Source of the DNA: Artemia franciscana
Taxonomy: Eukaryota > Arthropoda > Branchiopoda > Anostraca > Artemiidae
Assembly: GCF_032884065.1 (NCBI RefSeq)
Contig: NC_088872.1
Span: 1,674,001 to 1,738,000 of the forward strand
DNA length: 64,000 nt
Direction of reading: 5' to 3'
A model generated the notes under the pieces. It was not told the origin of the DNA. It made no database searches and saw only the letters and a program-made list of their open reading frames with translations. Positions 1-64,000 of the stretch are shown piece by piece (position 1 is the first letter of the stretch; every line of letters begins with the position of its first letter). The translations under genes were made by a program, and so were the position numbers.

Positions 1-1256
1 GGTAATTTGGAAAAATTAGAAAAAATTAGGTATTTTCAACTTACGAAGGGGAGATTGAATCTTGATAAAATTTTAAATTAAGAAGGACCTTGTGTCTCAG
101 ATCTCATATTTTATATCTTGAACCGATCCAGTGACACTGGGATAAGTTGGAGGAGGAAACTGGAAATCTTGGAAAATGCGTATAGTGGATAGATCAGGAT
201 GATACTTGGTGGGAAGAGTAGGCAAAAGTCCTATATATTTGATTTCCATAACCAGACATTATTTTCTCTCTTTGGGGGAGTTGGCTTGGGCGGAGGGGGG
301 TGGCTAATGTGAAAAAAAATAGAAGAAATGAGCTATTTTTAACGTACGACTGGGTAATCAGATCTTAATGAAATTTGATATTTACAAGGACCCCGTGTCA
401 TAGAGCTTTTATTTTAAATAGCCTTATCTGGTTATAACCTTATCTTGTGACCTTATCTGGTGATCCTGGGAGGGGAGATTGGAGGGGGAAAGGGGAAATC
501 CTGGAAAACGCTTCAAGTAGAAAGATCGGGATGAAACTTGGTGAGAAGAATAAACAGAAGTTCTAGATACCTAATTGACATAACCGGACTGGATTCACTC
601 TCTTTGGAGGAGTTGAGAGGGTTTAGTTCAGAAACATTTGAAAAATGGGGCGGTATTTTTACTTACGAACGGGTGATCAGATCTTAACATAATTTTATAT
701 TTAGAAGGAAATTATGTCTCAGAGCTCTTATTTTAAATACCCACAAGGATTAAGCCTCTGATTTTCCTTTTTATATCATTCAAGTGATCCTTAGAGTGTT
801 GCTAGAACTCATGCCATATAGGGTCTTAGCTCAATAATAAGAAATTATTGGGATAAGCTAACTGCAAAAAACCTCGAAATTCAAGGGGGCAAAGGCCCAA
901 ATATCCCCTCCTTCACATGTGAGTGTTACCGAACTTTTGGTCCGATTTGTTTTAAAGGGAATAGTCACAAAACGATAATAACAACACGACTAAAGTAAAG
1001 ACCTTATCTACAAGGGCGAACGGAACAAAAACAAATCAAATGAAGCGAGGACTCTAATTGTCAGGTTCAAAGGACTGGGCGTCACTCAATTAAGAGGGGC
1101 CTTAAAATCCAAATCGAATCGTTTTATCTCTATTTATTTATTTGTTTTTATGGCACTTGGTATTAACCAAGTGACATATAGCAATCGCATATTCGGTCGG
1201 TCTGTCTGTCTGTCGGTCCCGGTTTTGCACCCTTAGGCACTTCCAGGTAAGCTAGG
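1..1256. repeat. Left arm of a ~1.25-kb inverted repeat
   Basis: The whole stretch reappears in reverse complement at 18132-19387 with few differences, and it probably continues past the window start. It holds two to three ~300-bp modules (1-750) followed by a distinct ~500-bp segment. That segment ends in a hairpin-forming palindrome (CACTTGGT/ACCAAGTG, near 1157-1176) and a GGTCGGTCTGTCTGTCTG tract. No coding sequence is visible. It is a dispersed repeat of unknown class. Confidence 0.85.
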
Positions 1257-1816
1257 ACGATGAAGCTCGGCAAGCGTATCAGGAACCGGACTAGATTAAA
1301 TTGGAAATAGTCATTTTCCCGATTTGACCATTTGGGGGGGGGGGGATTGGGGGCGGTTAATTCGGAAAATAAAACAAAGAAGTATTTTTAACTTGTGAGT
1401 GGGTGTTTGGAATGATGTCATGTGTCAGAGCTCTTACTTTAAATCCCGACCAGATCTGATGACGTTGGGGGGAGTTGGAGGGAGGAAACCTAAAATCTTG
1501 GAAAACGCTTTGAGTGGATGGATCGGGATGAAACCTGATGGGGAAAATAAGCATAAGACCTAGATAGGTTATTGACATAACCGGAATGGATCTGCTCTGT
1601 TTGGGAGAGTTGGGGGGGGGGTAATTCTAAAAAATTAGAAAAAATGAGGTGCTTTTAACTTATGAAGGAGTGACCGGATCTTAATGAAATTTGGAAGGAT
1701 ATCATGTCTCAGAGCTTTTGTTTTGAAATGTTTTGGGGTGCCAAATCATTATTCTGAGACTGTCTTTAATCCTATTGAAGAAATAGGCTAGGGTAGACTA
1801 TTCAGAGTCTATTCCA
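1257..1816. repeat. Further ~300-bp module copies, no gene
   Basis: From about 1310 to 1740 the sequence again follows the module seen at 1-750: a GAAAAAATTAG-like block, an AACTTATGAA block, GATCTTAATGAAATTTG, then GTCTCAGAGCTCTTATTTT. The copies are diverged. The last ~75 bases show nothing recognisable. Confidence 0.6.
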
Positions 1817-2489
1817 AAGGATGGTAATTTTATCCAGTAAAATTCTAGTTGATGGACTTCTTGCTATCACTGAAAGGGGTTAGGTTAGGAAAATGAAACT
1901 TTCAGGGATGGGTTTACAGGCTAGAGTATGTCCTGGGAAGGTATTTCAAAGTACACATCTCTACTCATTCTCGCTCTAGAGGGCCCTGACCTTTGATGAC
2001 CTTCAAAAATAGGCCATGTGTGTTATAAAAGTGAAACCTTACAAAATAGATCTTGTGCTGAAATGAAGCACAAAAAAATTGTTATCAGCTTCACAACTGT
2101 GCTCAATCCCAATTTATAAGGCTTTAAAGACATGCCAATACATTTCCTAAATTTTAAAAAAAAAATATTGATATGGCTCAGAATTCTACTCAAATAGCAG
2201 GAATTGAATTTTCAGAACTAAAGGCACAGAAAAAGCAATTGGTACCTCAAAATTAAGGTAAAATGTTGTTTTGTCAAAATTTCAATAGGTATAGACCTGA
2301 CATGGAGTCAAATTTCAGGGCTGTCTAGAGGGAGAAGAAGTGAAGGTGGGAACTTTGAAATACCTTCCCAGGATATCCTTTAGCCTGTGGACCCATCCCT
2401 GAAAGTTTCATTTTCCTAACCTAACTTCTTTCTGAGATAGCAAGAAGTAACTCAACTAGAATGTTATCTGTCCGGTAAAAAACATCCTT
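1817..2489. mobile_element. Foldback/MITE-like element with ~137-bp inverted arms
   Basis: The left arm (1817-1952) is matched in reverse complement by the right arm (2352-2489). Shared words include GGAAGGTATTTCAAAGT, AATGAAACTTTCAGGGATGG and GATAGCAAGAAGT. The ~400-bp centre has no open frame of note. Long terminal inverted repeats without coding capacity fit a non-autonomous DNA transposon. Target-site duplications could not be fixed by eye, so the superfamily is unknown. Confidence 0.65.
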
Positions 2490-2865
2490 CAAATTTTATT
2501 TATGCTCTAATTCTACAGGAGTAAAAAAATACTTTTAAAAATTGCCATTAAGAGATTAAATATCAGCTAAATTGCCTGAGTAAATCAAACCTAGGGAGCC
2601 AATAAACTTGAAATATGCTTAACTGTTTTTTCAACAGTTGCAAATGATCTGACAAAGAGTTAAGTACAGAATTTAAGCCAGAAAGGCCTTTTATGCTTTT
2701 TCTATTGTCACCAGAATGAAACACAAATCCAATGTTGACTTGCACAAAAAACTCCAGGTAAGTTGTAATAATTTGTCCTTTACCCTGATGTAGCTGCTAT
2801 TTGTTGCTATGAGTGCATTGTTCACAATGAGAGCCTAAAATTGTCATGACAAGCTGCATGGTTTT
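2490..2865. other. AT-rich stretch, no gene seen
   Basis: Ordinary AT-rich sequence between the foldback element and the Penelope-like element. Only a 60-codon chance open frame is present. It may hold the unrecognised 5' flank or truncation point of the downstream retroelement. Confidence 0.4.
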
Positions 2866-4298
2866 GTGTACAACCCCTTAGGCAATTCTCTCTTCTTTAT
2901 ATGCTTAATGTTGTTTAAAAGTCATCAAGCTCAACAATTGTATTCTCAAAATTCCTATATTCGTAACTCGGCAGATTTGGTTAAAAAACTTAGCAACACA
3001 AGTATTTCAGAAAACACAATAGTTAGTAGTTTCGACATTGTTTCAATGTATACAAATATAGATGTAACTATTTCAGAGGAATTATTTAAAAACAAAATAG
3101 AAGAAAATTACTACTTGATCGAGACTTCAGCGACAGGAATTGTTGTGAAGTTTTAATGACTCTTGTTATAATTTGTAATAAGTTTTCTATGTATTTTCAA
3201 TTTCGCGATTCTTTTTATCAGCAAAAAAATGGGTTACCCATGGGAGCACCTTTATCCGGGCCACTAGCAAATATTTACGTCGAGAATCTTGAGAATTGGA
3301 CATTGAATTCTTATTTTTTAAAACACGTCTACTGGGGTCGTTACATGGATGACATAATTTCACTTTGGAATTATGGGGAAGCTGAGCTTCGGGGCTTCTT
3401 AGATCATTTTAACACTTATGACCGAAATTTGCAATTCACCCTAGAAGTTGAAATTGAAAATAAACTTCCGTTTTTAGATGTATTAATTATTCGTAATTCT
3501 GATGAACTGGATTTTACTATATATCAAAAGCCAACACAAAACAATAGATATCTTCACTTTAATTCAAATCACCCCCCACAAGTTAAAAGAGCAGTTGTAA
3601 CTTCCCTCATTGATCGTGCCCTGAATATTTGCTCCAATTCATATATAAATGCAAAAATAAACTTTATCAGAGATATTCTTTTTGGAAATGGATACCCCAT
3701 TCCTTTTGTCAATAAAATAATTAACCGTAGAATAAAAAGACATTATTGTAAAATCGAAGAAGATACTTCACAATGTGAGGCTACTGATAAGTCCTCAAAT
3801 ATTGTCTATCTTCCGTATATCCCAAACATCACAACAAAATTAAAAAATATTTGCACAAAAAATAATCTGTACGTAGTTTTTACTAATAATTTTAAAATCA
3901 TCAATTTCTTAAACTCGGGTAAAGATAAGACCCCAGTTAGTCGCCAAGGAGGGGTCTATCAAATACTATGTGATTGCGGAAAATGCTATGTCGGCAGGAC
4001 CCATCAGAATCTAGACAAACGGTTACAACAGTATAAAAATGACATAGACAAGGCCTTAATTTCAAATAGTTCCAACAACTCCTTTGATTCTGCTTTAGGT
4101 TGGCATATATTTAATGATCCGTCCCATATGATACTTTTTGAAAACTCTTCACTCATTAGTAATGATTTGGGAATAAAACAGGTGGTTCGAGAATCAATCG
4201 AAATTAATCTCAAAATAAATAATAATATTTCTTTGAACACGGACCTGGGGGAATACTCACTAAATTCTTTATACTCAAATTTAATTAAAAAGATCTAA
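2866..4298 (+). pseudogene. Penelope-like element reverse transcriptase with GIY-YIG endonuclease (5'-truncated, frameshifted)
   Basis: Penelope-like elements encode one protein that reverse-transcribes element RNA and nicks the target through a GIY-YIG nuclease. Seen here in order: RT motif A (SFDIVSMYTNIDV), then GLPMGAPLSGPLANIY, the catalytic RYMDDI, FLDVLI, and a C-terminal GVYQI...CYVGRT GIY-YIG core about residues 265-295 of the second frame. RT homology starts near 2940, so the usual N-terminal region is missing. The two open frames (2866-3156 and 3156-4298) are joined by a one-base shift in a short T run near 3150. The C-terminal frame is otherwise open for 380 codons, so the copy is not very old. 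The 3' end runs into (TA)n about 55 bases after the stop. Class assignment is firm; subfamily is not decided. Confidence 0.9.
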
Positions 4299-4353
4299 CA
4301 AAATATTTTACTAAACCGATTTATAATAGTACTGAACAAACTACGAAAAGGCC

Positions 4354-4450
<97 letters not shown>
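4354..4450. repeat. (TA)n microsatellite
   Basis: About 95 bases of alternating TA between the Penelope-like element and a Helitron 5' terminus. Confidence 0.97.
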
Positions 4451-4451
<1 letters not shown>

Positions 4452-4610
4452 ATATATATAAAAACAAGTTGTTTGTGGGTTATGTCTGTCTGTCTGTCTG
4501 TCCGCATATGACGTCTGAATGATATAAAAACAAGTTGTTTGTGGTTTATTATGTCTGTCTGTCTGTCTGTCCGCATATGACGTCTGAATTATTTCATCAT
4601 ATACCAATTC
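4449..4610 (+). mobile_element. Helitron 5' terminus, partly duplicated
   Basis: Starts with TC-TATATATATAAAAACAAG preceded by A, the standard Helitron 5' junction. It is followed by GTTGTTTGTGGG, a (TCTG)n run and CATATGACGTCTGAAT. The block from AAAAACAAGTTG onward repeats about 75 bases later. It ends against an opposed (minus-strand) Helitron 3' end, so this is only a 5' remnant. Confidence 0.75.
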
Positions 4611-4981
4611 AAGCTGTTGGGGTGGCGCTTCGCATAGGTTGACGTAAATTGCACATTCCTAATCTAGCATTATCTCTTGAAGCCGCAAGCCGGTTTTCAT
4701 GTTACTCTTGTAATTCCTCGACACGCCTTCCTTTTTTTACTTTCTCTTTCAGCAGCAAGTCTGGTTTCGCGTTGCTCTGGTAGTTCCTCGACACGCCTTC
4801 GTTGACATAAATTGCACATTCCTAATCTGGTCCATTCTCTTTGAACCACAAGCCTGGTTTTGCTTTTTGGTAACATTCTATAAAATTGACAGTTGGAGAG
4901 ATCTTCACGTGCCAAGCTTGCTAAAGCTAAACAATTTATAATAAAACTCAAAATTTTAAGTATTTGTTTTAAGGTTTTCAA
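4611..4981 (-). pseudogene. Decayed Helitron piece with charged-ORF remnant
   Basis: On the minus strand the stretch ends in a Helitron-type GAAGCGCCACCCCAACAGCT. Upstream it has a broken reading with EELPEQRETRLAAERESKKR, a diverged copy of the charged protein better preserved at 45288-45737 and 52626-53120. The 3' hairpin is interrupted after its first arm and the usual CTAG is lost. Confidence 0.5.
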
Positions 4982-5535
4982 ATTACATTAATCTATTGTC
5001 AAAATATTTCAAAATATTTATGCAATTCCCAGTTTTTACATTTAAACCCTCAACACAAAAATACATAAAACTTACTTTTATATATATAGAACATATTATC
5101 TGGCGTAACAGACATAACCCACAGACAACTTATTTTTATCTATCTATCTATATATATATATATATATATATAGATAAGTTGTTTGTCTGTCTGTCGACTG
5201 ACGTCATTCGGATTGAGCTGTATGTCGTCATGAAGTTAGTTGTCGTCATGTTTGTTATGAAGACGTCATGTTTGTCAACTGATGAAATTACAGACCGGAA
5301 CATCGGGACACAAATGACGACCAGGACACCAGGAAACAGGGAATATAAATGACGACCGGGACACTCAAAGAGAAATTACAGACAGGGACACCGGGACACA
5401 AATAACGACCGAATCTATCTATATATATAAAAACTACCGTTGGGGGACATATAAATAGTTTGTCAGGTTTACCGACTCTTGAACATGCAAAATAAAAAAA
5501 AATAAAAACTGAAAAACAAAAAAAAAACTAAAAAA
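4982..5535. repeat. Mixed Helitron debris
   Basis: Holds a dispersed AATATTTATGCAATTCCCAG repeat that recurs near 40390, 41810 and 42470. After it come a short (TA)n, a Helitron 5'-like TAGATAAGTTGTTTGTCTG stretch with several TGACGTCA-type sites, some GACGACCGGGACAC minisatellite, and a short A-rich tract that ends abruptly at the helicase fragment. No gene. Confidence 0.55.
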
Positions 5536-6539
5536 ACGCTCGAGGCTCTGGATCAATGCTTGAAAGATTTGCGAGGGAAGTCGAAACCCTTTGGCAGCAC
5601 ATTAATATTGCTTGCGGGAGATTTTAGGCAAACATTACCTATAATACCTAGATCAACTCCTGCAGACGAAATGAATGCTTGCCTGAAAAATTCTAATTTA
5701 TGGGCACAGGTAAAAACATTAAAATTAACTACAAATATGCATGTCCGATTGCAAAACGACATTTTCAGATCAAATGCTGGCAATGGGAAACGGAAAGCTC
5801 CCAGTAGACTCAATTTCAGGACGTATACAACTACCTGCTGATTTCTGTAATTTAGTGACGTCCAAAAATGAATTGATTGAAAAAGTATTTCTGAATATTC
5901 TAAAAAATTATAAAAATAATAAATGACTAAGTGAAAGAGCGATACTCGCACCCAAAAATATAGACGTCCACGAAATCAACAATATTGTTTTGACCAAGAT
6001 TCGAGACCTGGCAGTCCTTTACAAGTCAGTCGACACAGTTTTGGAACCAAATGAAGCAGTTAATTATCCATCTGAATTTTTAAATTCCGTGGATCTTTCA
6101 GGGTTTCCACCACACGTGCTACAACTAAAAATAGGCGTACCAATAATACTTTTAAGAAATATCAACCCACCAAAGCTTTGCAATGGCACGCGACTTGCCG
6201 TAAAAAAAAACAATGGAAAACCTAATAGAGGCCACAATCTTGACAGGGCCTTTTGAGGGTGAGGCTGTTCTTATTCCTCGCATTCCCATGATTCCGGCGG
6301 ACCTGCCTTTTCAATTTAAAAGAATGCAATTCCCAATTCCATTAGCATTTGCAATCACCATTAACAAAGCTCAAGGTCAATCATTAGAAAAATGTAGTAT
6401 AGATCTCAATACTGATTGTTTTTCCCATGGACAATTGTACGTTGCATGTTCGAGGGTCGGTAAACCTGACAATTTATTTATATGCAGCGACAATTGGACA
6501 GCGAAGAATGTTGTATATTCGCAAGTTTTACGCAGTTAA
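5536..6539 (+). pseudogene. Helitron Rep-helicase copy A: C-terminal PIF1-type helicase fragment
   Basis: Rep-helicase drives rolling-circle Helitron transposition; this piece is the second half of its SF1B (PIF1-like) helicase. Visible are LEALDQCLKDLRGKSKPFGS, the LILLAGDFRQTLPIIPRSTP stretch, LQLKIGVPIILLRNINPPKL, the motif VI-region AITINKAQGQS, and the C-terminal [16 protein letters not shown]. Walker A and B and the Rep domain are absent: an A-rich Helitron array joins directly to codons just downstream of Walker B. There is a small deletion plus frameshift near 5755, an in-frame TGA near 5925 and a frameshift near 6210. It cannot make an active protein. The matching 3' end follows. Confidence 0.9.
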
Positions 6540-7034
6540 TTTGTATTGTATCTATCTATCTATCTATCTATATAAAAACGAGTTGTGTGTATGCATGTTT
6601 GTTTGTTTGTAAAAAGAGCGTTTGCATATGACGTCATTATTAGTACATACGGCTTTGTATATGGACAGACAATGGGAAAGCCAAGAATGTTGTATATTCG
6701 CAATTTTTACGTAGTTTGAAACACATATATAAATCTATCTATATTCACAGGTGGGACACAGGGTCACAACTACAATGGCGCGTAACGACTTACGCGCGTG
6801 GGGGGGCTTGAGGGGCGCGAAGCGCCCCACCAACTAGGTGTTGGGGTGCCACCCCAACAGCTAGTGTATATATAGATATCTATCTATATTCACAGGTGGG
6901 ACACAGGGACACAACTACAATGGCGCGTAAATAATATGGCGCTTAACGACTTACGCGCGGGGGGTTTGGGGGGGGGCGAAGTGCCCCCATGAACTAGGTG
7001 TTGGGGTGGCGCGAAGCGCCACCCCAACAGCTAG
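6540..7034 (+). mobile_element. Helitron 3' ends in tandem, with nested 5' terminus
   Basis: After the helicase stop comes a (TATC)n run and a TC-TATATAAAAACGAGTTG 5' terminus. Then follow a second short Rep-helicase tail and two consecutive copies of the module TCTATATTCACAGGTGGGACA...hairpin...CAGCTAG (ending near 6863 and 7034). Both are followed by T as expected. The same layout recurs in reverse at 21242-21935 and 49217-49640. Confidence 0.75.
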
Positions 7035-7111
7035 TTTTCATATATAAGATATAATCTGGCTTAACAGACATAGTGTAACAGACAAAACCCACGTAAAACT
7101 TATTTTTATAT
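7035..7111. other. Spacer with Helitron 5'-like words
   Basis: Short AT-rich link with ATATAATCTGGCTTAACAGA and AACTTATTTTTATATATATAG; the latter is a minus-strand Helitron 5' terminus. No gene. Confidence 0.5.
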
Positions 7112-8890
7112 ATATAGAAGATATAGACACAAACATAGACATGGACATAGATATAGACGTGGATATGAAAAAACACATAGACAATAACATACACAGACAT
7201 AGACACTATACATAGACATAGAAACTACATAAATGATGCAGACATACACATAGACAGACTTAAAAATAGACATAAACATAGGCATAGACACAGACATACA
7301 CATAGACATAATGCATAGACCAGACGTAGATTAGACAAAGACAAAATTGAACTTCACCTTATTTGAAAGTTTAGTATCCACTTTTGCCAAAAAAAATTCT
7401 TTCAAGTTCCAAGAGAATTCTGGGGAAATCCAAATGAAATCATGGACAACCACATAGACTTACACATACACAGATACTACATAAATAATATAGACATAGA
7501 CACAGACATAGACATGGACATAGATATAGACATAGACATTAACAAACACATAGACATAGACACTACACTACACATAGACATAGAAACTACATAAATTATA
7601 TAGACATACACATAGACATACTAAAAATAGACAAAAACATAGATATACACAGAAATATACATAAACATATACCAGATATAGATATATGAAAAGACCAGAC
7701 ATAGACATAGAATAGACAAAGACAAAGACAAAATTGAACTTCTCCTTATTGGAAAGTTTAGCATCCACTTTTGCAAACATTTTTTCTTTCAGGTTCCAAG
7801 AGTATTATAGACATACACATACATAGACACTACATAAATAATATAGACATAGACATAGACATAGACATGGGCATGGATACAGACATAGACATGAACAAAC
7901 ATATAGACATAGACACTACACTACACATAGACATAGAAACTACATAAATGATATAGACATACACATAGACATACTTGAAAATAGACATAAACATAGATAT
8001 AGACACAGACATATACATAGACATAGACCAGATATACATAGATGAACCGACCAGACATAGACATAGAATAGACAAAGACAAAGACAAAATTGAACTTCAC
8101 CTTATTGGAAAGTTTAGCATCCACTTTTGCAAACATTTTTTCTTTCAGGTTCCAAGAGTATTCTGGCGAAATCCAAATGAAATCATGGGCAACCACATAG
8201 ACATACACATACATAGACACTAAATAAATAATATAGATATAGACATGAACAAACACAGACAATGACTTACACATAGACACTATACTACATATAGACATAC
8301 AAACTCCCTAAGCTATATAGATATACACATAGATAGACTTAAGAATAGACATAAATATAGATATAGACTCAGACATACATATAGACATAGACCAGATATA
8401 CATATATGCACAGGCCAGACATAGACATCGAATGAACAAAGACAAAGACAAAATTGAACTTCACCTTATTGGAAAGTTTAGTATCCACTTTTGCAAACAT
8501 TTTTTTTCTTTCAGGTTCCAAAAGTATTCTGGGGAAATCTAAATGAAATCATGGACAACCACATAGACATACAAATACATAGACACTACATAAATAATAT
8601 AGACATAGACATGAACAAACACAGACAATGACATACACATAGACACTAAACTACATATAGACATACAAACTCCCTAAGTGATATAGATAAACACATAGAT
8701 AGACTTAAGAATAGACATAAACATAGATATAGACTCAGACATACATATAGACATAGACCAGATATACATATATGCACAGGCCAGACATAGACATCGAATG
8801 AACAAAGACAAAGACAAAATTGAACTTCACCTTATTGAAAAGTTTAGTATCCACTATTGGAAACATTTTCTCTTTCGGGTTCCGAAAGAA
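7112..8890. repeat. (GACATA)-rich array in ~365-bp higher-order units
   Basis: Degenerate ACATAG hexamers are interrupted at regular intervals by a conserved ~130-bp core. The core contains AAAATTGAACTTCACCTTAT and CATTTTTTCTTTCAGGTTCC. The word GACAAAGACAAAATTG begins near 7333, 7721, 8077, 8441 and 8807, giving spacings of 356-388. Open frames rich in Met-Ser or Tyr-Val are by-products of the hexamer. The core is open on the minus strand in several copies but resembles no family I know. Confidence 0.9.
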
Positions 8891-8903
8891 CCCAAAAGTT
8901 TTA

Positions 8904-9596
8904 GTTAGTTCTTATATTAACGTCAGCATCTTACTTTAAGAGACATTCTACAGTCTGTGTCTATCCTTTCGAAGCTACTAAAAGAAGTGGACTTCTGCAA
9001 TCGTTAGTTCTTAAATTAACGTCAGCATCTTATTTTAAGAGACATTCAACAGTCTGTGTGTATCCTTTCGAAGCTACTATATGAAGTGGACTTCTGCAAT
9101 AGTTAGTTCTTATATTGACATCAGCATCTTACTTTAAGAGACATTCAACAGTCTGTGTGTATCCTTTCAAAGCTACTAAAAGAAGTGGACTTCTGCAATC
9201 GTTAGTTCTTAAATTAACGTCAGCATCTTATTTTAAGAGACATTCAACAGTCTGTGTGTATCCTTTCGAAGCTACTAAATGAAGTGGACTTCTGCAATAG
9301 TTAGTTCTTATATTAACATCAGCATCTTACTTTAAGAGACATTCAACAGTCTGTGTGTATCCTTTCGAAGCTACTAAATGAAGTGGACTTCTGCAATAGT
9401 TAGTTCTTATATTAACATCAGCATCTTACTTTAAGAGACATTCAACAGTCTGTGTGTATCCTTTCAAAGCTACTAAATGAAGTGGACTTCTGCAATAGTT
9501 AGTTCTTATATTAACGTCAGCATCTTACTTTAAGAGACATTCAACAGTCTGTGTGTATCCTTTCGAAGCTACTAAAGGAAGTGGACTTCTGCAATA
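8904..9596 (-). repeat. Array A: seven 99-bp units that decode as ankyrin repeats
   Basis: Unit starts fall at 8904, 9003, 9102, 9201, 9300, 9399 and 9498, exactly 99 apart. In minus-strand frame each unit reads SPLHLVASKGYTQTVECLLK, then a stop, then DADVNIRTNYCR: 33 positions that fit the ankyrin consensus (TPLHxAAxxGHxxIVxxLLxxGADVN). The stop (TAA) is at the same site in all seven. Units differ by scattered substitutions. The array lies directly downstream of the gene at 9624-10115. It looks like satellite DNA amplified from a nonsense-mutated ankyrin repeat. Confidence 0.9.
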
Positions 9597-9623
9597 GTTA
9601 GTTCTCAAGGTGGTTCTCAATTC

Positions 9624-10115
9624 TCAAGGTGGTAAGTCTAGTTCTATTCGTAGATTATCTAATACTTTATCCAAAATGTGTTCATATTTATAAGTTGGGT
9701 TTGTTAGTTGAAAATATTCAGTCACAAATTTTTGTATTCGTACGCGATGATTATTTTCTACAAATGCTTGGGAATTTCTTAACAAATACGCTAATATATA
9801 TATACTCTTTACCATCTTAAATAATTTATCGCTAAGAATTGCTTTTTCGAGCAAATTTATTATTTCAAGCGAATATTTGCTTGGCATTTCAGATAATTGC
9901 TGCATACGCTTTTCTTTTATAAGACCATCATCATTTCTTGTCATTTTTCTGAGCAAAGAATGACATTTGGATCTCCTATGAAGAACATCTGAAATCTTTC
10001 CGACCATTTTGCTTTTTTTTAATTTTTGCACAACTTTGGGTGCAGTCTCAGCTAAGACTATATATGTCAAAATACAGGTGACGATACTCCCAGTCATGGT
10101 TAATGGATCGCACAT
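9624..10115 (-). CDS. Unidentified ~163-residue helical protein, N-terminal part of an ankyrin-repeat gene
   Basis: Open from MCDPLTMTGSIV to LRIELDLPP. A hydrophobic stretch (about residues 6-26) is followed by a basic segment (VQKLKKSKMVGK) and a helix-rich remainder. The middle (LLRKMTRND to KVLDNL) has a hydrophobic pattern reminiscent of ENTH/VHS-type helical domains, but this is only pattern resemblance. A second copy lies at 11812-12396 and diverges mainly by substitutions. Ankyrin-derived units follow on the same strand, so the ancestral gene probably joined this domain to ankyrin repeats. The start is the first Met and is supported by conservation in the second copy. Its 3' end has become a short duplicated CTTGAGAA sequence. 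It could be an exon, a retrocopy or a decaying gene; expression is unknown. Confidence 0.5.
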   Translation of the reverse strand: MCDPLTMTGSIVTCILTYIVLAETAPKVVQKLKKSKMVGKISDVLHRRSKCHSLLRKMTRNDDGLIKEKRMQQLSEMPSKYSLEIINLLEKAILSDKLFKMVKSIYILAYLLRNSQAFVENNHRVRIQKFVTEYFQLTNPTYKYEHILDKVLDNLRIELDLPP

Positions 10116-10300
10116 ATTTTGATATGAAATAAGTTACTAATAAAACATGAAGTAACGAGTCACTTGAAGCACGAGGAAATCCAAGCTAATTTTAAAATTT
10201 TCAGGTATTTTTCATGTTTGAATTAAAAAAGTTTTACGATTGCTCAGACACTAGAAATATTTGTGCGGTTTGCAGTTAAATAAAATTATTTTATTTATAA
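10116..10300. repeat. Upstream flank shared by both gene copies
   Basis: Closely matches 12397-12581, including AAGTAACGAGTCACTTGAAG and TTGCTCAGACACTAGAAATA, so the duplication covers gene plus upstream flank. Both copies end where a minus-strand Helitron CTAG begins. Any promoter of the gene would lie here, but no clear TATA box or initiator can be assigned. Confidence 0.7.
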
Positions 10301-10893
10301 CTAGCTGTTGGGGTGGCGCTTCGCGTATTTTTCAGCGTCACTATGAAGTACATATTGACGAACCTTTGTTTTTTTAACTTAAATCTGGTAGGCATTGATG
10401 ACCTTATCCAAGTCAAAATCCCAAACCCAATCATCATCGCTATCATTTTCAGTTTTGATATGTTTTGACTCTCGCTTTCCAGGTGGATTTTCATCTAGCT
10501 GCGCGGTTTTGCGTTCTTTAGCCGCAAGCCTGTTTTCTTGCTGTTCTTGTGATTCCTCGGCACGCTTTCTTTTCTTACTTTCTCTATCAGCTGTAAGCCT
10601 GTTTTCTTGCTGTTCTTGTGATTCCTCGGTACGCTTTCTTTTCTTACTTTCTCTATCAGCAGCAAGTTTTTTGGCATAGACTCTTTGAGCAGCTTCCTCA
10701 GTTATTGCCATTGTAGGTTCTTCAGTCATTTTATAATTAAACATTTTTCCGTGAACAAATGTCTTAAATACCATTAATGACGTCACCGTCAAAGGAAAAA
10801 TGACGACAACTAATTTCATGACGTCAGTCAACACAGAAACATGATGTCACCTGATCCACAGACAGACAGACAACTTATTTTTATATATATAGG
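10301..10893 (-). mobile_element. Short non-autonomous Helitron carrying the charged ORF
   Basis: On the minus strand it runs from CC-TATATATATAAAAATAAGT (TC expected, first base changed) to GAAGCGCCACCCCAACAGCTAG followed by T. It lacks the A-rich array, minisatellite and Rep-helicase tail; the charged ORF nearly fills it. The 3' hairpin has lost much of its first arm. A second Helitron 3' end begins on the very next base (10894). Confidence 0.75.
10379..10834 (-). CDS. Helitron-borne charged protein with two KRKRAEE repeats
   Basis: Role unknown. The core reads TMAxxEEAAQRVYAKKLAADR, then two tandem ~21-residue units of type LAADRESKKRKRAEESQEQQ, then AAKERKTAQLDENPPG and an acidic-aromatic end (DDDWVWDFDLDKVINAYQI). 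The basic runs could serve nuclear localisation or DNA contact. Similar basic units occur near the N-terminus of some arthropod Helitron Rep-helicases (family knowledge), so this may be a detached N-terminal exon. Codons before the Met of MTEEPTMA overlap the TGACGTCA zone, so the start is uncertain. Other copies have one repeat unit instead of two. Confidence 0.6.
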   Translation of the reverse strand: MLTDVMKLVVVIFPLTVTSLMVFKTFVHGKMFNYKMTEEPTMAITEEAAQRVYAKKLAADRESKKRKRTEESQEQQENRLTADRESKKRKRAEESQEQQENRLAAKERKTAQLDENPPGKRESKHIKTENDSDDDWVWDFDLDKVINAYQI

Positions 10894-10939
10894 CTAGCTG
10901 TTGGTGTGACGCTTTGCCCCCCCCCCTTATTAAGGGGGT
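10894..10939 (-). mobile_element. Fragment of a Helitron 3' end
   Basis: CTAGCTGTTGGTGTGACGCT plus a C-rich run, abutting the 5' terminus of the neighbouring Helitron with no spacer. Nearly the same fragment sits at 12582-12620, where it directly follows the second gene copy, so it predates the tandem duplication and the Helitron at 10301-10893 inserted at its edge. Confidence 0.65.
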
Positions 10940-11700
10940 GTTAGTTCTTATATTAACGTCAGCATCTTACTTTAAGAGACATTCAACAGTCTGTGTGTAT
11001 CCTTTCAAAGCTACTAAATGAAGTGGACTTCTGCAATAGTTAGTTCTTATATTAACGTCAGCATCTTACTTTAAGAGACATTCAACAGTCTGTGTGTATC
11101 CTTTCGAAGCTACTAAATGAAGTGGACTTCTGCAATAGTTAGTTCTTATATTAACGTCAGCATCTTACTTTAAGAGACATTCAACAGTCTGTATGTATCC
11201 TTTCGAAGCTACTAAATGAAGTTGACTTCTGCAATAGTTAGTTCTTATATTAACGTCAGCATCTTACTTTAAGAGACATTCAACAGTCTGTGTGTATCCT
11301 TTCGAAGCTACTAAAGGAAGTGGACTTCTGCAATAGTTATTTCTTATTTTAACCTCAGAATCTTACTTTGAGAGACTACAAAATGAAGTTAACTTCTGCA
11401 ATAGTTAGTTCTTATATTAACGTCAGCATCTTACTTTAAGAGACATTCAACAGTCTATGTGTACCTTTCGAAGCTACTAAATGAAGTGGACTTCTGCAAT
11501 AGTTAGTTCTTATATTAACGTCAGCATCTTACTTTAAGAGACATTCAACAGTCTGTGTGTATCCTTTCGAAGCTACTAAAGGAAGTGGACTTCTGCAATA
11601 GTTAGTTCTTATATTAACGTCAGCATCTTACTTTAAGAGACATTCAACAGACTGTTGAATGCAGTCTGCAGCCAACAGTCTGAAATACATTTAGCAGTCT
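10940..11700 (-). repeat. Array B: second block of 99-bp ankyrin-derived units
   Basis: Units start at 10940, 11039, 11138 and 11237, then a shortened unit at 11336 (68 bases), then 11404, 11502 and 11601. Each whole unit again decodes in minus frame as an ankyrin repeat with the same TAA. Near 11645-11700 the pattern breaks up around a small palindrome (ATTCAACAGACTGTTGAAT). Confidence 0.88.
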
Positions 11701-11811
11701 GTGTATCCTTACGAAGCTGCTAAATGAAGTGGTTTTCTACAATAAATATTTCTTATATTAAAATCAGCACCAAATTTTAAGAGGCATTCAACAGTCTATG
11801 TGTATCATTTT
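11701..11811 (-). pseudogene. Diverged ankyrin repeat without the satellite stop
   Basis: Minus-strand reading LLKFGADFNIRN then IYCRKPLHLAAS. At the position where the array units have a stop (LLK*DADVN) this copy keeps Phe-Gly (LLKFGADFN), the expected ankyrin residues. It therefore looks ancestral to the array at that site. It has its own stop one helix later (AAS then TAA). Confidence 0.75.
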
Positions 11812-12396
11812 TTAAACTGCAAAGGAAGTGGACTTTGCAAAGGAAGTGGACATAGATTCCGTATTTGAGAAGTCAATGAGGTCATTTGAGAAGTCAGTCA
11901 GTGAGCATCCAGGTAAGTCTAGTTCTATTCGTAGATTTTCTATTACTTTAAAAAAAATGTGTTCATATTTATCAGTTGGGCTTGTTAGTTGAAAATATTC
12001 AGTCACAAATTTTTTTATTCGTACGCGATGATTATTTTCTACAAATGCTTGGGAATTTCTTAACAAATACGTTAATATGGTAATACTCTTTACCATCTTA
12101 AATAATTTATCGCTACGAATTGCTTTTTCGAGCAAATTTATTATTTCAAGCGATTATTCGCTTGGCATTTCAGGTAATTGCTGCATTCGCTTTTCTTTTA
12201 TAAGATGATCATTATCTCTTGTCATTTTTCTGAGCAAAGAATGACATTTGGATCTCCTATGAAGAACATCTGAAATCTTTCCGACCATTTTGCTTTTTTT
12301 TAATTTTTGCACAACTTTGGGTGCAGTCACAGCTAAAACTATATATGTCAAAATACCGGTGACGACATACCCAGTTATGGTTAATGGATCGCACAT
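11812..12396 (-). pseudogene. Second copy of the unidentified ankyrin-associated gene, interrupted
   Basis: Starts MCDPLTITGYVV and follows the copy at 9624-10115 closely, but a stop after QLPEMPSE splits it; the frame then reopens at LLEIINLLEKAI. Substitutions relative to the first copy are mostly single residues. Past LRIELDLP the frame differs from copy one: it runs on through repeated SMSTSFAKSTSF-like codons before a stop. The hydrophobic N-terminal segment and basic VQKLKKSK region are preserved. It is a segmental duplicate, now a pseudogene unless the stop lies at a splice site. Confidence 0.7.
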
Positions 12397-12620
12397 ATTT
12401 TGATATGAAATGAGTTACTCATAAAACTTGAAGTAACGAGTCACTTGAAGCACAAGGAAATCAAAGCTAATTTAAAATTTTCAGGTATTTTTTTGGTTTG
12501 AATAAAAAAAATTTTACGATTGCTCAGACACTAGAAATATTTGTGCGGTTTGCAGTTAAATAAAATTATTTTATTTATAACTAGCTGTTGGTGTGATTCT
12601 TTGCCCCCCCTTATTAATTT
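12397..12620. repeat. Duplicated upstream flank plus Helitron 3' fragment
   Basis: Mirrors 10116-10300 and then the CTAGCTGTTGGTGTGA fragment also seen at 10894. Marks the right-hand end of the tandem segmental duplication. Confidence 0.7.
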
Positions 12621-12870
12621 ATGAATTTTTTTTCCCTGAAATTAATTTCTGATCAATTTTTTTCAAAACAAGTTATTTTTCAACTGAAAGTAAGGAGCAA
12701 CATTAAAACTTAAAACGAACAGAAATTAGAATTATGTCCCAATTCTTCGACACAAATGAAAACAGTGTTTTAGTATCATTTAAATTACAGAAAAAAACTA
12801 GAATAATTCCTGAAATTCTAAATAAAATAATTTTATTTAACTGCAAACTTGACTTAGAACTTGAGTTCAA
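12621..12870. other. AT-rich dispersed-repeat-like stretch, no gene
   Basis: Contains AGTAAGGAGCAACATTAAAA; a related word in reverse (GTCGCTCCTTACTACAGTTC) lies near 20850. It looks like a piece of a dispersed repeat. No supportable open frame. Confidence 0.4.
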
Positions 12871-13165
12871 AGTAGCTTCGAAAGGATACACAGACCTTTA
12901 GTAGCTTCAAAAGGATACACACAGACTGTTGAATGTTTCTCAAAGTAAGATGCTGACATTAATATAAGAACTAACTATTGCAGGAAGGAAGTCCACTTCC
13001 TTTAGTAGCTTCTTTAGGATACACACAGACTGTTGAATGTCTCTTAAAGTAAGATGCTGACGTCAGACTGTTGAATGTCTCTTAAAGTAAGATGCTGACG
13101 TTAATATAAGAACTAACTATTGCAGAAGTCCACTTCATTTAGTAGCTTCAAAAGGATACACATAA
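12871..13165 (+). repeat. Inverted, scrambled ankyrin-unit fragments
   Basis: Four partial copies of the 99-bp unit in the orientation opposite to arrays A and B. They carry internal deletions (for example a CTGACGTCAGACTGTTGAAT junction). The same GTAAGATGCTGAC segment with TAA is present. The block ends in a Helitron 3' piece. Confidence 0.8.
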
Positions 13166-13300
13166 ACTGTTATTACGCGCCATTGTAGTTGTGAATATAG
13201 ATATATATAAATATATATATATACTAGCTGTTGGGGTGGCGCTTCGCGCCAACCCAACACCTAGTTGGTGGGGGCGCTTCGCGCCCCCACCAACTAAAAG
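13166..13300 (-). mobile_element. Helitron 3' end remnant
   Basis: Contains ACGCGCCATTGTAGTTGTGA, a short TATA tract and a full double hairpin ending (minus strand) in CAGCTAG at about 13225. The order of parts is permuted relative to intact copies, so at least two fragments are joined. Confidence 0.6.
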
Positions 13301-14890
13301 AAAAACTAAAAAAAAAAATAAGCTAAAATAAAGGTAAAAACCAATAAAAAACTAAAAAAAAACTGAAAAAACTAAAAAAAGGCAAAAACTACAAAAAAAA
13401 AACTAAAAACTAATAAAAAAAGTAAAAAAGCTAAAAAACTAAAAAAACTAAAAAAAACTAAAAAAAGGTAAAAAACTAAAAAAATAAAAAATAAAAAAAA
13501 CTAAAAAAAAAGGAAAAAACTGAAAAATAAGCTAAAATAAAGGTAAAAACCAATAAAAAACTAAAAAGAAAAAAAGAAAAAACTAAAAAAAATTTCATCT
13601 AAAAAACTAAAAAAAACTAAAAAAGGTAAAAACTAAAAGAACTAAAAAAGAAAAAAATAAATGACGACACTCAAAGAGAAAGCGACCAGGACAAAAGGAA
13701 TGTTCGATTAGCAATCAACAAAGCACCGGGGCACAGGGAGTATAAATGACGACCAGGACATAAGTAAAAAAAAAAACTAACAAAACTAAAAAGAAGGTAA
13801 AAACTACAAAAAACTAAAAAGAAAAAAACTAAAAAAAGGCAAAAACTACAAAAAAAACTAAAAACTAATAAAAAAAATAAAAAAGCTAAAAACTAAAAAA
13901 ACTAAAAAAAACTAAAAAAAGGTAAAAAGCTAAAAAACTAAAAACTAAAAAATACTAAAAAAGGAAAAAACTGAAAAATAAGCTAAAATAAAGGTAAAAA
14001 CCAATAAAAAACTAAAAAAAAAACTGAAAAAACTAAAAAAAGGCAAAAACTACAAAAAAAAACTAAAAACTAATAAAAAAAGTAAAAAAGCTAAAAAACT
14101 AAAAAAACTAAAAAAACTAAAAAAAGGTAAAAAACTAAAAAAAAATAAAAAATAAAAAAAACTAAAAAAAAGGAAAAAACTGAAAAATAAGCTAAAATAA
14201 AGGTAAAAACCAATAAAAAACTAAAAAGAAAAAAAGGAAAAAACTAAAAAAAAATTTCATCTAAAAAACTAAAAAAACTAAAAAAGTTAAAAACTAAAAG
14301 AACTAAAAAAGAAAAAAATAAATGACGACACTCAAAGAGAAAGCGACCAGGACAAAAGGAATGTTCGATTAGCAATCAACAAAGCACCGGGACACAGGGA
14401 GTATAAATGACGACCAGGACATAAGTAAAAAAAAAAACTAACAAAACTAAAAAGAAGGTAAAAAATCTAAAAATCTAAATAAACTAAAAAAGAAAAAAAA
14501 AAGGAAAAAAATAATGGAGAAAAACAAAAATAAAAAACGAATGTATATACAGACCGGGACACCGGGATACAAATGACGACCGGGACACAGGGAATATAAA
14601 TGACGACCGGGACACAGGGACACAACTACAACGGGGACACCGGGGGAAACAGGGGGATATAAATGACGACCGGGACACCGGGACAGGGAATGGTCGATTA
14701 GCAATCACCATCAACAAAGCTCAAGGGCAATCATTAGAATCATGAGGTATAGATCTGAATACAGATTGTTTTCCCATGGACCATTATATGTTGCATGTTC
14801 AAGAGTCGCTAAACCTGACAATCTATTTATATGCAAAGACAATGGGACAGCAAAGAATGTTGTATATTCGCAAGTTTTACGTAGTTAAAA

Positions 14891-14945
<55 letters not shown>
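13301..14945 (+). mobile_element. Helitron interior: A-rich arrays, minisatellite, Rep-helicase tail
   Basis: A ~662-bp block of CTAAAAA/GGTAAAAAC arrays, ending in GACGACACTCAAAGAGAAAG and CACCGGGACACAGGGAGTAT, is present twice in tandem (about 13335-13770 and 13997-14430). Then come a GACGACCGGGACAC minisatellite (14530-14690) and the terminal Rep-helicase codons (14695-14887; ...[16 protein letters not shown]), then (TA)n. No 5' terminus is visible. Confidence 0.75.
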
Positions 14946-14948
<3 letters not shown>

Positions 14949-16512
14949 ATATATATAAAAATAAGTTGTCTGTCTGTGGATGTGTGGATGGATGTGTGGA
15001 TGGATGTGTCAGGTGACGTCACCTGAAAAAACTGGATTAGGTGACGTCAAAACTGAAAAAACTAAAAAAAGGCAAAAACTACAAAAAAAACTAAAAACTA
15101 ATAAAAAAAATAAAAAAGCTAAAAAACTAAAAAAACTATAAAGGTAAAAACCAATAAAAAACTAAAAAAAAAACTGAAAAAACTAAAAAAAGGCAAAAAC
15201 TACAAAAAAAACTAAAAACTAATAAAAAAAGTAAAAAAGCTAAAAAACTAAAAAAACTAAAAAAACTAAAAAAAGGTAAAAAACTAAAAAAAATAAAAAA
15301 TAAAAAAAACTAAAAAAAAGGAAAAAACTGAAAAATAAGCTAAAATAAAGGTAAAAACCAATAAAAAACTAAAAAAAAAGGAAAAAACTAATAAATGACG
15401 ACACTCAAAGAGAAAGCGACCAGGACAAAAAACTAAAAAAAAAGGCAAAAACTACAAAAAAACTAAAAACTAATAAAAAAAATAAAAAAGCTAAAAAACT
15501 AAAAAACTAAAAAAAGGTAAAAAACTAAAAAAACTAAAAACTAAAAAAAAACTAAAAAAGGTAAAAACTAAAAGAACTAAAAAAGAAAAAAATAAATGAC
15601 GACACTCAAAGAGAAAGCGACCAGGACAAAAGGAATGTTCGATTAGCAATCAACAAAGCACCGGGACACAGGGAGTATAAATGACGACCAGGACACAAGT
15701 AAAAAAAAAAATTAACAAAACTAAAAAGAAGGTAAAAACTACAAAAAAACTAAAAAGAAAAAAAAAACTAAAAACTAATAAAAAAACTAAAAAATCTAAA
15801 AATCTAAATAAACTAAAAAAGAAAAAAAAAGGAAAAAAATAAAGGAGAAAAACAAAACTAAAAAACGAATGTATATACAGACCGGTACACCGGGATACAA
15901 ATGACGACCGGGACACAGGGAATATAAATAACGACCGGGACACAGGGACACAACTACAACGGGGACACCGGGGGAAACAGGGGGATATAAATGACGACCG
16001 GGACAAAAAAACTAAAAAGAAATAAAAACTAAAAACTAATAAAAAAAACTAAAAAATCTAAAAATCTAAATAAGCTAAAAAAGAAAAAAAAAGGAAAAAA
16101 ATAAAGGAGAAAAACAAAACTAAAAAACGAATGTATATACAGACCGGGACACCGGGATACAAATGATGACCGGGACCCGGGACACAGGGAATATAAATGA
16201 CGACCGGGACACAGGGACACAACTACAACGGGGACACCGGGGGAAACAGGGGGATAACCTGACAATCTATTTATATGCAAAGACAATGGGACAGCAAAGA
16301 ATGTTGTATATTCGCAAGTTTTACGTAGTTAAAACCATATATATATATATATATATATCTATATTCACAGGTGGGACATAGGGACACAACTACAATGGCG
16401 CGTAACTATTATGGCGCGTAACGACTTACGCGCGCGGGGGGGCTTCGGGGGGGCGCGAAGCGCCCCCACCAACTAGGTGTTGGGGTGGCGCGAAGCGCCA
16501 CCCCAACAGCTA

Positions 16513-16513
<1 letters not shown>
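14946..16513 (+). mobile_element. Complete non-autonomous Helitron (1.57 kb)
   Basis: A|TC-TATATATATAAAAATAAG at the left, CCCCAACAGCTAG|T at the right, both with the expected host A and T. Inside, in order: GGTGACGTCACCTG palindromes, A-rich arrays, two minisatellite blocks, the last Rep-helicase codons in shortened form, (TA)n, and the double-hairpin end. A near-identical inverted copy lies at 25929-27478. No complete ORF. Confidence 0.88.
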
Positions 16514-16567
<54 letters not shown>

Positions 16568-16713
16568 CAGGTGGGACATAGGGACACAACTACAATGGCG
16601 CGTAACTATTATGGCGCGTAACGACTTACGCGCGCGGGGGGGCTTGGGGGGGGGCGCAAAGCGCCCCCACCAACTAGGTGTTGGGGTGGCGCGAAGCGCC
16701 ACCCCAACAGCTA

Positions 16714-16794
<81 letters not shown>
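16514..16794 (+). mobile_element. Extra Helitron 3' module between (TA)n tracts
   Basis: (TA)n (16514-16560), then TATTCACAGGTGGGACATAG through two hairpins to CAGCTAG at 16714, then ~80 bases of (TA)n. It is either a ~155-bp mini-Helitron inserted in TA repeats or a tandem copy of the 3' end of the preceding element. Confidence 0.7.
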
Positions 16795-18002
<1,208 letters not shown>

Positions 18003-18090
18003 TAGCCTAACCAGGATTTGAACATAGGACCTTCATTCTCCGTTCTGACACCCTCTCTCACCGAGTGACTACTCCAGCATGTTCATTTTG
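18003..18090 (-). other. tRNA-like segment (possible SINE head)
   Basis: Reverse complement has GTAGTCACTCGGTGAGAG (A-box-like) and TGTTCAAATCC (B-box-like) about 40 bases apart. Arms do not fold into a convincing cloverleaf, so this is not called as a tRNA gene. Confidence 0.3.
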
Positions 18091-18131
18091 GTGTTTTAAA
18101 TGGTATATTATTAACCAAATTAATGTGTTCT

Positions 18132-19387
18132 AGCTTACCTGGAAGTGCCTAAGGGTGCAAAACCGGGACCGACAGACAGACAGACCGACCGAATATGCGA
18201 TTGCTATATGTCACTTGGTTAATACCAAGTGCCATAAAAACAAATAAATAAATAGAGATAAAACGATTCGATTTGGATTTTAAGGCCCCTCTTAATTGAG
18301 TGACGCCCAGTCCTTTGAACCTGACAATTAGAGTCCTCGCTTCATTTGATCTGTTTTTGTTCCGTTCGCCCTTGTAGATAAGGTCTTTACTTTAGTCGTG
18401 TTGTTATTATCGTTTTGTGACTATTCCCTTTAAAACAAATCAGACCAAAAGTTCGGTAACACTCACATGTGAAGGAGGGGATATTTGGGCCTTTGCCCCC
18501 TTGAATTTCGAGGTTTTTTGCAGTTAGCTTATCCCAATAATTTCTTATTATTGAGCCAAGACCCTATATGGCATGAGTTCTAGCAACACTCTAAAGATCA
18601 CTAGATTGATATAAAAAGGAAAATCAGAGGCTTAATCCTTGTGGGTATTTAAAATAAGAGCTCTGAGACATAATTTCCTTCTAAATATAAAATTATGTTA
18701 AGATCTGATCACCCGTTCGTAAGTAAAAATACCGCCCCATTTTTCAAATGTTTCTGAACTAAACCCTCCCAACTCCTCCAAAGAGAGTGAATCCAGTCCG
18801 GTTATGTCAATTAGGTATCTAGAACTTCTGTTTATTCTTCTCACCAAGTTTCATCCCGATCTTTCTACTTGAAGCGTTTTCCAGGATTTCCCCTTTCCCC
18901 CTCCAATCTCCCCTCCCAGGATCACCAGATAAGGTCACAAGATAAGGTTATAACCAGATAAGGCTATTTAAAATAAAAGCTCAATGACACGGGGTCCTTG
19001 TAAATATCAAATTTCATTAAGATCTGATTACCCAGTCGTACGTTAAAAATAGCTCATTTCTTCTATTTTTTTCAAATTAGCCACCCCCCCCCCCCCGCCC
19101 AAGCCAACTCCCCCAAAGAGAGAAAATAATGTCTGGTTATGGAAATCAAATATATAGGACTTTTGCCTACTCTTCCCACCAAGTATCATCCTGATCTATC
19201 CACTATACGCATTTTCCAAGATTTCCAGTTTCCTCCTCCAACTTATCCCAGTGTCACTGGATCGGTTCATGATATAAAATATGAGATCTGAGACACAAGG
19301 TCCTTCTTAATTTAAAATTTTATCAAGATTCAATCTTCCCTTCTTAAGTTGAAAATACCTAATTTTTTCTAATTTTTCCAAATTACC
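18132..19387. repeat. Right arm of the ~1.25-kb inverted repeat
   Basis: Reverse complement of the first ~1256 bases of the window, colinear throughout with scattered substitutions and small indels. The inner boundary is sharp at CTAGCTTACCTGGAAG. The element it represents is unknown. Confidence 0.85.
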
Positions 19388-20045
19388 GAATTTTGTCCTG
19401 ATGGCTCCCAGTTGTTATTTCATCCCGAATTAATTCATCCTGATATCTCCACTCTAAGCTTTTTCTAAGATATCTGGTTTCCCTCTCCAACTCCCCTGAT
19501 ATTGAAAATCAGGGGTCAGAGTTACAAGGTTCTTTTAAATATCAAATTTCATTAAGATCCCATCGCCTGTCCGTAAGTTAAAAATACCTCATTTTTTCTA
19601 ATTTTTTCCAACTAACCCCCTCCCCATTCCCAAAAGGGTGGATCTGTTCTAGTTATGTCAATCACGTATCTAGGACTTGTGCTTATGTTTCACGCAAAGT
19701 TTAATCCCGACCTCTCCACTCTAAACGTTTTCCAATATTTCTGGTTTCTACCTCCGACTCCTTCTAGTGTCACCAGACCCTGTCAATATTTAAAATAAGA
19801 GATTTGAGTTACAAGGTCTTTCTAATTATTAAATTTCATTAAGATCTGATCACAACTTCGTAAGTTTAAAATACCTCATTTTTTCTAATTTTTCCGAATT
19901 AACCGAGATAACCCCTCTTCTAATTCCTCTAAAGAGAGCAGATCCGTTCCATTTTTGTCAATCGCTTATCTAGGACTTGTGCTTGTTCTTTCTACCAAGT
20001 TTTGTCCTGATCTCTCCACTCTAGCCGTTTTACAATATTTGCAGA
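19388..20045. repeat. More ~300-bp modules, no gene
   Basis: Two further diverged modules of the type seen in the inverted-repeat arms (AAATTTCATTAAGATC, AAAAATACCTCATTTTTTCT, TCTCCACTCTA). No open frame worth reporting. Confidence 0.65.
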
Positions 20046-21064
20046 AAATGCTGCGCCCTCTTTATGGATATCTTCTTCCGCCATGACAAATTGCTCCATG
20101 GAAAATTTCTCCCACATAGCCCCTTCTTCTCAACCCCTCCCCCTCCCAACCAAAAAATCCCCCTGAAAACGTCTCTACATTTCCCAATAACCATTAATAT
20201 ATGCAAACACTGGTCAAAATTTGCAACTTGCAGCCCCTCCCACGGGGACTGTGGGGGAGTAAGTCGTCCCCAAAGACCTGGTTATAAGGTTTTTTGACTA
20301 TGCTGAATAAAACGGCTATCTCAGAATTTTGATCCAACTACTCTGGGAGAAATGAGCATGGGAGGGGGCCTAGGTGCCCTCTGATTTCTTTTGTCACTTA
20401 AAAAGGGTACTAGAACTTTTCATTTCCGCTCGAATGAGCCCTCTCGCAAAATTCTAGGACCACTGGGTCGATACGACCACCCCTGGAAAAAAAACAACAA
20501 AAAAACAAAACAACAAAAAAACAAATAAACACGCATCTGTGATTTGTCTTCTGGCAAAAAATACAAAATTCCACATATTTGTAGATAGGCTCTTGGAACT
20601 TGTACGATAGGGTTATCTGATACGTTGAATCTGATGGTGTGATGTTCATTAAGATTCTATGATTTTTAGAGGGTGTTTCAACCTATTTTCTAAAATAGGG
20701 CAGATTTTCTCAGGCTCGTAACTTCTGATGAGTAAGACTAAACTTGATGAAACTTATATATTTAAAATCAGCATTAAAATGCAATTCTTTTGATGTAACT
20801 ATTGGTATCAAAATTCCGTTTTTTAGAGTTGTGGTTACTATTGAGCCAGGTCGCTCCTTACTACAGTTCGTTACCACGAACTGTTTGATAGGGAATGGCG
20901 TAAGTACAACAGTTCAAAATAGTGATGAAGATACCTTTTAATCGACATTGAACAGATATAGAATTTTTAACTGGATATTTTGAACACATATACTTTGTTC
21001 ACCATCAGCAGTAAAACTAAAGGACATCAATAAAAACAAACAAAATTTATACCCAATAAACTAA
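20046..21064. other. Non-Helitron sequence, no gene recognised
   Basis: Moderately complex sequence with a C-rich segment (20120-20160) and an A-rich (CAAAAAAA) run near 20490. Near 20830-20880 the phrase GTCGCTCCTTACTACAGTTC suggests a dispersed repeat. Open frames of 60-80 codons on both strands show no family resemblance. Confidence 0.4.
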
Positions 21065-21241
21065 TTACATATAGTTTATTGCTCTTATTTTATTTTTTCT
21101 TCAATACAACAGCGGAAGCAAATCTCCTTGACCTTCTCGGTTCCGGTTCATTAGATTTATCTGACATATCAGGTGGACAGAGGTCATAGCTCTTAGGTGA
21201 AATGATATTTATTTTATTTGACGTCAGTAAATTATCATAAA
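21065..21241 (-). CDS. Probable 3'-terminal coding fragment with polyadenylation signal
   Basis: Minus strand: an open frame enters from the Helitron insertion at 21242 and reads YDNLLTSNKINIISPK, then DMSDKSNEPEPRRSRRFASA, ending VVLKKK and a stop. An AATAAA lies about 25 bases past the stop. The residue stretch is basic and low-complexity and matches no family I know. It could be the last exon of a host gene or the end of another element, cut by the Helitron. The 60-codon open frame that includes hairpin codons is an artefact of the fusion. Confidence 0.4.
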
Positions 21242-23731
21242 CTAGCTGTTGGGGTGGCGTTTCGCGCCACCCCAACACCTAGTTTGTGGTGCACTTCACG
21301 CCCCCCAAGCCCCCCCGCGCGCGTAAGTCGTTACGCGTCATATTAGTTACGCGCCATTGTAGTTGTGTCCCTGTGTCCCACCTGTGAATATAGATAGATT
21401 TATATATGTGTTTAAAACTATGTAAAAATTGCGAATATACAACTTCCTTGGCTTTCCTACTACTGGGAGCTTTCCGTTTCCAATTGCCAGCAATTGATCT
21501 GAAAATATTTGACCAGAGTCATCGTTTTGCAATCGGACACGCACATTTGTAGTTAATTTTAATATTTTTACGTGTGCCCATAAATTAGAATTTTTCAGGC
21601 AAGCATTCATTTCGTCTGCAGGAGTTAAACTACGTAAAAATTGCGAATATACAACATACTTGGCTTTCCCATTGTCTGTGCATATACAAAGCCGTATGTA
21701 CTAATGATGACGTCATATGCAAACGCTCTTTTTACAAACAAACAAACATGCATACACACAACTCGTTTTTATATAGATAGATAGATAGATACATACAATA
21801 CAAATTAACTGCGTAAAACTTGCGAATATACAACATTCTTCGCTGTCCAATTGTCGCTGCATATAAATAGATTGTCAGGTTTACCGACCCTCGAACTTGC
21901 AACGCACAATTGTCCATGGGACTGCCTGGTCTCAAATCTTGGTCAAAACAATATTGTTGATTTCGTGGACGTCTATATTTTTGGGTGCGATATTCGCTCT
22001 TTCACTTAGCCACTAATTATTTTTATAATTTTTTAGAATATTCGGAAATACTTTTTCAATCAATTAATTTTTGGACGTCACTAAATTACAGAAATAAGCA
22101 GGTAGTTGTATACGTCCTGAAATTGAGTCTACTGGGAGCTTTCCGTTTCCAATTTCCAGCAATAGATCTGAAAATGTTTGACCAGAGTCATCATTTTGCA
22201 ATCGGAAACGCATATTTGTAGTTAATTTTAATATTTTTACGTGTGCCCATAAATTAGAATTTTTCAGGCAAGCATTCATTTCGTCTGCAGGAGTTGATCT
22301 AGGTATTATAGGTAATGTTTGCCTGAAATCTCCCGCAAGCAATATTAATGTGCTGCCAAAGGGTTTCGACTTCCCTCTCAAATCTTTCAAGCGTTGATCC
22401 AGAGCCTCGAGCGATTTTTTGTGTGCCATTGTGCACTCATCCCAAATAATAAGTTTGCATTGCTGCAATACTTTACCCATCCCAGATGATTTGGAAATAT
22501 TGCACGTGGGAGTTTCTGTAGAATGCAAATTCAGAGGCAATTCCAAAGCGGAATGAGCAGTTCTTCCACCAGGCAGCAATGTTGCGGCTATTCCGGACGA
22601 CGCAATTACCAACGCTATATCATTTTTTGATCGAATTGATGCCAGAATCCGTTTTATTTTTACAATAATATCATGTAACCCCTTATCGACATTTTTATCA
22701 GGTATTTCAGCGGAAATCACATCATCAATTTCGTTCGAAGTAATTTTTTTTTTATGTAGCCAGATTAGTATATGTGCGTGTGGCACACCTCGTTTTGCCA
22801 TTCCACTGAGTACATCCAGCATCGCACTGACACAAACACTTCAAGTTTTACTATGTAGTTTATCAGTGATTTCAACTTTTGCCGGAAGACATGGGCCGTA
22901 ATGCCATGCCTATGAACCGCCAATTGTCCTTGAAGTAAAAGCTGCAGTATCTCGTCCCAAGATTGATTACATATAAATGTAATAAATAAATCTGGACGAC
23001 CATAGAGAAAAACATGCGCAATAGCATCTTGAGCATATTCATGCATATGACGAGGACTGCCATTATATGACGAAGGTAAAATTGTTAATCTTCCAACGTT
23101 TGTAGTATTACCGTCATTTATAACTTCATCTCGCAAATGAATGTATTGTTCAGAGCGAAGCTTGGTCTGATTCAGGCAGATATATAGCAAACGTTCTGAA
23201 TCAATTTTAGCATACATATCAACGATCAAATTGGTGAAACAATTTACGACATTTTAAAATATAATTTTCTTCATCCTGCCGAATCATTAGTCTATAGGAA
23301 TAATAATGCATTGCACTACATTTCTTATTCATTTCTTTGTTAGTGGCTGGATTCATTAATTTAATATTAAAGTGATAGCCGTCGGCTCCATCCCAAAAAA
23401 TGATAGGATATTGTAGGGTATCGTAGCATCGATGAGTTTCAGCAATTCTTAACAACTGAGCGTTTCGCTTATGAAGAATAATATCTCGAGGTAAAAACTG
23501 ATCACCGACCATAACGACTGCCACTTCGTCGATAGGCCAGGAGGCGTTTTGTCAGCGGAAATAACAATTTTATGCGTATCAGTAGGCATCAAATCGATGG
23601 CTGTTTTGAACAGACGCACTAAATTATTATTTTCGTGGAAAAGATGTTGCAATTTGGAAACGATTGTCCTTTCAACGTTGGGAGAAATTTTGCAACGTGC
23701 ATTCAATTCGTGTCCCACCTGTGAATATAGA
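21242..23731 (-). mobile_element. Deleted Rep-helicase Helitron, copy B (2.49 kb)
   Basis: Minus strand from TC-TATATTCACAGGTGGGACAC to the hairpin and CTAG|T. The 5' terminus is fused straight to Rep-helicase codons. The 3' part has a nested (TATC)n plus 5'-terminus insertion like the one at 6540-6740. This copy retains the Rep nuclease region. Confidence 0.8.
21805..23718 (-). pseudogene. Helitron Rep-helicase copy B: Rep domain fused to helicase lacking Walker A
   Basis: Pieces in order on the minus strand: LNARCKISPNVERTIV and LVRLFKTAIDLMPTDTHKIV; GDQFLPRDIILHKRNAQLL; the Helitron_like_N hallmark GRPDLFITFICNQSWDEI; the HUH nuclease motif PHAHILIWLHKKK. After DKGLHDIIVK the reading jumps to LASIRSKNDIA in the helicase, so Walker A and its surroundings are deleted. 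Walker B (KLIIWDECTMAHK) and GDFRQTLPIIPRS remain. A stop follows LVTSKN, and a second deletion removes most codons up to the C-terminal tail. Frameshifts lie near 23500, 23225 and 22800. Rep endonuclease would nick and join the Helitron ends; this copy is clearly inactive. It is the only copy here with the HUH motif. Confidence 0.9.
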
Positions 23732-23761
23732 TAAAAGAGAAAAGATTTCTCTTTTCGTTAT

Positions 23762-23796
<35 letters not shown>
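23732..23796. repeat. Small hairpin and (TA)n
   Basis: A perfect 10-bp inverted repeat (AAAAGAGAAA, AGA, TTTCTCTTTT) next to the copy B 5' end, then ~35 bases of TA. Confidence 0.8.
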
Positions 23797-25360
<1,564 letters not shown>

Positions 25361-25477
25361 TTATTCATATTTTTTTAGTTTTCTTTTTCTCTTTTATTTT
25401 TCAGTTTTTTCCTTTTTTTTAGTTTTTTTCTTTTTTAGTTTTTAGTTTTTTTTAGTTTTTTACCTTTTTTTAGTTTT
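25361..25477 (-). repeat. A-rich Helitron array
   Basis: TTTTTAG-type array on the plus strand, joined at 25478 to the end of the charged ORF after LDKVI. Confidence 0.7.
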
Positions 25478-25895
25478 TTGATAACCTTATCCAAGTCAAA
25501 ATCCCAAACCCAATCATGGTCGCTATCATTTTCAGTTTTCATATGTTTTGACTCTCGCTGTCCAGGTGGATTTTCATCTAACTGCGCGGTTTTGCGTTCT
25601 TTAGCCGCAAGCCTGTTTTCTTGCTGTTCTTGTGATTCCTCGGCATGCTTTCTTTTCTTACTTTCTCTATCAGCCGCAAGTCTTTTGGCATAGACTCTTT
25701 GAGGAGCTTTCTCGGCTGTTGCCATTGTAGGTTCTTCAGTCATTTTACAATTAAACATTTTTCCGTCTACGATCTTCATACAATTAAAAATTTGTCTTTG
25801 AACGATTTTCTTAAATACTTTTAATGACGTCATCGTCATAACAAATATGACGACAACTAGCTTCATGACGACATGATGACATGACGTCACTCGAC

Positions 25896-25900
<5 letters not shown>
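25478..25900 (-). CDS. Helitron-borne charged protein, single-repeat form
   Basis: Contains MTEEPTMATAEKAPQRVYAK, one KKRKHAEESQEQQENRLAAK unit, TAQLDENPPGQRES and NDSDHDWVWDFDLDKVI. The normal INAYQI ending is lost: the frame runs into A-rich array codons (KKLKKGKKLKK). Upstream residues come from the TGACGTCA zone, so Met of MTEEPTMA or a Met shortly before it is the likeliest start. The 5' terminus ends at TGTCGAGTGACGTCATG without the usual TATATATAAAAATAAG, having been replaced by TA repeats. Confidence 0.5.
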
Positions 25901-29656
<3,756 letters not shown>

Positions 29657-29756
29657 NNNNNNNNNNNNNNNNNNNNNNNNNNNNNNNNNNNNNNNNNNNN
29701 NNNNNNNNNNNNNNNNNNNNNNNNNNNNNNNNNNNNNNNNNNNNNNNNNNNNNNNN
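29657..29756. other. Assembly gap (100 N)
   Basis: A conventional 100-N gap of unknown true size inside a TA-rich Helitron end; sequence either side should not be assumed contiguous. Confidence 1.
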
Positions 29757-30220
29757 ATATATATATATATATATATATATGTTTTAACTATATATATATA
29801 TATGTTTTTAACTACGTAAAACTTGCGAATATACAAAATTCTTCGCTGTCCCATTGTCTGTGCATATACAAAGCCTTATCTATATATATATAAAAATAAG
29901 TTGTCTGTGTGTGTGTGTTTCTGTCGAGTGACGTCATGTTTGTGTGTCGACTGACGTATTGTTTTCGACTGACGAAATTACAGACCGGGACATCGGGACA
30001 CAAATGACAACCGGGACACCGGCACATCTATATATATAAAAACTAGCTGTTGGGGTGGCGCTTCGCGCCACCCCAACACCTAGTTGGTGGGGGCGCTTCG
30101 CGCCCCCCCCCCAAGCCCCCCCGCGCGCGTAAGTCGTTACGCACCATATTAGTTACGCGCCATTGTAGTTGTGTCCCTATGTCCCACCTGTGAATATAGA
30201 TATATATATATATATATATA
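29757..30220. mobile_element. Helitron junction block, duplicated at ~35975-36410
   Basis: Short minus-strand Rep-helicase tail, then a plus-strand TC-TATATATATATAAAAATAAG 5' end with TGACGTCA zone and brief minisatellite. Then a 16-base plus-strand terminus (TCTATATATATAAAAA) into which a minus-strand 3' module (30043 onward) is inserted. The same composite recurs almost exactly near 35975-36410. Confidence 0.7.
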
Positions 30221-30238
30221 CTACTACTACTACTACTA

Positions 30239-33160
30239 CTAATAACTCACTGCAGCACCAAGCCGCCTGAGGCCAACACAGCTACGCACACTCCTCCTCC
30301 AACCTAATCTATTTAAAGCCTCCCTCTTTTACACCCTCCCAGGAAGTTCCCATTTCCTTTAAATCCTTATTTATGACATCCTCCCAACCCAGACAAGGAC
30401 GACCTGCTTTCCGTGTAGCCCCAGACGGTTGGCCGAAAAGGACAATCTTCGGTAATCTGTCATCCTTCATCCGTAGAACGTGGCCTAGCCATCTCAACCT
30501 TTCTTTCATTATAGCCCCAGAAAGCAGGATTGAACCACACTTTTCGTACAACCTACTGTTTGAAATACGGTCAGTCAGCCAGGTACCCAGAACAATCCGT
30601 AGGCAATTTCTCTGGAAAACATCTAGTAAATTTTCATCTGCTTTTCGGAGTGTCCCATGCTTCAGAGCCATATTTGACCACTGTCATCACTGTAGCTTCC
30701 AATATTCTAATCTTGGTTTGTAGGCTTATCTTTCTATTCTTCCAAACTTTTTTTAACTGTGAAAAAACACCCTGAGCTTTAGCTATTCTACTTTTAACAT
30801 CTTCACTGCTCCCACCATCTTTACTAATAATACTACCAAAGTAACTGAAGCTCCCAACCTGATCAATCTTTTCGTTACCTAAGGTCACCTGTTCATCTTC
30901 ACTTATTCCCAATCTTAGTGACTTAGTCTTCTTAACATTAATTTTCAAGCCTATTTTAGCACCCTGAACTCGTAAAACCTCTAAAAATTCATTCATTTTG
31001 CTCACACTTTCATCTAATATGCTTAAATCATCAGCATAATCTAAGTCCAGGAGCGTTCTTCCTCCCCATTTGATTCCATGGTCTCCAATTGCCTTTCCTG
31101 TGCTCCTTAAGACGAACTCCATCAAAATGATCCATATAAAGGGGGATAGAACACAACCCTGCTTAACTCCTGATTTAATACAAAACCAGTTGCTAACCTC
31201 ATTTCCTACCTTAACCGCAGCAGTATTATTCTCGTACATAGCGCAAATCACTTTAATGTATTTTTCTGGTATACCATATAACGATAAGACCTTTTTTAAC
31301 GCTGTTCTATCAACAGAATCGAAAGCTTGCTCATAATCGATAAAAATAAGGACCAAAGGTGTTTGACAACGAAGGGACTTCTCAATTATTAACCTAAGAG
31401 TGAAAACATGGTCGACACATCCTCTACCTTTTCTAAAACCGCATTGTTCTTCCTTAAAACTTTGTCTACAGCATGTCTCAGTCTAAAAAGTATCATATTA
31501 CTCAGTAATTTGCTACCTACAGAGACCAGACTAATGCCTCGATAATTCCGACATTCACTCTTGTCACCTTTCTTATACAGTGGTTTAATTAAGGTTTTCC
31601 TAAAATCATTGGGTACTTCCCCTTTTTCAAAAATCATGTTCATAATCTTCAGTAGCTTATTCCTAACCTCAGAGCCACCATATTTAAGGAACTCATTAAT
31701 CATACTATCAGCACCTGGGGCCTTATTATTTTTTAATCCTTCTAGTACTGTCGCTAATTCTTCCTCACTAAACAAATCTTCCTTCACATCCAAGGTATCA
31801 CAAACTTTTTCATTTTCATCTATATCTTTTCCTGCAACTGTATCTCGGTTTAGCACATTCTCAAAATGTTTCCACCCATCTTTCTTTAACTTTTTCCTTA
31901 TCACTAATTGTGACCCCATTTCTATCTTTAACTGGGACTAGTCCGGATCGGCTACTCCCTTTCAATTTATTAACATGCCAGTATAATATTTTACTATTAT
32001 GCCGTCTAGCCGCATCTTCCAGATCCTCAGCAATTTTATCCATCGCCTCCATTTCACATCTCCTTAGTTCATATTTTAATGCTTTCTCCACTTTCTTTAC
32101 ATTCCTTTTGTTTTCATACGACCTATCGCTCAGATAATTCTTATACAAACCCCTTCTACTCTCTATTAAACCTAAAGCTTTTTCACTAATATTCCTAGTT
32201 GCTGTCTTAGCACTCTTCCCTAGGACACCATCAGCAACTTCACAAATTGTTTTTCTGAAATTATTCCATCCATCTTCCACATTGTCAAATTTTAAACCCT
32301 CAAGTTCAGTACTCAACTGTTCCTGGAATTTTTTTCTCAAATTTTCATCCTGAAGTCTACCAACATCATAACTTCCCGGGAGGGAGTTACTCTTCCGAAA
32401 TTTCAGCTTTAAATTAACCTTAGACACTACTAGATGGTGATCTTTACTTTTAACATCAATAACGGCACTCCTATACACCCTAGTATCTTGTATTGATCCT
32501 GCTAGTCTTCTGTTTACAATAACATAATCAATAAGGTTTGCTGTCTTACCATCACGTGAATACCATGTCAACTTATGGGCCATTTTGTGACCAAACACCG
32601 TATTGGTTATAACTAGGTTGTTATACCTACAAAATTGCAAAAGCCTATAGCCATTACTGTTTTCTTTTCCTACACCAAAATTACCTAGGCTAGGATACCA
32701 TCTATCCCTATTTCTACCAACCTGGGCATTAAAATCTCCTAGCAAAAACACCATATTTCTACCTGGTACCCTGTCTATTTGCTCCTGTAACTGTAAGTAA
32801 AATTCATCTGAGTCACTAGTATCTCCATCAGTTGGTTCAATGGGGGCATATACTACTATAACTGATACCCTAAACTTTTTAGTCATAAAATGAGCAATTA
32901 GTATTCTATTATTAATACCTTCCCAGCCTAAAACAAGACTTAGCAGCTTCCTTATTCATCATGAGCCCTACTCCCTGTCTATGTACCCCATCCTTCCTTC
33001 CTGAGTAAACAAATTCTATGTCACCTAATTTCATGCTTCCTACCCCTGGGATATGAGTTTCTGAAACTCCTAATAAATCCAGTTCAAACCGTCTGAATTC
33101 GTCAGTCAAAATGTCGATGCGATAGTCATTTTTTAACGTCCGTAACATTCCAAGTTCCAA
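30239..33160 (-). pseudogene. LINE ORF2: AP endonuclease plus reverse transcriptase, several frameshifts
   Basis: Endonuclease nicks target DNA and the RT primes on it. Seen: LLGVSETHIPG, VVYAPIEPTDGD, FLLGDFNAQVGR, YVIVNRRL and the SKDHHLV block (endonuclease). Then FRKTLIKPLYKKGDKSECRN, YRGISL, FIDYEQAFDSVDR (motif A), GVKQGCVLSP, LDYADDLSIL (catalytic motif C), KTKSLRLG and FSYFGSIIS. The C-terminal part has RLRWLGHVLRMKDDRLPK. The reading changes frame near 32930, 31870, 31420, 30665 and 30315, each explained by one small indel; no in-frame stop beyond these was noticed. The final stop (TAG) is the first unit of the (TAG)n tail, so there is practically no 3' UTR. Inactive, but fairly young. 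Confidence 0.9.
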
Positions 33161-33173
33161 TTTTTCATGTTCT

Positions 33174-34010
33174 TTAAATCTTTGAAATTATTTTGGCCTC
33201 AAGAAAAGCAGTGATCCCGGATACCAGTGCAGGATGGGGACCAACATATCTTCTCAAGTCTACACCGAAGCGCTTAAGCCGGCTTAGAACCGGACAGCAA
33301 GAAGTCCCTGGGACCTCCAGTAAGTTGGAGGCTTTGTGCAATCCTGGGCCCATCTTGGTCACAACATGGTTTTCAGCACTTGGCGATGCTCTTCTATCAA
33401 CAAGAGTCGAAATCCCACACAGACAGTCCCAAGCCTATTACCTCCGACTCATTATATATTCATGCCTACAAATATTATGCTACTACGGGGAGGCAGCCCA
33501 TAGTAGATAAATTAGCTAGGAAGAGGTTTTTCAGCCCGAAAACGCCCATCAAAACAAACCAAGCCCAGAAAATTATCCAATAATCAGAATCCCGTACGAG
33601 TGCTGTGTTGTTTACTAGGCTATAATTTCCTCGAGGGGCGCCACTCCTCAAGTGGGAAAAATTGACCGCAAGTTTCCCAGTCTTGCAGGTACCCCGAAAG
33701 GGTCGAGGCAGCCCTTTACAGAGGCCGTTGTCCATAAATCTGGATCTTACGCCCTGCCGCAGTTGTCCTCCTATAGAGGATCCTCCCACGATGGTGTTCT
33801 GCTTCACCAAGCAATTTAACCTATTACTGGGAGAAGGTTTGTAACTCATCTGACGCGTGAACACGGCAGTTGGCCCTGCTGAGTGTACATTTGAGGGGCC
33901 TTCTTCCTCCTCCACCTGAAATTATGACCCCCAGGGGAGGGTTTCCCAGTTTCTATTATGGGCCCCACTGGGACAAGGTCCTACTTGGCCTAAGCCTCCT
34001 ATGGAGCTAC
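33174..34010 (-). mobile_element. LINE 5' region with small open frames
   Basis: Higher GC than its surroundings. Open frames of 60-146 codons on the minus strand (for example 33475-33915 with MEEEEGPSNVHSAGPTAV, and 33174-33362 with LEVPGTSCCPVLSRL) have no recognisable domain. They could be 5' UTR or a small ORF1. Continuity with the endonuclease and the abrupt return to TA repeats near 34030 place it in the LINE. Confidence 0.6.
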
Positions 34011-34025
34011 TCTACCTATCTATAG

Positions 34026-34032
34026 GGCTTAC

Positions 34033-34088
<56 letters not shown>

Positions 34089-34183
34089 ATACACATACAT
34101 ATACATACACACATACATATACACATACACACATATACACATACATACACATATACTCATTAACGTGCAAGTATGTACCCTGA
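34026..34183. repeat. (TA)n and (CACATA)n simple repeats
   Basis: TA tract to about 34092, then ACACATACATA variants to 34165. Confidence 0.9.
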
Positions 34184-34309
34184 ATTGGTATAGGCTAGGT
34201 CTGTATATGGTGAATATTAATTTCCTTTCTGATGCAAATGCACAATAACTTTGGATTCAGGATGCAATTCTGACTATAGAGATAAGTATTTTTCTTACTT
34301 GAAGTGTAT
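34184..34309. other. Unique-looking spacer
   Basis: Short AT-rich sequence leading into the 124-bp array; nothing recognised. Confidence 0.4.
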
Positions 34310-34980
34310 GTGCAGAATTAGAAATTCTGCTGGTACTACAAAAGTAGACCTAAGTAGCCAATTTAGCCTGTCTGAAACATCTCACAAGCCAACACCTTAT
34401 AAAAAACACCTTTGATAATTTAAATGGAATAAGAAAACTTATTAGAAATTCTGCTGATACTGCAAAAGTAGACCTAAGTAGCCAATTTAGCCTGTTTGAA
34501 ACATCTCACAAGCCAACACCCTATAGAAAACACCTTTGAGAATTTAAATGAAGAAGAAAACTTATTAGAGACTCTGCTAATACTGCAAAAGTAGACCTAA
34601 GTATCCAATTTAGGCTGTTTGAAACATCTCAAAAGCCAACACCCTATAGAAAACACCTTTGACAATTTAAATGAATAAGAAAACTAGTTAAAAACTCTGC
34701 TAATACTGCAAAAGTAGACCTAAGTAGCCAATTTAGCCTGTTTGAAGCATCTCACAAGCCGACACCCTATAGAAAAACACCTTTGACAATTTAAATGAAT
34801 AAGAAAACTAGTTAAAAACTCTGCTAATACTGCAAAAGTAGACCTAAGTATCCAATTTAGCCTGTTTGAAACATCTCACAAGCCAACACCCTATAGAAAA
34901 CACCTTTGACAATTTAAATGAATAAGAAAACTAGTTAAAAACTCTGCTAATACTGCAAACGTAGACCTAAGTATCCAATA
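34310..34980. repeat. ~124-bp tandem repeat, about five and a half units
   Basis: AAAAGTAGACCTAAGTA recurs near 34340, 34464, 34587, 34710 and 34834, with a variant near 34957. The conserved segment includes CTGTTTGAAACATCTCACAA and CACCTTTGACAATTTAAATG. On the plus strand most of each unit is open (KVDLSSQFSLFETSHKPTPY), but 124 is not a multiple of three, so no long protein results. The array stops abruptly inside Helitron minisatellite at 34981. Confidence 0.9.
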
Positions 34981-35889
34981 TGTAGTTTTGTCCCTGTGTC
35001 CAGGTCGTCATTTGTGTCCCGGTGTCCCAGTCTGTGATTTCTCTTTGAGTGTCCCGGGCGTCATTTATATTCCATGTGTCCCGGTGTCTCGGTCGTCATT
35101 TATATCCCCCTGTGCCCCCCGGCGTCCCCGTTGTAGTTGTGTCCCTGTGTCCCGGTCGTCATTTATATTCCCTGTGTCCCGGTCGTCATTTGTATCCCGG
35201 TGTCCCGGTCTGTATATACATTCGTTTTTTAGTTTTGTTTTTCTCCTTTATTTTTTTCCTTTTTTATTTTTTTTCTTTTTTAGTTTATTTAGATTTTTAG
35301 ATTTTTTAGTTTTTTTATTAGTTTTTATTTTTTTTTCTTTTTAGTTTTTTGTAGTTTTTACCTTTTTTTAGTTTTTTAGTTTTTTTTACTTATATCCTGG
35401 TCGTCATTTATACTCCCTGTGTCCTGGTTGTCATTTATATTCCCTGTGTCCCAGTGTCCCGGTCGTCATTTGTGTCCCGGTGTCCCGGTCTGTAATTTCT
35501 ATTCAAACAATCCCTGTGTCTCAGTCGTCAATTATATATCCCGCCTGTGCCCCCGGCGTCCCCCGTTGTAGTTGTGTCCCTGTGTCCCGGTCGTCATTTA
35601 TATTCCCGGTTATATCCACACTTTCTTTTCTTACTTTCTCTATCAGCAGCAAGTTTTTTGGCATAGACTCTTTGAGCAGCTTCCTCGGCTGTTGCCATTG
35701 TAGATTCTTCAGTCATTTTACAATTAAACATTTTTCCGTGAACGCATGTCTTAAATACCATTAATGACGTCACTTTCATAACAAAAATGACGACAACTAA
35801 TTTCATGACGTCAGTCAACACAGAAACATGACGTCACCTTATCCACAGACAGACACACAGACAGACAACTTATTTTTATATATATATAG
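34981..35889 (-). mobile_element. Helitron body separated from its 3' end by the LINE region
   Basis: 34981-35400 duplicates 36745-37165 (minisatellite then A-rich array). It continues through more minisatellite (35400-35610) and a charged-ORF piece to a 5' terminus near 35889. Its 3' module is probably at 30043-30200, on the other side of the 4.8-kb LINE/array insertion. Confidence 0.65.
35594..35821 (-). pseudogene. Charged Helitron protein, N-terminal part only
   Basis: [58 protein letters not shown], then broken by minisatellite codons (GYNREYK). The C-terminal acidic end is missing. Confidence 0.6.
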
Positions 35890-35988
<99 letters not shown>

Positions 35989-36250
35989 TTTAACTATATA
36001 TATATATATATATGTTTTTAACTACGTAAAACTTGCGAATATACAAAATTCTTCGCTGTCCCATTGTCAGTGCATATACAAAGCCTTATCTATATATATA
36101 AAAATAAGTTGTCTGTGTGTGTGTGTTTCTGTGGAGTGATGTCATGTTTGTGTGTCGACTGACGTATTGTTTTCGACTGACGAAATTACAGACCGGGACA
36201 TCGGGACACAAATGACAACCGGGACACCGGCACATCTATATATATAAAAA
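35890..36250. repeat. (TA)n and duplicate of the 29757-30042 block
   Basis: About 95 bases of TA, then the same tail / 5'-end / minisatellite composite seen before the LINE, ending TCTATATATATAAAAA at the next Helitron. Confidence 0.75.
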
Positions 36251-36404
36251 CTAGCTGTTGGGGTGGCGCTTCGCGCCACCCCAACACCTATTTGGTGGGG
36301 GCGCTTCGCGCCCCCCCCCAAGCCCCCCCGCGCGCGTAAGTCGTTACGCGCCATATTAGTTACGCGCCATTGTAGTTGTGTCCCTATGTCCCACCTGTGA
36401 ATAT

Positions 36405-36492
<88 letters not shown>

Positions 36493-38323
36493 GTTTTTAA
36501 CTACGTAAAACTTGCGAATATACAACACTCTTTGCTGTCCCATTGTCTGTGCATATAAATAGATTGTTTACCGACTCTTGAAAATGCAACATATAATGGT
36601 CCATGGGAAAACAATCCGTATTCAGATCTATACCTCATGATTCTAATGATTGCCCTTGAGCTTTGTTGATGGTGATTGCTAATCTACCATTCCCTGTGTC
36701 GCCATCGTCATTTATATATCCCCTTGTGCCCCCAGGCATCCCCTTTGTAGTTTTGTCCCTGTGTCCAGGTCGTCATTTGTGTCCCGGTGTCCCAGTCTGT
36801 GATTTCTCTTTGAGTGTCCCGGGCGTCATTTATATTCCATGTGTCCCGGTGTCTCGGTCGTCATTTATATTCCCCTGTGCCCCCCGGCGTCCCCGTTGTA
36901 GTTGTGTCCCTGTGTCCCGGTCGTCATTTATATTCCCTGTGTCCCGGTCGTCATTTGTATCCCGGTGTCCCGGTCTGTATATACATTCGTTTTTTAGTTT
37001 TGTTTTTCTCCTTTATTTTTTTCCTTTTTTATTTTTTTTCTTTTTTAGTTTATTTAGATTTTTAGATTTTTTAGTTTTTTTATTAGCTTTTATTTTTTTT
37101 TTCTTTTTAGTTTTTTTGTAGTTTTTACCTTTTTTTAGTTTTTTTAGTTTTTTTTTACTTATATCCTGGTCGTCATTTATACTCCCTGTGTCCCGGTCGT
37201 CATTTGTGTCCCGGTGCTTTGTTGATTGCTAATCGAACATTCCTTTTGTCCCGGTCGCTTTCTCTTTGAGTGTCGTCAATCATATTCCCTATGTGCCGGT
37301 GTCCCGGTCGTCATTTGTGTCCCGATGCCCCGGTCTGTAATTTCGTCAGTTGAAAACTTATGATGAAATAAATTTTTAATTTTTTCCCTTTTTTTGTTTT
37401 TAGTTTTTTTTATTGGTTTTTACCTTTTTTTAGGTTTTTTAGTTTTTTTTTTTTTCTTTTTCTTTTTAGTTTTTTTGAAGTTTTTATCTTTTTAGTTTTT
37501 TTATTTTTATTTATATTTTTTTAGTTTTCTTTTTCTCCTTTATTTTTCAGTTTTTTCCTTTTTTTAGTTTTTTTTCTTTTTTAGTTCTTTTAGTTTTTAC
37601 CTTTTTTAGTTTTTTTTAGTTTTTTTAGTTTTTTAGTTTTTTTTATTTTTTTTTATTAGTTTTTAGTTTATTTTATGGTTTTTTCCTTTTTTTAGTTTTT
37701 TTTTTAGTTTTTTATCTTTTTTTAGTTTTTTTTTAGTTTTTAAGCTTTTTTAGATTTTTTTATTTTGTTTTCTTTTTTTTTTGTAGTTTTTACCTTCTTT
37801 AGATTTTTGCTTCTTTTATTTTTTTAGCTTTTTTAGTTTTTTTCGTTTTTTCTTTTTAGTTTTTTTGTAGTTTTTATCTTTTTTATTTTTTTGTATTTTT
37901 ATTCATATTTTTTTAGTTTTCCTTTTCTCTTTTATTTTTCAGTCTTTTCCTTTTTTTAGTTTTTTCTTTTTTAGTTTTTAGTTTTTTTTTAGTTTTTTAC
38001 CTTTTTTTAGTTTTTTTAGTTTTTTTAGTTTTTTAGATTTTTTAGTTTTTTTATTAGTTTTTAGTTTTTTTTGTAGTTTTTCCTTTTTTTAGTTTTTTCA
38101 GTTTTTTTTAGTTTTTAGTTTTTTACCTTTTTTTAGTTTTTTTTTAGTTTTTTAGCTTTTTTAGTTTTTTTTTTCTTTTTAGTTTTTTTTTGTAATTTTA
38201 CCTTTTTAGTTTCTTTTCTTATTTTGTATTAGTGTGATATAATTCAGACGTCATATGCGGACAAACATGACGTCACCTGATCCACAGATCCACACACAGA
38301 CAACTTATTTTTATATATATAGA
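36251..38323 (-). mobile_element. Non-autonomous Helitron (2.07 kb)
   Basis: Minus strand: TC-TATATATATAAAAATAAG at 38323, TGACGTCA zone, long A-rich arrays (T-rich 37380-38220), minisatellite (36690-37340), Rep-helicase tail (36500-36690), (TA)n, double hairpin, CTAG|T at 36251. The hairpin upstream arm carries a CTATTTGG variant. Confidence 0.8.
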
Positions 38324-40276
<1,953 letters not shown>

Positions 40277-41370
40277 TCTATATATATAAAAATAAGTTGT
40301 ATGTATTTTTGTGTTGAGGGTTTGCATATGACGTCTGAAAAATAAAGAATAAATAGAAAACAAACTAAAATGTAAAAACTGGGAATTGCATAAATATTTC
40401 GAAATATTTTGACAATAGACTAAAGTAATTCGAAAACCTTAAAAAAGATACTTAAAATTTGAGGTTTATTATAAATTTTTGAGCTTTAGCAAGCTTGGCA
40501 CGTAAAGATTTTTCCAATTGTCAACGCGTAACCAGACTATGTGTGTTTGTTTGTCATATGACGCATATGACGTCTAAAAAATAAAGAAGAAAAAGAAAAC
40601 TAAAAAAGAAAAAAAGAAAAAAGGTAAAAAACTAAAAAAAAAGTATGTATTCATGTTTGTTTGTTTGTTTGTTTGCATATGACGTCATTATAAGTATATA
40701 AGGCTTTGTATATGACGTCATTATAAGATGACACTACAGACCGGGACACAAATGACGACCGGGACACAGGGAATATAAATGACGACCGGGACACTCAAAG
40801 AGAAATTACAGACTGGGACACCGGGACACAAATGACGACCGGGATATATAAAAAAAAAGTTGTATCTATGCATGTTTGTTTGTTTGTGGGTTTGCATATG
40901 ACGTCATTTAAGTTTATAAGGCTTTGTATATGACGCCATTATAAGATGACGCTAAAGACCGGGACACCGAGACACAAATGACGACTGTGACACAGGGAAT
41001 ATAAATGACGACCGGGACACGGAAAGAGAAATTACAGACTGGGACACTAATGACGACCGGGACACACAAAGAGAAATTTTGGACTGGGACACCGGGACAC
41101 AAATGAAGACCGGGACACAGGGAATATAAATGACGACTGGGACACAAGGACAACTACAACGGGGACGCTTGGGGCACAGGGGGGATATATAAATAACGAC
41201 GGGGACACAGGGAAAGTCATTAGAAAAATGCGGTAAAGATCTGAATACGGATTGTTTTTCCCATGGACAATTATATGTTGCATGTTCAAGAGTCGGTAAA
41301 TCTGACAATCTATTTATATGCACAGACAATGGGATAGCGAAGAATGTTGTATATTGGCAAGTTTTTCCCT
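40277..41370 (+). mobile_element. Helitron pieces: several 5' ends, minisatellite, tail
   Basis: 5' terminus TC-TATATATATAAAAATAAG near 40277, a dispersed GGGAATTGCATAAATATTTC repeat, then (GTTT)n with CATATGACGTCATT twice (40650-40720, 40860-40910), minisatellite stretches, and the terminal Rep-helicase codons (41205-41365) with GIDL-like start altered to RDLN. No 3' hairpin. Confidence 0.6.
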
Positions 41371-42530
41371 GTGTCCCGGTCGTCATTTGTGTCCCGGTAT
41401 CCCAGTCTGTAATTTCTCTTTGAGTGTCCCGGTCGTCATTTATATTCCCTCTGTCCCGGTGTCCTGGTCGTCATTTGTGTCCCGGTGTCCCGTTATGTAG
41501 TATCATCTTATAATGACGTCATATACAAAGCCTTATATACTTATATATATAGATACAGTTTCTGTTTTTTAGTTTTTTCTTTTCTTAGTTTTTTTCTTTT
41601 TTAGTTTTTCTTTTTTTAGTTTCTTCTTTTTATTGATTTGTTTTCTTCAATTTGTCAATATTCATTCTAAAATTGACACTGGGAAAAATCTTTACGTGCC
41701 ATGCATGCTAAAGCTCCAACAATTTATGATAGACCTCAAATTTGGGTATCTGTTTTAAGGTTTTCGAATTACTTTAATCTATTGTCAAAATATATTGAAA
41801 TATTTGTGCAATTCCCAGTTTTTTTTTTTTTTTTTCTTTAAAATTGGTTTTTTAGTTTTTTTTTTGTTTTTTTTTTCTTTTTAGTTTTTTACCTTTTTTA
41901 TTTTTCTTATTTTTTACGTTTTTTCTTTTTAGGTTTTTCCTTTTTTTAATTTTTTACTTTTTTTTAGTTTTTTCGTTTTATTTTTTTATAGTTTTTTACC
42001 ACTTTTCTTTTTTCAGTTTTCTTTTTCTTATTTATTTTTCAGACGTAAATACATATCACCGAACCTTTGTTGTTTGAACTAAAATCTGGTAACCCAATCA
42101 TCATCGCTATCACTTTCAGTTTTGATACGTTTTGACTCTCGCTGTCCAGGTGGATTTTCATCTAACTGCGCGGTTTTGCGTTCTTTAGCCGCAAGACTTT
42201 TGGCATTAATCCTTTGAGCAGATTCCTCGGCTTTTTCTTCTGCCATTGTAGGATTTATACTAAAATTTCTCTTTTAATTAACTATTTGAGCAGCTTCCTC
42301 GGCTGTTTCTTCTGTCATTTTAAGATCTATACTAAAAATTCCTCTTTATGTGCTAAGCTTGCTAAAGTTCAACAATTTATATAAACCTCAAATTTTAAGT
42401 ATTTGTTTTAAGGTTTTCGAATTACTTTAATCTATTTCAAAATATTTCGAAATATTTATGCAATTCCCAGTTTTTACATTTTAGTTTGTTTTCTTTTCTT
42501 CTTTATTTTTCAGACGTCATATGTCTGGCG
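41371..42530 (-). mobile_element. Helitron pieces with charged-ORF remnant
   Basis: Minisatellite (41371-41500), T-rich array, two copies of the AATTCCCAG dispersed repeat (about 41690-41830 and 42340-42485). Near 42090-42250 there is a remnant of the charged ORF (AAKERKTAQLDENPPGQRES in minus frame) without the KRKRAEE unit. No intact termini. Confidence 0.55.
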
Positions 42531-42807
42531 TAACAGACATAGTGTAACAGACATAACAAACAAACAACTTATTTGTGGTTTTTATTTTTATTTTTATTTT
42601 TTTAGTTTTGTTTTTCTCCTTTATTTTTCAGTTTTTTCCTTTTTTTATTTTTTTTCTTTTTTAGTTTTTTTAGTTTCTTATCTTTTTTAGTTTTTTATTA
42701 GTTTTTGTTTTTTTTTCTTTTTAGTTTTTTTTGTAGTTTTTACCTTTTTTTAGTTTTTTTTTTAGTTTTTAGTTTTTTCTTTTTAGTTTTTTTTGTAGTT
42801 TTTACCT
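42531..42807 (-). repeat. A-rich Helitron array
   Basis: TTTTTAG/TTTTACC array on the plus strand. No gene. Confidence 0.7.
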
Positions 42808-42884
42808 AGCCAAGATTCGAACCTGCAACCTCTCGGACCTAGAACCTGGAACATAACGCGTTACCAGCTCAGCTACTTCGGGCT
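42808..42884 (-). other. tRNA-like sequence
   Basis: Reverse complement has a perfect A-box (TAGCTGAGCTGG) and a B-box-like GGTTCGAATCT, with AGCC/GGCT ends, 77 bases. The anticodon stem does not pair and the T-arm 3' strand is short, so it is not a normal tRNA. Related copies lie at 46931, 47388, 57192 and 57574. Confidence 0.45.
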
Positions 42885-43250
<366 letters not shown>

Positions 43251-44393
43251 AAGCTGTTGGGCTTTGCGCCCCCCAAGCCCCCCCGCGCGCGTAATTCGTT
43301 ACGCGCCATATTAGTTACGCGCCATTGTAGCTGTGTCCCTGTGTCCCACCTGTGAATAGAGATAGATATAAATATATATTTTTAACTACGTAAAACATGC
43401 GAATATACAACATTCTTCGCTGTCCCATTGTCTGTGCATATAAATAGCATTTATATTCTCTGTGTCCCGGTCGTCATTTGTGTCCTGGTGTCCCAGTTTG
43501 TATTTTCTCTTTGAGTGTCCCGGTCGTCATTTATATTCCCTGTGTCCCAGTGTCCCGGTAGTCATTTGTGTCCTGGTGTCCCGGTCTGTAATTTCTATTC
43601 AAACAATCCCTGTGTCTCAGTCGTCAATTATATATCCCGCCTGTGCCCCCGGCTTCCCCGTTGTAGTTGTGTCCCTGCGTCCCGGTCGTCATTTATATTC
43701 CCGGTCGTGATTTGTGTCCGGGTATCCCAGTCTGTAATTTTTCTTTGAGGTTCCTGGTCGTCATTTATATTCCCTCTGTGTCGGTCGTCATTTGTGTCAG
43801 GTTTTTTTTTCTTCTTTATTTTTCAGCGTCACTATGAAGTACATATCGCCGAACCTTTGTTTTTTAACTTAAATCTGGTAGGCATTGATGACCTTATCCA
43901 AGTAAAAATCCCAAACCCAATCATCATCGCTATCATTTTCAGTTTTGATATGTTTTTGACTCTCGCTTTCCAGGTGGATTTTCATCTAACTGCGCGGTTT
44001 TGCGTTCTTTAGCCGCAAGCCTGTTTTCTTGCTGTTCTTGTGATTTCTCGGCACGCTTTCTTTTCTTACTTTCTCTATCAGCTGCAAGCCTGTTTTCTTG
44101 CTGTTCTTGTGATTCCTTGGCACGCTTTCTTTTCTTACTTTCTCTATCAGCAGCAAGTTTTTTGGCATAGACTCTTTGAGCAGCTTCCTCGGCTGTTGCC
44201 ATTGTAGGTTCTTCAGTCATTTTACAATTAAACATTTTTCCGTGAACGCATGTCTTAAATACCATTAATGACGTCACCGTCATTGCAAAAATGACGACAA
44301 CTAACTTCATGACGTCAGAAACAGTCGACACAGAAACATGACGTCACCTGACAGACAGACACACAGACAGACAACTTATTTTTATATATATAG
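43251..44393 (-). mobile_element. Non-autonomous Helitron with charged ORF
   Basis: 5' terminus TC-TATATATATAAAAATAAG at 44393, charged ORF, minisatellite (43450-43800), very short tail region (43380-43440) and a shortened 3' end with only one partial hairpin (CAACAGCTT). A near-copy of its 3' half lies at 63538-64000. Confidence 0.7.
43939..44331 (-). CDS. Helitron-borne charged protein, two-repeat form
   Basis: EEPTMATAEEAAQRVYAKKL, then two units (KKRKRAKESQEQQENRLAAD and KKRKRAEKSQEQQENRLAAK), TAQLDENPPGKRES. A one-base insertion after KRESK shifts the frame, so the DDDWVWDFYLDKVINAYQI end (43880-43935) is out of frame. Closest relative in the window is 10379-10834, which shares the two-unit layout. 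The two units are nearly identical at DNA level, so unit number probably changes by slippage. Confidence 0.55.
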   Translation of the reverse strand: MSTVSDVMKLVVVIFAMTVTSLMVFKTCVHGKMFNCKMTEEPTMATAEEAAQRVYAKKLAADRESKKRKRAKESQEQQENRLAADRESKKRKRAEKSQEQQENRLAAKERKTAQLDENPPGKRESKTYQN

Positions 44394-44409
44394 ATTATAT
44401 ATATATATA

Positions 44410-45792
<1,383 letters not shown>

Positions 45793-45799
45793 TAGATAT

Positions 45800-46045
45800 A
45801 ATTCTAAAATTGTCAGGTAATTTTCTATTTTGAAATAAAAACTAAAATTATTGCTCAGACAACATAAATATTTTTGATATTTACATAATAGCTTTAGTGG
45901 TTCTAGACTGAAAACTAAATATGCTAATCAAATTGGGAATTGCAATCTTTTAGGTTGAAAAGGCAGATCCATTGGAATCATGAGAATGCGTGGAATAAGA
46001 AAAGCCTCACCCTCAAAGGCCCTGTCAAGATTGTTGCCTCTATTA
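45800..46045 (-). pseudogene. Small Rep-helicase fragment
   Basis: Minus strand 45935-46040 reads IEATILTGPFEGEAFLIPRI and DLPFQPKRLQF, the segment just before the conserved helicase tail. The rest is AT-rich sequence with TTGCTCAGACAACATAAATA, reminiscent of the flank at 10230-10270. Confidence 0.7.
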
Positions 46046-46259
46046 CGTTATAACAGACATAACACGTCATTTGTGTCCCGGTGTCCCGGTCTGTAGTTTC
46101 GTTAGTCGACAAACATGACGTCAGACGACAAACAACTTCATGACGACATACAGCTCAATCCTTATAATGACGTCAGTCGACAGACATGACGTCAGTCGAC
46201 ACACAAACATGACGTCAGTCGACAGACAGACAAACAACTTATTTTTATATATATAGATA
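46046..46259 (-). promoter_or_regulatory. Cluster of TGACGTCA palindromes in a Helitron 5' end
   Basis: Six TGACGTCA or TGACGTCAG sites within ~140 bases, three of them in a 20-base-scale repeat ACATGACGTCAGTCGACA. TGACGTCA is the ATF/CREB consensus (established). Whether it drives transcription of the element is inference. Ends in a minus-strand AACTTATTTTTATATATATA terminus near 46257. Confidence 0.45.
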
Positions 46260-46930
46260 GATAAGCCCCCCCGCGAGCGTAAGTTGTTACGCGCCATATT
46301 AGTTACGTGCCATTGTAGTTGTGTCCCTGTGTCCGACTACAGGTTTACCGACTCTTGAACATGCAACATATAATTGTCCATGGGAACAACAATCCGTATT
46401 CAGATCTATACCTCATTATTCTAATGATTGCACTTGAGTTTTGTTGATGGTGATTGCTAATCAAACATTCCCTGTGTCTCCATCGTCATTTATATATCCC
46501 CCTGTGCCCCCACCGGCATCCCCGTTGTAGATGTGTCCCTGTGTCCCAGTCGTCATTTATAGTCGACAAACATGACGTCAGTCAACACACAAACATGACG
46601 TCAGTCGACACTCAAACATGACATCAGTCGACACACACGTCCCAGTCGTCATTTGTATCCCGGTTTCCCAGTCTGTAATTTCTCTTTGAGTGTCCCGGTC
46701 GTCTTTTTTTTCTTTTTTCTTTTTAGTTATTTTTTGTAGTTTTTCCCTTTTTTTGTTTTTTTATTTTTATTTTCTAAGTTTTATTTTTCTACTTTAATTG
46801 TCAATTTTTCCTTTTTTTTGTTTTTTTTTCTTTTTCAGTTTTTTGTTTTTTATTATTTTTTTTTCTTTTTACCTTTTTTTTAGTTTTTTTTTCTTTTTTA
46901 TTTTTTTTTCTTCTTTTGTATTAATGCTAA

Positions 46931-46975
46931 AGCCAACATTCGAACCTGGAACCTATCGGACCTAGAACCTCGGAC
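46931..46975 (-). other. tRNA-like fragment (B-box half)
   Basis: Reverse complement GGTTCTAGGTCCGATAGGTT then CCAGGTTCGAATGTTGGCT; the A-box half is missing. Confidence 0.35.
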
Positions 46976-47387
46976 CTTCTCTGTGTCCCCGTCGTCATTT
47001 AAATATCCCCCTGTGCCTTTTTTTTTGGTTTTTACCTTTTTTTTTGCTTTTTAATTTTTTTCTTTTTTCTTTTTAGTTTTTTTATAGTTTTTACCCTTTT
47101 TTTTAGTTTTTTATTTTTATTCTTATTTTTTAGTTGTCTTTTTCTAATTTATTTTTCAGTTTTTTCCTTTTTTGTTTTTTTTTCTTTTTTAGTTTTTAGT
47201 TTTTTCTAGTTTTTTACCTTTTTTTAGTTTTTTTTTTAGTTTTTGGTTTGTTTTGTAGTTTTTACCTTTTTTTTAGTTATTTTTATTAGTTTTTAGTTTT
47301 TTTCTTTTTTAGGTTTTAGTTTTTTACCTTTTTTTACTTTTTTTTAGCTTTTTTATTTTTTTTTGTTTTTTTTTGTAGTTTTTGTAA

Positions 47388-47457
47388 GGTTTGAACCTGG
47401 AACCTCTCGAACCTAGAACCTGGAACATACTGCGTTACCAACTCAGCTACATCAGCT
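47388..47457 (-). other. tRNA-like sequence
   Basis: Reverse complement has GTAGCTGAGTTGGTAACGC (A-box) and CCAGGTTCAAACCTT (B-box, one base off). Acceptor ends are altered. Confidence 0.4.
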
Positions 47458-47513
47458 TGTATACTTTCGTTTTTGAATTGGTATCTGATGAAATAATTCA
47501 GACGTCATATGCG

Positions 47514-47545
<32 letters not shown>

Positions 47546-47575
47546 TAACCCACAAACAATTTATTTAATATATAT

Positions 47576-51665
<4,090 letters not shown>

Positions 51666-52204
51666 AGATATAATCTGGCGTAACGGACAGACAGCTTATT
51701 TATAGCTTCACGCCACCCCAACACCTAGTTCGTGGGGGCGCTTTGCGCCCCCCCATGCCCCCCGCACGCGTAAGTCGTTTCACGCCATATTAGTTACTTG
51801 CCATTGTAGTTGTGTCCTTGTGTACCACCTGTGGGTTTTTACCTTTTTTTTTTTGGCTTTCCCCGGCGTCCCCGTTTTAGTTGTGTCCCTTCCCTGTGTC
51901 CCAGTCGTCATTTATATTCCCAGTGTCCCGGTTGTTATTAGTGTCCCGGTGTCCCAGTCTGTAATTTCTCTTTTAGTGTCCCGTTTGTCATTTATATTCT
52001 CTTTATCCCGGTGTCCCGGTCGCCATTTGTGTCCCGGTCTGTAATTTCGTCAGTCGACAAACAACTTCATGACGACATACAGCTCAATCCTTATAATGAC
52101 ATCAGTCGACAAATATGACGTCAGTCAACACACAAACATGTCATCAGTCGACAGACAAACATGACGTCAGTCAACAGACGAACAACTTATTTTTATATAT
52201 ATAA
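51666..52204. mobile_element. Helitron fragments, no gene
   Basis: Part of a 3' double hairpin (51700-51790) without CTAG end, minisatellite (51860-52050), and a TGACGTCA/TGACATCAGTCGACA cluster with 5' terminus (52060-52200). Confidence 0.6.
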
Positions 52205-53140
52205 CTAGCTGTTGGATGGTGCTTCGCGCCACCCCAACACCTAGTTGGTTGGGGCACTTCGCGCCCCCCCCAAGCCCTCCCACGCGCGTAAGTCGTTACG
52301 CGCCTATCTTCTTACAATTAAAAATTTGTCTTTGAATGATATTCTTAAATACCTGTGTCCTGGTCGTCATGTATATTCCCTGTGTCCCGGTCGTCATTTG
52401 TGTCCCGGTATCCCAGTCTGTAATTTCTCTTTGAGTGTCCCGGTCGTCATTTGTGTCCCGGTATCCCAGTCTGTAATTTCTCTTTGAGTGTCCCGGTCCT
52501 CATTTATATTCCCTCTGTCCCGGTCGTCATTTGTGTCCCTGTCTGTAATTTCTCTTTGAGTGTTTTTTCTTTTTAGTTTTTTTTAGTTTTTTACCTTTTT
52601 TCTCTTTCAGTTTTCTTTTTCTTCTTTATTTTTCAGCGTCACTGTGAAATACATATCGCCAAACCTTTGTTTTTTTAACTAAAATCTGGTAGGCATTGAT
52701 GACCTTATCCAAGTCAAAATCCCAAACCCAATCATCATCGCTATCATTTTCAGTTTTGATATGTTTTGACTCTCGCTGTCCAGGTGGATTTTCATCTAAC
52801 TGCGCGGTTTTGCGTTCTTTAGCCGCAAGCCTGTTTTCTTGCTGTTCTTGTGATTCCTCGGCACGTTTTCTTTTCTTGCTTTCTCTATCAGCCGCAAGTT
52901 TTTTGGCATAGACTCTTTGAGCAGCCTCCCCGGCTGTTGCCATTGTAGGTTCATCAGTCATTTTACAATTAAACATTTTTCCGTCCAAAATCTTCTTACA
53001 ATTAAAAATTTGTCTTTGAACGATTTTCTTAAATACTTTTAATGACGTAATCGTCATAACAAACATGACGACAACTAACTTCATGACGAAATGATGACAT
53101 GACGTCACTCGACAAACCAACAGACAAACAACTTATCTAT
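52205..53140 (-). mobile_element. Non-autonomous Helitron with charged ORF
   Basis: 3' end CTAG|T at 52205 with a degraded hairpin, an inserted fragment of its own 5' coding zone (52310-52360), minisatellite (52360-52560), charged ORF, and a 5' end reading TAGATAAGTTGTTTGTCTGT near 53140 without TATATATA. A plus-strand Helitron starts three bases further on. Confidence 0.7.
52626..53120 (-). CDS. Helitron-borne charged protein, single-repeat form, intact to the end
   Basis: Open for 164 codons: KMTDEPTMATAGEAAQRVYA, one KKRKRAEESQEQQENRLAAK unit, TAQLDENPPGQRES, DDDWVWDFDLDKVINAYQI, LVKKTKVWRYVFHSDAEK. There is an extra N-terminal duplication (QRQIFNCKKILDGKMFNCKM) shared with 25478-25900. 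It has the full acidic and basic ends and no lesion, so it is the best candidate for a translated product. Function unknown. Confidence 0.62.
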   Translation of the reverse strand: MVCRVTSCHHFVMKLVVVMFVMTITSLKVFKKIVQRQIFNCKKILDGKMFNCKMTDEPTMATAGEAAQRVYAKKLAADRESKKRKRAEESQEQQENRLAAKERKTAQLDENPPGQRESKHIKTENDSDDDWVWDFDLDKVINAYQILVKKTKVWRYVFHSDAEK

Positions 53141-53142
53141 CT

Positions 53143-53898
53143 TCTATATATATAAAAATAAGTTGTCTGTCTGTGTGTCTGTCTGTGGATCAGGTGACGT
53201 CATGTTTCTGTGTCGGCTGACGTCATGAAGTTAGTTTTCGTCATTTTTGCTATGACGGTGACGTCATTAAAGATATTTAAGACATATATGTTCACGTAGA
53301 AATCTATTAATGTTTAAGTTTAAAATGACTGATGAACTTACAATGGCAAAAGCCGATGAAGATGCTCAAAGAGTCTATGCCAAAAAACTTGCTGCTGATA
53401 GAGAAAGTCAGAAAAGAAAGCCTGCCGAGGAATCAAAAGAACAGCAAGGAAACAGGCTTGAGGCTAAAGAACGCAAAACCGCGCAGTTAGATGAAGATCC
53501 ACCTGGACAGCGAGAGTCAAAACATATCAAAACTGAAATTTGAGAGCGAGGATTTTGACTCGGATAAGGTCATCAATGCCTACCAGATTTTAGTTAAAAA
53601 AAACAAAGGTTCGGCGATATGTATTTCATAGTGAAGCTGAAAAATAAAGAAGAAAAAGAAAACTGAAAAAAAGAAAAAATGTAAAAAACTAAAAAATACT
53701 AAAAAGAAAAAACACTCAAAGAGAAATTACAGACCGGTACACAAATGACGACCGGAACAGAGGGAATATAAATAACGACCGGGATACTCAAAGAGAAATT
53801 ACAGACTGGGATACCGGGACACAAATGACGACCGGGACACAGGGAATATAAATGACGACCAGGACACAGGTATTTAAGAATATCGTTCAAAGACAAAT
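53143..53898 (+). mobile_element. Helitron 5' half, cut by the second gap
   Basis: TC-TATATATATAAAAATAAG, CAGGTGACGTCATG, TGACGTCATGAAGTTAG and GGTGACGTCATTAAAG, charged ORF, short A-rich tract, minisatellite to the gap. Confidence 0.8.
53310..53543 (+). pseudogene. Charged Helitron protein, frameshifted near the C-terminus
   Basis: MFKFKMTDELTMAKADEDAQ, RVYAKKLAADRESQKRKPAE, EDPPGQRESKHIKTE, then a stop caused by a small rearrangement; DSDKVINAYQILVKK-like codons continue out of frame to 53645. Same subgroup as 45288-45737, which is on the other strand. Confidence 0.65.
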
Positions 53899-53998
53899 NN
53901 NNNNNNNNNNNNNNNNNNNNNNNNNNNNNNNNNNNNNNNNNNNNNNNNNNNNNNNNNNNNNNNNNNNNNNNNNNNNNNNNNNNNNNNNNNNNNNNNNN
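53899..53998. other. Assembly gap (100 N)
   Basis: Gap of unknown true length between a plus-strand Helitron 5' half and a minus-strand 3' module. Confidence 1.
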
Positions 53999-54110
53999 TA
54001 GTTGGTGGGGGCGTTACGCGCCCCCAAGCCCCCCCGTGCACATAAGTCGTTACGCGCCATATTAGTTACACGCCATTGTAGTTGTGTCCCTGTGTCCCAC
54101 CTGTGAATAA

Positions 54111-54200
<90 letters not shown>

Positions 54201-54658
54201 TTTTAACTACGTATAACTTGCGAATATACAACATTCTTCGCTGTCCCATTGTCTGTTCATATACATAGATTGTCAGGCTTACCGACTCTTGAACATGCAA
54301 CATATAATTGTGCATGGGAAAACAATCCGTATTCAGATCTATACCTCATGATTCTAATGATTGATCTTGAGCTTTGTTGATGGTGATTGCTAATCGGTCA
54401 TTCCCTGTGTCGCCGTCATCATTTATATATCCCCCAGTGCCCCCCGGCGTCCCCGTTTTCTTTTTAGTTTTTTGTAGTTTTTTACATTTGTTTTAGATTT
54501 TTTAGTTTTTTTTTACTTATATCCTGGTCGTCATTTATACTCCCTGTGTCCCGGTCGTCATCGTCAGTAGAAAACATGACGTCAGTCAACACACAAACAT
54601 GACGACACCCGACAGACCCACACACACACAGACAACTTATATATATAATATATATATA
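53999..54658 (-). mobile_element. Helitron 3' half with short body
   Basis: Inner hairpin of the 3' module (GGGGGCGTTACGCGCCCCCA, variant loop), (TA)n (54115-54199), Rep-helicase tail (54200-54390), a little minisatellite, TTTTTAG array, and a TGACGTCA zone ending at CAACTTATATATA near 54645. Confidence 0.65.
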
Positions 54659-56848
<2,190 letters not shown>

Positions 56849-57191
56849 TTTTTTACCTTTTTTTAGTTTTTTTAGTTTTTTTAGTTTTTTAGCTTTTTTA
56901 TTTTTTTTATTAGTTTTTAGTTTTTTTTTTAGTTTTTGCCTTTTTTTTAGTTTTTTTAGTTTTATTATTATTTTCGTGGAAATTTTTTTTATTAGTTTTT
57001 GTTTTTTTTTTCTTTTTAGTTTTTTTGTAGTTTTCACCTTTTTTTAGTTTTTTTTTTTTTTTTTCTTCTTTTTTAGTTTTTAGTTTTTTACCTTTTTTTT
57101 AGTTATTTTTTTAGTTTTCTTAGTATTTTCTTTATAGTTTTTTGTAGTTTTACCTGTTTTAGTTTTTTTTCTTCTTTTATATTAATGCTAA

Positions 57192-57267
57192 AGCCAAGAC
57201 CCGAACCTGGAACCTCTCGGACCTGGAACCGGGAACATAACGCCTTATCAACTCAGCTACTTCGGCT
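57192..57267 (-). other. tRNA-like sequence
   Basis: 76 bases. Reverse complement: AGCCGAAGTAGCTGAGTTGA (A-box, last G changed) and CCAGGTTCGGGTCTTGGCT (B-box-like). It sits in an array in the same orientation as the other copies. Confidence 0.4.
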
Positions 57268-57573
57268 TGAATACATTTACCTTTTTTTTTTATTTTTCTT
57301 TTTTTAGTTTTCTTTTTCTCCTTTATTTGTCAGGTTTGTTTTCCTTTTCTAGTTTTTTTTTTCTTTTTCAGTTTTAGTTTTTTTCTTTTTAGTTTTTTGT
57401 AGTTTTTACCTTTTTTAGTTTTTTTACTTTCTTTTACTTTTTAGTTTCTAGTTTTTACCCTTTTTTAGTTTTTTTTAGTTTTTAAGCTTTTTAGTTTTTT
57501 TTAGTATTTTCTTTTTAGTTTTTTTTGTAGTTTTTATCTTTTTTAGTTTTTTCTTCTTTTGTATTAATGCTAA

Positions 57574-57649
57574 AGCCAAAGTTCGAACCTGGAACCTCTT
57601 GGACCTAGAACCTGGAACATAACGCTTTACCAACTGAGCTATTTCGGCT
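57574..57649 (-). other. tRNA-like sequence, best copy
   Basis: 76 bases. Reverse complement begins AGCCGAAATAGCTCAGTTGG (perfect A-box TAGCTCAGTTGG) and ends CCAGGTTCGAACTTTGGCT (B-box GGTTCGAAC). The seven terminal bases pair with each other. The anticodon stem does not form, so a working tRNA is unlikely. Confidence 0.5.
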
Positions 57650-57758
57650 TGAATACATTCGTTTTTGAATTGGTATGTGATGAAATAATTCAGACGTCAT
57701 ATGCGGACAGTGACGTCACTTGACAGACACACAGACAACTTATTTTTATATATATAGA

Positions 57759-58418
57759 CTAGTTGGTGGGGGCGTTACGCGCCCCCCAAGCCCCCCCGTG
57801 CACATAAGTCGTTACGCGCCATATTATTTTTTTTTTAGTTTTTTACCTTTTTTTAGTTTTTTTAGTTTTTTTTAGTTTTTTAGCTTTTTTACCTTTTTTT
57901 ATTAGTTTTTAGTTTTTTTTGTAGTTTTTGCCTTTTTTTTTAGTTTTTTAGCTTTTTTATTTTTTTTTTATTAGTTTTTAGTTTTTTTTTTTAGTTTTTG
58001 CCTTTTTTTAGTTTTTTTAGTTTTATTATTATTTTCGTGGAAATTTTTTTTATTAGTTTTTGATCCATCCACAGAGTTTTTTTACCTTTTTTTAGTTTTT
58101 TTAGTTTTTTTAGTTTTTTAGCTTTTTTATTTTTTTTATTAGTTTTTAGTTTTTTTTTAGTTTTTGCCTTTTTTTAGTTTTTTTTAGTTTTTTAGCTTTT
58201 TTTATTAGTTTTTAGTTTTTTTTGTAGTTTTTGCCTTTTTTTAGTTTTTTTAGTTTTTTAGCTTTTTTATTTTTTTTATTAGGTTTTAGTTTTTTTTTTG
58301 TAGTTTTTGCCTTTTTTTTAGTTTTTTCAGTTTTCAGTTTTGTCACCTGATCCAGTTTTTTCAGGTGACGTCACCTGATCCATCCACAGACAGACAGACA
58401 ACTTATTTTTATATATAT

Positions 58419-58421
<3 letters not shown>
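57759..58421 (-). mobile_element. Helitron terminated at the inner hairpin
   Basis: Minus strand TC-TATATATATAAAAATAAG at 58421, GGTGACGTCACCTG, A-rich arrays, and a 3' end GGGGCGCGTAACGCCCCCAC then CAACTAG, which abuts the next element's TC at 57758. The outer hairpin is absent. No ORF. Confidence 0.75.
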
Positions 58422-58481
<60 letters not shown>

Positions 58482-58554
58482 CTAGCTGTTGGGGTGGCGC
58501 TTCGCGCCACCCCAACACCTAGTTGGTGGGGGCGCTTCGCGAAAAATATATATA
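58422..58554 (-). mobile_element. (TA)n and truncated Helitron 3' end
   Basis: TA tract, CTAG at 58482, full outer hairpin, half of the inner hairpin (to GGGGGCGCTTCGCG), then AAAAATATATA leading to a plus-strand Helitron. Confidence 0.75.
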
Positions 58555-60768
58555 TCTATATATATAAAAATAAGTTGTCTGTGGATGGATGGATGGATGT
58601 GTCAGGTGACGTCACCTGAAAAAACTGGATCAGGTGACGTCAAAACTGAAAAAACTAAAAAAAGGCAAAAACTACAAAAAAAACTAAAAACTAATAAAAA
58701 AAATAAAAAAGCTAAAAAACTAAAAAAACTATAAAGGTAAAAACCAATAAAAAACTAAAAAAAAAAACTGAAAAAACTAAAAAAAGGCAAAAACTACAAA
58801 AAAAAACTAAAAACTAATAAAAAAAGTAAAAAAGCTAAAAAACTAAAAAAACTAAAAAAAAACTAAAAAAAGGTAAAAATTAAAAAAAATAAAAAATAAA
58901 AAAAACTAAAAAAAAGGAAAAAACTGAAAAATAAGCTAAAATAAAGGTAAAAACCAATAAAAAACTAAAAAAAAGGAAAAAACTAATAAATGACGACACT
59001 CAAAGAGAAAGCGACCAGGACAAAAGGAATGTTCGATTAGCAATCAACAAAGCACAGGGACACAGGGAGTATAAATGACGACCAGGACATAAGTAAAAAA
59101 AAAAACTATCTATATATATAAAAATAAGTTGTCAAACTAAAAAAAGGCAAAAAACTACAAAAAAAACTAAAAACTAATAAAAAAGCTAAAAAACTAAAAA
59201 AACTAAAAAAAAGGCAAAAACTATAAAAAAAACTAAAAACTAATAAAAAAAATAAAAAAGCTAAAAAACTAAAAAAACTAAAAAAACTAAAAAAAGGTAA
59301 AAAACTAAAAAAACTAAAAACTAAAAAAAACAAAAAAAAAGGAAAAAACTGAAAAATAAGCTAAAATAAAGGTAAAAACCAATAAAAAACTAAAAAAAAA
59401 ACTGAAAAAACTAAAAAAAGGCAAAAACTACAAAAAAACTAAAAACTAATAAAAAAAGTAAAAAAGCTAAAAAACTAAAAAAACTAAAAAAACTAAAAAA
59501 ACTAAAAAAAGGTAAAAAACTAAAAAAAGTAAAAAATAAAAAAAAACTAAAAAAAAAGGAAAAAACGGAAAAATAAGCTAACATAAAGGTAAAAACCAAT
59601 AAAAACTAAAAAGAAAAAAAGGAAAAAACTAAAAAAAATTTTCATCTAAAAAACTAAAAAAAACTAAAAAAGGTAAAAACTAAAAGAACTAAAAAAGAAA
59701 AAAATAAATGACGACACTCAAAGAGAAAGCGACCAGGACAAAAGGAATGTTCGATTAGCAATCAACAAAGCACCGGGACATAGGGAGTATAAATGACGAC
59801 CTGGACATAAGTAAAAAAAAAATTAACAAAACTAAAAAGAAGGTAAAAACTACAAAAAAACTAAAAAGAAAAAAAAACTAAAAACTAATAAAAAAACTAA
59901 AAAATCTAAAAATCTAAATAAACTAAAAAAGAAAAAAAAAGGAAAAAAAAAAGGAGAAAAACAAAACTAAAAAACGAATGTATATACAGACCGGTACACC
60001 GGGATACAAATGACGACCGGGACACAGGGAATATAAATGACGACCGGGACACAGGGACACAACTACAACGGGGACACCGGGGGAAACAGGGGGATATAAA
60101 TGACGACCGGGACAAAAAAACTAAAAAGAAAAAAAAAACTAAAAACTAATAAAAAAACTAAAAAATCTAAAAATCTAAATAAGCTAAAAAAGAAAAAAAA
60201 AGGAAAAAAATAAAGGAGAAAAACAAAACTAAAAAACGAATGTATATACAGACCGGGACACCGGGATACAAATGACGACCGGGACACAGGGAATATAAAT
60301 GACGACCGGGACACAGGGACACAACTACAACGGGGACACCGGAGGAAACAGGGGGATGTAAATGACGACCGGGACACCGGGACAGGGAATGGTCGATTAG
60401 CAATCACCATCAACAAAGCTCAAGGGCAATCATTAGAATCATGAGGTATAGATCTGAATACAGATTGTTTTCCCATGGACCATTATATGTTGCATGTTCA
60501 AGAGTCGGTAAACCTGACAATCTATTTATATGCAAAGACAATGGGACATCAAAGAATGTTGTATATTCGCAAGTTTTACGTAGTTAAAACCATATATATA
60601 TATATATATCTATCTATATTCACAGGTGGGACATAGGGACACAACTACAATGGCGCGTAACTATTATGGCGCGTAACGACTTACGCGCGCGGGGGGGCTT
60701 GGGGGGGGCGCGAAGCGCCCCCACCAACTAGGTGTTGGGGTGGCGCGAAGCGCCACCCCAACAGCTAG
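58555..60768 (+). mobile_element. Non-autonomous Helitron (2.21 kb) with nested 5' end
   Basis: TC-TATATATATAAAAATAAG, TGACGTCACCTG pairs, A-rich arrays (58640-59950), a second TC-TATATATATA terminus nested at 59109, GACGACACTCAAAGAG blocks at 58990 and 59709, two minisatellite blocks, Rep-helicase tail (60390-60593), short (TA)n, double hairpin, CTAG|T at 60768. Confidence 0.82.
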
Positions 60769-61151
60769 TATCTATATAAATGACGACCAGGACACTCTAA
60801 GAGAAATTACAGACTGGGATACCGGGACACAAATGACGACCGGGACACAGGGAATATAAATGACGACCTGGACACAGGGATACAACTCCAACGGGGACGC
60901 CGGGGGCAAAGGGGGATATATAGATGACGACGGGGACACAGGGAATGTTCGATTAGCAATCACCATCAACAAATTTCAAGGGCAATCGTTAGAAAAATGC
61001 GGTATAGATATGAATACGAATTGTTTTCCCATGGACAATTATTATGTTGCATGTTCAAGAGTTGGTAAACCTGACAATCTATTTATATGGACAGACAATA
61101 GGACAGCGAAGAATGTTGTATATTCGCAAGTTTTACGTAGTTAAATATATA
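60769..61151 (+). mobile_element. Helitron minisatellite and Rep-helicase tail
   Basis: Minisatellite (60780-60950) then codons for [20 protein letters not shown] and [16 protein letters not shown] to VYSQVLRS and the stop at 61144. This tail keeps EKCGIDMNT, closer to the full-length gene than the ES*GIDLNT tails elsewhere. Confidence 0.7.
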
Positions 61152-63537
<2,386 letters not shown>

Positions 63538-64000
63538 CTAGCTGATGGGGTGGAGCTTCGCGCCACCCCAACACCTAGTTGGTGGGGCGCTTCGCGCCCC
63601 CCAAGCCCCCCCGCGCGCGTAATTCGTTACGTGCCATATTAGTTACGCGCCATTGTAGCTGTGTCCCTGTGTCCCACCTGTGAATAGATATAGATATAAA
63701 TATATATTTTTAACTTTGTAAAACATGCGAATATACAACATTCTTCGCTGTCCCATTGTCTGTGCATATAAATAGTATTTATATTCCCTGTGTCCCGGTC
63801 GTCATTTGTGTCCTGGTGTCCCAGTTTGTAATTTCTCTTTGAGTGTCCCGGTCGTCATTTATATTCCCTGTGTCCCAGTGTCCCGGTCGTCATTTGTCTC
63901 CTGGTCAGTAATTTCTATTCAAACAATCCCTGTGTCTCAGTCGTCAATTATATATCCCGCCTGTGCCCCCGGCGTCCCCGTTGTAGTTGTGTCTCTGTGT
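63538..64000 (-). mobile_element. Helitron 3' part, continues beyond the window
   Basis: Variant end CATCAGCTAG at 63538, double hairpin, TTTAACTTTGTAAAACATGC tail remnant, minisatellite to the window end. Closely related to 43251-43700. Confidence 0.7.

Follow-up and report, generated by a model that had tools for sequence, protein, structure and literature searches.

We describe a tandem array of seven 99-bp units (array A) on the minus strand at positions 8902 to 9605 of the window, the 64,000-nucleotide stretch of the Artemia franciscana genome analyzed here (C10:1674001-1738000 in an assembly of 1.27 Gb and 6468 contigs), and we consider it probable that this is non-coding DNA derived from one decayed ankyrin repeat in which a stop codon arose and amplification followed. 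It offers a modest but clear example of how a repeat that once coded for protein turns into non-coding repeat DNA, and the main inference of an earlier note on this region, a repeat of coding origin with a fixed stop codon, was right. Tandem-repeat families seldom preserve a readable trace of their source; here one genome retains a remarkably full series of stages, from long open ankyrin genes through sense relatives present once per locus, a one-base nonsense difference, and sense units at array edges to the arrays themselves and their copies elsewhere. Since these stages all survive together, the order of events, loss of coding and then amplification, can be tested in sister species.

TRF delimits array A at 8902-9605 with a period of 99, 7.1 copies, 95% matches, and 0% indels, and translation in a single minus-strand frame gives ...ECLLK-TAA-DADVN... 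in all seven units, with the TAA at unit codon 21 and an extra in-frame TAG in the last unit; the earlier description of seven units spaced 99 bp apart at 9605-8904 on this strand, each with a TAA, is thereby confirmed. With the TAA masked as X, the Pfam Ank model (PF00023) matches array A at an E value of 6.7e-43 (142.7 bits against a cut-off of 21.1), for a query of six of the seven units (9003-9587) that ends before the TAG, and the same repetitive query also returned implausible matches to DUF7294 and GLF above their cut-offs and to Kringle below. The unit is therefore an ankyrin repeat. Of the hallmarks that had been read from it, PLHL is not uniform: SPLPL, SPLLL, and SPLHI occur alongside SPLHL. 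The earlier note would have given up the ankyrin origin had the Ank model been silent with stops masked or had the unit proved unrelated to any ankyrin gene; the model matched, and the genome survey below tied the unit to ankyrin sequences. The window contains 18 occurrences of a 23-base core of the unit, where 100 shuffles give an expectation of 0.00. The interval 8904-12135 had no match among phage records. Array A has another tandem repeat, with a period of 366 bp, only 13 bp away at 7903-8888 (2.7 copies, 91% matches).

Arrays A and B each come after one ORF of a single family on the same strand. Upstream of array A is an intact 163-aa ORF with a hydrophobic N terminus (9624..10115, minus strand), which stops 18 bp before the array and is itself preceded by a conserved cassette at 10116..10302 (minus strand, 174 bits, among the seven copies from which the cassette model was built). 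The second set comprises a cassette at 12397..12582 (also one of the seven training copies), a copy of the ORF at 11812..12396 that is broken by one TAA, a divergent edge unit at 11737..11834 that the 3' end of this ORF overlaps, and array B at 10940..11655, all on the minus strand. The edge unit has the sense codon TTT at the stop position and other in-frame stops. The earlier note had placed a second array at 10940 with the same stop, and array B does contain eight TAA units; its regularity did not hold, in that it includes 68-bp and 98-bp units and frame breaks. An inverted fragment on the plus strand (12816..13160), absent from that note, consists of a partial cassette (12816-12849, 18.9 bits) followed by three TAA units (about 12886-13160). 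Between the two sets lies a predicted short element (10304..10893, minus strand) containing an ORF at 10379-10834, which we take to be Helitron-like, and its putative 3' end (10894..10939, minus strand) directly abuts array B; both were placed from end motifs. As part of our preferred reading as a whole, the window is best explained as carrying a local duplicate of a module (cassette, ORF, and array), which gave arrays A and B.

The ORF family is called ENTH-like only, because its ENTH matches are weak or below cut-off: ORF 9624..10115 scores 21.8 bits (E = 2.1e-4) against a Pfam ENTH cut-off of 24, it matches Epsin 4 at an E value of 0.0044, four other members found nothing in Pfam at E ≤ 0.001, and a 13-member profile run against PDB matched the ENTH domain of yeast epsin Ent1 at an E value of 0.0018. 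The family has 29 matches across the genome, and its members, including 9624-10115 and L037-L056, are short ORFs with a hydrophobic N terminus. The two window copies are 87% identical in protein and 93.5% in DNA over the part compared, with 26 non-synonymous and 6 synonymous differences (dN/dS 1.15). When eight members are compared pairwise, the upstream 186 bp show higher similarity than the ORFs in every one of the 28 pairs. One member, L044, looks mosaic, with 99.4% identity to L040 in the first third and then 62.3% and 55.7%. Besides the copies before the two ENTH-like ORFs, the cassette occurs at 45799-45876 of the window, at 1803-1985 of L014, and at 4202-4316 of L009, and several loci have partial copies of it in inverted orientation; a copy with a weaker score (54.5 bits) precedes unrelated-looking ORFs of L009 (3916-4173 and 3438-3932, minus strand), one of which has a signal-peptide-like start.

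Sense ankyrin units are present in the same genome, long open frames among them, and a search with a single unit returned at least 182 matches. We scored a unit profile on the window and 28 fetched stretches, which gave 272 hits. The window and L009-L014 contributed 64, of which 56 are readable at the stop codon (the other eight have gaps there and were set aside), and 54 of these read TAA: 18 in the window, 12 in L009 (C2:65.83 Mb), 7, 3, and 3 in L010-L012 (C383), and 11 in L014 (C10:2.206 Mb). L013 (C383) has only gaps at the stop codon and thus no scored unit. The two exceptions are the TTT at 11737 in the window and a TAT at 3600 in L014. TAA was found in none of the 194 readable hits of the other 22 loci (208 hits, 14 set aside for gaps). 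The genome-wide count that the earlier note called for used a 33-base unit pattern that accepted A or T as the last base of the stop codon and up to 3 mismatches; it found 65 sites (0 in the reversed control), 47 with TAA and 18 with sense codons, a count that distant sense units escape because the pattern favors the dead unit. All 47 TAA sites fall in four places (11 on C2, 16 in the window, 8 at C10:2.206 Mb, and 12 on C383), and one of the 18 sense sites falls inside the C10:2.206 Mb array.

The units are thus head to tail and highly alike, as in satellite DNA, and they are neither abundant nor in long arrays. No array has more than 13 unit hits, a number reached in L009, and such lengths are subject to the quality of the assembly. 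There are about 50 units, with no more than about 13 to an array, and the 47 TAA sites of the scan, in their four places, amount to about 5 kb of 1.27 Gb. The term satellite DNA, which had been proposed for them, is an overstatement; they are best read as a tandem pseudogene array of low copy number, not as a satellite as commonly understood.

Apparently live ankyrin genes are represented by long open frames, among them eight of 410 to 778 aa, four of which were run against Pfam; all four have ankyrin units and a terminal PRANC domain. The genome has 88 PRANC matches, 80 of them without an internal stop and many within open frames several hundred residues long, and 14 control genomes had none. 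Exactly identical unit pairs inside the long-frame loci L028, L032, and L033 indicate that unit duplication is also ongoing in apparently live genes. Arthropods have ankyrin-PRANC gene families such as the CLANKs of Nasonia (PMC6161386), and as far as that account goes the genes here resemble them in their ankyrin units and their large, rapidly duplicating family; a difference is that no PRANC match lies beside a stop-bearing array. We rejected the idea that the array is what remains of the ankyrin section of an ANK-PRANC pseudogene, since 0 of 88 PRANC matches (E ≤ 0.001) adjoin the arrays, whether at C10:1.68 Mb, at C10:2.2 Mb, at C2:65.8 Mb, or on C383.

The closest relatives of the dead unit are found not in those PRANC-type long ORFs but at C10:3.07-3.23 Mb, where they follow related ENTH-like ORFs. 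These nearest sense units read KYDADVNIRTNYC(R/K), and one change, TAT to TAA, separates them from the nonsense unit. The sense unit sequence is LLKYDADVNIRTNYC(R/K) in L016, L017, and L019 and LFKYDADVNIRTNYCR in L015, and each of the four loci has one such KYDADV unit. These relatives are partly decayed themselves: the KYDADV unit of L016 has a stop at codon 13, and there are frame changes in the region.

A tree of units (176 rows, 96 columns, stop columns omitted) bears on the origin of the stop, with many of its forks unresolved; the near-copies L011, L012, L013, and L021 were left out of it and of the tests of selection described below, and the TTT edge unit is present twice, under two alignments. 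All 33 TAA rows fall in a group that, at its smallest, is supported at 91/94 (unstarred) and includes six sense rows, namely the KYDADV units of L015, L016, L017, and L019, the L014 3600 unit, and a divergent TCT unit of L016. Accounting for the TAA label takes 4 changes on the tree, against a mean of about 30.5 when shuffled, and none of 500 shuffles was as low; the starred branches force at least two changes. Not one of 200 bootstrap trees (0%) unites the TAA units in a single group, since a small number of sense units fall within them. The phylogeny that had been suggested as a check therefore agrees with a shared stop in its few label changes and does not return a single TAA group. One origin of the TAA, with sense units retained or restored, would fit these results without being proven by them; a second origin may have occurred, or reversions, as the TAT of L014 3600 within a TAA array may illustrate. 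Because TAA sites are confined to four places and the sense relatives are one change away and one per locus, the stop most likely arose before or during amplification. The earlier claim that expansion followed or spread the nonsense change thus holds in that the shared stop was multiplied; the order, stop and then expansion, is likely, on a tree whose 96 columns cannot prove a single origin.

Patterns of decay point the same way. Another decayed ankyrin array, with two related copies, has its stops scattered (8 at eight codons in L018, 11 at nine in L024, many of these codons in common), whereas in the stop-bearing arrays codon 21 recurs in array after array and further shared stops are few (codon 16 in L009 and codon 13 in the window, each of them three times), which argues that the nonsense unit itself was multiplied. 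Among 27 of the 33 TAA rows (the remaining six are edge units), pN/pS is 1.00, a value that alone does not separate dead from live units because nine loci with long open frames give 0.90 to 2.75; the proposed dN/dS check thus gave no discrimination. Special conservation of the stop was rejected, given that 8 of the 33 codons, TAA included, show no deviation in the 27 units. A test of codon-position constraint proved an unusable yardstick, because third-position changes are scarce in units of the long-frame loci as well.

The array DNA appears to have moved between loci. Unit identity is 92-96% within a place and 92-94% between places, compared with 74-84% in six comparison loci (four long-frame and two decayed, L018 and L024; nine were taken, and L028, L032, and L036 gave no full-length units). 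Units of array A and L014 are 93.7% alike, compared with 73.8% for the 186 bp that precede their ENTH-like ORFs and 51.0% for the ORFs; the greater likeness of units than of flanking DNA indicates that array DNA was copied or converted between loci. On C383 the C2 block recurs several times, with an identity of about 97-99%. L014 units 2841 and 2940 match the successive L009 units 2297 and 2396 at 95 and 96 of 99 positions, with a starred branch for each pair; block copying is suggested here and not secured, because the preceding L014 unit, at the start of the L009 array, matches at only 88 of 99 and another L009 unit, 2771, ties in both comparisons.

From these observations we infer the following order of events. 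A single ankyrin unit downstream of an ENTH-like ORF, already with KYDADVN rather than the usual KYGADVN of live genes, would have acquired the TAT-to-TAA change. Unequal exchange, apparently at work in the live ankyrin genes here too, would then have duplicated the 99-bp nonsense units into arrays of about 7 to 13, and local duplication of the module would have produced arrays A and B. Array DNA also occurs at C10:2.206 Mb, C2:65.83 Mb, and C383, the last with its several copies of the C2-type block, and copying between these loci, in either direction, may have involved Helitron-like elements, gene conversion, or segmental duplication. This reading suggests that repeat-unit turnover continues after the frame is dead.

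An unlikely alternative is that the array had already expanded when the stop arose in one unit and spread by gene conversion. The recombination between neighbors visible in L044 and the sense codons kept by the edge units at L014 3600 and window 11737 are in its favor; however, the four sense KYDADV loci have one such unit each, followed at most by different units, and the dead units are 92-96% alike across the full 99 bp, not merely around the stop. We give an equally small chance to a more active process, in which the stop-bearing unit acts as a selfish converter whose arrays are copied between ankyrin loci, on other chromosomes too, and replace sense units; if so, the family's own repeat-homogenizing machinery would be exporting a stop codon.

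Slightly less probable still is a dispersing, satellite-like family carried by Helitron-like elements. The putative Helitron-like 3' end abutting array B fits this, as do the arrays of C2 and C383, whose starts coincide with the tail of a dispersed repeat that hits the window 24 times, and two PIF1-like helicase ORFs in the window (22067-22822 and 49717-50838, minus strand). Against it, the junctions are one-sided, with no copy seen in which both element ends surround an array, and TAA sites are only 47 in the genome scan; moreover, adjacency is weak evidence because end-like motifs are frequent (56 hits in 64 kb, both strands). We also considered capture of an array by read-through of a Helitron beyond its 3' end, which may have occurred. 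The oyster Crassostrea gigas offers a parallel in Cg_HINE, whose central satellite-like repeats are carried by Helentrons (PMC7492417); in the features that source describes, the likeness lies in short tandem arrays near rolling-circle-type element ends, and the differences are that the unit here is a recognizable protein repeat in few copies and that no complete carrier element was seen. That the stop is read through or recoded in a live ankyrin protein is hardly credible: the frame of array A is otherwise open until the last unit, but readthrough would be needed seven times in succession, the stop-free PRANC matches behave as the standard code predicts, and array B and L014 have frame breaks, array A has its TAG, and pN/pS is 1.00.

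Gene-derived tandem arrays are familiar from D4Z4/DUX4, a macrosatellite of kilobase units, each with a whole ORF. The arrays here share that coding origin and tandem arrangement and differ in having a single 33-codon repeat as the unit, its stop fixed. A literature search covering few subscription papers gave, among the papers listed, no title on an ankyrin-derived array with a shared stop. Elsewhere in the genome, TTAGG repeats gave 32,177 matches on both strands against 0 for the reversed control. These repeats, and COX1 copies that are readable in invertebrate mitochondrial code 5, point to an arthropod. COX1 has 75 matches on many contigs, which suggests numerous nuclear copies of mitochondrial DNA.
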